From Chitinophagaceae bacterium (GTDB lineage Bacteria > Bacteroidota > Bacteroidia > Chitinophagales > Chitinophagaceae): 64,000 bases of DNA. The translations under genes were made by a program, and so were the position numbers. The stretch covers positions 37,763-101,762 of the forward strand of contig CANFLL010000002.1 in NCBI GenBank assembly GCA_947447825.1. The letters run 5' to 3'. Positions 1 through 64,000 of the stretch are shown here, piece by piece. Numbering within the stretch: the first letter of the stretch is position 1; each line of letters opens with the position of its first letter. A model generated the notes under the pieces. That model ran no database searches. It saw only the letters and a program-made list of their open reading frames with translations, and had not been told where the DNA came from.

Positions 1-348
1 AATGCGTTTTTCTTTAATTCTAGCACTCTTACCGCTTCTTTCACGTAAGTAGAATAGTTTAGCTCTACGAACTTTACCAACTTTATTCAAGATAACTGAA
101 TCAACATTTGGTGATTGAATAGGGAATAAACGTTCAACACCTACTCCATCAGAAATTTTGCGAACAGTAAAAGATGCAGTAGCACCAGTACCTTGCAATT
201 TGATAACGTCTCCACGGAATCCTTGGATACGCTCTTTACCACCTTCTACAATCTTGTAGTTTACAGTGATATTATCACCAGCCTTAAACTTAGGATGGGT
301 TCTTTTTGTAGTAAGTTGCTCGTGTATATATTTTACCGCTTCTTGCAT
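1..348 (-). CDS. rplS: 50S ribosomal protein L19 (partial, runs off the window start)
   Basis: Reverse complement reads [55 protein letters not shown]...[45 protein letters not shown], a typical L19; start ATG at 346-348. Confidence 0.96.
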
Positions 349-444
349 AACATTAAATTTTTTCGGACTGCAAATGTAGGGGCTTGTTTTTATTTGACAA
401 AAGAAAAATTTGGTTATTTCAAGTTTAATAGTATTATTTTTTTA

Positions 445-1980
445 TTAATACCTACTTAGAAGCCAAATATCTGGTATGTAAACATGATATTTTCCGCCTA
501 ACCAATTAGCAAAAGACCATATCCATCCAGATGAAACAATTCCCTTTTTATCTTGAACAAGGCTTTCAAGACCATCATTCATTGCATCTTCATATTTAAT
601 TGTGTAGTATTTAGTTCCTCCCGATGAACGGTTCAGTGCTGCCAAGAATGCTTCTTTTTCTTTTATCACCGTAATATTCAATTTATTTTCCGATAGAAAA
701 TGATAATCTAAGTTACTTTCAGTGTGATAAGGACTTTGTTTGTAACTCACTATTTCTTGCTGAGGCTGTTCTTTAAATTCCTCATTAATTGTTTTAATAA
801 ACTTTACTGGTTGTTTGTAAGGCTCGATGGCCAGAAGTATTACAAACAGTACATTAATCATTATCGAGAATCCAACACCACCTTTAATCAACCAACCATA
901 ATATTTATTAGTCCATAGTGTACTTATAAATGCCTGCGTGCCCATGGAACTTCTGTACGCTTCGGCAGCTAAATACACCATGAAGAATAAAACAGGGAAA
1001 ACAAAACGTTCCTCCTTATGTCCTACAGCACTATGTCCTACTACAAAAAACAACATAGCTACTGCGTATGGATTCTTAAAGTTTGCAAGGCTTTTGGCAA
1101 ACAGTCCAAATAGAAAAATGGAAAGCAATGGCACAGTCAAGGCTGCAAGAATGGCAATATAATACCACCAAGGTGATGTTCCAAATGAAGCGGCTTTTCC
1201 CTGAACAATGTTTGCATAGAAATAATTGTAAGGCGTAAAACAGAACTTACCATAAAAACGAATATCTAAGCACATGTTTATGCCAACACCTACCAAAAAC
1301 CCTGCATTAACTAAGAGCATTTTTTTGATGGCCTTGGAGTGATTGACAATAAACCAAATACCCAACCCAATAAAACAAAATGCTACTTGAAACCTGAAAT
1401 AGAAGGAAAAAGCCATCAACACCCCAGCGATAAATGCCCATAAGAATGATTCATTTTCTTTCAGTGCTTTTTCTAAAATCAAGATGGACAGCATTAAAAA
1501 CAGTCCACCCATGGCTTCGGCACTAAAGCTGCATCTTAAAAAAGGCATCAACCCCAAAAAGTTAGTTAACAGCAACAACAGGAACAAGTATTTCTCTTTG
1601 CCAAACTTTTTGATGACTAAATAATTGCAAAGCACAAAGCCCAACATACCCACTAGCACATGCACCATCGAGAACATGAAAAAACGATTGGTAATGCCCA
1701 CCGATACCAAGAATTTATATAACCCAATAAAGATATACGGTTGAATGGTGGGGCGTATTTGTTGCGAAAACTCCCAAGGAAGCACGCTTACCGGACTTAA
1801 TCCCAATTTGTAGGAAGCAAACTCTATTATCTGAAAGTATTCGTCCGAATGAAAAAAGTAAGTGTGCCAAGCCGTAAGCATCTGAATAATGAATGCCACT
1901 AGCAGCAGTACTTGTATGCGTTTATTGATGTATTGCATAAATAAAGTTGACCCCAAAAATAGGCAGGGATGCACTCTCAA
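445..1980 (-). CDS. Membrane glycosyltransferase, GT22/Alg9-like mannosyltransferase family
   Basis: Multi-TM protein with N-terminal HSDEYFQ motif and QIRPTIQPYIF; likely start at internal Met about 1938. Confidence 0.7.
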   Translation of the reverse strand: MRVHPCLFLGSTLFMQYINKRIQVLLLVAFIIQMLTAWHTYFFHSDEYFQIIEFASYKLGLSPVSVLPWEFSQQIRPTIQPYIFIGLYKFLVSVGITNRFFMFSMVHVLVGMLGFVLCNYLVIKKFGKEKYLFLLLLLTNFLGLMPFLRCSFSAEAMGGLFLMLSILILEKALKENESFLWAFIAGVLMAFSFYFRFQVAFCFIGLGIWFIVNHSKAIKKMLLVNAGFLVGVGINMCLDIRFYGKFCFTPYNYFYANIVQGKAASFGTSPWWYYIAILAALTVPLLSIFLFGLFAKSLANFKNPYAVAMLFFVVGHSAVGHKEERFVFPVLFFMVYLAAEAYRSSMGTQAFISTLWTNKYYGWLIKGGVGFSIMINVLFVILLAIEPYKQPVKFIKTINEEFKEQPQQEIVSYKQSPYHTESNLDYHFLSENKLNITVIKEKEAFLAALNRSSGGTKYYTIKYEDAMNDGLESLVQDKKGIVSSGWIWSFANWLGGKYHVYIPDIWLLSRY

Positions 1981-2002
1981 ACATTATTGCATCCATAAAC
2001 AA

Positions 2003-2329
2003 TTAGAAACCACTGATGCCCAGCAAAATTTTGTCTGCTATTGCAACCTTTGCATTTCTTAAGATATAGTATTCCATCATGAACTCTATTAATGAAGAAT
2101 ACTCAATCATTACTTCGCCCCTTTTTTTAACAGCATCATAATTATGAACCGTACTCTTTGGTATGGCAACAAGTGCTGTATCCCAATCTTCTTTCATTTG
2201 AAGTAGTTTAGCGACTTCTTTGCTAGGCATATCCCATTCTTCTGCATGGGTAGTGACTAATTGAATAAACAAACGTTGATATAGGTTAAACCTTGAGTGT
2301 TGTCGGGGTAGTTTAAACTTCTCTGTCAT
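2003..2329 (-). CDS. Hypothetical protein
   Basis: 108 aa uninterrupted ORF in an otherwise empty interval; family not recognised. Confidence 0.5.
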   Translation of the reverse strand: MTEKFKLPRQHSRFNLYQRLFIQLVTTHAEEWDMPSKEVAKLLQMKEDWDTALVAIPKSTVHNYDAVKKRGEVMIEYSSLIEFMMEYYILRNAKVAIADKILLGISGF

Positions 2330-2537
2330 ACTTTAACAATCATTATAAGCATTTACTTTAATCAAACTAAACTAACCTTGCAATGCTACTTTTCGGTCAC
2401 AAAGCAAAGGATTTTAACTGTATTTCAGTTGACTAGAAACAAAGAAAAGTTTAATTCTCGACAGTACTGATAGAAGAAAAAAGAATTTATGTTTGTGTGA
2501 ACTGTAAATTTGATAAAATTAACACCACATAAATTTA

Positions 2538-4334
2538 TTGATTGCCATTATGGAACAAAGCGCACGCCTATTTGATTGCATTGATTATCAGTTGAAACAT
2601 TTTCCGAAAGAGGACATGTTGGTGGCAAAAGAAAAGGGCTTTTGGAACAACTATTCTACTGCACAAGTACACAAGCTAACCGATACGCTTAGTGCTGGTC
2701 TATTGCAACTCGGCATTTCGGGCAACGATATGACTGCCGAAGGAGCAGACAAAATAGGCATCATCAGCAATAATCGCCCCGAGTGGGTGATAGTGGATAT
2801 GGCGGTGCAACAAATAGGGGCTATTTTAATCCCTATTTATCCCACAACTAGTCTGATTGAAATAGAATTTATTCTTAGAGATGCAGAAGTAAAATACATG
2901 TTTGTGGGTAATGAAGAAATGTTACAAAAAATTAACAGTGTACGCTCGGCTGTTCCTTCTTTAAAAGGGGTTTACTCATTCGACACTATCAAAAATTCAC
3001 CCCATTGGCAAGAGATTAGTGCCTTAGCTACAAAAGAAAGTAGTCAGAAGATGCAGGCCATTAAAGCAACAATTCCTACTTCGCACATTGCCACCATCAT
3101 CTACACTTCAGGCACCACTGGCACGCCAAAAGGCGTTATGCTTAGTCACGAAAACATATATGCTAACGTTCGTTCTAGCAAAGAAAGTTTTCCTTTTGAA
3201 GATAATCCTACTTGGCGAGTTCTTAGTTTTCTGCCTTTAAACCATGTTTTTGAGCGAATGGTGACCTACATATACATGTATAGTGGCATCAGTATTTGTT
3301 ATGCAGAAAGTTTGGAGACTATTGGTGATAACCTGAAAGAAATAAAACCAAATGGTTTCACCACAGTTCCTCGATTACTAGAAAAAGTGTTCGAAAAAAT
3401 AATGCAAAAAGGTAATGACCTTCGTGGCATAAAACGAGGATTGTTCTTTTGGGCTGTTAGTGTTGCCAACCATTACGACAACCAAGTTAACCAAGGATGG
3501 TGGTATAATATACAATTGGCACTTGCCAATAAACTTGTTTTTAGCAAATGGCGAGCGGCTTTGGGCGGTAACATTTCTTTTGTTGTTACGGGTGGTGCGG
3601 CCTGCCAATTAAAGTTAATGCGCATTTTTAATGCGGCACAGATACCCGTGTATGAGGGCTATGGACCTACAGAAAATAGCCCAGTAATTTCTGTGAACAG
3701 AAAAGCTACTGCTGGCCATAAATTCGGAACAGTAGGGCCACCTTTAAACGGCATTGAAGTGAGGCTTGCCACTGATGGCGAGATACTTGTTGCCGGGCCT
3801 TGCCTAATGAAAGGATATTACAAAAGGCCTGAACTAACGGCAGAAACAATCATTAATGGATGGCTGCACACAGGCGATATTGGTGTGTGGGTAGGTGACA
3901 GCATTAAAATAACAGACAGAAAAAAAGAACTTTTTAAAACTAGTGGGGGCAAATATGTTGCTCCCCAACCCATTGAAAACAAGTTTAAAGAGAGCCCTTT
4001 CATTGAACAAATAATGGTGGTTGGTGCCGACAAAAAGTTTGTAGGTGCATTGATAGTGCCTTCTTTTAATTCTTTAAAAGAGTGGATGCGGCATAAACAT
4101 ATTTCCTTTACTTGCCATGAGGAAATCATTCAGCATCCTATGGTAATTACCCATTTCAACACGATTGTAGAAAGCTATAATACCCATTTTAATCAGGTGG
4201 AACAAGTAAAAAAGATTGCTTTATTATCTGAAGAATGGAGTGTGGACGGTGGCGAATTGACCCCTAAACTCAGTTTAAGAAGAAAAGTAATAACCGAAAA
4301 GCACGAAAAAGCACTGGAAAGTTTATACGAATAA
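2538..4334 (+). CDS. Long-chain acyl-CoA synthetase (AMP-binding)
   Basis: IIYTSGTTGTPKGVMLSHEN, GYGPTENSPVIS, LHTGDIGVW motifs of AMP-forming acyl-CoA synthetases. Confidence 0.93.
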   Translation: MIAIMEQSARLFDCIDYQLKHFPKEDMLVAKEKGFWNNYSTAQVHKLTDTLSAGLLQLGISGNDMTAEGADKIGIISNNRPEWVIVDMAVQQIGAILIPIYPTTSLIEIEFILRDAEVKYMFVGNEEMLQKINSVRSAVPSLKGVYSFDTIKNSPHWQEISALATKESSQKMQAIKATIPTSHIATIIYTSGTTGTPKGVMLSHENIYANVRSSKESFPFEDNPTWRVLSFLPLNHVFERMVTYIYMYSGISICYAESLETIGDNLKEIKPNGFTTVPRLLEKVFEKIMQKGNDLRGIKRGLFFWAVSVANHYDNQVNQGWWYNIQLALANKLVFSKWRAALGGNISFVVTGGAACQLKLMRIFNAAQIPVYEGYGPTENSPVISVNRKATAGHKFGTVGPPLNGIEVRLATDGEILVAGPCLMKGYYKRPELTAETIINGWLHTGDIGVWVGDSIKITDRKKELFKTSGGKYVAPQPIENKFKESPFIEQIMVVGADKKFVGALIVPSFNSLKEWMRHKHISFTCHEEIIQHPMVITHFNTIVESYNTHFNQVEQVKKIALLSEEWSVDGGELTPKLSLRRKVITEKHEKALESLYE

Positions 4335-4346
4335 AATAAATGTAAA

Positions 4347-4385
4347 AGGGCGGGAATCTGTTTACATAAACAGGTCTCGCCCTTA
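4347..4385. terminator. Bidirectional hairpin terminator between convergent genes
   Basis: AGGGCGGGAATCTGTTTA-CA-TAAACAGGTCTCGCCCTT inverted repeat between convergent ORFs. Confidence 0.7.
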
Positions 4386-4402
4386 GATAATTCTATGAAT
4401 GC

Positions 4403-5230
4403 TTATTTTTCTCTACGTCCTGTTGGAATCGTTACGCCTAAGCTCAAAATGAATTCATACGTTCCAAAGTTTTGACGAGCATGACCTTCATATATTTTAA
4501 GACCACTATAGCTTGCAAAATCCACTTTATTAGCTAGTTCTAAATAGACGGTATTGTAAAAGGTGGCTCGCAATGCACCTTCAATACCCATATTCCAGCC
4601 ACCAATTTGAAAATGAGGTTTATTAACTTCCGAATCTCCTGTTGGCGTATAGCCTAGCATGTTTTCTACGTGAGGAATAACTGGCCCGATGCCACCTTTA
4701 GCAAAACCATCTAGCTTAAAGTTACTTTTTTCATCCTTACAGATATGCCAACGTTTGGTAAGGTTAAAAAGCAAAAAGTTAGCCCCATTGTTTAGGTAAT
4801 AATAGTAGCCATTAGTTTTGTTAAAAGCCACAATAGTATCTACATGTTTGTTATTCATTGTGCCAACAATGTGTGCATTTTGGTTAGCAACAATAAATTT
4901 AGTATGATCGAAGTTTATTTCAAATCCGAGGCCTCTTTTTTCATCAAATATGTAGCCTAATCGATAGTTATACTGCGGAATAGACAACGCTATGTGCAAC
5001 AATCCTTCATCCCAGCCTGGATGATCGTGTCCTTCAATGCTTTTAAATTTATAATCATTGCCAAGACCTGGCTGAACCACATGAATGCTACTATTGGTGT
5101 ACCATTCCTTATTATATCCCCAAGAAAAATAAAACTCGCCTTTGCGTTCTTTCTTTTTTTGTTGTGCTTGCACTTTAAATGTGGTAAAAGCAATTGCCAA
5201 CAAAACCACTACTTTAATAGAATTCTTCAT
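4403..5230 (-). CDS. Secreted/outer-membrane beta-barrel-like protein
   Basis: Signal peptide (MKNSIKVVVLLAIAFTTFKVQAQ), aromatic-rich alternating strands, ends LSLGVTIPTGRREK. Confidence 0.55.
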   Translation of the reverse strand: MKNSIKVVVLLAIAFTTFKVQAQQKKKERKGEFYFSWGYNKEWYTNSSIHVVQPGLGNDYKFKSIEGHDHPGWDEGLLHIALSIPQYNYRLGYIFDEKRGLGFEINFDHTKFIVANQNAHIVGTMNNKHVDTIVAFNKTNGYYYYLNNGANFLLFNLTKRWHICKDEKSNFKLDGFAKGGIGPVIPHVENMLGYTPTGDSEVNKPHFQIGGWNMGIEGALRATFYNTVYLELANKVDFASYSGLKIYEGHARQNFGTYEFILSLGVTIPTGRREK

Positions 5231-5639
5231 TATTATTTGTATTATTTAAAAATATGAACTAAAATTTTACAGGATCAAGGCAAGGCGGCGCAAATATAAA
5301 GTAGGTATGTGTAAGAAATAGTATTAATGAAATACATAGATTAGCCTTTTGTTTAATTTAACCAGAATGCAAAATAGAATCATTAGAAAAGTTTTTAAGG
5401 AAAAGAGACAAAGTTTTTGGGTAATTATGTGAGTACCTCAAGTTGCACCACATTATTCATTAGTAAACGAATTAACACATAGTCACTTAGCACTTTCTTT
5501 TAGTTTAGATAAGAAAACAAAGCAAAAAAGTTGCATGCTTGAATACTCCAGTCTATGATGCCCTAAAATAAAAAGCCCCTCATTCAAATTTACTTATTCC
5601 ATGAGCCTATTGTGTCTATGTGGTAGATGAATGTGCACT

Positions 5640-5945
5640 AGAGATAGTTGCATTACTATCCTTCTTAGCAGAGAATTTAGCCCAAATAAGTGCTTTACAA
5701 TCCTTACCTGCTAATCAGGACGCTCATACACTCAATTAAGCAACCTTGTTTGCAGAGAAGGTTGTTTAATCACGTGCATGAGCTTCCCTCCTAGCAGCGA
5801 AAGAAGCTCATGCACGTGATTAAGCTTCCTGATTAGCAGCGAAGGAAGCTTAATCACCTGATTTTGTTGCCTTCTTAGCAACGAAGGTTGCTCAAGCACG
5901 CAAATGAGGTAATTCCACAGCAGAGAAGGAGACTAAATCACTTTT
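5640..5945. repeat. Array of ~40-43 bp imperfect hairpin units, copy 1
   Basis: About 6-7 diverged units, e.g. AGCTTCCTGATTAGCAGCGAAGGAAGCTTAATCACCTGATTTT; inverted counterpart at 50211-50511. Confidence 0.85.
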
Positions 5946-6099
5946 TTAGGCTCAATAAATGGCTGCTAGGTTAACAAATACAATAATATTTTATAATTAT
6001 TCTATATGTATAATTTATTTATTTTCAAATAATTATTTATTATTTGGATAAATAGATTATGTGCTGCAATAGAACTAGCTTTACCCAGTTAAAAAGCGA

Positions 6100-7080
6100 A
6101 TGAACGCTTATTGCAAATCTAAAAAAATGAAAAAATGGCCTTATTTTGAGAATCCTTTTCTTAATTGTGCTAAAAAAAGCTACAAAAAAGCAGTTAAAAT
6201 TTCCACCTACACTGATGGCCAGTTATTTGCCAGACGCCTAGATCCTATTTACACCCCTCTGTATGCCGCATATCATCCCCTTCATCTACTACTATTAGCC
6301 GCTTACAACAAATGGAAAGCCGAAAATGATGTTCAAATTAGCACCACAGTTACCATTACCGACCTATTAAAAAAACTCTCTAGCATCAAAATCCTTGCTT
6401 GGGATCTTACGATTCAGGCTGTTTACATTAAAGGCTCTGCCGAATATGTACTGTTGATGGCTCATGGTCATAAGCCTTTTCAAACGGGCACTAAACTAGA
6501 GCGCATTAATACGGTAGCTCAGTTAAAAGAAAAATTAGTGGGCATCGTTCCGCTAGCTACCCTCGAAACAGAAGTTAGTGCGTTTTTAAATAATTTAACT
6601 GATGCAGAAACGAGTCAAAGTGGAAAAATTGGTAATAAGAAAAAGAATAGCAAAGATGTTCTGAAAGCACTCACTAACACAATGGTAGAAATGTTTAGCA
6701 TATTGGGAAGCATGCAAATAATTAACAAACAAAACCCTACCGATTCTGCATCGCTTTTTGATATGGATACTATCAGAAATCAAGAACAATCAACTTTTAC
6801 CGGTGCATTAAAGAATAGTGAATACGCTTGCATACTAGAACGCACATTTTTACTCACAAGTTCAATGGATGCCACATCTGATGCACTAACAGACTTAGGT
6901 TTTTATCTTGCCGCCAATGCCAACGATCCTTCTACTGGTCACACAATTATTAACGTTCCAGCAGGAACTACCGTATCTATTACGTTTAGCTCTTTCACAG
7001 GAGATACTAACAACACATTTCTTTGTGTAGTGAATCTTTCATCAATTGCCGCAGGTCGTTATGAAATAGATTTAGGTTAA
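6100..7080 (+). CDS. Hypothetical protein, 326 aa
   Basis: Long ORF with N-terminal YTDGQLFARRLDPIYTPLYAAYHPLHLLLLAAYNKWKAEND; no signal peptide seen; family not identified. Confidence 0.65.
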   Translation: MNAYCKSKKMKKWPYFENPFLNCAKKSYKKAVKISTYTDGQLFARRLDPIYTPLYAAYHPLHLLLLAAYNKWKAENDVQISTTVTITDLLKKLSSIKILAWDLTIQAVYIKGSAEYVLLMAHGHKPFQTGTKLERINTVAQLKEKLVGIVPLATLETEVSAFLNNLTDAETSQSGKIGNKKKNSKDVLKALTNTMVEMFSILGSMQIINKQNPTDSASLFDMDTIRNQEQSTFTGALKNSEYACILERTFLLTSSMDATSDALTDLGFYLAANANDPSTGHTIINVPAGTTVSITFSSFTGDTNNTFLCVVNLSSIAAGRYEIDLG

Positions 7081-7258
7081 TAGCAATTGAAGAGAGAAGA
7101 CACTATCGTTAAACAATATCGATTTATGAGACATATACCATTCATTTGAGTAGATTTAGTAAAATATTTTAGCCGTTATGCTAATTTTTTTAGTGTTGAT
7201 AATTAAATCTAATTACCTTCGTCACATCATTAATTTTGAATATTAAATAAGACAAGAT

Positions 7259-8293
7259 ATGTTGAGTGCAGAAAAATTGAAAGCGTTGAAGCTTACCATG
7301 GATAAAATAGATAAAGACTATGGCAAAGGCAGTGTGATGTTAATGAACGAAAAGAGCCGAGAACCCATAGAAGTTATCTCTACTGGATCAATTGGTTTGG
7401 ATGCTGCACTTGGCGTTGGGGGAATCCCCAAAGGAAGAGTGGTTGAAATTTACGGACCAGAAAGTAGTGGTAAAACAACATTGGCCATTCATATCATTGC
7501 AGAAGCACAAAAAAAGGGGGGTATGTGCGCCATCATTGATGCGGAACATGCTTTTGATAGCTCTTATGCTCAAAAACTAGGTGTTGACGTTGACAATCTA
7601 TTGATCTCTCAACCAGATTATGGTGAACAAGCACTAGAAATTGCAGACCGTTTGATTCTTTCGGGCGCATTGGATGTTGTAGTAATAGATTCTGTGGCTG
7701 CCTTGGTACCAAAAAGTGAATTAGAAGGAGAAATGGGCGATAGCAAAATGGGATTGCAAGCTCGATTAATGAGTCAGGCATTGAGAAAACTTACGGCTAC
7801 CATTAATAAAACGAACACCATCTGTATTTTCATCAATCAACTTCGTGAAAAAATAGGGGTAATGTTTGGTAATCCTGAAACAACAACTGGTGGAAATGCC
7901 CTAAAGTTTTATGCTTCCATTAGGCTTGATATTCGCCGTTCAGCTCAAATTAAAGATGGTGATGCTGCAATAGGAAACCACGTGAAGGTGAAAGTGGTGA
8001 AGAATAAAGTAGCCCCTCCTTTTAGAGCTGCCGAATTTGATATCATGTTTGGAGAAGGCATCAGCAAGCTTGGTGAAATAATAGACATGGGCGTTGAACT
8101 TGGTTTTATAAACAAAAGTGGAAGTTGGTTTAGCTATGAAGCCAACAAACTTGGTCAAGGAAGAGATGCTGTTAAAGGTTTACTGCGAGATAATCCAGAA
8201 CTTGCCAATGAAATAGAAGGTAAAATTCGTGCAAAGATATTTGAAGCACAAACCGCAGGATTAGGTATTCATGATGCCGAAGCTGAAAAATAA
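7259..8293 (+). CDS. recA: Recombinase RecA
   Basis: [13 protein letters not shown] Walker [33 protein letters not shown]. Confidence 0.98.
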
Positions 8294-8353
8294 GTAAAAA
8301 AATATGATAAGTAAGTTGAGTTACAAGTTGAGTTATCGCTTACTGTCCACTCA

Positions 8354-8390
8354 AACCACCGCATGATTTATAGAACATGCGGTGGTTTAT
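8354..8390 (+). terminator. recA terminator hairpin
   Basis: AACCACCGCATG-atttatagaa-CATGCGGTGGTTT followed by a T-rich stretch. Confidence 0.85.
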
Positions 8391-8782
8391 TTTATTAAAA
8401 CCACTGCGTCATAAATCCAACCAAATACTTCTCAAACTACATACAGTTCATTTAAAAAGGATTGCTACAGAAACATCTGATACAAACATCAATGATTTAG
8501 GCATAAATTTTATAATTTATATGCCCTTAATCTTGTCTAAATCCCTTGGCAAGACAATGTAACCTACTGTTTCCTTAATTTAAAGCAATAAGCATAATAA
8601 AACAACAGCAAAATAAACCTGTATCCTATTCAACAGAACTTTTACTTTTTCAAGTGCTTATAATACTTCCTTTTCTGGAAAAACAAAGAAGCATTTTCGT
8701 CTAGTTTATACCGTATCATTGATAACTCATATCTCATAACTATCTTGCCTTTATCTTTACCGCTTAGATACTGATTGTAGAT

Positions 8783-11700
8783 ATGAATTTGGATGTTTTA
8801 TTGGCGCAATACCAGGAATCCCCCCCTGTTTCTCAACTGGCGGACAGGCTTTTATTTGCCGACCCTCAACAAATATTTCTTAAAAACTTACTGGGTAGTA
8901 GCGTTGAGTTTGTGGTGAGTGGGGTGTTTACGCATCCCAAAACGCAGGGCTTGAACCATTTGCTGGTGTTGAATGATGCCGAGGAAGCTGCCTACTTTCA
9001 TAACACGCTAGAGAACCTGACCAATGCATTGGATTTGTTTTATTTCCCTTCATCCTTCAAAACAAAAAAGAACTTTCGCCTTTTAAATTCTTCGCATGTA
9101 ATGCTTCGTACAGAGGCATTGACCAAGCTGGCTAATGGTGGCAATAAGAAAATAATAGTCACCTATCCAGAAGCATTGTTCGAGAAAGTGGTTCTACCAC
9201 AAACGTTGAGTGGTAATATCATTCTCATCAAATCGAACGATACCATTAACCTCGACGGACTAATGGAATTGTTTGTACTATATGGTTTTGAGCGGACAGA
9301 CTTTGTGTACGAACCCGGTCAGTTTGCACTGCGTGGAGGTATATTGGATATTTATTCTTTCGGGAATGAGAAGCCTTATAGGGTGGAATTGTTTGGTAAT
9401 GAGGTGGACAGCATCCGAATATTTGATCCCGAAACACAGTTGAGCGAACGAAAGGTTTTGCAGGTAAGCATCATCCCCAATGTAGAAACACAGTTTGAAA
9501 CGGGTGATAAGGTTTCCCTTCTAGAATTTTTGCCAGAGAATACCATCGTATGGCTAAAAGATTGGGACGTGATTAAGGGCATCATTGAAGAATCGGAACT
9601 TGATTTGGGTGAATTCCTCGAAAAGTCTCAGTTTGATAAAGAAGCAAAAGCTCTTGCTATACAAAACAGGCATCCCAAGGCAAAAGTGCCGATGGATGAG
9701 GAAGAGGACGATGACACAAAAGTGTTGAAGGATGTAAAGCTGGAAGATTTTACACCCGTAGCGACAACTGAGCGACAACTCCAAAAGCGTCACATAGTAG
9801 AATTTGGTTTTAAACAACTGTTTACCGTCGACCGTTTACCGTTGACCGAGAAGGAGTCAACCGTTAACCGTTTACCGTTTACCGAAGAGCCAGACGTTGT
9901 AAGCAATGAGCGGTTAACGGAATACGGTCAACGGAAAGCGGTTATCGGTAATCGGTTAACCATCAACTTCTCCACTAAAGAACAACCTTCCTTCAATCGA
10001 CAATTTAATATGTTGATTGCGGATTTGACAAAACATGAAGCAAACGGATACAGCCTCTACATCTTCGCCGAACAGGCAAAACAATTGGAAAGACTGCACA
10101 GCATTTTCAAAGACCTTAGTACCGAGATAAGTTTTGTGCCTGTTGCCACTTCCATCCATGAAGGTTTTATTGATGAGGATTTAAAAATTGTTTGCTACAC
10201 GGATCATCAGATATTTCAACGTTATCATAAATACAAGGTCAAGCAGGCTTTTAATAAGAACAAGGCACTCACCATTAAAACCCTCCGTGACTTACAGCCA
10301 GGGGATTTTGTAACGCATATAGATCATGGCGTGGGTACTTACAGTGGTTTGCAAAAACTGGAAGTGAATGGAAGACTGCAAGAAGCTGTGCGTATTATTT
10401 ATAAGGACAGCGATATTCTGTATGTAAATATTAACTCCCTGCACAAGATTTCTAAATACACCGGCAAGGAAGGAACGGTGCCCAAGGTGAATAAACTGGG
10501 TAGCGATGTGTGGAGTAAACTGAAGGAAAAGACCAAGACGAAAGTGAAGGAAATAGCCTTCGACCTGATAAAACTATATGCAGAACGTAAGGCACAAGTA
10601 GGTTTTGCCTACACGCCAGATACGTATATGCAAACGGAACTGGAGGCAAGTTTTATGTATGAAGACACGCCCGACCAAGCAAAAGCCGTTGCCGATGTGA
10701 AGAAGGATATGGAAAGCACAAGCCCAATGGATAGATTGGTTTGTGGCGATGTGGGCTTTGGGAAAACCGAAGTGGCTGTACGTGCTGCTTTTAAAAGTGT
10801 GATTGATGGAAAACAAGCTGCCGTATTGGTGCCTACAACCATTCTTGCCTTTCAACATTACAAGACATTCAAGGAGCGTTTGAAAGATTTTCCTGTGACG
10901 GTGGATTATGTAAACCGCTTTAAATCTGCAAAGGAAAAGAAGGAAACTTTAGAAAGATTGGCTGATGGAAAGATAGACATCATTATTGGCACACACGGAT
11001 TGCTGGGCAAAGAGGTGAAGTTTAAAGACCTAGGCATGATGATTATTGATGAAGAACAAAAGTTTGGCGTGGCACATAAGGAGAAATTGAAGACCCTTAA
11101 AACCAATGTTGATTGCCTTACACTTACTGCAACCCCCATACCTAGAACACTTCACTTTAGTTTGATGGGAGCAAGGGATTTGAGCATTATTAATACGCCA
11201 CCACCTAATAGACAACCGATACAAACCGAGATTCAGGTGTTTAATGAAGATTTCATTCGAGAAGCCATCTATTTTGAAACCAACAGGGGTGGGCAAGTTT
11301 TCTTTATACATAACCGAGTACAAGGACTAGGCGAGATGGCTGCTTTAATACAAGCCCAATGTCCGGATATTAGTATTGGTTTTGCACATGGTCAGTTAGA
11401 AGGGCATGAACTGGAAGAACGTATCATGGATTTTATAGACCGGAAATATGATGTATTGGTTTGTACAAACATTGTAGAAAGCGGGGTAGACATTGCCAAT
11501 GTAAATACCATCATCATTAATAATGCACATCAATTTGGATTGAGCGATTTGCACCAATTGCGTGGTCGAGTAGGCCGTAGTAATAAGAAAGCTTTCTGTT
11601 ATTTACTCGCTCCACCAATGAGTACGTTACCTAGCGACAGTCGCAAACGTCTTCAAACCTTAGAACAGTTTAGCGATTTGGGTAGTGGCTTCCAGATTGC

Positions 11701-12352
11701 CATGCGCGATTTGGACATTCGTGGTGCGGGTAATTTATTGGGAGGAGAACAGAGTGGTTTCATGGCTGAGATAGGCTTCGAGATGTATCAGAAGATATTG
11801 GAAGAAGCAGTAAGGGAACTAAAACGTACCTCATTCAAAGAATTATTTAAGGACGAGATTACAAAGCAAGATGATTATGTGAGTGATTGTACCATTGATA
11901 CCGATTTGGAGATATTATTACCAGATAGTTATGTAGAAAGCATAACAGAGCGTTTATCGCTTTATACAAGGTTGGATAGTTGCGAAAATGAAGAAGAGCT
12001 AATGGCATTCCACACCGAACTAATTGATCGATTTGGCCCAATACCTGAACAAGTAGAAGACTTGTTTACAACGGTGCGTTGCCGTTGGGTAGCCGTGGCA
12101 TTAGGCTTTGAGAAGATGAGCCTAAAGGAAAACATCATGCGTTGTTACTTCATCAATAAAAATGATTCTCCTTACTTCGAGTCCGATTTATTTAAGAACA
12201 TACTGGGCTACTTGCAAACAGGTACCAATAAGGCAAAGCTGAAACAAATAGGCAAAAACTTCCTATTGGTTGTTGAAGATATTAGGAACATGGAAGCCAT
12301 GCTAAGGTTCTTAACACTGATGAAGAAGGGCGTACTGAAAGAAAGTGTTTAA
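8783..12352 (+). CDS. mfd: Transcription-repair coupling factor
   Basis: 1189 aa; CarD-like domain (LQPGDFVTHIDHGVGTYSGL), CGDVGFGKTEVAVRAAFK, DEEQKFGV, QLRGRVGRS and C-terminal TRCF domain. Confidence 0.98.
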   Translation: MNLDVLLAQYQESPPVSQLADRLLFADPQQIFLKNLLGSSVEFVVSGVFTHPKTQGLNHLLVLNDAEEAAYFHNTLENLTNALDLFYFPSSFKTKKNFRLLNSSHVMLRTEALTKLANGGNKKIIVTYPEALFEKVVLPQTLSGNIILIKSNDTINLDGLMELFVLYGFERTDFVYEPGQFALRGGILDIYSFGNEKPYRVELFGNEVDSIRIFDPETQLSERKVLQVSIIPNVETQFETGDKVSLLEFLPENTIVWLKDWDVIKGIIEESELDLGEFLEKSQFDKEAKALAIQNRHPKAKVPMDEEEDDDTKVLKDVKLEDFTPVATTERQLQKRHIVEFGFKQLFTVDRLPLTEKESTVNRLPFTEEPDVVSNERLTEYGQRKAVIGNRLTINFSTKEQPSFNRQFNMLIADLTKHEANGYSLYIFAEQAKQLERLHSIFKDLSTEISFVPVATSIHEGFIDEDLKIVCYTDHQIFQRYHKYKVKQAFNKNKALTIKTLRDLQPGDFVTHIDHGVGTYSGLQKLEVNGRLQEAVRIIYKDSDILYVNINSLHKISKYTGKEGTVPKVNKLGSDVWSKLKEKTKTKVKEIAFDLIKLYAERKAQVGFAYTPDTYMQTELEASFMYEDTPDQAKAVADVKKDMESTSPMDRLVCGDVGFGKTEVAVRAAFKSVIDGKQAAVLVPTTILAFQHYKTFKERLKDFPVTVDYVNRFKSAKEKKETLERLADGKIDIIIGTHGLLGKEVKFKDLGMMIIDEEQKFGVAHKEKLKTLKTNVDCLTLTATPIPRTLHFSLMGARDLSIINTPPPNRQPIQTEIQVFNEDFIREAIYFETNRGGQVFFIHNRVQGLGEMAALIQAQCPDISIGFAHGQLEGHELEERIMDFIDRKYDVLVCTNIVESGVDIANVNTIIINNAHQFGLSDLHQLRGRVGRSNKKAFCYLLAPPMSTLPSDSRKRLQTLEQFSDLGSGFQIAMRDLDIRGAGNLLGGEQSGFMAEIGFEMYQKILEEAVRELKRTSFKELFKDEITKQDDYVSDCTIDTDLEILLPDSYVESITERLSLYTRLDSCENEEELMAFHTELIDRFGPIPEQVEDLFTTVRCRWVAVALGFEKMSLKENIMRCYFINKNDSPYFESDLFKNILGYLQTGTNKAKLKQIGKNFLLVVEDIRNMEAMLRFLTLMKKGVLKESV
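9820..9961. repeat. Heptamer-based inverted-repeat element inserted in frame in mfd
   Basis: Left arm of GTTTACC/GTCGACC/GTTGACC/GTTAACC heptamers; right arm GGTTAAC-GGAATAC-GGTCAAC-GGAAAGC-GGTTATC-GGTAATC-GGTTAAC. Confidence 0.85.
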
Positions 12353-12358
12353 GGTGAG

Positions 12359-13306
12359 TTACTTGACTTCCTTCATCATTTTTTTCATCTTTTCCATCAT
12401 CTTGGGTAATATTTTTAGCGACATCTTTTCTGTTAGTTTAGTTTCAATTTGTTTTAATTCCTTTGTTTCTGGGTCGCTATAGTAAGTAAGTAAGTAAGAA
12501 AGTTCTGCATCAGTTAGGCTTTTATCAAGTTCTACTTCTTTTATTAGTTCTACATTCTGCTTTATATCATCCATTTGTTTTGTAAATGAAGGATCATCTT
12601 GCTGTTTTTTCATAATAGAATCAAAAGAATGAGTCATTTCTCTCTTCTCTGCAGTATCCTTAATTTCGGATGTAATAGTGCTGTTTACCATGTCTTTTGT
12701 CACGCCTTGCAATATTCTTTTCTTGGTTTTATAGCTTTCTTTAGGTGAAATGAGATTCATGAGTGAGTCTAGTTTCTCTTTTCTTTTAGGATTAAACACA
12801 TAAGTTCTAAAAGAGGTGTCGTTCATTGCATCCATAAAGTTGCCATTAGTAAATAAGCTCATAGAACTATTCGTTACTTTTTTCGATGCTGATGATTTGT
12901 TATAAACCAACATACTGTTTATTTGCTTCTCGGTAAATGCAGAGTCGTATAATGGCACCATATCCTTTTCCATATCAGTCATCACTTCAAGCATGGTCTT
13001 TTTAAAACCAGCCTTCGTTCGTAATAACTTGTTGTTTTTCGCAGTATCTTCAAAAGGTTGCGCATCAGGAGCTTTCAATGTATTTTCTACCCAAGGTTTA
13101 ATAGTAGTATCTGTGGGAGAGTCTTGTTTTGTAGGCGGATTAAATGAAGGCATTTTATCAAACATCGTAGATATTCCATCAATCATTTTACTATATGATT
13201 TATTGCTGATAGAAATCAATTCTTGAATCTTTTCTTTCTTGGTTTGAGAAAATGCTGGAGTAATAAAAATTAGAGTAAGCAAGGTGGCAAGTGCAATTGT
13301 TTTCAT
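12359..13306 (-). CDS. Secreted protein, DUF2059-like
   Basis: Signal peptide MKTIALATLLTLIFITPAFSQ; YLLTYYSDPETKELKQIETKLTEKM resembles DUF2059. Confidence 0.55.
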   Translation of the reverse strand: MKTIALATLLTLIFITPAFSQTKKEKIQELISISNKSYSKMIDGISTMFDKMPSFNPPTKQDSPTDTTIKPWVENTLKAPDAQPFEDTAKNNKLLRTKAGFKKTMLEVMTDMEKDMVPLYDSAFTEKQINSMLVYNKSSASKKVTNSSMSLFTNGNFMDAMNDTSFRTYVFNPKRKEKLDSLMNLISPKESYKTKKRILQGVTKDMVNSTITSEIKDTAEKREMTHSFDSIMKKQQDDPSFTKQMDDIKQNVELIKEVELDKSLTDAELSYLLTYYSDPETKELKQIETKLTEKMSLKILPKMMEKMKKMMKEVK

Positions 13307-13535
13307 CTTGATGAATGTATTTCAAATGGGTAAATAAAATTTTTAACAAATATAAGGAGAGTGCGAAGGCATTATAGTTTTTGCAGAATTATAATTGCCT
13401 TAAATTTCATTAATTGTCATTTGCTATCGAACATCTGGCTTACTTTGCTGAATTAAATGTAGATTACTACTAAAAATATTACCTAAACACTTTAAACTTG
13501 TGGACATAATTATCACCCCATAAAATAAATAATTC

Positions 13536-13919
13536 ATGAAAGAGAATAGAAGAGAACCAATTCAGGAGAACGGGGAAATTGAAAAGTCGATGAAGCATTT
13601 AATTGTCCAAATCATTGAGTATATACCAAATGCTATACTTAGTAGGACTATTATTAAAAAAATGACTGGAAATATTACTGCTATGTCTTTTGATACTGGA
13701 GAAGAGATTGGAGAAAAGTCTGTTCCTTTTGATACATACATTCAGATAATAGATGGTGAAGCATCCGTAACCATCAATAAAATAGAACATAACCTTAAAA
13801 TAGGCAATGGAATTGTAGTACCTGCACATAGCTTCCACAGTTTTAATGCTAAGGAGCCATTTAAAATGATTTCTACTGTCATTAAAAGTGGATATGAAAA
13901 CCAGTTGATATTTCATTAA
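13536..13919 (+). CDS. Cupin-domain protein
   Basis: IQIIDGEASVTINKIEHNLKIGNGIVVPAHSFHSFNA cupin pattern. Confidence 0.8.
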   Translation: MKENRREPIQENGEIEKSMKHLIVQIIEYIPNAILSRTIIKKMTGNITAMSFDTGEEIGEKSVPFDTYIQIIDGEASVTINKIEHNLKIGNGIVVPAHSFHSFNAKEPFKMISTVIKSGYENQLIFH

Positions 13920-14187
13920 ATTGAATGAAAGGAGTGATATGGCAGTTTGTTCTTAAAAAGAAAAACAGGTTTAAAATAGGAATGCTTTATATGGTAAATC
14001 TTCTACTAGCCTTTATAAAATTAAATAAAAATAACCCAAAATTTGTTTATGATTATTTATTAGTGTTTTATTTACTGAAAATAGAAATCCCCATTTCTCC
14101 AGCAGGAGTCCCAATATCTGTTGTAAGTATGGGAAAGGGGAGTTGAGAGAAGAGGTTGTATAGAAACAAAAGATTATTAAGACATTT

Positions 14188-14224
14188 AAAAAAGGCTATC
14201 ACATTAATTGTGATAGCCTTTTTT
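14188..14224. terminator. Hairpin terminator downstream of rho
   Basis: AAAAAAGGCTATCACATTAATTGTGATAGCCTTTTTT. Confidence 0.9.
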
Positions 14225-14271
14225 AAACATTAAATATTAATCATCTGCTTAATTTATTTAGATTCTATTCC

Positions 14272-16155
14272 TTATCTATTCATACTCGCCAAAAACTCTT
14301 CGTTACTTCTCGTTCCACGCATACGTTTCAGCAATTCATTCATGGCTTCTTCTGTATTCATATCATTTAAAAACAAACGTAAAATGTTCATTCTTGCTAA
14401 TACATCCTTATCTAATAGCAAATCATCACGTCTTGTACTTGAACCGACCAAGTCAATAGCAGGGAAAATACGTCGATTACCCAATCTTCTGTCAAGCACC
14501 AATTCCATATTACCAGTTCCTTTAAACTCTTCAAAGATTACCTCATCCATTTTGCTACCCGTTTCTATTAATGCAGTAGCAAGAATAGTTAGAGAACCTC
14601 CGTTTTCAATTTTACGAGCGGCACCAAAAAACTGTTTAGGTTTTTGCATGGCGTTAGCTTCCACACCTCCACTCAAAACCTTACCGCTAGGAGGTGCAAC
14701 AGTATTGTAAGCTCTTGCCAAACGAGTAATGCTATCCAAAAGTATAACCACATCGTGCCCACACTCAACTAATCTTTTGGCTTTTTGCAGAGCCATTGCC
14801 GACACTTTTACGTGCTTTTCAGCAGGCTCGTCAAACGTACTCGCTATTACTTCTGCATTTACACTACGCTCCATATCTGTTACTTCTTCTGGCCTTTCGT
14901 CTATCAAAACAACCATCAAATAACACTCAGGATGATTAGCCGCAATTGCGTTTGCCACCTCTTTTAGCAACATGGTTTTACCCACTTTTGGTTGAGCCAC
15001 AATCAATCCACGCTGACCTTTACCAATTGGTGTAAACAAATCTATTATCCGAGTACTATAATTGTTTGGTGTAGTGAATAAATTCAACTTTTCAAAAGGA
15101 AATAAGGGAGTAAGATAATCGAAGGGAACACGATCTCTAACCTCATCTGGTCTTTTCCCATTGATTCCATCAACTTTTAAAAGAGCAAAATATTTTTCAC
15201 CTTCTTTAGGAGGGCGAACAGTTCCATTAACGGTATCCCCTGTTTTAAGACCAAATAATTTAATTTGACTAGGGGAAACATACACATCATCTGGAGATGT
15301 GAGGTAATTATAGTCTGATGAACGAAGAAAGCCATAGCCATCAATCATCATTTCCAAAACACCTTCACTAGTGATGATGCCATCAAATTCAATATTAAAA
15401 ACTGGCTCTTTTTTACTGTAAGTAGGCTTAAAAGTACGCTCTACAGGTTCAATTGTATTTACGTTTATATTATTATCCTCATCATCATCGTCGTCATCGT
15501 CATCATCCGTTGTTTCATCAACGTCATCAGCACTTAATTGAGGAAGATTAAGTTTTGGAATTTCAATCATGTTACTCAAGTGTTCCGTAGCTTGTAGTAA
15601 TTGTTCAGCTAGGCTCATTTGTGCAGGATCTATTCCTTCACCAAGTTCCAAATCCGACAAATCGTAATCATAGTCCTCCTCAGGTTCTTTTACCTTTTCT
15701 TTTTTAGGAGCCACCTTTTCCTCAACCTTCACAACCTCTTCTTCAATTGCCGGAATCACTGCTTCTGGAATTGCGTTAATAGGTTTGCGTTTACGAGGGC
15801 TTTTTGTTGGCTCTGTAGTTTTCTCCTTTTCTACTTCCAATACTGGTTCTACTGGAATCTCTAATTGAACAGGTGGTGGTGTAGGCTCAGAAATAGGTTC
15901 TATTTTGGCTGGTTCACTTAAAACCACTTCTTGCACTCCTTCAGAAACAGAAGTTTTTGCAACTATTGGCTTACGAGGGCGTGGTTTGCGTTTTTCTTCT
16001 ACTGGAGTTTCCTCTACATGAGCAGGTTGAGCCTCCAATATTTTATTTATTAAAGTTTGCTTATTAAGCTTTTTTACATTAGTAAGTTTTAATGCTGTTG
16101 CAACTTCTATAAGTTGAGCCAAGAGCATACCATTCAATTGCAAAATATCGTACAT
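14272..16155 (-). CDS. rho: Transcription termination factor Rho with extended N-terminal region
   Basis: [64 protein letters not shown]. Confidence 0.97.
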
Positions 16156-16645
16156 ATAGAGAAAATTATAAAAGCCTTTAAGGGGTGCTTGGTGTAATTA
16201 AATACAGTGTTAACGTATTATTATAAATTAGAAATAAAATTTTATTGAAACTATTTGGAAGGAGAGAAACTGATTGGATAGTGAGATTACTAATACTTAT
16301 TTCAGCTTGTTTCCGCTGCAATGTTACAGGAAAATATTCAATACAAACAAATAATTGTCCTTCTTTTTTATTTACCTAAAATAATAACAAATTATTAAAC
16401 CCAATTTTTAAAGCAGTGAAGTACTCTCTAAGTTTAGTGTATCTAGTTAATTTCTTATTGAGCAGCAAAAGGAAGGTGAAAGAAATAAATCAAACAAAGG
16501 CTACACTGAAGTGAAAATTGCTCAATTTATTTTGACTAGAATACGCTCAAATCAACTACTAAAGTTGCCTATTATGCTAAATTAATGTTGAATTTTTCTA
16601 AGAATCACGCTTACAATTCTTTTCCTTTACTTTAGCAAAAATTAT

Positions 16646-17242
16646 TTGCACATGAAGAATTTTACACTTGTATTGAATATTGTTCTAGTTATTGCAGTAG
16701 CCGTTCTTTTCTACCTGCATTTCGCCCCTTGTAAAAAATGCGCTTCGGCAACTAATGGAGGTAGTGTTACAAAAGCAAATGGTAGTTTTAAAATTGCTTA
16801 CTTTGAAATGGATTCTTTACAAAGCAATTTTGATTATTACAAACTTGTTGCCAAAGAACTAGGTAATTCAGAACAACAAAAACGAAATGATCTAGCTTCA
16901 AAGAAGGATGCTTATGTTGCTAAAGTGAAAGAATACCAATCTAAAGGACAAAGCATGACGCAAGCCGAAATGGCAAAAGCACAACAAGATATTGCCCAAA
17001 GGGAAAGGGAGTATCAGCAAGATGAACAAGCAAAATCGCAAGAAATGCAAGAAGAGAGTTTTAAGAAATTGCAAGACGTAAAAAAGAAAATTGAGTCATA
17101 CCTTAAAGAATATAACAAAGACAAAACTTATTCATTTATTATTTCTAGTTCCGCTGATCTTTTATACTATAAAGATTCAGCTTACAACATCACCAATGAC
17201 CTTATTAAAGGATTGAACGAGCAGTATAAAAATAAAAAGTAA
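16646..17242 (+). CDS. OmpH/Skp-family periplasmic chaperone-like protein
   Basis: N-terminal membrane anchor, IAYFEMDSLQSNFDYYK, long coiled-coil Q/K-rich region. Confidence 0.8.
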   Translation: MHMKNFTLVLNIVLVIAVAVLFYLHFAPCKKCASATNGGSVTKANGSFKIAYFEMDSLQSNFDYYKLVAKELGNSEQQKRNDLASKKDAYVAKVKEYQSKGQSMTQAEMAKAQQDIAQREREYQQDEQAKSQEMQEESFKKLQDVKKKIESYLKEYNKDKTYSFIISSSADLLYYKDSAYNITNDLIKGLNEQYKNKK

Positions 17243-17253
17243 GATTTACTGCC

Positions 17254-17589
17254 TTACAGGTCTAAAACTACTTTCAGGTTTTCGCGAAGCTTAGCTTGTT
17301 GACTTTTAGTTAATGAGCCAATCTTTTTCAGTAACCGACGGTTATCTATTGCTCTGATTTGGTCTACTAAAATATCGCTAACTATTTCTGTTTCCATGGC
17401 AGAAAGGTGAACTCTCAATAGGTCAATTTCTAGGTTTATGTTAGTGGTTATGGGGCAAATGATAGTACTTGAATGGTTGTCATTCAATAGATTTGTTTGA
17501 ATAACAACAACTGGTCTTGTTTTGCCTGGTTCCGTTCCTTTTGCAGGACTCAGATTTGCTGAGTAGATGTCAAATTGTTTAATTTTCAT
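17254..17589 (-). CDS. Type II toxin, MazF/PemK family
   Basis: FDIYSANLSPAKGTEPGKTRPVVVIQTNLLN...DQIRAIDNRRLLKKIG. Confidence 0.92.
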   Translation of the reverse strand: MKIKQFDIYSANLSPAKGTEPGKTRPVVVIQTNLLNDNHSSTIICPITTNINLEIDLLRVHLSAMETEIVSDILVDQIRAIDNRRLLKKIGSLTKSQQAKLRENLKVVLDL

Positions 17590-17809
17590 CTTGCAATAGT
17601 TCCATTTCTGCTAATACTTCCATTGAATCTATTACTGAAAGCTTTGATTCGGTTTTCAATTTGTCTTTTAAAATCTTTCTCTTATTTAGTTGATTATAGA
17701 TGCTGATTGCTTCATTTATATATCTGTTTCGAGGAAGTTTTAACTGTTCTGTAATTTCCTCAGTTTCATGAAATATCGTTTCATCAAGTTTTAATGATAG
17801 TTTCTTCAT
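17579..17809 (-). CDS. Antitoxin of the MazF-type pair
   Basis: 76 aa small ORF overlapping the toxin start by 11 bp; RHH-like LKLPRNRYINEAISIYNQ. Confidence 0.82.
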   Translation of the reverse strand: MKKLSLKLDETIFHETEEITEQLKLPRNRYINEAISIYNQLNKRKILKDKLKTESKLSVIDSMEVLAEMELLQDEN

Positions 17810-18002
17810 AAATTCTTTTTGTAAAAGTATATACTTTGGGTGTATACTTTTTTTATTTGTTATAACTAGAGAATTGTGTTTCGAAAGCTTTATTAGAATT
17901 AGTTTTTCTCTTTTTTGCCCCTCGCCAATCGTATTTCAATCGAAACTATTACCTTTCAACCCTATCTTTTGTTAATTTGGATGGGATTCTTAATACACAC
18001 TT

Positions 18003-19466
18003 ATGAGCAATACAACGTTTAAACCTACGCTAGGATTGGCAGATGCCACTATGATTGTTGCCGGAAGCATGATTGGGTCTGGGATATTTATTGTGAGTGC
18101 AGATATTGTACGGAATGTGGGCAGTGCCGGCTGGCTGATAGCTGTTTGGCTCATTACAGGGTTTATGACGCTCACGGCAGCGCTGAGTTATGGCGAGCTG
18201 AGTGCCATGTTTCCTAAGGCTGGTGGTCAGTATGTTTACCTAAAGGAAAGTTACAATCCTCTTGTTGGTTTTCTGTATGGGTGGAGTTTCTTTTCTGTTA
18301 TTCAAACAGGAACTATCGCTGCTGTTGGTGTTGCCTTCTCTAAGTTTGCCGCCTATCTTTTGCCTGCTTTAAGTGAGGATAATAAACTAATCAAGATTGC
18401 TACAGGCGTAAACAGTTGTGGGTTGCCTACTTACTTTTCCATCAGTGCTGCACAGGTGGTTTCCATCGTTCTCATTGTATTTCTTACCTACACTAATACT
18501 AGAGGTGTAAAGGGTGGCAAATGGATTCAAAACATCTTTACTACTACTAAACTTGTCTCTTTATTTGGACTAATCATAGCCGGTTTCATCGTTTTTAAAC
18601 CAGAAGTATGGCAGCACAACTGGGCAAATACATGGTCTGCTACCAAGGCTACATTGGTAGATAATTGTAATTCTACGCTTGGGTTCAACGTTACACCTAT
18701 TGCAGGAGCTGCATTGATGGGAGGTATTGCAGCGGCAATGGTTGGCTCTGTGTTTAGTAGTGATGCCTGGAATAACGTGACTTTTATTGCTGGAGAAATT
18801 AAAAATCCTCAACGAAATATTGGTCTAAGTCTTTTTCTAGGAACACTGATAGTTACCCTTATATATGTGGCTGCTAACCTGATGTACATTTCTGTTTTGC
18901 CTTTGGAAACCTTGGCACATGTGGAAAAAGATAGGGTTGCAGTTGCAGCTTCGAGGGTAATATTCGGAAATGCGGGCACTGTAGTTATCGCCTTGATGAT
19001 TATGGTTTCTACTTTTGGGTGTAATAACGGATTGATTTTGGCTGGGGCAAGAGTATATCACACCATGGCAAATGATGGTTTGTTCTTTAAAAAAGCTGGC
19101 ACACTGAATAAAAATTCTGTTCCTCAATGGGCTTTGTGGGCGCAGTGCATTGTGGCTGCCTTATTATGTTTGAGCGGAAAATATGGCGATCTCCTCGATA
19201 TGATTTCATTTGTAGTAGTAATATTTTATGTACTAACTATTGCTGGCATCTTCATTCTCAGGAAAAAAAGACCAACCGCAGAGCGTCCTTATAAGGCTTT
19301 TGGTTATCCCGTTTTGCCAGCCATGTACATAGTAATGGGCATTAGTTTTTGTGGTTTATTGATTGCCTACAAACCAGAATTTACATGGCCTGGATTAATT
19401 ATTACCCTCATAGGCATCCCATTATATTATATTGCGGTCGCAAATAATAAAACAGTTTCTACTTAG
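18003..19466 (+). CDS. APC-family amino acid permease
   Basis: MIVAGSMIGSGIFIVSADIVRNVGSAGWLIAVW; 12-TM pattern. Confidence 0.9.
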   Translation: MSNTTFKPTLGLADATMIVAGSMIGSGIFIVSADIVRNVGSAGWLIAVWLITGFMTLTAALSYGELSAMFPKAGGQYVYLKESYNPLVGFLYGWSFFSVIQTGTIAAVGVAFSKFAAYLLPALSEDNKLIKIATGVNSCGLPTYFSISAAQVVSIVLIVFLTYTNTRGVKGGKWIQNIFTTTKLVSLFGLIIAGFIVFKPEVWQHNWANTWSATKATLVDNCNSTLGFNVTPIAGAALMGGIAAAMVGSVFSSDAWNNVTFIAGEIKNPQRNIGLSLFLGTLIVTLIYVAANLMYISVLPLETLAHVEKDRVAVAASRVIFGNAGTVVIALMIMVSTFGCNNGLILAGARVYHTMANDGLFFKKAGTLNKNSVPQWALWAQCIVAALLCLSGKYGDLLDMISFVVVIFYVLTIAGIFILRKKRPTAERPYKAFGYPVLPAMYIVMGISFCGLLIAYKPEFTWPGLIITLIGIPLYYIAVANNKTVST

Positions 19467-19580
19467 TTCTTTACCACTAAGAACACCAAGATAAGAAGCA
19501 CAAAGAACACAAGGTTTCTGAGCCATATCAAAATGACTAGAGTTTCTTTGTTAAAACCTTGTGTTCATTGTGGTTAAATC
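19464..19580. repeat. ACCACTAAG/ACACAAGG inverted-repeat element
   Basis: TTACCACTAAGAACACCAAG ... CCTTGTGTTCATTGTGGTTAA. Confidence 0.65.
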
Positions 19581-19612
19581 TTATTTGTAGTAGCATAAAA
19601 GAATGTATAAGT

Positions 19613-20596
19613 ATGTATTTTGAACAACTATTCAAAGATTTTGGAAATATTACAGTGGCAGTGATTGGCGATGTAATGTTGGACACCTATTTATTTGGTA
19701 AGGTTGAGCGTATTTCGCCCGAAGCTCCTGTGCCTGTGGTGGCTGTTCAGCACAAAGAACAGCGCATTGGTGGGGCAGGTAATGTTGCCCTAAACACCGT
19801 TTCACTAAATGCAAAAACATTTATTATCTCGGTTATTGGAGCCGATGATGATGGTCAACAATTGACTTCTTTATACAGTAGTCAGAAGATTGATACTACT
19901 TATCTGATTACTTCTCCCCACAGAATTACGACCAATAAAACCCGCATTTTGGGTGGCAATCAACAGATGATGCGTTTGGATTCTGAAACAACCAAGGATA
20001 TTTCAACGGAAGAAGAAGACTTATTACTCAATCAACTTCAAAAGTGTATTGCCCACAATAAACCAAGTGTTGTCATATTTGAAGATTACAACAAAGGCGT
20101 ACTTACCGAAAGAGTGATTGCAGAAGCCATTGCACTTTGCAAACAGCACAATATTATTACCACCGTTGATCCTAAGCACAAAAACTTCTTTGCTTTTAAG
20201 GGGGTAACTATCTTTAAACCTAACCTAAAAGAGGTAAAAGAAGGATTGAACATTGCCATCGATGAAATAAATATTACCACACTAAATGCGGTGCATCTTC
20301 AACTTCAGGAGCAGTTGCAGCATAGCATTTCCCTCATTACTTTATCGGAGAAGGGCGTGTTTTTTCAATCGGAAGATGAGTCAGCAATTATTCCTACCCA
20401 CATCCGTTCTATTGCCGATGTTAGTGGTGCGGGTGATACTGTTATTGCAGTAGCCTCGTTGGCGTATGCTACAACAAGGGATATGAAACTGGCAGCAGAT
20501 ATGGCCAACATTGCTGGCGGATTGGTGTGCGAGGAAGTAGGAACGGTAGCCATCAACAATCCTAAGCTGTTGAAAGAGTGCGATTATTTATTGTAA
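19613..20596 (+). CDS. D-glycero-beta-D-manno-heptose-7-phosphate kinase (HldE kinase domain/RfaE1-like)
   Basis: PfkB family: VAVIGDVMLDTYLFGKVERISPEAPVPVV and DVSGAGDTVIAV; internal ATG at 19613 preferred. Confidence 0.88.
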   Translation: MYFEQLFKDFGNITVAVIGDVMLDTYLFGKVERISPEAPVPVVAVQHKEQRIGGAGNVALNTVSLNAKTFIISVIGADDDGQQLTSLYSSQKIDTTYLITSPHRITTNKTRILGGNQQMMRLDSETTKDISTEEEDLLLNQLQKCIAHNKPSVVIFEDYNKGVLTERVIAEAIALCKQHNIITTVDPKHKNFFAFKGVTIFKPNLKEVKEGLNIAIDEINITTLNAVHLQLQEQLQHSISLITLSEKGVFFQSEDESAIIPTHIRSIADVSGAGDTVIAVASLAYATTRDMKLAADMANIAGGLVCEEVGTVAINNPKLLKECDYLL

Positions 20597-20618
20597 ATAA
20601 AAAGTTTTCAGGCAAAAT

Positions 20619-20798
20619 GTAAGCCTTCACGGAAGTCTGGTAAGCCCTTACGGAGTTTCCGTACAACTGAACGGGAACTCAGTAAAGGCTTACGAAAAAT
20701 TTGTTCAATTGAACGAACTTTCCGTAAGGTCATACGGAAGTTCCGTAAAGTCTTACGGAAAGTTCGTAAGCCCTTACCGGCCTTCCGTTCAATTGAAT
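20619..20798. repeat. 21-bp phased tandem array of diverged palindromic units
   Basis: Eight consecutive 21-bp units plus a partial ninth, no indels: GTAAGCCTTCACGGAAGTCTG | GTAAGCCCTTACGGAGTTTCC | GTACAACTGAACGGGAACTCA | GTAAAGGCTTACGAAAAATTT | GTTCAATTGAACGAACTTTCC | GTAAGGTCATACGGAAGTTCC | GTAAAGTCTTACGGAAAGTTC | GTAAGCCCTTACCGGCCTTCC | GTTCAATTGAAT. Confidence 0.95.
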
Positions 20799-20837
20799 AT
20801 TTCTTTTAAAACGCTTGATAATACAGTAAGTTGATTG

Positions 20838-21400
20838 CTATTTACTGTTTTTATTTTTTTTATTTCTATCTTTTAAAACAGCACTACTTACTATAATCAC
20901 ATCACCAATATTCATTTTGGCTTCCTTTAGCTTGATGTTTAATTCTGACAAATGCTTCTTGATAATACAAATTTCTTGTTTATCATATCCAAGCGAAAAG
21001 ACTTCTAAAGTAAAAGAAGTGGGAAATTTGTCTGTATGTAGCGAGAATTTACCATTTCTATCAGTTGCTGTGCCTACCTTAAAGCCTTTTACTTTTATTG
21101 AAGCACCCTCTACAGGTATCTTTCCAGTGGTGTCCGTTACTACTCCCTCAAGTAATCTATCACTAATTACCCTGCCTTTTGTTGTTGGATATTTTAGTGT
21201 ATCCTCTCTTGCTTTCTCAGTATTACTTTGTTGGAAAGTGCTATGTTGGGTAGTTTGTGCTGAAGATTTATTGCCCAATAAAACAAGGCAGAAACCGATG
21301 CCAGCCAATACTTCCAGTTTTTGCGTGGCTGCAATTGTGTTTCTATCAGAGGGCGTTGCAATTGGTCAATATCAAATCTGCCACATACATTCCCTCTTTA
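20838..21400 (-). pseudogene. Carboxypeptidase-regulatory-like domain protein, apparently frameshifted and 5' truncated
   Basis: ORF 20838-21308 encodes LLEGVVTDTTGKIPVEGASIKVKGFKVGTATDRNGKFSLHT; another frame just upstream encodes RGNVCGRFDIDQLQRPLIETQLQPRKNWKYWLA, preceded by a stop. Confidence 0.6.
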
Positions 21401-21444
21401 ATTATGAATCTAGCAATGAGAAAATTTATGGTTACACCTGACGT

Positions 21445-22053
21445 ATGTTCTCTAAACAGAAAAATCAGCCTACTACTTTCGCTGCGTTTCATCATTATCG
21501 ATCTATCATGCGAATTAGCAAATGCCTCTTCATTATCTTTTCATTAATTACAGTCCTTGCAAAATCTCAAACAACAACATCTCCCAAAATAACTACTTAT
21601 TTTAGTGTATATCATACCATTGGCACTTATTGCCAAAACAAACCTTCCTACATTTTTAGTACTAGTAATTATGTGATTGGTTTTCCTTTAGGCATAAATA
21701 TTTATAAGTATCCAAAGGTTGGTTTCTCCTTCGAGTTTATCCCCTACATCACTTCTACTAATACGTCCAAACCTGGTGCAAGTCAAAGCCGTGTGAGTGA
21801 GCTACAGTTTCATCCTGGACTATTATTACCCCTTAAACATGGCTTTGCACTAACGGAAAGAATATCTCTTTCTACCTCTGGCAGATATGGAGTTACACAA
21901 GTATTTACAAAAACTTTGAAAAAAGACAACTACTGTTCTTACTACGCTTCTGTGCCAATAGGTGTACGATTTGGCAATGAAAACACGCCAACCCCAGCCA
22001 CGAGTGCTTCGAACTCGCTATTTTTTGGCTTATGCTTTGGCGTAGCATTTTAA
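21445..22053 (+). CDS. Outer-membrane beta-barrel-like protein
   Basis: Signal peptide after internal Met (MRISKCLFIIFSLITVLAKSQ); barrel-like C-terminus LFFGLCFGVAF. Confidence 0.55.
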   Translation: MFSKQKNQPTTFAAFHHYRSIMRISKCLFIIFSLITVLAKSQTTTSPKITTYFSVYHTIGTYCQNKPSYIFSTSNYVIGFPLGINIYKYPKVGFSFEFIPYITSTNTSKPGASQSRVSELQFHPGLLLPLKHGFALTERISLSTSGRYGVTQVFTKTLKKDNYCSYYASVPIGVRFGNENTPTPATSASNSLFFGLCFGVAF

Positions 22054-22080
22054 AATCTAATAACAATTAATCCGTTTCTA

Positions 22081-22232
22081 GTTACCCTCAGGCACATTTT
22101 TATCACTTAGAATAAAAAGACTTTACTAAGAACACAATAATTGTAGGCAAGTGTTGTTTGAGCAGAATTACCAACCGGTACTCTAAAACTTAGTATTCGT
22201 TGTTTTTTCCTTGTGTACTCCAGATGAGTAAC
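22081..22232. repeat. MITE-like inverted-repeat element (copy D)
   Basis: GTTACCCTCAGG... and ...CCAGATGAGTAAC with inner CACTTAG / CCTTGTGTAC arms. Confidence 0.7.
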
Positions 22233-22237
22233 AATAA

Positions 22238-22272
22238 AAAAGCCCTTGAACAATTTCAAGGGCTTATTATTA
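22238..22272 (-). terminator. Hairpin terminator
   Basis: AAGCCCTTGAACAATTTCAAGGGCTT downstream of the minus-strand gene ending at 22291. Confidence 0.8.
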
Positions 22273-22290
22273 TAAAGTATTTTATGCTTA

Positions 22291-23100
22291 CTAATAAACG
22301 GGGCAACTATAACCTTCAAGGTTAAAGGAAAGACCAATTTCGAATGTTGCATAAGAATCATTTTTGCCATTACCTCTTTGATAACCTTTCTTTCCTACGG
22401 CATCACCATAAATATAACTTCTGTCTTGAAGGTTCTTTGCAATGGGCGCATCTTTAAAAGCATCAGCACCAGCATAGGTTCCATTTACATCATCCAAATA
22501 ACCGGTAGAGGTGAACCGATAGATTATTTCAGAAAATATATTTACATGATTACTAATGTTATATTTCACACCAAAACCAATGGGTACAACAAAAGCAAAT
22601 GAACTATACTGAACATCTTGACCTTCAGTTTTATACTGGCGGAGGTAAACCTTTTGATCTCCATAATAAGTATATGGATTATAGTTGATTGCCCCAACGC
22701 CCAAGCTTAAATAAGGTGTAAAACGATATTCTTCTAATTGGGGATAAAACTTAAAGAAATTAAAATTTCCACTTAGACTCACTTCCCAAACATCAGAGTT
22801 GAAACTTAAATTTCGGGTATGGTCATGAAGATTGGTACTGTATTTATCTGAGTAACCCAAAAATGAATAATGGGCACCTGCTTTCAAACTAATGTAGTTG
22901 TTTAGTTGCTTGAGATAAAAAGCACTTGCTGCAAACTTAGTGTGCTTAACAACTGAATTTGGATTAATGTCTCCGAAATATTGCCCTAGGCCTGCCGAAA
23001 AACCAAATTCTCCTTCATGTATGTAGGTCTGTTCTTGTTGTGCAGATACTAATGTTGAGAAACAGACAAGAACAATCAAAGTTGAGATTCTAATATTCAT
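22291..23100 (-). CDS. Outer-membrane beta-barrel protein
   Basis: Signal peptide MNIRISTLIVLVCFSTLVSAQ; GEFGFSAGLGQYFGDINPNS; start at 23100 preferred. Confidence 0.75.
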   Translation of the reverse strand: MNIRISTLIVLVCFSTLVSAQQEQTYIHEGEFGFSAGLGQYFGDINPNSVVKHTKFAASAFYLKQLNNYISLKAGAHYSFLGYSDKYSTNLHDHTRNLSFNSDVWEVSLSGNFNFFKFYPQLEEYRFTPYLSLGVGAINYNPYTYYGDQKVYLRQYKTEGQDVQYSSFAFVVPIGFGVKYNISNHVNIFSEIIYRFTSTGYLDDVNGTYAGADAFKDAPIAKNLQDRSYIYGDAVGKKGYQRGNGKNDSYATFEIGLSFNLEGYSCPVY

Positions 23101-23672
23101 AATTGTAAGTAGAAACCTTTTTAATAAGTCGGCAATATAATTAGTATATCCTTCTGATAAACATTTTGAAGTACCCATGTTAAAAAAAAATAATTTTTAA
23201 CGGTATATTCAAAGAATAAAAGTATGGAAACAAGAATAAATGGCTTAATGTTTTTTTCAAGAATAATCATCCTATTCACAAATCAAACCCAAAGTGCTAA
23301 TTCAAATGCTCAAATAAAAAATCCATTTTACAAGTAGAATCAATTGGTTTGCAAAAAATAACACAAAATCGATAACGTTTGCGCAAATTTATACGGTAAT
23401 ATTCCCACTTTTTTTTGGACTTTTGCCCAAAATAATAATGTCTATCAACAATTAAGTTCACTTTTCTTAATATGTTTGCCGAGTTAGATTAAATAGTCTG
23501 GTATGTTTCTTATTTTAAAATTGCTTGAAAATTGCTGCCATACTGAATAGTAAAGATTTAGTCTTTAATAGTACAACAAGTTTTTTTCAGTCATGAGTTT
23601 TAACGAAAAAAATTCCTCAGTAAACGGTTTAATATATATAGTTTTAAATTCACAACAATAATAAAACAAATT

Positions 23673-24443
23673 ATGAGCGTATTATCAACATTTGAATTAA
23701 AAGGAAAAACCGCCTTAGTTACAGGATGTAGCAGTGGTATTGGTTTGGCGATGGCAGTTGCATTGGCAGAAGCTGGTGCTAACATTATTGGTGTTGCAGT
23801 TGATATGCTACTAGAAGGTAGTGAAGTTGGTAAACAAGTAGAAGCTGCTGGCCGTACATACAAACCTTATGTATGCGACATGACCGACAGAACTGAATTG
23901 TATGCCTTCATTAATAAAGTAAAAACAGAAAATCCTCCAGTTGATATTTTGATTAATAACGCAGGTATGATTTTAAGAAAACCAGCGGCAGAACATCCAG
24001 ATGAATATTGGGATAAATTACTTTCTCTAAACCTTGATGCTCAATTTATTTTGGCTCGTGAGTTTGGTAAAGACATGATTGCTCGTAAGGATGGTAAAAT
24101 TGTATTTACTTGTTCTTTGCTTTCTTTCCAAGGTGGCATCAACGTTCCTGGCTATACGGCTAGTAAAGCTGCAGTGGCAGGTTTGGTAAAAGCATTTGCT
24201 AACGAATGGGCTAGCAGCGGTGTAAACGTAAATGGTATTGCTCCGGGCTATATTGCTACTGCAAACACAACGGCTTTGAGAGAAGATGCTGACAGAAGTG
24301 CTGCAATATTGGGTAGAATTCCTGCAGGACGTTGGGGTCAACCAGAAGATTTTCAAGGGCCTGTTGTATTCTTATGTTCTCAAGCAGCAGCTTACGTAAA
24401 TGGTCACATTTTAGTAGTTGATGGCGGCTGGATGGCAAGATAA
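23673..24443 (+). CDS. kduD: 2-deoxy-D-gluconate 3-dehydrogenase / 2-dehydro-3-deoxy-D-gluconate 5-dehydrogenase (SDR)
   Basis: GKTALVTGCSSGIGLAMA, NNAGMI, YTASKAAVAGLVKAFANEWA; adjacent to kduI. Confidence 0.92.
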   Translation: MSVLSTFELKGKTALVTGCSSGIGLAMAVALAEAGANIIGVAVDMLLEGSEVGKQVEAAGRTYKPYVCDMTDRTELYAFINKVKTENPPVDILINNAGMILRKPAAEHPDEYWDKLLSLNLDAQFILAREFGKDMIARKDGKIVFTCSLLSFQGGINVPGYTASKAAVAGLVKAFANEWASSGVNVNGIAPGYIATANTTALREDADRSAAILGRIPAGRWGQPEDFQGPVVFLCSQAAAYVNGHILVVDGGWMAR

Positions 24444-24480
24444 TTCAGAATTTATAATTCATAATTTATAATTAATTAAA

Positions 24481-25311
24481 GTGGAAATAAGATTTCAGAA
24501 TAGTCCGAAAGAGACGGCTACAATGTCAACAAAAGAATTGCGCGAGAACTTTTTAGTGCAAGAACTAATGCAAGCCGACGTAATTAAATTGGTTTACTCT
24601 CATTACGACCGTGTAATTATAGGTGGAGTAAAGCCTGTGAGCAAAACGCTTGAGTTGCCAAATGAACCAGAATTGAAAGCTAATTTCTTTTTAGAAAGAA
24701 GAGAAATTGGTATCATCAATGTTGGTGGAAAAGGTACAGTAGAAGCCGATGGTTCAAAATATGAAATAGAAAAGCTAGAAGCTGTTTATTTGGGTAAGGG
24801 CACTAAAGAGGTGAGTTTTACTTCGGCTGATGCAAATGATCCTGCTAGTTTCTTCTTAATTTCTACACCTGCTCACCATACTTATCCAAATGCTAGTTGC
24901 TCTAAGGCACAAGCTGCTCCGGTTAATTTGGGCGACATCTCTACTTCAAACAAGAGAACTATCTACAAATACATTCACAATGATGGTTTACAAAGCTGTC
25001 AGTTGGTAATGGGTTTAACCATGTTGGAACCAGGAAGTGTTTGGAACTCAGTTCCTCCACATACGCATACGCGCAGAATGGAAGTTTACTTCTATTTTGA
25101 TGTGGCAGAAGCACACCGTGTGTTCCACATAATGGGCGAACCGCAAGAAACAAGGCACTTAATAATGGCAAACCAAGAAGCAGTAATTTCTGCACCTTGG
25201 TCTATGCACTTTGGTACAGGAACGTCTAACTACGGTTTTATCTGGGCAATGGCTGGAGAAAACAAAGAGTTTACAGACATGGATCCTGCTCCGATAGCAA
25301 CACTTAAATAA
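24481..25311 (+). CDS. kduI: 5-dehydro-4-deoxy-D-glucuronate isomerase
   Basis: LVYSHYDRVIIGGVKPV, CQLVMGLTMLEPGSVWNSVPPHTHTRRMEVYFYFD; GTG start at 24481 or ATG at 24523. Confidence 0.95.
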   Translation: MEIRFQNSPKETATMSTKELRENFLVQELMQADVIKLVYSHYDRVIIGGVKPVSKTLELPNEPELKANFFLERREIGIINVGGKGTVEADGSKYEIEKLEAVYLGKGTKEVSFTSADANDPASFFLISTPAHHTYPNASCSKAQAAPVNLGDISTSNKRTIYKYIHNDGLQSCQLVMGLTMLEPGSVWNSVPPHTHTRRMEVYFYFDVAEAHRVFHIMGEPQETRHLIMANQEAVISAPWSMHFGTGTSNYGFIWAMAGENKEFTDMDPAPIATLK

Positions 25312-25420
25312 TAAGAAAGTCGAGAGTCAAAAGTCGTAAGTTATAAAGTAAAACTTTCGACTTTCGACTCTTAACTTTTAACTAATTCTTTTTATACACT
25401 TATCAATAACAAAAAAAACA

Positions 25421-26446
25421 ATGAGCAAGACAGTAGTAACATTGGGTGAAATCATGATGAGATTATCAACCCCAGGTTTCCAACGCTTCGAGCAAGCGAA
25501 CAATTTTGATGTAACTTATGGTGGTGGTGAAGCTAACGTAGCAGCTGCTATTTGTAATTATGGTTTGCAAGGAAGATTTGTAAGTAAAGTTCCTAAAGAT
25601 TCTTTGGGTCAAGCTGCAATTAATCATTTGCGTAGATATGGTGTTGATACACAATTCGTAGCTAGAGGTGGAGACCGTATTGGTATCTATTTCTTAGAAA
25701 CTGGTGCTTCTATGCGTGCTAGTAAAGTAATTTACGATCGTGCTGGTGCTGCTATTGCAGATGTTGATGCTTCTGAATTTGATTGGGATGCAATTTTCGA
25801 AGGTGCTTCTTGGTTTCACACTACAGGTATTACCCCTGCATTGAGCGATAAAGCTGCTGCACTTACTTTGGCTGCTTTAAAAGCTGCTAAAGCAAAAGGC
25901 ATTACTACAAGTATTGACTTAAACTATCGTAAGAAATTATGGAGTAAAGAAAAAGCAAGAGAAGTAATGACTCAGCTTTGTCAATACGTTGATGTTTGTA
26001 TAGGTAATGAAGAAGATGCTGATACTTCATTAGGTTTTAAATCTGAAGGTACTGATGTAACAAAGGGTGAATTGAATTTGGATGGATACAAGAGTGTATT
26101 CCAACAAATGAAAGCTAAATTTGGTTTCAAATACATCGCTTCTACATTGCGTGAAAGCCATAGTGCTTCTGATAATGGATGGAGTGCATTGGTTTATGAT
26201 GGAACAGAATTTTATCATACCAAAGAATATGAAGTACGTATTGTAGATAGAGTAGGTAGTGGAGATAGCTTTGCTTCTGGTTTTATTTATGGTTTAGTAA
26301 GTGGTAAATCTATGGGTGATGCTGCTGAATTTGGTGTAGCTGCTTCTGCTTTGAAACATACTATTCATGGTGACTTGAACCAAGTTACTGTTGAAGAAGT
26401 AATGGGCATTGTGAAAGGTGATGGTAGCGGACGTGTTCAGCGCTAA
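25421..26446 (+). CDS. kdgK: 2-dehydro-3-deoxygluconokinase (PfkB family)
   Basis: VVTLGEIMMRLSTPGFQRFEQA...YGGGEANVAAAICNYG; DRVGSGDSFASGFIYG. Confidence 0.92.
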   Translation: MSKTVVTLGEIMMRLSTPGFQRFEQANNFDVTYGGGEANVAAAICNYGLQGRFVSKVPKDSLGQAAINHLRRYGVDTQFVARGGDRIGIYFLETGASMRASKVIYDRAGAAIADVDASEFDWDAIFEGASWFHTTGITPALSDKAAALTLAALKAAKAKGITTSIDLNYRKKLWSKEKAREVMTQLCQYVDVCIGNEEDADTSLGFKSEGTDVTKGELNLDGYKSVFQQMKAKFGFKYIASTLRESHSASDNGWSALVYDGTEFYHTKEYEVRIVDRVGSGDSFASGFIYGLVSGKSMGDAAEFGVAASALKHTIHGDLNQVTVEEVMGIVKGDGSGRVQR

Positions 26447-26536
26447 ATGAGTTATATGTTTTACGTTGTAAGTAATACGTAATTTATGGATAACGTTAAA
26501 CGTAATACTTACAACGTACAACTCAAAATTTAAAAC

Positions 26537-26989
26537 ATGATAATAGATACTATACAAAATGCACATAAATATGCTAGCGTGCACCCTTTGTTTGCAAAAG
26601 CTTTCGAATACATTAAAAGTACTGATTTGGCTAATGCTGAAGTAGGTAAATCTGATATAGCCGAAGGTTTAAAAGCAATCATTTCTAACAAAAAAGGAAT
26701 GACAGCTGCTGAATCAATCGCTAAATTCGAATGTCATAACAACAACATTGATATTCAACTTTGCGTAAAAGGAGAAGAAACAATAGCATGGAAGCCTCGC
26801 GAAAAATGTGTGTCTCAAAAAGGAGAATACAATCCTGAAAAAGATGTACTTTTTTATGATGATGCACCCGATATGTATTTTCAATTGACTGATGGTCAAT
26901 TTGCCATTTTCTTTCCAGAAGATGTTCATGCGCCAATGATTGGCGGTGATGCTGAAATAAAGAAGTTGGTTATTAAAGTAAAAATATAA
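26537..26989 (+). CDS. YhcH/YjgK/YiaL-family protein
   Basis: Cupin-like TDGQFAIFFPEDVHAPMIGG...IKKLVIKVKI typical of this family. Confidence 0.9.
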   Translation: MIIDTIQNAHKYASVHPLFAKAFEYIKSTDLANAEVGKSDIAEGLKAIISNKKGMTAAESIAKFECHNNNIDIQLCVKGEETIAWKPREKCVSQKGEYNPEKDVLFYDDAPDMYFQLTDGQFAIFFPEDVHAPMIGGDAEIKKLVIKVKI

Positions 26990-26997
26990 GTCTATCA

Positions 26998-27026
26998 AAG
27001 TCCATTCTTCTAAAAGGAATGGACTT
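26998..27026 (+). terminator. Intra-operon hairpin with T-tail
   Basis: AAAGTCCATTCttctaaaaGGAATGGACTTTGTTTTT. Confidence 0.75.
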
Positions 27027-27067
27027 TGTTTTTAGTGAATACTAATTCAATTAAATCAATAATTAAA

Positions 27068-27730
27068 ATGAGCAAGAAACAAGAAATAATAGATGTAATA
27101 GTAGCACAAGGTATGTTGCCACTTTATTTTAATGCTGATGAAACAGTTAGCATTGAAATTTTAAAGACTATTTACAACGCAGGCATTAAAGCAGTAGAAT
27201 ATACCAATCGTGGCGAGGCTGCCCTTAAGAATTTTAAGGCAATGGTAGCTCTGAGAGATGCAGAAATGCCAGGTTTAAAATTAGGTATAGGAACTATCAA
27301 GAATTTAGCAACTGCTGAAATCTATGTAGAAGCTGGTGCTGACTTTATGATTAGTCCAGGTTTTGTAAAAGAAGTAGCAGAATTTTGTAATACAATCGGC
27401 ATGTTATACGCTCCAGGTTGTATGACTCCTACAGAAATTATTGAAGCAGAAAATACTGGTGTTACTTTTATCAAGTTATTCCCTGGCAATATGTTAGGTC
27501 CAGAATTCTTGAGTGGCATCAAAGATATCTTCCCTAATTTATTATTTATGCCTACAGGTGGTGTTGATACAACTCACGAAAACATATCTGCATGGTATAA
27601 AGCTGGTGTTTGTGCAGTAGGAATGGGTAGCAAATTGATTAGCAAGAAATTAATGGAACAAAAAGATTATGCTGCAATTGAAAAGTTGACAGTTGAAACT
27701 TTAGCAATCATTAAAGCTGTTAAAGGATAA
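27068..27730 (+). CDS. eda: KDPG/KHG aldolase
   Basis: EYTNRGEAALKNF, GIGTIKNLATAEIYVEAGADFMISPGF, TPTEIIEAENTGVTFIKLFPGNMLGPEFL, MPTGGVD. Confidence 0.95.
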   Translation: MSKKQEIIDVIVAQGMLPLYFNADETVSIEILKTIYNAGIKAVEYTNRGEAALKNFKAMVALRDAEMPGLKLGIGTIKNLATAEIYVEAGADFMISPGFVKEVAEFCNTIGMLYAPGCMTPTEIIEAENTGVTFIKLFPGNMLGPEFLSGIKDIFPNLLFMPTGGVDTTHENISAWYKAGVCAVGMGSKLISKKLMEQKDYAAIEKLTVETLAIIKAVKG

Positions 27731-27754
27731 ACCTTAATAAATAAATAATGATTA

Positions 27755-27815
27755 ATAAAAAATAGTTGTACAATATTCAGGTTCCTGTTATGTTGTACAA
27801 CTATTTTAATAATAA
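27755..27815 (+). terminator. Long-stem hairpin between eda and the MFS transporter gene
   Basis: AAAATAGTTGTACAA ... TTGTACAACTATTTT. Confidence 0.7.
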
Positions 27816-27861
27816 TATCTTACTAAAATCATACTCCACAATTAACAATTAAACTTGCATT

Positions 27862-29217
27862 ATGACAAAAGAACAAATTGGAAAATACAGATGGACAATC
27901 GTCGCACTACTCTTTTTTTCAACTACAATTAATTATTTAGACAGACAAGTTATTGGTTACCTAAAACCTCTTTTCTCTAAGCCTGTTTCAGAAGGTGGAC
28001 TCGGATGGACTGGTTCCGACTTTGCATTTGTTACCTCATGGTTCACAGCTTGCTATGCTGGTGTAACAATTTTGGCAGGATGGATTATCGATAAAATTGG
28101 AACAAAACTTGGCTTGGCTCTATCATTAATTATATGGTCAATTTTTGGAATGGCAAATGCTTTTTGTGGAGGGTTAGTAGTTAATCACGCAATTGTTCGG
28201 AGTTTATTCGGAATTGGCGAGGCAGGCAATTTTCCTGCATCTATTAAAACTGTAGCCGAATGGTTTCCTAAAAAAGAGCGTGCCTTGGCTACAGGGATAT
28301 TTAATAGTGGTTCGAACATCGGTGCAATGATTGCCTCATTAACTGTTCCAGTAATTGCCTATCAAGTTTGGTTTGACGGAGCAATAAAAGGTTGGCAGAT
28401 GGCTTACATTCTTACTGGCGCAATTGGTCTTTTGTGGCTAATATTCTGGTTTTGGATTTATACAACGCCATCAGAAAGTAAAAAATTATCTAAAGCTGAA
28501 TACGATTATATCCATAGTGACGATATTGCTGTTGATCAAACTATTCCTGTAACTAAAGTTCCTTGGGGTAAGCTCTTTAAATATCGCCAAACATGGGCAT
28601 TCTTTTTTGGCAAGTTTATGACTGATGGCATCTGGTGGTTCTTATTATTTTGGTTACCTGACTATATGAAAAAACAATTTCACATGGAAGGTCATGCTAT
28701 TATGTTGCCTTTATTCTCTGTATATGGGGTTGCTATTATTGGAAGTGTTACTGGTGGTAGTTTTCCTATGTTTTTTATCAATAAAGGTATGGAAGCTTAC
28801 AAAGCTCGTATGACAGCAATGTTCATCATTGCAGTTCTCCCCCTTGCTTTATTGTCTACCCAATATTTTGGAAATGTTAGTGTATTTGGAGACAATGCTT
28901 ACATTTTTGCACTGATTGTAATTTGCTTTGGAGCAGCTGCACATCAGGCTTGGAGTGCCAATTTGTTTACCACTGTTTCTGATATGTTTCCTAAAAAAGC
29001 TGTTGCTTCTGTTACAGGAATTGGGGCTGCAGCTGGTGGTTTAGGAGGTGTTATTGTTCAACAATTAGCTGGACGCTTATCTGATTATTATGATAAACTA
29101 CACAATATACAAATGGCGTATTCTATAATGTTTATGATATGCGCCTTGGCTTACCTTACTGCATGGGGAATAATGAAGGCTTTTGTGCCTAAGTTTAGTC
29201 CGATAACTGACTTATAA
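27862..29217 (+). CDS. MFS transporter, hexuronate (ExuT)-like
   Basis: TINYLDRQVIGYLKP, GIGEAGNFPASIKTVAEWFPKKERALATGIFNSGSNIGAM; located in the kdu/kdg cluster. Confidence 0.88.
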   Translation: MTKEQIGKYRWTIVALLFFSTTINYLDRQVIGYLKPLFSKPVSEGGLGWTGSDFAFVTSWFTACYAGVTILAGWIIDKIGTKLGLALSLIIWSIFGMANAFCGGLVVNHAIVRSLFGIGEAGNFPASIKTVAEWFPKKERALATGIFNSGSNIGAMIASLTVPVIAYQVWFDGAIKGWQMAYILTGAIGLLWLIFWFWIYTTPSESKKLSKAEYDYIHSDDIAVDQTIPVTKVPWGKLFKYRQTWAFFFGKFMTDGIWWFLLFWLPDYMKKQFHMEGHAIMLPLFSVYGVAIIGSVTGGSFPMFFINKGMEAYKARMTAMFIIAVLPLALLSTQYFGNVSVFGDNAYIFALIVICFGAAAHQAWSANLFTTVSDMFPKKAVASVTGIGAAAGGLGGVIVQQLAGRLSDYYDKLHNIQMAYSIMFMICALAYLTAWGIMKAFVPKFSPITDL

Positions 29218-29225
29218 TTTTCAAA

Positions 29226-29279
29226 TTGTTTTTAAATAATAAAGGCTACCAATTGGTAGCCTTTATTATTTAAAAACAA
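29226..29279. terminator. Perfect 54-bp palindrome, probable terminator
   Basis: ttgtttttaaataataaaggctaccaattggtagcctttattatttaaaaacaa equals its own reverse complement. Confidence 0.92.
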
Positions 29280-29458
29280 CACAAGGAGCAAAAGAAGTTT
29301 AAAAACTAAATTGTTTACTATGAAAAAGCTTTTTATATTGCACGGGTGCAGCAATAATATTGCTTGGTTTATCTATTTAAAGGCAACTTTTCAAAATAAA
29401 GATGAATAACAACAAACTTTTTTTGCACATTTGCAAATAATCACTTACAAAACGTTGC

Positions 29459-30214
29459 ATGAAGCAAGCATTGTACAATACTTTTATAGATAACAAAAAG
29501 TTGGGTAAAAAATCCTTTTCAGTCTTGATAGACCCTGATAAGGTAACACCCCAATCCATTGACCAATTAATATCTCTTGGCGTAGATGCAATGATCGATT
29601 ATTTCTTTGTAGGTGGAAGTTTGGTAATTTCTAATCACCTTGATGAATGCATCCAACAAATAAAAGCCAATTGCGACATTCCTGTAGTTCTTTTTCCTGG
29701 TTCACCTTCTCAGGTTAGCCGTTACGCAGATGCATTACTTTATTTATCACTTATTTCAGGTAGAAATCCAGAATTATTAATTGGTCAACACGTAATTTCT
29801 GCCCCTTATGTAAAGAAAAGCGGACTTGAAATAATGCCAACTGGCTACATGGTAATTGATGGTGGTGCCCCTACTACTGTTTCTTATATATCTAATGCTA
29901 GCCCAATTCCTGCAGATAAGAATGAGATAGCTATGTGTACGGCTATGGCTGGCGAAATGCTAGGAATGAAGTTAATATATATGGATGCTGGCAGTGGTGC
30001 AAAGAAACCAATCACCGAAGCCATGATTCAAACTGTAGCTAGCCATATAGAAAGTCCATTAATTGTTGGTGGTGGTATTACTACTCCAGAAAAAGCCTAT
30101 CTAAATTGTAAAGCCGGTGCCGACGTAATAGTAGTTGGCAATGCAATAGAAAAAGATTTAGGTCTTATAAAAGAAATGACTGATGCTATTAAAAGCGTAA
30201 ATGTGAAAGTTTAG
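29459..30214 (+). CDS. Geranylgeranylglyceryl/heptaprenylglyceryl phosphate synthase (GGGPS/PcrB family)
   Basis: FSVLIDPDKVTPQSI, FVGGSLVISNHLDECI, VLFPGSPSQVS, YMDAGSGA, PLIVGGGITTPEKA. Confidence 0.93.
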   Translation: MKQALYNTFIDNKKLGKKSFSVLIDPDKVTPQSIDQLISLGVDAMIDYFFVGGSLVISNHLDECIQQIKANCDIPVVLFPGSPSQVSRYADALLYLSLISGRNPELLIGQHVISAPYVKKSGLEIMPTGYMVIDGGAPTTVSYISNASPIPADKNEIAMCTAMAGEMLGMKLIYMDAGSGAKKPITEAMIQTVASHIESPLIVGGGITTPEKAYLNCKAGADVIVVGNAIEKDLGLIKEMTDAIKSVNVKV

Positions 30215-30360
30215 TCTCCATTCATTTGCTTTATCATAACTATATAATACCAAATTCTCCTTCCACTTTTATTTCATATTTTTTTATACAAGTACGTTCA
30301 ATGCAAAGTAAATTTTGACATTGGATTACTTATTTGCTTCATTCAATCAAAAAAAATTTT

Positions 30361-30389
30361 TTTGTAATTAATTATAGATCGTATTTTTG
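30361..30389 (+). promoter_or_regulatory. Bacteroidota-type promoter upstream of arsR
   Basis: TTTG-N17-TATTTTTG (TTTG 30361-30364, TAnnTTTG-like 30382-30389) just upstream of ATG 30406. Confidence 0.5.
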
Positions 30390-30405
30390 CGATAAATAAA
30401 AAAGA

Positions 30406-30738
30406 ATGGGGGCTACTAAAGCAGAAGAATTTTCAGTGAAAGATAATCTGGTTTCAAAATATGCCAAGGCATTATCACATCCTGCACGTGTAGCAATATT
30501 AAAGCTACTTATTAAGAAACAAGCTTGCATTTGTGGTGACATAGTAGACGAATTACCACTATCTCAAAGCACAGTCTCTCAACATTTAAAGGAATTAAAA
30601 GAAGCAGGACTCATCAAAGGGGATATTGAAGGCACCAAGGTTTGTTATTGTATTAATGAAGATGAATGGAAGGCAGCGCAGTCTTACCTCAATGAATTGT
30701 TCGGTTCGTACAAACCTATTGCAAATAGCTGCTGTTAG
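30406..30738 (+). CDS. arsR: ArsR-family transcriptional regulator
   Basis: ALSHPARVAILKLLIKKQACICGDIVDELPLSQSTVSQHLKELKEAGLI; heads the arsenic operon. Confidence 0.92.
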   Translation: MGATKAEEFSVKDNLVSKYAKALSHPARVAILKLLIKKQACICGDIVDELPLSQSTVSQHLKELKEAGLIKGDIEGTKVCYCINEDEWKAAQSYLNELFGSYKPIANSCC

Positions 30739-30792
30739 TTTTTTTTGAATTGAATCATCGTAATATTAGGATAAATAGTTAAATATAAAACA

Positions 30793-31638
30793 ATGAAAAC
30801 AGAAGTAGAATTAAAAGAAATAGTAAAACAGAAGTATGGAGAAATTGCACTCCAAGATAAAGGTGTTAACGAAGCAAGCTGTTGCGGTGCAGGCGGTTGT
30901 AGCACCGAAGTGTATAACATTATGACTGACGACTACACAGGTCTTGAAGGGTATAACTCCGAAGCAGATCTTGGCCTTGGTTGTGGATTGCCTACCAAGT
31001 TTGCCCTCATTAAAAAGGGTAATATCGTGATTGACCTTGGCAGCGGTGCAGGTAATGATTGCTTTATAGCCCTTGCCGAAACGGGCGAAACTGGTAAAGT
31101 AATTGGCATAGACTTTACCCCTGCCATGATAGCAAAAGCTAGGGCTAATGCCGAAGCAAGAAATGCAAACAATGTAGAGTTTAGGCAAGGAGATATTGAA
31201 GATATGCCTGTGGGCGGAAACATTGCTGATGTAGTTATTAGTAACTGTGTGCTAAACCTTGTGCCTAATAAGGATGGTGTATTTAAGGAAATCTATCGGG
31301 TACTTAAACCAGGCGGACACTTTAGCATATCCGACATAGTATTGGTTGGTACCCTTCCCGAAGCATTGCAAAAGGATGCCGAAATGTATGCAGGTTGTGT
31401 GGCGGGGGCTATTCAAAAGGAAGTTTATATGGAATTAATCAGACTAAATGGCTTTACCAACATCACCCTACAAAAAGAGAAAGCAATTGTGATACCTGAT
31501 GATATTTTAACCAATTATCTAGACTATAATGCGCTTGCTGCTTTTAAGAATGGCACTACTGGCATATTCAGCATCACGGTTTATGCAGAAAAGCCTACCG
31601 AAACAAAGTGTTGCACACCGGGTAGTGGCTGTTGCTAA
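30793..31638 (+). CDS. arsM: Arsenite S-adenosylmethionine methyltransferase
   Basis: LGLGCGLPTKFALIKKGNIVIDLGSGAGNDCFIA, ISNCVLNLVPNKDGVFKEIYRVLKPGGHFSISDIV; CC-rich C-terminus. Confidence 0.94.
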   Translation: MKTEVELKEIVKQKYGEIALQDKGVNEASCCGAGGCSTEVYNIMTDDYTGLEGYNSEADLGLGCGLPTKFALIKKGNIVIDLGSGAGNDCFIALAETGETGKVIGIDFTPAMIAKARANAEARNANNVEFRQGDIEDMPVGGNIADVVISNCVLNLVPNKDGVFKEIYRVLKPGGHFSISDIVLVGTLPEALQKDAEMYAGCVAGAIQKEVYMELIRLNGFTNITLQKEKAIVIPDDILTNYLDYNALAAFKNGTTGIFSITVYAEKPTETKCCTPGSGCC

Positions 31639-31680
31639 TTGTTTTTATTCTATCTATCATTATTCAATCAAAATTATAAA

Positions 31681-32430
31681 ATGACTATTGCCCTTTTTTC
31701 GGATGTTCATGCCAATTTACCAGCTTTGGAAGCCCTTTTTACTGATTTAGAAATGAAAAAACCTGATGCAGTTTACTGTTTAGGAGACTTAGTGGGGTAT
31801 AATGTATGGGGCAATGAAGTGGTAAATGCCATCCGAGAAAAGGGGATTGCTACACTGGCAGGCAACCATGATTTGAAGGTAAAGTTAGATGATGGTACTG
31901 TTAAAAACCAACCATCAGAGGGAAAGAATTATGCTTATACTATCATTAGCGAAAGCGAAAAAGCGTATCTACTTACGCTTCCTGCCCATATTCGTTTATC
32001 GTTTGTGTTAAACGATGCTCCAATAAACGTTTTAATGGTGCATGGCAGCCCAAGTAGTGTAAATGAATACATTTTAGCAGATATGGATGAAGCGTTATTA
32101 ATAGAAATAATGTCAGAAGCCAATGCAGATATTCTTTGCTTTGGTCATTCGCACAAGCCATATCACAGAATTGTCCCTATTGTTTCTAATGATGGAAAAA
32201 CTAGCTACAAACATGCTATCAACATAGGTTCTGTAGGTAAACCAAAGGATGGGGATATACGGGGTTGCTATGTTTTATTGCACTTAAATACCGTTAGTAG
32301 TTTATCCCATCCTGACTCTATTAAAGTAGAACATATACGCATTGAGTACGATGTAGAAAAGGCTGCTAACGCAATAGAAAATAGCCCTTTACCCAATGAA
32401 TTTGCCCAAATGCTTAGGGAGGCTTTTTAA
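31681..32430 (+). CDS. Metallophosphoesterase (YfcE-like)
   Basis: IALFSDVHANLPALEALF, CLGDLVGY, AGNHDLK, VHGSP, FGHSHKPYHR; internal ATG 31681 preferred. Confidence 0.9.
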   Translation: MTIALFSDVHANLPALEALFTDLEMKKPDAVYCLGDLVGYNVWGNEVVNAIREKGIATLAGNHDLKVKLDDGTVKNQPSEGKNYAYTIISESEKAYLLTLPAHIRLSFVLNDAPINVLMVHGSPSSVNEYILADMDEALLIEIMSEANADILCFGHSHKPYHRIVPIVSNDGKTSYKHAINIGSVGKPKDGDIRGCYVLLHLNTVSSLSHPDSIKVEHIRIEYDVEKAANAIENSPLPNEFAQMLREAF

Positions 32431-32484
32431 GTATAAAACAATCGAGACCCTAATGCATCCTCCGCTTTAAAACAGTAAAATAAT

Positions 32485-33549
32485 ATGTCAGCAAATAACT
32501 GTGCACCCGCAAACGAACGAAAGAAATTAAGCTTTTTAGATAGGAATCTTACCCTATGGATATTCCTTGCAATGGCAATTGGGGTAGCCATTGGCTATTT
32601 TTTCCCAGGTTCACCCACGTTTATCAATTCCTTTTCTAGTGGCACAACCAATATCCCCCTAGCAATTGGATTAGTTGTAATGATGTATCCTCCACTAGCC
32701 AAAGTACGGTACGAAAACATGGGCGAAGTATTTAAAAATACTAAGATACTCGGTGCATCCTTGTTTTTAAATTGGATTGTTGGCCCCATATTAATGTTCT
32801 TTTTGGCAATCACTTTCCTAAAGGATTATCCAGCATATATGGTCGGACTGATACTCATTGGTTTAGCACGCTGCATTGCCATGGTGGTGGTTTGGAATGA
32901 CCTTGCAGAAGGAAACAGGGAATATGCCGCAGGATTAATAGCCCTCAACAGTATTTTTCAGGTGTTATTCTATAGTGTTTATGCCTATTTATTCATCACA
33001 GTGCTACCTCCCTTCTTTGGCTTTAAAGGATTGCTGGTAAACATTACCATCGCCGAGATAGCAAAGAGTGTGGGCATCTATTTAGGTATTCCGTTTGCAG
33101 CGGGCATTATCAGTAGATATACTCTAATAAAACTAAAAGGACTTGAGTGGTTTCAAACAAAGTATGCACCCGCCATTTCGCCCCTCACGCTCATTGCATT
33201 GCTCTTTACCATAGTGGTTATGTTTAGCCTAAAAGGACAATTAATAGTACAAATACCGCTCGATGTGGTGCGCATTGCTATTCCATTGGTTATCTATTTT
33301 GCCATCATGTTTGTAGCTAGTTTTTTTATTGGCAAAGCACTTGGGGCAGATTATGCAGGCAATACCGCCATTGCTTTTACTGCTACGGGCAACAATTTCG
33401 AGCTTGCAATAGCTGTTGCCATTGGTGTGTTTGGCATTAATAGTGGCGAGGCGTTCACAGGGGTTATTGGTCCATTGGTGGAAGTTCCTGCCTTGATAGC
33501 ATTAGTAAACCTTGCTTTCTGGTTCAGAAAGAAATACTACAAAGCATAA
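32485..33549 (+). CDS. ACR3-family arsenite efflux transporter
   Basis: [86 protein letters not shown]. Confidence 0.95.
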
Positions 33550-33670
33550 GGTTTCTATCAGCAAACAAAAGGAAAATAGTTTACAGATATTCTCGTACGT
33601 AAAACGTACAACTTAGAACGTACTACTAAAGTTCCTATCACTAACATAAATAACACACAAATTAAATAGT

Positions 33671-34084
33671 ATGAAAAAAGTATTGGTTCTATGTACAGGC
33701 AATAGCTGCAGAAGTCAGCTTGCCGAAGGTTATCTACGTTATTTTGCAGGCAATAAGGCCGAGATATTTAGTGCCGGAGTAGAAACACACGGCGTAAATC
33801 CGCGTGCCATTGCTACAATGAAAGAAGATGGTATCGATATATCTGCCCACACTTCTAATAACATAAGCGAGTATGCAGGTATCGATTTCGACTATGTGAT
33901 AACCGTATGTGATAATGCCCGCGAGCGTTGCCCTTTCTTTCCATCCAATGCCCAAAAGTTTCATTACAACTTCCCCGATCCTGCAAAAGCTACAGGTACA
34001 GAGGAAGAGATATTGGCTCAATTCCGCTCTGTAAGACAAATGATTAAAGATTATTGCGAAGCTTTTGTGAAAGACAATTTGTAG
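33671..34084 (+). CDS. arsC: Arsenate reductase (low-MW phosphatase type)
   Basis: VLVLCTGNSCRSQLAEGYLR, VCDNARERCPFFP. Confidence 0.95.
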   Translation: MKKVLVLCTGNSCRSQLAEGYLRYFAGNKAEIFSAGVETHGVNPRAIATMKEDGIDISAHTSNNISEYAGIDFDYVITVCDNARERCPFFPSNAQKFHYNFPDPAKATGTEEEILAQFRSVRQMIKDYCEAFVKDNL

Positions 34085-34103
34085 TATAAATAATAAATGC
34101 CTG

Positions 34104-34274
34104 GTAACTATTTAGTGGGTATTTAACCACGACCGACGGTCAATAAAGCTTTCACCAAGAACAAAAGGATTGTGTTGTATTATCTCTTCAGAACTCCCAT
34201 TTGGGGACTCTAAACTTTAGTGTCCTTAGTTTTTTCTTTGTGTACTTAATCGTTAATAACCCCAGATCAGTTAC
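34104..34274. repeat. MITE-like inverted-repeat element (copy A)
   Basis: GTAACTATTTAGTGGGTATTTAACCAC ... GTTAATAACCCCAGATCAGTTAC. Confidence 0.8.
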
Positions 34275-34327
34275 AATGCCTGTAATGTTTAACACATTTC
34301 ATTACCCTCATCTTTGCATCCACTTTA

Positions 34328-34597
34328 GAGTACTAATCTTGTCCGGTTTTACTAAAAGTGTGCTGTGTTTGCTCGAAACTGGTCCAGCCGAGTACTAAAC
34401 TTGTCCGGTTTTACTAAAAGTGTGCTGTATTTGTTCAAAACTGGTCCAGCCGAGTACTAAACTTGTCCGGTTTTACTAAAAGTGTGCTGTGTTTGTTCAA
34501 AACTGGTCCAGCCAAGTACTAATCTTGTCCGGTTTTACTAAAAGAGTGCTGTGTTTTCTCGAAACTGGTCCAGCCGAGTACTAAACTTGTCCGGTTT
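34328..34597. repeat. 62-bp tandem array, about 4.4 units
   Basis: Unit GAGTACTAAACTTGTCCGGTTTTACTAAAAGTGTGCTGTGTTTGTTCAAAACTGGTCCAGCC, near-identical copies. Confidence 0.95.
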
Positions 34598-34764
34598 GTA
34601 ACTATTCAGGGGATATTTAACCACAAAGGGCACTAGGGTTTTCACCAGGAACACAAGGATTGTGTTGTATTATTTCTTCAGGACTACCATTGAGGAACTC
34701 TAAACCTTAGTGTACTTTGTTTTTTCCTTGTTTGCTTAGTGGTAAATAACCCCTGAAGAGTTAC
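34598..34764. repeat. MITE-like inverted-repeat element (copy B)
   Basis: GTAACTATTCAGGGGATATTTAACCACAAAG ... CTTAGTGGTAAATAACCCCTGAAGAGTTAC, ~30-bp imperfect TIRs. Confidence 0.88.
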
Positions 34765-34802
34765 CTTTTTTCAACCCTTGACTCACATTGAATACAAATG
34801 TT

Positions 34803-34970
34803 GTTACCATTCAGGGCTTTTTTTACCACAAAAAAAACAAAGGATTTCTTGAAGAACACAAGGATGGTGGGTTATGAATTGTTTGTTCAAAATTAACAGA
34901 GTAGACACTAAACCTTAGTGTCCTTTGTTTTTTCATTGTGTACTTTTTGGTAAAGTTCCTGAGTAGTAAC
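34803..34970. repeat. MITE-like inverted-repeat element (copy C)
   Basis: GTTACCATTCAGGGCTTTTTTTACCACAAA ... TTTTTGGTAAAGTTCCTGAGTAGTAAC. Confidence 0.8.
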
Positions 34971-35013
34971 CATATTTCAGATAAAGAATCCTTGTCAGCA
35001 TACAACTTCTTCC

Positions 35014-36279
35014 TTACTCCACAGTAACATCTTTTACAGTGAAATTTTTTAAACCATCAATATTTATTGGTGCACTTGCAGACAATGGCTTAACATGAAT
35101 ATTACTAAAACTAAAGTTTGAAAGCGTAGTGTTTTCTGGTGGTTTTATGTCGCCAAAATGGGCAACAGTTCCTGTAACATTTTTAATGGAAATGTTGCTA
35201 ACGGTATGCGGCGGATCGGGAAGCCCCTTTGTATCCTTGTATTGTGACCATCCAGCAAGGCCAATTATGTTGAAGTTACCATTCACCTCAATATCCGAAA
35301 CACTAATATCATCATACGTTTGAGGTGTGTCGGTTCGCACTTTTATTTTAAGAATTGTGTTGTGCGCCGGACCCACTAGCTTACAATTACGCATCGTGAT
35401 ATGGCGAACCACAGTGGCTTCACTACCTAATGTAATGGCACCATTACCCAAATTAAAAGTACAGTTCGAAACGTTTACATATTCTGTAGGCAGGTTATGA
35501 AAGGAATCATTTGCGGCAAAAGGCCCTTTTCCTCCTTTCAATGCAATGCAATCATCATCTACCGAAATGTAGCAACCTTTAATGTCAATATGATTACATC
35601 CATCCACATCAATTCCATCTGTACTAGGAGCACCACGCGGCGTTTGAATATCTAGATTTTCTATCATTACATTTTTACATCTATACAAATGAAAATTCCA
35701 AAATCCAGAACATCTTAGGCGTAAACCGCTAACAATTGCGTCTTCACAATCTTGCAAAAACAAGTTTTGCGGTCTGTAAACATCCAAATTTTTGGTTTTT
35801 GGGTCTGCCTTTCTTCTAGATCTAAAAGCATCCCAATAAACCTGTCCACCACCTTGAATCGTGCCTTGTCCTGTAATTTTTAGATTTTTAATACTGTAAG
35901 CATTTATTAATGCAGGGCAAAAGTTTGGTTCAATATGGCCTTCAATACGCCTATCAATGGCTGGATAATCGGCAACATTTTCTGAACCTTTTAAAATTCC
36001 ATCCGCCTCAATTCTCAAATTAACACCTTGTTTCAAGTATAAAGCACCAGTTAAAAAAATTCCTTTAGGCACAACCACCGTACCACCGCCTTTTTTAAAC
36101 AAACTATCAATGGCAAGCTGAATATATTTTGTGTTGAGGGTGATGCTATCCCCCACTGCACCACAGTTTTTAATGTTCAATTCTTTTTTAGGTGCTGCGG
36201 CTTTGGCAACGTAAAATGTGGCTACCATTAGTGCCATCATCACACAAATCCGTTTAAATACTGTAATGTGCAAGTTCAT
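35014..36279 (-). CDS. Glycoside hydrolase family 28 (polygalacturonase-like)
   Basis: NIKNCGAVGDSITLNT, STDGIDVDGCNHIDIKGCYISVDDDCIALKGGKG, NCTFNLGNGAITLGSE. Confidence 0.92.
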   Translation of the reverse strand: MNLHITVFKRICVMMALMVATFYVAKAAAPKKELNIKNCGAVGDSITLNTKYIQLAIDSLFKKGGGTVVVPKGIFLTGALYLKQGVNLRIEADGILKGSENVADYPAIDRRIEGHIEPNFCPALINAYSIKNLKITGQGTIQGGGQVYWDAFRSRRKADPKTKNLDVYRPQNLFLQDCEDAIVSGLRLRCSGFWNFHLYRCKNVMIENLDIQTPRGAPSTDGIDVDGCNHIDIKGCYISVDDDCIALKGGKGPFAANDSFHNLPTEYVNVSNCTFNLGNGAITLGSEATVVRHITMRNCKLVGPAHNTILKIKVRTDTPQTYDDISVSDIEVNGNFNIIGLAGWSQYKDTKGLPDPPHTVSNISIKNVTGTVAHFGDIKPPENTTLSNFSFSNIHVKPLSASAPINIDGLKNFTVKDVTVE

Positions 36280-36582
36280 ATAATTTTATTTAATTAAGCT
36301 AAGATTGAAAAACCAAAGGGGGTAACCATGAATTTCCTTTTTTAACTATTCAATATCTAACTACTATTTGGAACAAATGTATGGTTAGATTAACGATTGT
36401 TTTTTTAATTAATTCAGTAAAAAGATACAAGATATTTACTTCTAGTACCTTGTTGATAGATGCCTATGTTGGTTTATGAACCATAATGATTTAAAAAGTT
36501 TAAAATTTATTTGGTAGAAAAAAAACTCATCCCCTCTCATTGCAACATTATATTTGCTTCCTTTTTATTAAAAAATACATAG

Positions 36583-37821
36583 ATGGTTCATTACAATAGG
36601 TTTGTTTTAGATAATGGGTTGCGTGTGTTGGTTCATGAAGATAGCAGTACCCCGATGGCAGTGGTTAACGTGATGTATGATGTAGGTGCAAAAGATGAAG
36701 ATTCAAACAAAACTGGCTTTGCACATTTGTTTGAACATTTAATGTTTGGTGGAAGTGTTAATATTCCAGAATATGATGAGCCTTTGCAAAGAGCTGGTGG
36801 CGAAAACAACGCTTACACCACCAACGATTTAACTAATTATTACTGTAGTCTTCCTGCGGAGAATATTGAAACAGCTTTCTGGTTAGAGAGTGATCGTATG
36901 TTGAGCCTTGCTTTTAGTAAGAAGAGTTTAGAAGTTCAACGTAAGGTAGTTTGTGAGGAGTTTAAAGAAAATTATATAAACAAACCTTATGGAGATGTTT
37001 GGTTTAAAATGCGGGAATTGGCATTTACCACTCACCCCTACAAGTGGATGACTATCGGTAAGGAATTGAGCCATATTGAAATAGCTACCATTGACGATGT
37101 AAAAGCTTTTTTCTTTAAACATTATCGTCCAGTTAATGCCATTTTAGTAGTGGCAGGCAATGTTACCACCGAACAAGTTAAGTTGTTGGCAGAAAAATGG
37201 TTTGGTTCAATAGAAAAGGGTGAAAAGTATGAACGCAATTTGCCAGCAGAACCGGTGCAAACAGCTCCTAGAAAGCTAGAAGTTACTGCGGATGTTCCCC
37301 TAGATTCGTTGGTGAAAACTTGGCACATTGAAGCTAGACTAGATAAAGGCTATTACGTTGCCGACTTAATAACAGAAATATTGGGAGGAGGTGGATCCTC
37401 TCGTTTATATCAAGCTTTGGTGAAGGAAAAGCAATTGTTCTCAAGCCTAGATTGCTATCATTTTGGAAGCATCGATAAAGGCTTATTGGCCATTGAAGGC
37501 AAACTAGTGAAGGGTGTTAAAATTGAAGAAGCTGATGCAGCAGTAAATGAGCAGTTACTAAAAATTCAGGCTGAACTTATTAACGACAATGAACTTCAAA
37601 AGGTAAAAAATAAAACTGAAAGTGTAATTGCCTTTGAGGATATGAGCATAATGAGTAGGGCTAGTAGCTTGGCTAACTATGAACTTTTGGGCGATGCTAA
37701 CTTAATGAATACTGAATTAGAAAGGTATCAGGCTATTACGGCTGAAGATATTAGAGAGTATAGTAGAACCATTTTTAACGAAAATAATAGCAATACGCTT
37801 TATTACAGAAGTAAAAATTAA
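36583..37821 (+). CDS. M16-family metallopeptidase (active-site HxxEH type)
   Basis: GFAHLFEHLMFGGSVNIPEYDEPLQRAGGENNAYT. Confidence 0.93.
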   Translation: MVHYNRFVLDNGLRVLVHEDSSTPMAVVNVMYDVGAKDEDSNKTGFAHLFEHLMFGGSVNIPEYDEPLQRAGGENNAYTTNDLTNYYCSLPAENIETAFWLESDRMLSLAFSKKSLEVQRKVVCEEFKENYINKPYGDVWFKMRELAFTTHPYKWMTIGKELSHIEIATIDDVKAFFFKHYRPVNAILVVAGNVTTEQVKLLAEKWFGSIEKGEKYERNLPAEPVQTAPRKLEVTADVPLDSLVKTWHIEARLDKGYYVADLITEILGGGGSSRLYQALVKEKQLFSSLDCYHFGSIDKGLLAIEGKLVKGVKIEEADAAVNEQLLKIQAELINDNELQKVKNKTESVIAFEDMSIMSRASSLANYELLGDANLMNTELERYQAITAEDIREYSRTIFNENNSNTLYYRSKN

Positions 37822-37959
37822 GGAAGTTAATTGTTAAAAGCCGAGAGTTGAAAGTTACGGATGAAAGCAATGGAAAATGGCGAAGTACATTAAGAAGAAA
37901 AGGAAAATAATATTATTGACTAATGGCAGTAATAAGAACACAAAGAATAATTATAACAA

Positions 37960-39240
37960 ATGCTAAATAGAAAGAAGAGTCCGGCAATAATAGATACAGT
38001 AGAACTAAACTTGCAACTAAAGCCATACACCAAGTTTACGCTTGATAATGGCGTTGAAGTTTACAGCATTCATGCAGGCGCACAAGAAGTGGTGATGGTA
38101 GAAATGGTTTTCATGGCAGGAAACTGGCAAGAAGAAAAAAACATTATTGCTGCCACAACAAACTTCATGTTAAAGAACGGCACCAGCAACAAAAAGGCTT
38201 TTGCCATTAATGAACACTTCGAGTTTCATGGAGCCTATTTAAATCGTGGTTGTCAAAACGAAACAGCCACTTTCACTTTGCATACCCTTGGCAAACACCT
38301 GCCTAAGTTATTGCCAGTGATGTCTGAAATATTAACAGATAGCATTTTTCCGGAAGATGAGTTGGTTATCTATAAACAAAATCAAAAGCAAAGACTTTCT
38401 GTGAACCTAAAGAAATGCGATTTTGTAGCAAATAGATTAATTGATAGATACCTTTTTGGCGAGCAACATCCTTATGGAAAGGTTTCATCCTCCGAAGATT
38501 ATGAAGCCATCAACAAGGAAGATTTAGTTGCTTTCTATAACCAGTTTTATACCAATGGAAAGTGCATCATATTCACCGCAGGAATTTTGCCAGCAGATAT
38601 TCAAGAGCAATTAAATAATGCTTTTGGTGGTTTGCCACTCAATAAAGCACCGCTGCCAACAAAAGTTTATCCCACAATTCCTACTGTGCAAAAAAAGCAT
38701 CAAGTAACTAATGATGAAAATGGAGTACAAGGCGCAATCCGATTGGCTCGTCCATTCCCGAATAGGCATCACCCAGATTTCACTAAAGTTCAGGTGTTGA
38801 ATAACCTTTTCGGTGGCTTTTTTGGTTCAAGATTAATGAGTAATATCCGAGAAGATAAGGGATACACCTACGGAATACACTCTTATTTACAGAACCTTAT
38901 TGAGCAATCTGCTTGGATGATTAGCACCGAAGCTGGCAGAGATGTTTGCGCTGCCACCATTTCGGAAGTGTATAAAGAAATGGCCAGACTTAGGGAAGAA
39001 ACGATTGAAGAATCGGAACTGCACCTTGTCCGCAACTTTATGATGGGAAGTTTATTGTCTGATTTAGATGGACCTTTTCAAACCATTTCTCGCTGGAAGA
39101 GTTATGTATTGAATGGTCTCGATGAAAAATATTTTACAAATGCCATCAATACCATCAAAACTATTAGTTCTGATGAATTGAAGCAACTAGCTAATAAGTA
39201 CCTGAATGAGGAAGACTTTTACGAATTAGTAGTGATTTAA
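37960..39240 (+). CDS. M16-family metallopeptidase paralogue (HxxEH apparently absent)
   Basis: YTKFTLDNGVEVYSIHAGAQEVVMVEMVFMAGNWQEEKNIIAATTNFMLKNGTSNKKAFAINEHFEFHGAYLN. Confidence 0.88.
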   Translation: MLNRKKSPAIIDTVELNLQLKPYTKFTLDNGVEVYSIHAGAQEVVMVEMVFMAGNWQEEKNIIAATTNFMLKNGTSNKKAFAINEHFEFHGAYLNRGCQNETATFTLHTLGKHLPKLLPVMSEILTDSIFPEDELVIYKQNQKQRLSVNLKKCDFVANRLIDRYLFGEQHPYGKVSSSEDYEAINKEDLVAFYNQFYTNGKCIIFTAGILPADIQEQLNNAFGGLPLNKAPLPTKVYPTIPTVQKKHQVTNDENGVQGAIRLARPFPNRHHPDFTKVQVLNNLFGGFFGSRLMSNIREDKGYTYGIHSYLQNLIEQSAWMISTEAGRDVCAATISEVYKEMARLREETIEESELHLVRNFMMGSLLSDLDGPFQTISRWKSYVLNGLDEKYFTNAINTIKTISSDELKQLANKYLNEEDFYELVVI

Positions 39241-39462
39241 TTTGATGTTAATTAACCACGAGGACACTTAGGAAGCTGTAATTGACAAATTGTAGGTGAT
39301 AAGAAAAAAGCGACGCTGCATTTTGTCTCTTTGTTTACTCAGTTTTTTCCTTGTTAGCATAGTGGTAAAGCTATTGTAGAAGCGATATAATTTTTGTTGG
39401 TTGATTTGCATCATATTTTTTCATAGTAGCCTACTGATACATTCGCAACTAATTTATTTGAT

Positions 39463-40098
39463 ATGAAAATTGCTGATATTAGAAGGGATTACAAACTAAA
39501 GTCCTTAATTGAAAACGAAGTTGCCGAAGATGCAATAAGTCAGTTTACTAACTGGTGGAATGAGGCTTTGGATAGTAATATTGATGAAGTGAATGCCATG
39601 ACGCTGGCTACGGCATCCAAAGAAGGGCTTCCTTCTGCGAGGATTGTTTTACTAAAAGATTATACCGAAAAAGGGTTTGTCTTTTTTACCAATTATCATA
39701 GTAACAAAGGAAAAGACATTGCAGAAAACAATCATGCAACACTTCTTTTCTTCTGGAAAGAACTTGAAAGGCAAGTCAATATTTTTGGAACAATCGAGAA
39801 GATTAGTGACGAAGAAAATGACGAATACTTTTATAGTCGCCCAGTAGGAAGCCGCATTGGGGCTTGGAGTTCTCCACAAAGCAGCGTGATTAATGATAGG
39901 CAGGTTTTAGAAGACAATGCGACGAGGTTTGCCACTCAATTTGGTGATAATGTGCCAAGACCAGCCAATTGGGGAGGCTATCTTGTGAAACCATCTAAAA
40001 TAGAATTTTGGCAAGGACGACCAAGCCGTCTTCACGATAGGTTGTTATACACACTTACTGAAAACGGCAGTTGGAAAATTGAAAGGTTAGCACCGTAG
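39463..40098 (+). CDS. pdxH: Pyridoxamine 5'-phosphate oxidase
   Basis: DIRRDYKLKSLIE, ARIVLLKDYTEKGFVFFTNYHSNKGKDIAEN, RPANWGGYLVKPSKIEFWQGRPSRLHDRLLY. Confidence 0.97.
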   Translation: MKIADIRRDYKLKSLIENEVAEDAISQFTNWWNEALDSNIDEVNAMTLATASKEGLPSARIVLLKDYTEKGFVFFTNYHSNKGKDIAENNHATLLFFWKELERQVNIFGTIEKISDEENDEYFYSRPVGSRIGAWSSPQSSVINDRQVLEDNATRFATQFGDNVPRPANWGGYLVKPSKIEFWQGRPSRLHDRLLYTLTENGSWKIERLAP

Positions 40099-40117
40099 TA
40101 TCAATAGAACAATTATA

Positions 40118-40158
40118 ATAAAAGGAAGACTTTGCTTTAAGCAAGCTCTTCCTTTTAT
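40118..40158 (+). terminator. Hairpin terminator after pdxH
   Basis: AAAAGGAAGACTTTGCTTTAAGCAAGCTCTTCCTTTTA. Confidence 0.8.
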
Positions 40159-40328
40159 TATTTTAGTAGATTGAAATAATTTGAACCCTCCACAAATAAT
40201 GAATCAGATTGTTTTGAAGCATACTTTATCCAAATTTTAGGTTATTGCACTTGAGTATTTTTAACCAAAAAGTCTGAAAAATACTGGCCTCATATTTCAA
40301 ATTTATATAACAAATGCGATGAATCAAT

Positions 40329-40385
40329 TTGCCACTAATTGCACTTATAAAAACAAATAAAACACATCCGTGCAATTAGTGGCAA
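40329..40385. repeat. Inverted repeat TTGCCACTAATTGCAC...GTGCAATTAGTGGCAA
   Basis: Perfect 16-bp arms separated by ~25 bp. Confidence 0.85.
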
Positions 40386-40685
40386 TCCAATTTTAATGAA
40401 CTCTCTTCAAAATAAGATATATAATAGCACACTAAAGTTTTCATTAAAAACACAAGCTCTTTATAGTATCACCTATTACCAAAAAATGATTAAAGCAAAC
40501 AATAAACCTTTTTGTCCTTTGCTTTTCCCTCGCGACCTTAATGGTTAAGACCCTCAGTGGCAACAATTTTAGAAGTGTTTTTTATAATTTTTATAAATCT
40601 TTTGTTAGACTGACAAAACCTTTGTTAAAATAAAGGTAGAATTTGTTTTAGCTACCATTAATTAGTTTGTTTTGATGAAAAAATT

Positions 40686-41309
40686 ATGCGTAGACTTTCA
40701 ATTTTGTTTATTGTTTCAACATTATTTGCAGTAGTAAATGCTAACGCACAGAAGGTTGTTTGGGGCTTAAAGGGTGGACTAGAATTTTCCAAGATTGCTG
40801 GCAAGTCTTTTTCGCCTAGCTATTCTCCATCATTCGAAGCAGGAGGTTATGCTGCCATTAAATTGGATAGCACTTGGGGAATACAAACAGAAATTGTGTA
40901 TAGTCAGCAAGGAGAAAAAATAAATCAAAGCCAATTATCAACTATATATAATTCAACTCCTGCTGCAAACCCTAGTGCAAACAATATTGCCACTATTGGT
41001 TCGGTGACAGTTCCCATTCTTGTTACCTACAAGCTAAACAATTTCTTCTCTTTAATGGCTGGCCCTGCTTTTACCTTCAACACTTACACTAATCAGAATT
41101 TATTTTCTCGTGGTGAACGAGCTTTTAAAGAAACCGAAGTGTCGCTAAACGCTGGAGCTAATTTGAATTTAGGAGGCGTAAATTTTTATGTTCGCTATAA
41201 TCACGGATTGAGTGATATAAATTTATATAATACGGGTGCTAATATTGATTCTTGGAAAACAAGAAGGATGAGTTTTGGTCTTGAAGTACCTATTAAAAGC
41301 TACAAATAA
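40686..41309 (+). CDS. Outer-membrane beta-barrel protein (PorT-like)
   Basis: Signal peptide; KVVWGLKGGLEFSKIAGKSFSPSYSPSFEAGGYAAIKLDSTWGIQTEIVYSQQG. Confidence 0.8.
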   Translation: MRRLSILFIVSTLFAVVNANAQKVVWGLKGGLEFSKIAGKSFSPSYSPSFEAGGYAAIKLDSTWGIQTEIVYSQQGEKINQSQLSTIYNSTPAANPSANNIATIGSVTVPILVTYKLNNFFSLMAGPAFTFNTYTNQNLFSRGERAFKETEVSLNAGANLNLGGVNFYVRYNHGLSDINLYNTGANIDSWKTRRMSFGLEVPIKSYK

Positions 41310-41751
41310 GCCGTTACCAATCGGCTGTGGTTAAAAGCAAATTTCATCAATATCCATATTTAAAACACAATTGTTAAGAAGCAAATAAAGGTTGCTTTGA
41401 TTGACCATAAAAGGAGATACATTTTTATTGCTGAGGTTAAAGTAGGATTTTTTGCAATAAATCATACTTGGTATAGATTACAAAACCTATTGGAAGCCAT
41501 GATTCATTATGAGAATACTATAAAAACCTTGTGAAAAATTATATCATAATTGATTGATAAAATAACCAAAAAAAACTAATTCCTTCACCCCTTTTCGTTT
41601 CAATATAAATAGTTTACCCTATGTATGGGTATTGATTTAATTGTTGTACTAAAGAATGGATACTTTTTAAAACTTGTTTATTTAATCACATTTACTTCCT
41701 AAACTCTTGCATTCCATTATCGTTTACTATATTCGATTGATAAAATAAGTT

Positions 41752-42687
41752 ATGGCATCCATTTTAGAACTTCACAATCTAAAGAAACATTATGCTTCCC
41801 AAAAGGCTGTAGATGATATTAGTTTCAATATAGAAAAAGGTAGCATCTTTGGATTATTGGGGCCAAACGGAGCAGGAAAAACTACCCTGCTTCGAATGAT
41901 TACGGGCATTTTTTACCCAGATAGCGGCAATATTATTTTTGATGGTCGTGCGTTTGAACCAGAAAATGACATCATTAAAATTGGTTACATGCCCGAAGAG
42001 CGTGGGCTTTATAAAAAGATGAAGATTGGCGAACAAGCCGTGTATTTGGCTCAATTAAAAGGACTTAGCAAATCGGAGGCATTGGAGAAAGTACGTTTTT
42101 GGTTTAAAAAGCTAGAGATGGAAACTTGGTGGCATAAAAAAGTAGAAGATCTTAGCAAAGGGATGAGCCAGAAGCTTCAATTTTTGATAACAGTGCTTCA
42201 CGAACCAAAACTTATTATTCTAGATGAACCTTTTAGTGGTCTAGATCCCGTTAACGCTAACCTGATTAAGGATGAAATTTATGGACTAGCGCAACGAGGA
42301 AGTACCATCATTTTTAGTACGCACCGCATGGAGCAAGTGGAAGAAATATGTGACCATATTGTGTTGGTTAATCTTGGTAAAAAAATATTGGATGGCACAG
42401 TTGCTGAAGTGAAACAGCAGTTTAAAGAAAATAAATTCAGCATTAAACTGTCTGGCATTCCTGAAATTGTGGAGGACAAAGCCTATCAGATAATAAACCA
42501 TAAAGCCAATGAATTTATTATGAAGATTAATGAAGGATATAAAAGCAATGATGTGCTGCAACACTTCATTGCGCAAGACGTAACAATTGAATCTTTTAAC
42601 GAGATTCTGCCTACCCTTAATGACATATTTATTCATCTGGTGGAAGGCACAAAATCGGTTGCAAGGGCTTTTGAAAAACAATCATAA
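41752..42687 (+). CDS. ABC transporter ATP-binding protein
   Basis: GLLGPNGAGKTTLLRMITG, DLSKGMSQKLQFLITVLHEPKLIILDEPFSGLDP. Confidence 0.94.
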   Translation: MASILELHNLKKHYASQKAVDDISFNIEKGSIFGLLGPNGAGKTTLLRMITGIFYPDSGNIIFDGRAFEPENDIIKIGYMPEERGLYKKMKIGEQAVYLAQLKGLSKSEALEKVRFWFKKLEMETWWHKKVEDLSKGMSQKLQFLITVLHEPKLIILDEPFSGLDPVNANLIKDEIYGLAQRGSTIIFSTHRMEQVEEICDHIVLVNLGKKILDGTVAEVKQQFKENKFSIKLSGIPEIVEDKAYQIINHKANEFIMKINEGYKSNDVLQHFIAQDVTIESFNEILPTLNDIFIHLVEGTKSVARAFEKQS

Positions 42688-42808
42688 AGTTGTAAGTAAT
42701 TAGTTTTAGGCATTAACTACTAGGTTACCTGTCTTTCAAACTCCCAATATTTATTAATTAGAACTTAAAGCTTGCAACCTTCCTCTTTCGACTTTTAACT
42801 TAATACGC

Positions 42809-44131
42809 ATGAATAAAATTTGGATCATCGCACAACGTGAATTTCTGAGCAGGGTTCAGAAAAAGACGTTCTTATTAACTACTATCCTATTGCCCGTTAT
42901 CATCTTTGGACTGTATGGTTTAATCATTTATTTCGCAGTAAAAACCACCGACAACTATAAGGTGGCCATTGCAGACAATGCCAATCTGTTTGGCGGCAAA
43001 ATTGAAAGTAGGGATGACATAAAGTTCCAGTTTGTTAAAAACGAAACCATTGCCTCACTGAAAAATAAGATTGCCAACAAAGAAATTGATGGCTACGTGT
43101 TTGTACCAGCAGACTTTGACGCATCAAAAGGAAATAATATCTCCTTCGTCTCGGGAAAAACCGTTGGCTTAATGAATAGAGAACACATTCAGAAACGCAT
43201 TGATGAAGCGATGCAAGAAAGAAAGTTATTAACCTCGCTAAACATTAATAAAAAAGAATTAGATAGTTTGCAGCATAGCAACGACATTAAGTTTTCTACG
43301 GTGGAAGGCAAAGAAGAGAACGACACAAAAGTGGGCATCAGCTATGGTGTTGGCTATGCTTCTGGGTTTTTAATTTACCTCATTCTCTTCATTTATGGAA
43401 CCATGGTGATGCGTGGCGTGATGGAAGAAAAAACGAACCGCATTGCAGAAGTAATCATTAGTAGTGTTAAACCTTTTCAGTTGATGATGGGAAAAATTAC
43501 GGGCATCGGTGCTGTTGGGTTAGTACAATTTCTTATCTGGATTACGCTCACCATTTCGCTAAGAGTGGGCATGGTATTGCTTTTTCCGGATGCGGCAGAT
43601 AGCAATCCGAGCATTGGGGTTGCCACTCATGCACTTGAAGAGGCAAAGAATAGTGGCGCAGTGAATGCAGTGCTTGGCAGTCTTAGCGATATAAACTTTC
43701 CTTTAATAATAGGTTGTTTCATTTTCTATTTCATAGGTGGCTACCTCCTTTATTCATCTTTGTTTGCAGCGGTGGGCAGTGCGGTAAATGAAGACCCACA
43801 GGATGCACAAAGTTTGTTATTGCCCATCACTATGCCCATCATTTTTGGGATAGTCATTATGACCAAAGCCGTTAATGACCCAACCTGTGGCTTGGCCGTC
43901 TTTGGCAGTTTGTTTCCGCTTACGTCTCCCATAGTAATGATGGCTCGCATACCTTTTGGCGTACCCAATGCAGTGCCTTATTGGCAACTAGCATTGAGTG
44001 TAGTGCTATTGATTGGTGGTTTTATTTTCACTACGTGGGTTAGTGCCAAGATTTACAGAGTAGGAATTTTAATGTATGGAAAGAAAATTACCTGGAAAGA
44101 ACTTTGGAAATGGGCATGGCGGAAAAACTAA
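42809..44131 (+). CDS. ABC-2 type transporter permease
   Basis: IAQREFLSRVQKKTFLLTTILLPVIIFG; RGVMEEKTNRIAEVIISSVKPFQLMMGKITGIGAVG. Confidence 0.92.
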   Translation: MNKIWIIAQREFLSRVQKKTFLLTTILLPVIIFGLYGLIIYFAVKTTDNYKVAIADNANLFGGKIESRDDIKFQFVKNETIASLKNKIANKEIDGYVFVPADFDASKGNNISFVSGKTVGLMNREHIQKRIDEAMQERKLLTSLNINKKELDSLQHSNDIKFSTVEGKEENDTKVGISYGVGYASGFLIYLILFIYGTMVMRGVMEEKTNRIAEVIISSVKPFQLMMGKITGIGAVGLVQFLIWITLTISLRVGMVLLFPDAADSNPSIGVATHALEEAKNSGAVNAVLGSLSDINFPLIIGCFIFYFIGGYLLYSSLFAAVGSAVNEDPQDAQSLLLPITMPIIFGIVIMTKAVNDPTCGLAVFGSLFPLTSPIVMMARIPFGVPNAVPYWQLALSVVLLIGGFIFTTWVSAKIYRVGILMYGKKITWKELWKWAWRKN

Positions 44132-44231
44132 TGTTCAATGCTGTTTGTAGATAATTATTAGGGTAGGCACACTGTTCAATATGGCATAAGCTTGTTCATA
44201 AGTTGCTTACCTACCCGGCTATCCTCTTATT

Positions 44232-45860
44232 CTACTGCACAATTACCACCATTCTTTGCGAGCTTTTTCCATAGTAGTTCAGCCCAATCGTTTGACTACC
44301 TTTTGGTAGCGTCAACTTAGGCGTGTAAGCGTATTCAAAGGTCCCTCTGCTTTTATCTTCCTTCATTAGTGTCACCGCATTTGGGTAAGTTTCAGGAATC
44401 GATTGGCCGTTGAGCATTAAAAACAGTTTGTTTACTTCAATGGGATGATTGGTTACAATTTTAAAATTCATGGCCAATGGTTCATTGATGCCCACACAAA
44501 ACTGAGCATGGTCAACCAATTCATTCACATCATTTACTGGAGCTTGCCAATGGATTAACGTACAAAAATTAGTTCCCTTATTTTCCAAAGCGTCCTTTGC
44601 TTCTTGTTTATATTCATACAGTGGCTGATAATTTGGCTTACCCAAATTCTTAGCACTATCATATTCCATTAATGCTTGGTTGTACTGCTTGTTTAAAAAG
44701 TAAGCATAGCCTATTGCATTGTGCAGATAAGATTGATGTATATTTTCATTTTTTGATTTGGCTCGTTTAAAATCAACTAAGGCAGAATCTAATTTTCCTT
44801 CTCTGCAATACAAATAACCCCTGTCTTCATAGGCATACCCAAGTAAAGAATCTTTAGTGAGTGCTAGATTGTAGTATTGTTTTGCTTCATCATACTTTCC
44901 CATGGAACTATATATGTTCCCTTTGCACATGTAAGCAAAGCCGTCATTGGGATTTATTCTAATTGCAGAATCTATATTTTCAAAAGCCTTATCATACTGC
45001 ATTGTAAGCTTTGGTATATATGATCTATATGCCATCTGAATATAACTAGGTATTGGTATCAATCGTTCATGATTAAGATTCCACAAAGCATCTTTGTATT
45101 TCCCCATCAAGATATATAAATATCCTTTTTCTGTGTAGGCATCAGTAAAGCATTTCATTTGGTTTAAAAACAAAGAGTCTTTGGGTAAGTCATCTTTTAG
45201 TTTTAATAATTGAGTCCCATTTAAGTTCTTTGCATGAATAGCAAACGATAATTGCTTAGGGTCTGCATTAATACATTTATCTAATTCGGCAAGGGCAAGG
45301 TCGTACTTTTCTTGTTCAATATAAACGTAATATTTATTAATGAACACAAAACGATGATTGTAATAGGATGTATTCATGCAGCTATCTAAATCTTTTAAAG
45401 CAGCGTCAAATTGCTTTAGTTTTTTCTCATTGATTGCTCTGTTATTATAGGAACAAGCCTTCATATAATTATGCCTGATATTAAAATCATTGTCTGCAAT
45501 CGCAGAATCTAATCGATTTAGTATTCCCAAAGCATAGCCTCTAAAGAATCTACTAAAATTATCTTTGGGGCAGATGGTAATAGCAGAATCATATTCTTTA
45601 ACGGCGGAATCATATTTATTCATCATGTAATACGAGCTACCAATTAATTGAAATGCACAAAAGTTTTTCGGGTCATAAATTGCAGCTAATCTGCCAATCC
45701 TCAATGAACCTTTATAATCGTGGTTTCTATATTTTGCCGAGCCCTCTTTGATATATCCTCTCGAAACGGCATCAAAATTAGAGACCGTACAACTAGTCAT
45801 TAGTAGTGAACAAATACCGAGCAAGGTTGCAACGGTTTTAAGGGAATTCATATTTTTCAT
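44232..45860 (-). CDS. TPR-repeat lipoprotein-like protein
   Basis: Lipobox-like LLMTSC; repeated TPR units. Confidence 0.85.
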   Translation of the reverse strand: MKNMNSLKTVATLLGICSLLMTSCTVSNFDAVSRGYIKEGSAKYRNHDYKGSLRIGRLAAIYDPKNFCAFQLIGSSYYMMNKYDSAVKEYDSAITICPKDNFSRFFRGYALGILNRLDSAIADNDFNIRHNYMKACSYNNRAINEKKLKQFDAALKDLDSCMNTSYYNHRFVFINKYYVYIEQEKYDLALAELDKCINADPKQLSFAIHAKNLNGTQLLKLKDDLPKDSLFLNQMKCFTDAYTEKGYLYILMGKYKDALWNLNHERLIPIPSYIQMAYRSYIPKLTMQYDKAFENIDSAIRINPNDGFAYMCKGNIYSSMGKYDEAKQYYNLALTKDSLLGYAYEDRGYLYCREGKLDSALVDFKRAKSKNENIHQSYLHNAIGYAYFLNKQYNQALMEYDSAKNLGKPNYQPLYEYKQEAKDALENKGTNFCTLIHWQAPVNDVNELVDHAQFCVGINEPLAMNFKIVTNHPIEVNKLFLMLNGQSIPETYPNAVTLMKEDKSRGTFEYAYTPKLTLPKGSQTIGLNYYGKSSQRMVVIVQ

Positions 45861-46128
45861 AATAATTAGGGCATAAAAATAAGTAAATCTTTTACTAGTT
45901 CTTTAAAATGATTATCCCAGATTTCTGTTTTTGCTTTTCAATTAATACAGCACAATTCTTCTCTTTCAAATATTGAGGAATGATATTTCAAGAATAATTA
46001 GCCAACAATAACACCATAATCATGTTTCATTTCCTATTTATTTCATCTGTTACGAAATACTTTTTTCAATACCAAATACCTTTGCGCCTCATTGTAGTCT
46101 TCTTGGCAGCATCATTTTAATTGTTATT

Positions 46129-46674
46129 ATGTATCCATACTTCAAGGCATTGCACATTATTTTCATCGTTACTTGGTTTGCTGGACTTTTTTATATGCCC
46201 CGTTTATTTATCTACAACGTTGAAGCCCTCGAAAAACCAAAGGAAGTACGGGAGGCACTACAACAACAATTCACCATTATGATGAAGCGTTTGTGGTATG
46301 GCATCACTTGGCCTTCTGCGGTGCTAACACTCATTCTGGGTACTACTATTTTATTCATGGGCGGATGGAACAATATTGTCTTTGCCGAAGAAGGCAGGTG
46401 GCTATTGATTAAGCTTGGCTTCGTTGTCTTTTTGTACCTCTATCATCTTTCCCTACAAGCCATTTTGAAGCAACAATTGCAAGGCATTTTTAAGTATTCC
46501 TCGCAACAACTACGCCTTTGGAACGAAGTGGCAACGGTGTTTCTTATCGCCATCGTTATGTTAGTTGTGGTAAAGCAAAGCATCAGTTTGGTTTGGGGAC
46601 TAATAGGCTTGGTATTGTTTATTGCCTTGCTTTTGGGGGCAATTAAGATTTATAAACTGCTACGAGATAAGTAA
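46129..46674 (+). CDS. HemJ-like protoporphyrinogen oxidase / CopD family
   Basis: YFKALHIIFIVTWFAGLFYMPRLFIYNVEA; LWYGITWPSAVLTLILG. Confidence 0.88.
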   Translation: MYPYFKALHIIFIVTWFAGLFYMPRLFIYNVEALEKPKEVREALQQQFTIMMKRLWYGITWPSAVLTLILGTTILFMGGWNNIVFAEEGRWLLIKLGFVVFLYLYHLSLQAILKQQLQGIFKYSSQQLRLWNEVATVFLIAIVMLVVVKQSISLVWGLIGLVLFIALLLGAIKIYKLLRDK

Positions 46675-46684
46675 AATAGATTAC

Positions 46685-46890
46685 TCTTAGTTATCAACAA
46701 ACACCATTCGCACAAAAATATAACACATAGGCACATCCGCCACATAGAAAAAGCACAAGTAGGATAAGAAGCGTTGCACTTTAAGGTCTCATAGATGGGG
46801 GAATGAAAAAAGTGCAACTTTTTAGCTCTGTGTTCTTTACTTTTCCTTTAAAATAAATCTATGTGCCTATGTTCATAAGTGGTAAATTTT
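46685..46890. repeat. ACACATAGGCACAT...ATGTGCCTATGTT inverted-repeat element
   Basis: Long inverted repeat in the intergenic region between the hemJ-like and BI-1 genes. Confidence 0.65.
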
Positions 46891-47039
46891 ACTTCTACTT
46901 GAATCTTATACCCAGAAACATGAGCCCTATCCTTGTCTCCTTTGTTGTTATTTCTCTCCTTTAAACTCCGTTAAACAACTTTAACGCAAATTTTAAAAAC
47001 TTCTGTATTTATATTTGTATCAACTAAAAAGTTATTACA

Positions 47040-47807
47040 ATGGAATTATTTAAATCGGGTAACCCCACGCTAACAGAAAAAATTTTTGATAGGAGTTCAA
47101 ACATAGATGCCTCACTACAAGGAACCATGACCGTTAAAGGCACTATGAACAAGTTTGGTTTTTTACTTCTAATGGTTATGGGTGCTGCGGCATATACGTG
47201 GCATTTGTATGCTACTTTTAACCAGAACCTGATGTCGGGCTTAATGATGCTGGGCATTTTTGGTGGAATGATTTGCGCTTTTGCCATGATTTTTAAGCCT
47301 AATTGGGCACAATATGTGGCACCACTCTACGCCATTTTAGAAGGATTTTTCCTAGGAGGCATTTCTGCTATCATGAATGATGCCTTCCAAAAGTCCTATC
47401 CAGGATTGGTAATGCAAGCAGTAGGTTTAACTTTTGGCGTTGCTATTGCGATGTTTTTGCTCTACAATTTCCGAATTATTCAAGCTACAGAAAAGTTCAA
47501 GAGCATACTTATTTCAGCAACCATGGGTATTGGTATCTTCTATTTAATAAGCATGGTTTTGGGTCTTTTTCATGTAAACATGCCATTTCTTTATGATAGT
47601 AGCCCAATGGGCATTGGCATTAGCTTGTTCATTGTTGCTATTGCAGCCCTTAATCTTATCATGGATTTTGATATGATTGAGCAAGGTGCCGAACAAGGTG
47701 CTCCTCAATTTATGGAATGGTATGGTGCTTTCGGATTATTGGTTACAATAGTTTGGTTATATATTGAAATTCTAAAATTGTTGAGTCGTTTTGCAAAGAG
47801 AGACTAA
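47040..47807 (+). CDS. Bax inhibitor-1/YccA family membrane protein
   Basis: AAYTWHLYATFNQNLMSGLMMLGIFGG; YAILEGFFLGGISAIMN; MEWYGAFGLLVTIVWLYIEILKLLSR. Confidence 0.92.
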   Translation: MELFKSGNPTLTEKIFDRSSNIDASLQGTMTVKGTMNKFGFLLLMVMGAAAYTWHLYATFNQNLMSGLMMLGIFGGMICAFAMIFKPNWAQYVAPLYAILEGFFLGGISAIMNDAFQKSYPGLVMQAVGLTFGVAIAMFLLYNFRIIQATEKFKSILISATMGIGIFYLISMVLGLFHVNMPFLYDSSPMGIGISLFIVAIAALNLIMDFDMIEQGAEQGAPQFMEWYGAFGLLVTIVWLYIEILKLLSRFAKRD

Positions 47808-47830
47808 TTAATTAACCACAATATGTGTAT

Positions 47831-47864
47831 AAAGCCGAATTGCCCATGCAATTCGGCTTTTTTA
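47831..47864 (+). terminator. Hairpin terminator
   Basis: AAAGCCGAATTGCCCATGCAATTCGGCTTTTTT. Confidence 0.88.
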
Positions 47865-47930
47865 TTTTATTCATTTCCAAAATTTTCAACAAATACAGCT
47901 AATTTGGTGGCATCTTAAATTTTGATTGCA

Positions 47931-49937
47931 ATGTATATTAATCGCTTGGGGTTTTATGATCAGGAACTGATAGACATATATAAGCATTTGCTGTTGCCAC
48001 GTTTGATAGAGGAAAAGATGCTTGTTCTTTATCGACAAGGCAAAGTGAGCAAATGGTTTAGTGGTCTTGGTCAAGAAGCCATTAGCGTTGGGGCTACACT
48101 TGCCCTGCAAAAAGATGAGTGGATCATGCCACAACATCGTAATCTTGGGGTTTTTACCACACGCCATCTTCCGTTGCATAAACTGTTTATTCAATGGCAA
48201 GGAGGCAAAGATGGTTTCAGTAAAGGCCGTGAACGTAGTTTTCATTTTGGCAGTCCCGATCATCATATATGTGGTATGATTTCTCATTTGGGATCAATGC
48301 TTTCTGTTGCAGATGGAGTTTCATTGGCACATAATTTAAAAAAACAACAAAAAGTTTCACTCGCTTTCATTGGTGATGGCGGCACTAGCGAAGGAGATTT
48401 TCACGAAGCACTCAATGTGGCTGCTGTGTGGGGATTGCCAGTGATATTTGCCATTGAGAATAATGGTTATGCACTTAGCACACCAACAAATGAACAATAT
48501 CGTTGCGAAGAATTGATTGATAGGGCAAAAGGTTATGGAATAGAAAGTGCCAGTGTGGATGGCAATAATATTCTGCAAGTGTATGACGCTATTAAAGGAA
48601 TAAGGGAAGCGTGCATTAAAGACCAAAAACCTTATCTAGTGGAGTTCCGCACGTTCAGAATGGGTGGACATGAAGAGTCGAGTATTGATAAAAACATCCC
48701 CCAAGAATTACTGAAGGAGTGGGCTTTAAAAGATCCGATAGTAAATTTTGAACAGTTTCTGTTGAATGAAAAAGCTATTACTACTTCGCAGATTACCCAG
48801 ATTAAAAACGAAATAAAAACATACATAGATAGCGAATGGGCAATTGCGGATAAACCGAAAGCTTTTGTACACGACATTTTAGAGGAAGTGAATGATGTGT
48901 ATGCAGAAAAAGCAATTGGTCACGAAAAATGGCCTACTGTTACTACTGAAAAGGAATTAGCTAGCCATCCTAACACAAAACTTCGTTTTCTGGAAGCCAT
49001 CAGAGAGGGATTGCAACAATCGCTTAAAAAGCATACGAACCTAGTGTTGATGGGACAAGATATTGCCGAATATGGTGGCGTATTTAAACTAACCGAAGGA
49101 CTAGTAAAAGAGTTTGGCAAAGAGCGTGTGCGCAATACCCCACTCTGCGAAAGTGCCATTATAGGAACGGCTTTAGGGCTTAGTTTGGAAGGATATAAGA
49201 GTGTGGTGGAGATGCAATTTGCCGATTTTGTTTCTGTAGGGTTCAATCAGATCGTTAATAATTTGGCTAAAATTCATTATCGTTGGGCACAAAAAGCGGA
49301 GGTAGTTATCAGGATGCCTACGGGTGCAGGAATGGGGGCTGGGCCATTTCATAGTCAGAGCAATGAGGCTTGGTTTACGCATGTGCCTGGGCTTAAAGTG
49401 GTGTATCCATCCAATCCTTTTGATGCCAAAGGGTTAATGATTGCCGCTATAAATGATCCTAACCCTGTGTTGTTTTTTGAGCATAAGGCTTTATATAGAA
49501 GCATTTATGGCAATGTGCCAAACGAGTATTACGAAGTAGAAATAGGAAAAGCTAACTTAGTAAACAAAGGCGAAGACATCACCATTATCACCTACGGCGC
49601 GGGCGTTCATTGGGCTTTGGAGTATCAACAAAAGCACCCAGAAACATCTTTACACATTTTAGACCTTCGCACGCTTTTACCTTTAGATTATAATAGTATT
49701 GCTTATGCAGTTCAGAAAACAGGCAGAGTTTTGATACTTCATGAAGACACCTTAACGGGAGGTATTGGTGGAGAAATAGGTGCTTGGATAGCCGAAAATT
49801 GTTTCTCATCACTCGATGCACCCATTTTGCGCTGTGCTAGTTTAGATACCCCCATACCTTTTAATACAGCTCTTGAAGATCAGTTTTTAGCAAAGAGTCG
49901 ATTACATGAAAGCATTACAAAATTGCTAAGTTTTTAG
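47931..49937 (+). CDS. Fused E1 alpha/beta thiamine-dependent 2-oxoacid dehydrogenase
   Basis: GDGGTSEGDFHEALNVAAVWGLPVIFAIENNGYALST (alpha) followed by REGLQQSLKKHTNLVLMGQDIAEYGGVFKLTEGL (beta). Confidence 0.94.
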   Translation: MYINRLGFYDQELIDIYKHLLLPRLIEEKMLVLYRQGKVSKWFSGLGQEAISVGATLALQKDEWIMPQHRNLGVFTTRHLPLHKLFIQWQGGKDGFSKGRERSFHFGSPDHHICGMISHLGSMLSVADGVSLAHNLKKQQKVSLAFIGDGGTSEGDFHEALNVAAVWGLPVIFAIENNGYALSTPTNEQYRCEELIDRAKGYGIESASVDGNNILQVYDAIKGIREACIKDQKPYLVEFRTFRMGGHEESSIDKNIPQELLKEWALKDPIVNFEQFLLNEKAITTSQITQIKNEIKTYIDSEWAIADKPKAFVHDILEEVNDVYAEKAIGHEKWPTVTTEKELASHPNTKLRFLEAIREGLQQSLKKHTNLVLMGQDIAEYGGVFKLTEGLVKEFGKERVRNTPLCESAIIGTALGLSLEGYKSVVEMQFADFVSVGFNQIVNNLAKIHYRWAQKAEVVIRMPTGAGMGAGPFHSQSNEAWFTHVPGLKVVYPSNPFDAKGLMIAAINDPNPVLFFEHKALYRSIYGNVPNEYYEVEIGKANLVNKGEDITIITYGAGVHWALEYQQKHPETSLHILDLRTLLPLDYNSIAYAVQKTGRVLILHEDTLTGGIGGEIGAWIAENCFSSLDAPILRCASLDTPIPFNTALEDQFLAKSRLHESITKLLSF

Positions 49938-50210
49938 TGTTTGTTTAACCACAAGGGAGATAAAGGAAGGAAACACTAGGAATACAGGGATTAGTTAAGA
50001 AGATTTTTATTTTTATCTAAAGTATATACTATTCCTTTAAACAACTTTTCTATCTTATTTACATCATCGGCAAGCGGATTATTTCCTCTTGCCGATTTTG
50101 TTTTTTGTGTAGTTCCTATACAATATAAATTGCAAACAAGCATCCATCATACCCCAACAAATTGCCCTACAATCACGACTGTTGCTGCACCACATTTACC
50201 TGAAAAAAGT

Positions 50211-50511
50211 GTTTTACCTGCCTTCTCTGCTCCGGAATTACCTCGTTTGCGTGCATGAGCTTCCTTCTTAGCAAAGAAGGCAACTAAACGGAGTGATTGA
50301 ACAACCTTCGCCGCTAAGAAGGAAGCTCACACACGTGAATGAACAACCTGATTAGCAGCGAAGGAAGCTTAACCGAGTGAATGAACAACCTTCCTAGCAG
50401 AACAGGAAGGCAAATTGAGTGAATGAGCTTCCTTCTTAGCAGGTAAGGATTGTCAAGCACTTATTTGACCTAAATTCTCTGCTAAGAAGGATAGTAATGC
50501 AACTATTTTTA
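50211..50511. repeat. Array of ~40-43 bp imperfect hairpin units, copy 2 (inverted relative to copy 1)
   Basis: Reverse complement begins ATAGTTGCATTACTATCCTTCTTAGCAGAGAATTTAG, as in copy 1 at 5644; ends GAGGTAATTCCGGAGCAGAGAAGG vs GAGGTAATTCCACAGCAGAGAAGG. Confidence 0.9.
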
Positions 50512-50855
50512 GACGCTATATCTTAACCACATTGCCCTAATTGACTCATAGAAAAAGAGAATTTGAAAAAGAAAACTTTCGTTTCAAGGTAATATTGCAT
50601 GAAGCATACTAGACATAAACTGCTTTATTTTCTTTTCAAATCCTAACTAAAATAAAACACTATGTGCCTTCTGTGTCTATGTTATAAATGTTTTATTTAA
50701 ACTAAAAATTCACCGTATCATCCCTATTATCTACTGCTTTTCTTATCCATTATCACCCTTAAAAAAGTAATACATCACAGCATCATTAAACCCTTATCAT
50801 TTTTCATCGTTTCAATTAAGTTCAATAAATGTAGTACTGACATATATTTGCTATT

Positions 50856-53504
50856 ATGAAAAAAATAATGATTTCTATCCTTGCTGGGATAGTTTGCCTT
50901 GGCACTGCCAATGCTCAAATTGCACCAAGAGAAAGGGTTTTATTTAATGCGGATTGGAAATTTACTAAAAATGATCCTACCGAAATAATTAAAGACGCTA
51001 GTGCCAAGAACTATAAAACAAAACTAGATTATAAAGAAATTAAAGAATGGTTCTGCTCTAATGGTGAACAGTTTACTCGCCCCTCCGATTCTGTGCAAGT
51101 AACCAAACGCCCTGTTGGAAACCCAGGCGGAACAATTTCATATACCGAACCCACTTTTAATGACAAAGATTGGCGCACACTGAGTTTGCCACACGATTGG
51201 GGGGTGGAAGCGGCTTTTGACATTAAACTACCTGGCGAAACAGGTAAACTTCCTTGGGAGGGTGCTGGCTGGTATCGGAAACATTTTTCCGTAGCAGCGG
51301 CAGATAAAGGAAAAGATGTTTTTCTGGATATTGATGGTGCAATGGCATACCCAATGGTTTGGCTGAATGGCAAATATGTTGGTGGCTGGGCTTATGGATA
51401 CAACTCTTTTCGAGTCGATTTAACGCCTTATCTAAAAGCTAGTGGAGATAATGTGTTAGCAATAAGGGTTTATAATCCTGCAAAATCTTCACGCTGGTAT
51501 CCAGGAAGTGGCATCTACCGGAATGTTTGGTTAGTGAAAACAAATCCTGTTCACATTGCACAATGGGGAACTTACCTAACCACACCATCAGTAAATGAAA
51601 AAGAATCGAAGGTTAATTTACAAGTTACTATCGATAATAAATCAACATCAGAAGCGGCAATAAATGTTGCCACTACCATCTATTTATTGGGTAATAATGA
51701 TAAACCCACTGGAAATATTATTGCCAAATTAACTTCTGTTGCAGGAAAAATTGCCAAGGGTGCTTCAATTACTTTAGCTGCTGAAGCCACAATCAACAAC
51801 CCAATCTTATGGTCAACCGAAACGCCTCAACGCTATGTTGCAGTAACATCAGTTTTGCAAAATGGAAAGGTGATAGACACTTACGAAACACCTTTTGGTA
51901 TTCGTTCACTAGAATATAGTGCAGAAAAAGGCTTTTTATTGAATGGTAAACATGTGCCACTAAAAGGCGTTTGCAATCACCATGACCTTGGGGCTTTGGG
52001 TGCTGCTTTTAATGTTCGTGCGGCTGAACGCCAACTAGAGATACTGAAGGAAATGGGCTTTAATTCTTTACGCACCAGTCACAATATGCCTGCTCCAGAA
52101 CTACTAGACCTCTGCGACAAAATGGGAATTTTAGTAATGGACGAGTCTTTTGATTGCTGGCACAGGGGAAAAACACCTAATGATTATTCGGTTTTATTTG
52201 ATGATTGGAGTGCCAGAGACTTGAGGGCCGAGGCAGACAGAGACAGAAACCATCCTTCCATAATTATGTGGAGCATTGGTAATGAAATGCCAGACCTGAA
52301 TACCCCTTTTGGGCCTACGCTTTCTGCTCGATTATCGGGTTACATTAAAGGGGAAGATGCTACTAGGGCTACCGTTTTTGGATCGAATAGTGGTAGGGCG
52401 ATGAATAATGGATTAGAAAAAGGCGTTGACATCTATGGACAAAATTATGCGGTTAAAAACTATGCTAAGTTTAAAACCCTAAATCCTAATCAACCATTTG
52501 TGGGCTCCGAAACTTCTTCTACCGTGAGTTCAAGAGGCGAATATTACTTCCCTGTCACTACTAATATTAATGATAGCAAAGGATTGTTTCAGATAAGTTC
52601 CTTCGATTTGTATTATCCAAGTTGGGCTACCATCCCCGATGTAGAGTTTAAAGCATTAGAACAGAATCCTTACGCCATGGGCGAATATGTGTGGACAGGC
52701 TTCGATTATTTGGGAGAACCAACGCCTTTTAATAGTGATATTACTAACCTGTTGAACTTTTCTAGTCAGGCTGAAAAAGATAAGGCTGAAAAAGAATTGA
52801 AAGAATTGGGTAAGATAGCTTGCCCTTCTCGTAGTTCCTATTTTGGCATTGTGGATCTATGTGGTTTTAAGAAGGATCGGTTCTATTTATATCAATCCGT
52901 TTGGAAACCAGAATTGCCAATGGCGCATATTCTTCCTCATTGGAATTGGTCTGAAAGAGTGGGATTGGTTACGCCTGTGCAAGTTTATACATCTGGTGAT
53001 GAAGCAGAACTTTTTGTTAATGGCGTTTCAATGGGCAAAAAAAAGAAAGGACAATACGAATATCGCCTTCGTTGGGATAGCGTAGTTTACCAGCCAGGCG
53101 AAGTGAACGTTATAGCGTATAAAAATGGAGCAAAATGGGCTGAAGATAACGTGAAAACAACTGGTGAAGCAAGTTCTTTGCTGCTTTTTCCAGATAAAAC
53201 AAGCATTGCAGCAGATGGCTACGATTTATCTTATGTAACAGTTAAAGTGGCAGATAAAGAAGGGATTCAAGTACCAAAAAGTAATAACAAAATTTCATTT
53301 GAAGTAACAGGTGCAGGAGAAATTGCTGCGGTAGATAATGGTGATGCCACCGATTTACACGCCTTTCAATCTAATGAATACAAGGCGTTTAATGGTTTGG
53401 CACTAGTAATAGTTCGTAGTAAAAAGGGCGTTAAAGGAACTATTACTATTAAAGCTTCTGCTGATGGATTAAAAAAAGGAGTGACTACCATAGAAAGTAA
53501 ATAA
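50856..53504 (+). CDS. Beta-galactosidase, glycoside hydrolase family 2
   Basis: SLPHDWGVEAAFD, KGVCNHHDLGALGAAFN, MWSIGNEMPD, GEYVWTGFDYLGEPTP. Confidence 0.95.
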   Translation: MKKIMISILAGIVCLGTANAQIAPRERVLFNADWKFTKNDPTEIIKDASAKNYKTKLDYKEIKEWFCSNGEQFTRPSDSVQVTKRPVGNPGGTISYTEPTFNDKDWRTLSLPHDWGVEAAFDIKLPGETGKLPWEGAGWYRKHFSVAAADKGKDVFLDIDGAMAYPMVWLNGKYVGGWAYGYNSFRVDLTPYLKASGDNVLAIRVYNPAKSSRWYPGSGIYRNVWLVKTNPVHIAQWGTYLTTPSVNEKESKVNLQVTIDNKSTSEAAINVATTIYLLGNNDKPTGNIIAKLTSVAGKIAKGASITLAAEATINNPILWSTETPQRYVAVTSVLQNGKVIDTYETPFGIRSLEYSAEKGFLLNGKHVPLKGVCNHHDLGALGAAFNVRAAERQLEILKEMGFNSLRTSHNMPAPELLDLCDKMGILVMDESFDCWHRGKTPNDYSVLFDDWSARDLRAEADRDRNHPSIIMWSIGNEMPDLNTPFGPTLSARLSGYIKGEDATRATVFGSNSGRAMNNGLEKGVDIYGQNYAVKNYAKFKTLNPNQPFVGSETSSTVSSRGEYYFPVTTNINDSKGLFQISSFDLYYPSWATIPDVEFKALEQNPYAMGEYVWTGFDYLGEPTPFNSDITNLLNFSSQAEKDKAEKELKELGKIACPSRSSYFGIVDLCGFKKDRFYLYQSVWKPELPMAHILPHWNWSERVGLVTPVQVYTSGDEAELFVNGVSMGKKKKGQYEYRLRWDSVVYQPGEVNVIAYKNGAKWAEDNVKTTGEASSLLLFPDKTSIAADGYDLSYVTVKVADKEGIQVPKSNNKISFEVTGAGEIAAVDNGDATDLHAFQSNEYKAFNGLALVIVRSKKGVKGTITIKASADGLKKGVTTIESK

Positions 53505-53577
53505 TTAGCTATTTAAACAAGAGACTTTTGATGAACTCGCATTGATTGCGAACCCTCAAAAAACAAATGAATCTGAT

Positions 53578-53620
53578 TTCAGTAATCAACGATGACTTCA
53601 ACGCATCGTTAATTACTGAA
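53578..53620 (+). terminator. Hairpin downstream of the GH2 gene
   Basis: TTCAGTAATCAACGATG-acttcaacg-CATCGTTAATTACTGAA; no T-tail. Confidence 0.55.
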
Positions 53621-53697
53621 TAGGTAAATTAATTTGACACATCCTTACTTTCTATTATCAAAATAATAATCTTTGTTGAAATTAAAAGTAATTACGG

Positions 53698-54432
53698 ATG
53701 AAGATTATAGCAATGATACCCGCCCGATATGCCGCTACTCGTTTTCCTGCTAAACTAATGCAGATGCTTGGCGATAAAACAGTGATTAGGCATACGCACG
53801 ACAATACTGTTGCTACTGGTCTGTTTGATGATGTTTTTGTGGTGACGGATAGTGATATTATTTACGATGAAATAACTAATAATGGCGGCAAAGCCGTAAT
53901 GAGCAAAGGACAACACGAAAGCGGCAGCGATAGAATTGCAGAAGCGGTGGTGGTAATTGATGTGGATGTGATAGTGAATGTTCAGGGCGACGAACCATTT
54001 GTGAAAAAGGAACCACTAGAGAAACTTATAAACATTTTTGAAGAAGATGCAGACAATACTGTTCAAGTGGCTTCGCTGATGCAGGTATTGACAGATGAAA
54101 AACTAATTGCTGACCCAAATTATGTGAAAGTAGCTGTAGACAGAAACATGAATGCACTCATGTTTAGCCGATCGGTGATACCGTATAATAGAGATGGCAA
54201 AATTACCCCTACTTATTATGAACACATTGGCGTGTATGCCTTCAGAAAGCCAGCTCTGATAAAGTTTACCAACTGGAGCATGACCCCATTAGAGAAAGCT
54301 GAAAAAATAGAATGCCTCCGTTATTTAGAAAATAGTGTACAGATTAAAATGGTGGTTACGGATTATATGGGAATTGAAATAGATACGCCTGAGGATTTGA
54401 AGATGGCAGCCGAGAAACTGACCTCGCTATAA
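53698..54432 (+). CDS. kdsB: 3-deoxy-manno-octulosonate cytidylyltransferase
   Basis: MKIIAMIPARYAATRFPAKLMQMLGDKTVIRHTHDN; NVQGDEPF; GIEIDTPEDL. Confidence 0.96.
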   Translation: MKIIAMIPARYAATRFPAKLMQMLGDKTVIRHTHDNTVATGLFDDVFVVTDSDIIYDEITNNGGKAVMSKGQHESGSDRIAEAVVVIDVDVIVNVQGDEPFVKKEPLEKLINIFEEDADNTVQVASLMQVLTDEKLIADPNYVKVAVDRNMNALMFSRSVIPYNRDGKITPTYYEHIGVYAFRKPALIKFTNWSMTPLEKAEKIECLRYLENSVQIKMVVTDYMGIEIDTPEDLKMAAEKLTSL

Positions 54433-54483
54433 TCATACACTCCATTTTAAAAGAATTACATTTGTGGCATTCATCTGTACAAT

Positions 54484-55386
54484 ATGTCTATTATCATTCA
54501 AGGGTTAACTAAAATTTACGGAACACAAAAAGCGGTAGATAACATTTCGCTGACGATTAACAAAGGTGAAATTGTTGGTTTTTTAGGCCCTAATGGTGCT
54601 GGAAAAAGCACTACAATGAAAATTATTACTGGCTATCTAGCCCCAGATGCAGGCACAGCTTCGGTTTGCGGAATTGATGTAACGAAGAATCCAATTGCTA
54701 CTAAAAAGAAGATAGGTTATCTGCCAGAAGCAAATCCTTTGTATTATGAAATGTATGTCCGCGAATATCTAACCTTCATTGCAGAAGTACATGGCGTGCT
54801 TAACGTTCAGGATGCCGTTGAAAAAGTAATTGTTTTAACAGGATTAACTTTAGAAAGCAGAAAAAAAACAGGACAATTATCAAAAGGATATAAACAACGG
54901 GTAGGATTAGCTGCGGCTTTAATACACAAACCAGAAGTATTGATTCTTGATGAACCCACTAGTGGTCTTGACCCAAACCAGATAATTGAAATTCGTAATG
55001 TAATAAAAGAACAAGGGAAAGACAAAACGGTATTGTTTTCTTCGCACATACTTCAGGAAGTAGAGGCAATATGCGATAGAATAATTATCATCAACAAAGG
55101 AAAAATAGTTGCGGACGATCGGCTTACCAACCTTACTAGCAACAAATTGTCCAACAATTTAGTAATTGAGTTGCAAGAAGCCGTTAACGAAACAATCTTC
55201 GAGGGATTGCCTAGCCCATTGAAAGCATCTGATACAAAATGGATATTTACAACTGATAATCCAGATTTATTGAGAAGAGAATTGATGGAAATAGTGATAA
55301 AACATAACCTCAACATAGTTTCTTTGTTTAATGAGAGCAATATCAACCTAGAAGATGTTTTTAGACATGTAACTCAAAAGAAATAG
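54484..55386 (+). CDS. gldA: Gliding-motility-associated ABC transporter ATP-binding protein GldA-like
   Basis: GFLGPNGAGKSTTMKIITGYLAPDAGTASVCGIDV...IGYLPEANPLYYEMYVREYL. Confidence 0.85.
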   Translation: MSIIIQGLTKIYGTQKAVDNISLTINKGEIVGFLGPNGAGKSTTMKIITGYLAPDAGTASVCGIDVTKNPIATKKKIGYLPEANPLYYEMYVREYLTFIAEVHGVLNVQDAVEKVIVLTGLTLESRKKTGQLSKGYKQRVGLAAALIHKPEVLILDEPTSGLDPNQIIEIRNVIKEQGKDKTVLFSSHILQEVEAICDRIIIINKGKIVADDRLTNLTSNKLSNNLVIELQEAVNETIFEGLPSPLKASDTKWIFTTDNPDLLRRELMEIVIKHNLNIVSLFNESNINLEDVFRHVTQKK

Positions 55387-55438
55387 TTATTACTTTTACG
55401 CCGATTAGAAAATAAATTAATTAATATTTTTTTAATAA

Positions 55439-56746
<1,308 letters not shown>

Positions 56747-56836
56747 TAGATAGTTTATTTTAAATTAGGTTGGTGGTTAATTGTCAAATTGATAATTTTA
56801 CCATCAACCTTTTTTGTTTAATAGATTTGAGACTTT

Positions 56837-57181
56837 ATGTTTATTAAGATACTTTTAAAATTATCAAAAATACTAAGCTTGAAAAGAGTGTTTTCATTCG
56901 CTACAAATAAGTATGCACTAGCAATAGTACTTTTTATAGTATGGATGTGCTTTTTTGACCAAAGAGACCTATTTAATACTATCGATCAGAAGAGAACATT
57001 AAATGATTTATTAGCAAAGAAACATTACTATGAAAAAGAAATAGCTACAGCTCAACAGGAGCTTACTGATTTGCAAAACAACTCTACTGCATTAGAAAGG
57101 TTTGCGAGGGAAAAATATCTTATGAAACGTGATGGAGAAGACATTTTCATCATTGAAGACACAAATCAAATAAAAAAGTAG
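56837..57181 (+). CDS. Septum formation initiator (FtsB/DivIC-like)
   Basis: Single TM followed by coiled coil ...LERFAREKYLMKRDGEDIFII; directly downstream of eno. Confidence 0.85.
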   Translation: MFIKILLKLSKILSLKRVFSFATNKYALAIVLFIVWMCFFDQRDLFNTIDQKRTLNDLLAKKHYYEKEIATAQQELTDLQNNSTALERFAREKYLMKRDGEDIFIIEDTNQIKK

Positions 57182-57271
57182 GGCTTATCCACAATATTGT
57201 TCACGTTTCTACGTTTTAATAGTATCCTACCTTGTGAAGCAAGTTTTGTTTCACATTTTACTGGTTTAACT

Positions 57272-57502
57272 ATGCAAAAATTTACGCAGGAGCAACTTAT
57301 TCTGTACCTGTTTGGGGAATGTTCCCCCTTATTGAAATTGGCTATTGAGAAAGCAATGATGGAAGATTTGGTTTTGAAAAAGGAAATCAAAAGCCTTCAA
57401 CGTACTATCAAGCAAGTTAGCAAACTTAAAAAGCAGTCTCCGAGCGATAGCTCTGTTGATGCTATACTTAATTATGCTGCAAGCACAGCCAAAAGAAAAT
57501 AA
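57272..57502 (+). CDS. Small hypothetical protein
   Basis: MQKFTQEQLILYLFGECSPLLKLAIEKAMMEDLVLKKEIKSLQ; ATG 57272 preferred over upstream TTG/ATG. Confidence 0.6.
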   Translation: MQKFTQEQLILYLFGECSPLLKLAIEKAMMEDLVLKKEIKSLQRTIKQVSKLKKQSPSDSSVDAILNYAASTAKRK

Positions 57503-57515
57503 CAGCCAAAGATTT

Positions 57516-57549
57516 TTACAGGCGGAATAACAAAATTTTCCGCCTGTAA
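57516..57549 (+). terminator. Hairpin terminator
   Basis: TTACAGGCGGAA-taacaaaa-TTTTCCGCCTGTAA. Confidence 0.75.
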
Positions 57550-57725
57550 GTCTTTACCAATTAAAGCTTTTTAATTGGCTTTGATTTTATTTGAGAAATA
57601 ACTCTTGAAATTTCACTTATCTCTTTTTTTGCTGCAACTATATTTATGTTATCAGAGTTGTAAAATAGGCAGAAGGATTATTTCATTACTATGGTATGAA
57701 GTAATATTGAACTAAATTGTTTTAA

Positions 57726-60119
57726 ATGTCTATCAGTAAACGTTTATCAGACCAAAATAAGGGAAGTCTTTACATCTTGATATGTACAATATTCTTTTTG
57801 AACCTTTCTTCAATTGCTCAAGATTCCTCATTAAAGTTTTCCGCCCATCAAAAGGTTGACTCGGTTTTATTGTCTGACACTAATGTTCTTACCAAAAGTG
57901 ATTATCTCTCTCAACTAGAAAAGTTGTTAGGTGCACAAAACAAAGTTCCAGAAGTTATTAATGGGTTTGACAATATTTATGACATTGAAGATGAATTAGG
58001 AGATGATGATTCACTTATTTTTCTGATAAATGCTCGATTATCTAATGCCGACATTCGTACTGTGAATCTTAAAAGTCTTCAAACCTTTAATAGATTGCTA
58101 GATGGGCTTCAAGACAAGGTTAAGGAATATTATCAAAGTGACCTTTTAGATTATGAAACTCGTTTAGATAACCTTAAAAAAAATCTTCTGGCTTACAGGA
58201 AAGATTCTATCATTCAAAAAATATATAAGAATACAGAACTAAGAAAAACATTCACGCCTCAGTTATTGCAAATAAGAGATAAATGGAAAGAGACGGATAG
58301 CTTAGTAGGAGAAGCTGATGCACTCATTAAAACACTGAAAGAAAAGGCTTCGAGCAATTCTTACGAAATAACAGACTTGCTGTCTAAAATAGACGACTTA
58401 ATAGAAAAAACTACGATAAACGCATTTGGAAAAGAACGTAGGTATTTGTGGGAACCTATCAATAAAAACAGACTTGTTAAAGACTATGCAAGCATTGAAC
58501 AGCGATTGTTACTAGAGAAAAAAATAGCTGACTACTATCTTCAGAATACAAAAAGCAATCGAATGCTCTCCTTAGTTATTGCAATTATCTTTTTTAGCTG
58601 GGTTTGTTATAATTATGTCAGTGTAAAAAAGCAAAACAAACTCCATATTCTCCAAAAGTTCGGCTTTAAATACATTGCACCTATTCCTGTATGGGGTTCA
58701 TTGATATTTGTTGCTTCCCTTTCCCCACTTTTTGATTTAGCTGCTCCAACAATATTCACAGAAGCAGCAGGTATTATATCAATTTTAGTACTTTCTTTCT
58801 TCTTAATAAAAAGACTTCCATTGCAAGTATTATTGTTATGGGGAGTATTCGCCTTACTGTTTCTATCACATCCATTTATGCGTTTAATGGGCATGCCCAT
58901 TTATCAAGAACGTAATTATATGTTTATGGTAAACATTGTTTCTGTAATCTTTGGTATAAGTTCCTTATGGATTCTTAAGGAAAAAGTATTTTCTCATAAA
59001 GCTGTATTTGGGGTTGGCGTTTTCTATATAATCCTTAACCTAATTGGCATATTTTGCAACCTTTTTGGCCGTGTAACCCTTACACAAATGGCCTACACAA
59101 CTAGCACCTATTGCTTTGCCCAAGCCATTTCATTAACCATATTGGCTCATTTAGTTTGCGAGGCTGTTTTACTTCAAATTCAAGCTAGTCGTTTAAGAAA
59201 AAAGTATCCCGAAGATTTCGAGTTTACTTCTATTCAAAATGGCGTAATGAAAATAACAACCATTGGAGTAAGCATTCTTTGGTTTATTGTTTTTGCAGAC
59301 AATATCAATTTATTAGATTCCTTAAACGACTGGAAAACCGCTACCCTAAATGAAGTACACTCTGTAGGCAGCTTTACTTATTCTATTGGCGGCATTTTGT
59401 TGTTTATTTTCATTATATGGGTTGCCAACTTTCTACAGAAGTATATCTCCTATTTTTTTGGCGATCTTGGAGAAGACATGATTGTGGCTAATAAAGAAGG
59501 ACGTTCTCGCTTATTAATGACTAGGTTAATCGTATTAATTGGTGGTTTCCTGTTGGCTGTGGCAGCATCTGGCTTGCCGATAGATAAAATTACCATCATT
59601 TTAGGCGCATTAAGCGTTGGTATTGGTTTAGGGCTACAGAATATTGTAAACAACTTTGTTTCGGGTATTATTCTAATTTTTGATAGAACACTACACATTG
59701 GTGATGTGGTTCAGATAAGTGATCAAAAAGGAAGGGTTAAGGAAATAGGTATCAGAACAAGCAAATTAGTAACCGATGATGGGGCTGAAATAATTATTCC
59801 TAATGGTGATGTTGTTTCTCGAAACATCATTAACTGGACGCTTACCAATAGCAATGTTCGGCTTAGCCTTACATTCAACATTGAAAAACCATTTAACCTA
59901 GAGGAAGTTGAAGCGATTTGTAAAAAAGAATTAGTCAGAAATATAAATGTATTGCCTAAAAAAGAAATAGAGGTATTAATTACCTCTATTTCGCCTAATT
60001 CAGAAACATTGAAAGTATATTTTTGGTGTCAAAGCATCACAGCCACAGAATCAACTTATAGTTCAGTGTATCCTTCCATTTACAAAGCTCTTCAAGCGCG
60101 TGGAATGAAGCTAGTTTAG
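57726..60119 (+). CDS. Mechanosensitive ion channel, MscS/MscK-like
   Basis: LGALSVGIGLGLQNIVNNFVSGIILIFDRTLHIGDVVQISDQKGRVKEIGIRTSKLVTDDGAEIIIPNGDVVSRNIINWT. Confidence 0.94.
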   Translation: MSISKRLSDQNKGSLYILICTIFFLNLSSIAQDSSLKFSAHQKVDSVLLSDTNVLTKSDYLSQLEKLLGAQNKVPEVINGFDNIYDIEDELGDDDSLIFLINARLSNADIRTVNLKSLQTFNRLLDGLQDKVKEYYQSDLLDYETRLDNLKKNLLAYRKDSIIQKIYKNTELRKTFTPQLLQIRDKWKETDSLVGEADALIKTLKEKASSNSYEITDLLSKIDDLIEKTTINAFGKERRYLWEPINKNRLVKDYASIEQRLLLEKKIADYYLQNTKSNRMLSLVIAIIFFSWVCYNYVSVKKQNKLHILQKFGFKYIAPIPVWGSLIFVASLSPLFDLAAPTIFTEAAGIISILVLSFFLIKRLPLQVLLLWGVFALLFLSHPFMRLMGMPIYQERNYMFMVNIVSVIFGISSLWILKEKVFSHKAVFGVGVFYIILNLIGIFCNLFGRVTLTQMAYTTSTYCFAQAISLTILAHLVCEAVLLQIQASRLRKKYPEDFEFTSIQNGVMKITTIGVSILWFIVFADNINLLDSLNDWKTATLNEVHSVGSFTYSIGGILLFIFIIWVANFLQKYISYFFGDLGEDMIVANKEGRSRLLMTRLIVLIGGFLLAVAASGLPIDKITIILGALSVGIGLGLQNIVNNFVSGIILIFDRTLHIGDVVQISDQKGRVKEIGIRTSKLVTDDGAEIIIPNGDVVSRNIINWTLTNSNVRLSLTFNIEKPFNLEEVEAICKKELVRNINVLPKKEIEVLITSISPNSETLKVYFWCQSITATESTYSSVYPSIYKALQARGMKLV

Positions 60120-60135
60120 CACTATCCTCCAATAT

Positions 60136-61329
60136 TTATCTACTCAAATTCATACTTCTTTCCTTATATAAGGTTCTAAAATATGGGTCTCTCAAGTCTT
60201 TAATGAAACGTATTGCTTCCCCAGTACTTTTCATTTCAGGACCTAATTCTTTATTAACTCCTGGAAATTTATCAAAACTGAAAACAGGTTCTTTAATAGC
60301 ATAACCTTCTAATTTATTCACCATTTCAAAATCAGTAAGTTTTGCTTCTCCTAACATGATTTTTGTAGCAATGTTTAAATATGGTATTCCATAAGCTTTA
60401 GCAATAAAAGGGGTAGTTCTAGAAGCCCTTGGATTCGCTTCTATCACAAACACTTTATCATTCTTTATTGCAAATTGAATATTAATTAGACCCTTAATGT
60501 TTAAAGCTCTGGCTATCTTTTCGCTATAGAACTCCATTGTAGTTATTACCAATGGAGTAAGGTTAAAGGCAGGAAGAACGGCATTGCTGTCCCCACTATG
60601 AATTCCGGCAGGCTCAATATGTTCCATAACACCCATTACATGGAAGTTTTCGCCATCAAATATGCCATCTATTTCAGCTTCTTGGCAACGATCCAAGAAA
60701 TGATCAATCAAAATTTTGTTATCAGGAATATGTTTCAATAAGCTGATTACCGCTTTTTCAACCTCTTCATCATTAATCACGATCCGCATTCTTTGTCCGC
60801 CCAAAACATAACTAGGACGCACCAAAACAGGATAGCCTACCTTATTTGCTACTTCAATAGCTTCATCAGCAGTGTATGCAGTGCCATATTCTGGATAAGG
60901 AATATCTAGCTCTTTCAACAAATCACTAAACCTACCTCTATCTTCGGCTATATCCATACTATCAAAGCTGGTACCGATTATTTTTATCCCCCTTTCATGC
61001 AAACGTTTAGCAAGCTTTAGTGCAGTTTGTCCGCCTAGCTGAACAATTACTCCGTAAGGTTTTTCAAGCTCAATAATTTCCCAAATGTGTTCCCAAAAAA
61101 CAGGCTCAAAATAAAGTTTATCGGCCATGTCAAAATCAGTTGACACTGTTTCTGGGTTACAATTAACCATAATTGCTTCATACCCGCATTCTTTTATCGC
61201 TAAAAGACCATGTACGCAGCAGTAATCGAACTCAATTCCCTGACCAATTCTGTTTGGCCCACTACCTAAAACGATTACTTTTTTATTTGACGAAGAGTGT
61301 GATTCGTTAGACTTTATCGTGTTGCTCAT
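60136..61329 (-). CDS. carB: Carbamoyl-phosphate synthase large subunit, C-terminal half only (second ATP-grasp module)
   Basis: KKVIVLGSGPNRIGQGIEFDYCCVHGLLAIKECGYEAIMVNCNPETVSTDFD...FVIEANPRASRTTPFIAKA; 397 aa with its own start codon and no N-terminal half next to it. Confidence 0.92.
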   Translation of the reverse strand: MSNTIKSNESHSSSNKKVIVLGSGPNRIGQGIEFDYCCVHGLLAIKECGYEAIMVNCNPETVSTDFDMADKLYFEPVFWEHIWEIIELEKPYGVIVQLGGQTALKLAKRLHERGIKIIGTSFDSMDIAEDRGRFSDLLKELDIPYPEYGTAYTADEAIEVANKVGYPVLVRPSYVLGGQRMRIVINDEEVEKAVISLLKHIPDNKILIDHFLDRCQEAEIDGIFDGENFHVMGVMEHIEPAGIHSGDSNAVLPAFNLTPLVITTMEFYSEKIARALNIKGLINIQFAIKNDKVFVIEANPRASRTTPFIAKAYGIPYLNIATKIMLGEAKLTDFEMVNKLEGYAIKEPVFSFDKFPGVNKELGPEMKSTGEAIRFIKDLRDPYFRTLYKERSMNLSR

Positions 61330-61652
61330 TATTTAAAAATTGTGCAAATGTAATGGGTGGAAACTTTATGCCAATGAATAAATGGCTCAACCGGAAAAAA
61401 TAGGTTACTAAATAAGGCTTTTGCATCAGTCAGAATACTGGAATTAGGGGTAGTTATTTGGGAAGAATTACCAATAAAATCGCTAACCCTTAGTGTCTGC
61501 ATTATGTGTTTTTTTAAGAATCTAATCAAAATAAATTTAGCAACATAAAGTTCCATGCACTTTCTTTTCAACTTTTTACTTTCAACTTCTTTGGGTAAAG
61601 CTCCTGCTATTAGATACCGAAGTTCCATACTGAAATCAGTCGCCCACCATGA

Positions 61653-62174
61653 CTATTTTAACATACGTTTCATCATAATATCAGTTTGTTCTTCATTTCC
61701 CAATTGAAAAATATGTTTATCAAAAGGCTCAAATCCATTTTTAGTATAAAAGTTAATTGCCCTAAAGTTCATTTCCCAAACACCCAACCAAACATAAAAG
61801 GCATTAGCTTGTAGGGCAACCTGCAAAGCTTTATCACAAAGTAATTGCCCCACTTTTTGCCCATGAAACTCTTTCAGCACATAAATGCGTTCTATTTCCA
61901 TGGTGCTTTCATCTTTAATTTCTGTTTGCGCTTCCCCAACGTTCAGTTTCAAATATCCCACAACCTTATTTTCTAGCATGGCAAAATAAAATGTTGAATG
62001 TATATTCTCAAGTTCCATTGATAGTTTGCTAATGGAGAGTTCATTCTCCAAATAGGCATTCATATTTTCTACAGTATTTAAAGCTGAAAATGTCTCAATA
62101 AATGTAAGTATGCTAATAGCCTGCAATTCATTAATATCGATCTGGGATATGCGTTTTATCTCTATTTTGTGCAT
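61653..62174 (-). CDS. GNAT-family N-acetyltransferase
   Basis: MEIERIYVLKEFHGQKVGQLLCDKALQVALQANAFYVWLGVWEMNFRAINFYTKNGFEP. Confidence 0.92.
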   Translation of the reverse strand: MHKIEIKRISQIDINELQAISILTFIETFSALNTVENMNAYLENELSISKLSMELENIHSTFYFAMLENKVVGYLKLNVGEAQTEIKDESTMEIERIYVLKEFHGQKVGQLLCDKALQVALQANAFYVWLGVWEMNFRAINFYTKNGFEPFDKHIFQLGNEEQTDIMMKRMLK

Positions 62175-62756
62175 GGTTAGTTTTATAAATACCTAAAAAA
62201 GGTGACAATAAGAAACGTCTAAAATGAGGATTACCCTACCCATTACAATTTAGTAGAACTTCGGTTATTATTTTTAATGATTACTCATGTTTTGTTAATA
62301 AGCAAGTTGTTCATTATCAAGCCAAACATTAAAACTCAGCTGAATCTGGTAATAATTAATTCACTGCAAACTTTGCCGTTATTAACAAATTTTGTCAAAT
62401 GTAATAGCTTCTTTAAAGAGAAACAATTCTATTAATGTTAAGCCAATTAATGAGGGACAGTTGGCATCAATTAAACAATGAGTATTGAGAATATTTCAGC
62501 ACAATAATATCTCAACTCTATTCTCCAAAAAGCACAATTGCCTAGTTACTTCCATCTACAAGCTCATTCCTTAACAACTAATGTTTAAAAACAGACTAAT
62601 TTGCAACCAAAGCTGCCTACTAAACCAAGAGTAACACAGACGACAACGCCATAATAAAAGAGGATTGGAAGGGCTACCATTGGTTTCGTTCAACAGGTTT
62701 TTCATTGTATGCCGTCAGGGGCGCAACGAAAAGCTAGTTGTTAGCGGCAGTGTTAA

Positions 62757-63509
62757 TTAGTGATGTGAGTTTCCATATTTTTCTAAAGCATCTTTCCAGG
62801 GTAGTTTTTTTACTCTTAGTAAATCCCCCTCAACTTTTTGTGCTTGATAGATATCTATATTATCTACGTTAGTTTGTTTTTCATGAAGCCCAGCAACAAT
62901 AACATCAAAAGTGTGGGCGTAAGGAGTGTTTGCGACAAGCCAATGAACATTATCTTTAGTATCTGAAATTGACGAGAAACTTCCTGCAGTTGCAGTTTCT
63001 TCAATAGTTTTCTGGATAATCATATAATCACCCTCATCTCTAATTCTATCGTATTGTTTTAATAATACTTCACCATTTAGAATTCTATGGCAAGATGACA
63101 TATTTGTATGCCCATGAGGAATAATTGCTCTATCCTTTTTCATACCAAAAATTCTACCGGTGAATGAATAGTGTTCAGAAATTCCTTTCACTTTTGGAAA
63201 AATGGGGTCTTTAGTAACTCTACCTTTGTCTGGATATTTTAAGCTCTTAACTGCATTTTCATAGTCTATAAGTTTAAGCAAATCTGTCAGAGGTAATTTG
63301 TTATGGAACTCTGCAATTTGCTTTTGCCATTCAAATTGAGTAATTTTTGAAGTTTTGAGATCATTACACATTGTATGCAACTCTTTGAGCCACTTTTCCG
63401 ATATCGTTTTCACAGATGAAGCGAACAAATTATTTGTAAATAATAAGTCTAAGAATGCAATACTTGTGAGCGCCATTAACGTTTCTCTCGAAAATTCTCT
63501 TCTATTCAT
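62757..63509 (-). CDS. Secreted (Tat-like signal) cupin-like hypothetical protein
   Basis: MNRREFSRETLMALTSIAFLDLLF signal; IPHGHTNMSSCHRILNGEVLLKQYDRI cupin-like metal-binding pattern. Confidence 0.6.
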   Translation of the reverse strand: MNRREFSRETLMALTSIAFLDLLFTNNLFASSVKTISEKWLKELHTMCNDLKTSKITQFEWQKQIAEFHNKLPLTDLLKLIDYENAVKSLKYPDKGRVTKDPIFPKVKGISEHYSFTGRIFGMKKDRAIIPHGHTNMSSCHRILNGEVLLKQYDRIRDEGDYMIIQKTIEETATAGSFSSISDTKDNVHWLVANTPYAHTFDVIVAGLHEKQTNVDNIDIYQAQKVEGDLLRVKKLPWKDALEKYGNSHH

Positions 63510-63858
63510 TGTCTAAAGGTTTAATGTCTCGTACGTTGCGAAATTAGTTGTGTTTCAAACATTGCCACCAACGAACGGGTATTGAGAATGTGGCAGGTCA
63601 CGAATATTCCTTCCGTCCACCACAAATGCTTAATTCCTATTCTAAAAGCCGAATATAAGAACTGAAGTTCAATAGCATTACGTCTGCTGAAACAAAAGTC
63701 AAATGAAATCACAAATGCTGAATTTATTCCGTCTGCCTGCCATATTTGCAATACTGATGTTATGGGGCTGACAAACTACGCTTCAATACGTCCGCATAGC
63801 TTAATCAAGGAACTAAAGACTGAATTATGATCCAATGTTCCAAGATGTTCAGTCCGCC

Positions 63859-64000
63859 TTTTACTCAAACAGAACAGTCCCTCACTTGAACGGAAGCATC
63901 GTTCACCTGAACGGCTCTTCCGTACAATTGAACCCAAAGTCCGTAAGCCTTCACGCAACTTCCGTACACTTAAACGGAAGAGTCGTACAAGTGAACCCAA
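63859..64000. repeat. 21-bp phased palindromic array, second locus (runs off the window end)
   Basis: CCTCACTTGAACGGAAGCATC | GTTCACCTGAACGGCTCTTCC | GTACAATTGAACCCAAAGTCC | GTAAGCCTTCACGCAACTTCC | GTACACTTAAACGGAAGAGTC | GTACAAGTGAACCCAA. Confidence 0.92.

Follow-up and report, generated by a model that had tools for sequence, protein, structure and literature searches.

The stretch of DNA analysed here, which we call the window, covers 64,000 nucleotides of a contig from a Chitinophagaceae bacterium and contains, between two protein-coding genes, an array of nine tandem units of exactly 21 bp that are joined without any indel. In agreement with the first-pass annotation, which had already described a constant unit length and the same flanks, the gene on the left encodes a PfkB/HldE-like carbohydrate kinase, and the disrupted gene on the right is a minus-strand CarboxypepD_reg-like gene with its start broken across two frames. 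Judged by gene content, the array is placed between convergent genes; an automated tabulation, misled by a spurious small ORF, scored its context as tandem. The features of the window are collected in Table 1.

Table 1. Genes, dyads and repeat arrays of the window (positions refer to the whole 64,000-nucleotide stretch).
Feature	Position	Strand	Remarks
PfkB/HldE-like carbohydrate kinase gene	19613..20596	+	array neighbour; ends 21 bp before the array
F1 array	20618..20806	.	nine 21-bp units, dyads of two types
Dyad 1 GTAAGCCTTCAC	20619..20630	.	type A, imperfect
Dyad 2 GTAAGCCCTTAC	20640..20651	.	type A
Dyad 3 GTACAACTGAAC	20661..20672	.	type B
Dyad 4 GTAAAGGCTTAC	20682..20693	.	type A
Dyad 5 GTTCAATTGAAC	20703..20714	.	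type B, perfect
Dyad 6 GTAAGGTCATAC	20724..20735	.	type A
Dyad 7 GTAAAGTCTTAC	20745..20756	.	type A
Dyad 8 GTAAGCCCTTAC	20766..20777	.	type A
Dyad 9 GTTCAATTGAAT	20787..20798	.	type B, one edge lost
CarboxypepD_reg-like gene	20838..21361	-	array neighbour; split between two frames
Second F1 array	63853..64000	.	cut by contig end
F2 array, family unrelated to F1	5694..5959	.	dyads around CTTCCTT..AAGGAAG and CACGTG, 42-bp alternation
Second F2 array	50209..50517	.	473-bp inverted block in common with the 5.7-kb array
62-bp-period array	34275..34652	.	about six helix turns; no clear dyad; doubtful class member

Within the 12-bp dyads, 40 of 54 pairs are complementary, compared with 15.1 ± 3.3 expected from shuffling within each 12-mer, and none of 20,000 such shuffles attains 40; column permutation gives p = 0.00015. 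The symmetry is therefore far better than that of shuffled units, and both dyad types named previously, GTAAG..CTTAC and GTTCA/GTACA..TGAAC, were found. The linker, which had been called near-palindromic, does show symmetry above chance (p = 0.004), but it is weak, with 16 of 32 pairs against 8.8 expected. The further claim that changes in one half of a dyad are matched in the other was not borne out: permuting the right halves among the units still leaves 33.4 ± 4.0 pairs (p = 0.066), and no compensatory covariation within a dyad type was detected across 131 related F1 units. The coupling of the halves is mostly a difference between the two dyad types. A pooled covariation test over arrays returned z of about 3 and is not relied on, because it included flank rows, which inflate the result.

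A sequence-agnostic scan of the window for periods of 10–63 bp ranked 21 bp first, with a score of 33 compared with 25–28 in shuffles, and its highest-scoring locus was the nine-unit array. Four loci with this period were returned (5752–5857, 20624–20729, 50250–50271 and 63885). The two F2 arrays, at 5.7 and 50 kb, are unlike F1 in sequence, yet they also carry two dyads alternating at 21 bp. Because the contig ends inside the second F1 array, such arrays probably break assemblies and are undercounted. The 62-bp array consists of direct repeat units that are 93–97% identical. Separate arrays with a 7-bp period occur at 9820–9960, 26441–26567 and 24440–24473; some 7-bp arrays run into their own reverse complement, giving a large hairpin (GTTTACC repeats followed by GGTTAACGG repeats), and 7/14-bp arrays resembling those of the window also occur elsewhere in the genome and in some other Chitinophagaceae genera.

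The genome to which the window belongs was examined as sampled stretches amounting to about 10% of 4.65 Mb (464–494 kb). In a dyad-phase scan of 464 kb, 21 loci had a period of 21 bp, about 0.2 being expected in shuffles; the harmonics of 42 and 63 bp accounted for 15 and 4 loci, periods of 31 and 41 bp for 4 each, and every other period for 0–2. A tandem-repeat scan independent of dyads was likewise dominated by periods of 21, 42, 63 and 84 bp, with few arrays at 41, 62, 65 and 7/14 bp and none at odd numbers of helix turns (31–32 or 52–53 bp). When the lag spectrum was pooled over arrays, the excess of matches reached 0.219 at lag 21, 0.264 at lag 42 and 0.196 at lag 63, with 0.057 at lag 41 and a weak 0.019 at lag 62; at the remaining lags it was near zero or negative, except for 0.025 at lag 1. 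Array spacing is thus quantised to even helical turns (21, 41/42 and 62/63 bp) across dozens of unrelated families.

About 41 arrays were counted per 494 kb, which extrapolates to approximately 350–400 per 4.65 Mb, so that the array first treated as a single locus is one of hundreds. Comparison of 41 arrays from this genome yielded 26 sequence families. The arrays are nearly all intergenic, only 2 of the 38 tabulated arrays overlapping even a short frame of about 100 codons, and the genes around these 38 are in tandem in 22 cases, divergent in 9, convergent in 6 and undetermined in 1, which matches the background of other intergenic regions (69 tandem, 33 divergent and 15 convergent). Dyads are not universal: about one third of the arrays picked by repetition alone show little or no symmetry. 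The 10.5-bp AA/TT signal expected of A-tract bending is weak in the arrays (z of 0.30 ± 0.13), and curvature was rejected as a reading on this ground.

Of 13 genomes sampled within one Chitinophagaceae genus, 11 contain arrays of the class. The two others, G005 and G008, showed none in about 90 and 57 kb, respectively. Outside the genus, about 640 kb drawn from 11 further genera of the family contained none that could be seen, and the only matches in about 267 kb of sequence from other families of the order had periods of 42/84 bp and were read as coding repeats. The F1 family occupies four loci in the sampled part of its own genome and is also present in four further species of the genus. A search of a public genome collection with the F1 pattern turned up Chitinophagaceae metagenome-assembled genomes only, apart from one match in Ruminococcus (L046), which was set aside as chance-like, with no array there. 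The pattern was absent from IMG/VR, on which ground a phage origin of the arrays was rejected. At the hldE site of three relatives (G004, G003 and G002) the window array is missing; the locus is empty, and its flanks are too diverged for the junction to be placed in a check for target-site duplication. Since this array is missing in three relatives and two species seem to be array-free, the arrays are not essential. A literature search for arrays of this kind found no description.

In approximately 14 F1 arrays, successive units follow at 21 bp throughout, with the sole exception of one 22-bp step in L018. Orthologous arrays with common flanks were compared at seven loci, and the phase was kept at all of them, length changing solely by 21, 42 or 63 bp. 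The array at the C4 locus kept its phase in G000, G003 and G004; the one at the C14 locus, found in four species, is longer by exactly 42 bp in one of them; a TATAC array has an unchanged length and a rewritten middle; an array with a 63-bp period differs by 63 and 21 bp; and three further arrays differ by 42, 0 and 0 bp. A freely varying unit length in relatives was therefore not found. In the L063 array, all units have changed together between sister species, which is concerted evolution. Small indels are present in the flanks of the compared arrays and were not seen inside them, although the numbers are small; only this lack of small indels speaks for selection, because steps of 21 bp would equally be expected from slippage of whole units by itself.

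In 55 arrays, conservation among units is higher in the columns that form the consensus dyad than in the remaining ones (difference 0.099, null 0.021, z = 6.9), and in the 24 arrays with strong dyads the difference rises to 0.150 against a null of 0.021. The type-A units of F1 have GT...AC edges that are 94–100% conserved, compared with 63–84% at the first five linker positions, a pattern closer to symmetric operator sites than to a helix kept for pairing. The proposal that symmetry rather than sequence is constrained holds between families and fails within a family, in which conservation extends to the sequences of the arms. The central dinucleotide of F1 dyads is mostly non-self-complementary, GG/CC in type A and AC/GT in type B, and a self-complementary centre occurs in 4 of 61 type-A units, compared with 12 expected. 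The usual, non-self-complementary centre lends a direction to each otherwise symmetric unit, much as in the crossover sites of recombinases.

Arrays also move as blocks. L057 and L067 have 217 bp in common, inverted and at 86% identity, with the homology starting about 15–18 bp outside the array; outside a few segmental duplications, homology between family members mostly ends at or near the array edge. The GACTCAGGTGAGTC arrays at L061 16188, L065 12014 and L070 4693 (G000:C1 and C14) are such segmental duplications carrying an array, with more than 700 bp in common including flanks, at 78–87% identity. When G000:C4 is compared with G004:C3, several arrays lie near the ends of syntenic blocks, as if they were recombination points.

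Several known repeat systems are similar to these arrays in part. In plasmid iterons, direct repeats follow one another at about two helix turns, and an initiator protein binds them on one face of the DNA. The arrays share this spacing, but they form hundreds of dispersed intergenic loci with many sequences, and the genes examined beside arrays are not replication genes; no replication initiator gene lies beside the window array, whose neighbours are the kinase and CarboxypepD_reg genes. The STRR sequences of cyanobacteria are abundant intergenic heptamer tandem repeats. Abundant intergenic short tandem heptamers, with the sequence TAACTGA, are also known from Beggiatoaceae (PMC4679880). Although 21 equals 3 × 7 and the arrays give a 7-bp composition signal in Fourier terms, they have no identity at lag 7 (-0.026) and true heptamer arrays are separate in the genome, so a heptamer origin was rejected. 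The repeat structure also differs from that of a CRISPR array, in which identical repeats alternate with unique spacers: here the whole 21-bp unit repeats and diverges, and there are no unique spacers.

The closest likeness in behaviour is to REP/BIME elements, intergenic imperfect palindromes that occur in more than 100 copies per genome, with regular spacing, alternating types or orientations, restriction to lineages and variable copy number, and that, as BIMEs, bind the architectural proteins IHF and gyrase (PMC2817692). The arrays described here are also abundant, extragenic, imperfectly palindromic, regularly spaced and alternating. Their differences are a unit of 21 bp with a spacer of no more than a few bases, a length that is tied to even helix turns, the large number of unrelated families (26 or more in about 10% of the genome, where REP/BIME elements have a few), and the absence of a GTAG/GTGG-type head at the foot of the palindrome or, on inspection, of any head common to the listed family units. 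REP/BIME elements also have a cognate RAYT gene, which correlates with the repeats in its presence and often has them on its flanks; no such link to RAYT genes was seen for the arrays. Classical REP-like repeats, distinct from the 21-bp arrays, were seen in G012 (L233 5085–6010), where 48-bp repeats containing a CCCTTCGGGA hairpin stand directly after a Y1/RAYT-like gene. BrickBuilt, a minisatellite-MITE of Porphyromonas gingivalis, has a 23-nt tandem unit, is exclusively intergenic, is predicted to form stem-loops, and consists of one sequence family of 19 copies with a leader, a tail and IS5-like terminal repeats (PMC4596501). Its occurrence in Bacteroidota, intergenic location, unit near two helix turns, predicted stem-loops and presence or absence between strains are shared with our arrays, which differ in having many families, no leader or tail that could be seen, and a unit of 21 bp (or 41/62). 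Of the kinds described so far, REP/BIME and BrickBuilt are the nearest. Because the arrays depart from both in defining features that were tested (the RAYT link and the head of REP elements; the leader and tail with terminal repeats of BrickBuilt), we call them BIME-like in behaviour and regard them as variant intergenic palindromic repeats.

The interpretation that we tentatively favour, with slightly less than even confidence, is that the arrays are two-turn-phased scaffolds of symmetric sites for one or more cooperative architectural DNA-binding proteins, spreading by whole units and blocks. What was observed is the architecture, the quantisation of the spacing, the conserved dyad columns, the placement between genes, the restriction to a genus, the unit-wise change in length and the dispersal of blocks. 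Each 21-bp unit would be a putative symmetric site of the dimer-binding type and, because the sites are spaced two helical turns apart, all of them would lie on one face of B-DNA. One or several DNA-binding proteins, either sequence-permissive or diversified, may attach cooperatively to the successive dyads of an array, bridging or coating the intergenic DNA, in a role that would concern chromosome architecture or insulation rather than the control of a single gene. Arrays would lengthen and shorten by whole 21-bp units, be homogenised within a locus and now and then spread to new loci as blocks. The first-pass annotation had suggested phased symmetric sites on one helix face, and this DNA-level reading gains from the quantised spacing, the conserved dyad columns and the retention of 21 bp in relatives. 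Several points weigh against a scaffold: with 26 or more sequence families, either one structure-reading protein or many specificities would be required, about a third of the arrays picked by repetition have little dyad symmetry, the arrays are not essential, and their gene context gives no functional hint; the conservation of dyad columns could also be explained in part by homogenisation inside arrays.

In a serious rival explanation, an enzyme that has its own two-turn ruler, such as a transposase, an integrase or an HUH-like nuclease, would have produced the arrays as selfish or mobile BIME-like repeats, possibly with rolling-circle amplification; the 21-bp unit would then reflect the enzyme and not a cell function. 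We regard this as possible, though rather unlikely. It fits the many families with several loci each, the en-bloc copies at unrelated sites, the presence or absence between sister species, the unbiased intergenic placement and the confinement to one genus, but alone it leaves the conservation of dyad columns unexplained, and there are no common leaders, tails or terminal repeats. No transposase signal for the arrays was found, and mobilisation by RAYT was rejected, since PF01797 genes occur in species with and without arrays and about 10 arrays of the class in 155 kb around Y1 genes are no more than elsewhere. Neutral minisatellites formed by replication slippage, perhaps through hairpins of palindromic units on single-stranded DNA, would keep their phase only because length changes come in whole units. 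Such changes are indeed what is seen, as are concerted unit change within a locus and ready folding of the units as single strands; however, slippage would not pick one unit length for dozens of unrelated sequences, and the missing spread of periods, the lack of the class in other genera of the family and the selective conservation of dyad columns make this explanation improbable.

The first-pass annotation had also raised an RNA element as an alternative; an activity as RNA, in the form of tandem hairpins in untranslated regions or of a small RNA, appears very improbable. The window array does fold far better than shuffles on both strands (z of -9.3 and -8.6), but strong folding is to be expected of palindromic units, and the sense strand is not favoured in tandem contexts (15 vs 23), mismatches show no G-T preference (387 G-T vs 422 A-C), compensatory changes within dyad types are lacking, the window has no gathering-level Rfam match and some arrays lie between divergent genes. 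The symmetry at the DNA level, the indifference to strand and the near equality of the two mismatch classes support the scaffold instead. Fold-back between mirrored units was examined as well and rejected, as shuffling the unit order leaves the energy of the window array unchanged (z = 0.0). That the arrays encode heptad-repeat peptides, 21 bp being seven codons, is scarcely credible: the window array is open in three of six frames, but stops interrupt all six in 53 of 75 arrays, arrays of 41, 62 and 65 bp break any frame, and overlap with even short frames is, as noted above, rare.

Beyond the scaffold itself, a more speculative and rather doubtful proposal is that of a genus-wide two-turn ruler, in which an enzyme or a polymerising DNA-binding protein would build or maintain palindromic arrays of any sequence at even helix turns, placing hundreds of them intergenically as chromosome scaffolds. 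If true, it would be a bacterial satellite-DNA or architectural system without a described counterpart. Intergenic repeats of bacteria usually fall into one sequence family or a small number of them. What is conserved in these arrays is a physical length of two helix turns, which dozens of unrelated sequences share within one genus and which the sampled sister genera lack. The arrays may help to fragment the assemblies of these environmental genomes. They point to either an architectural protein or a mechanism of amplification that has not been described before, and they raise the testable question of what reads the 21-bp ruler.
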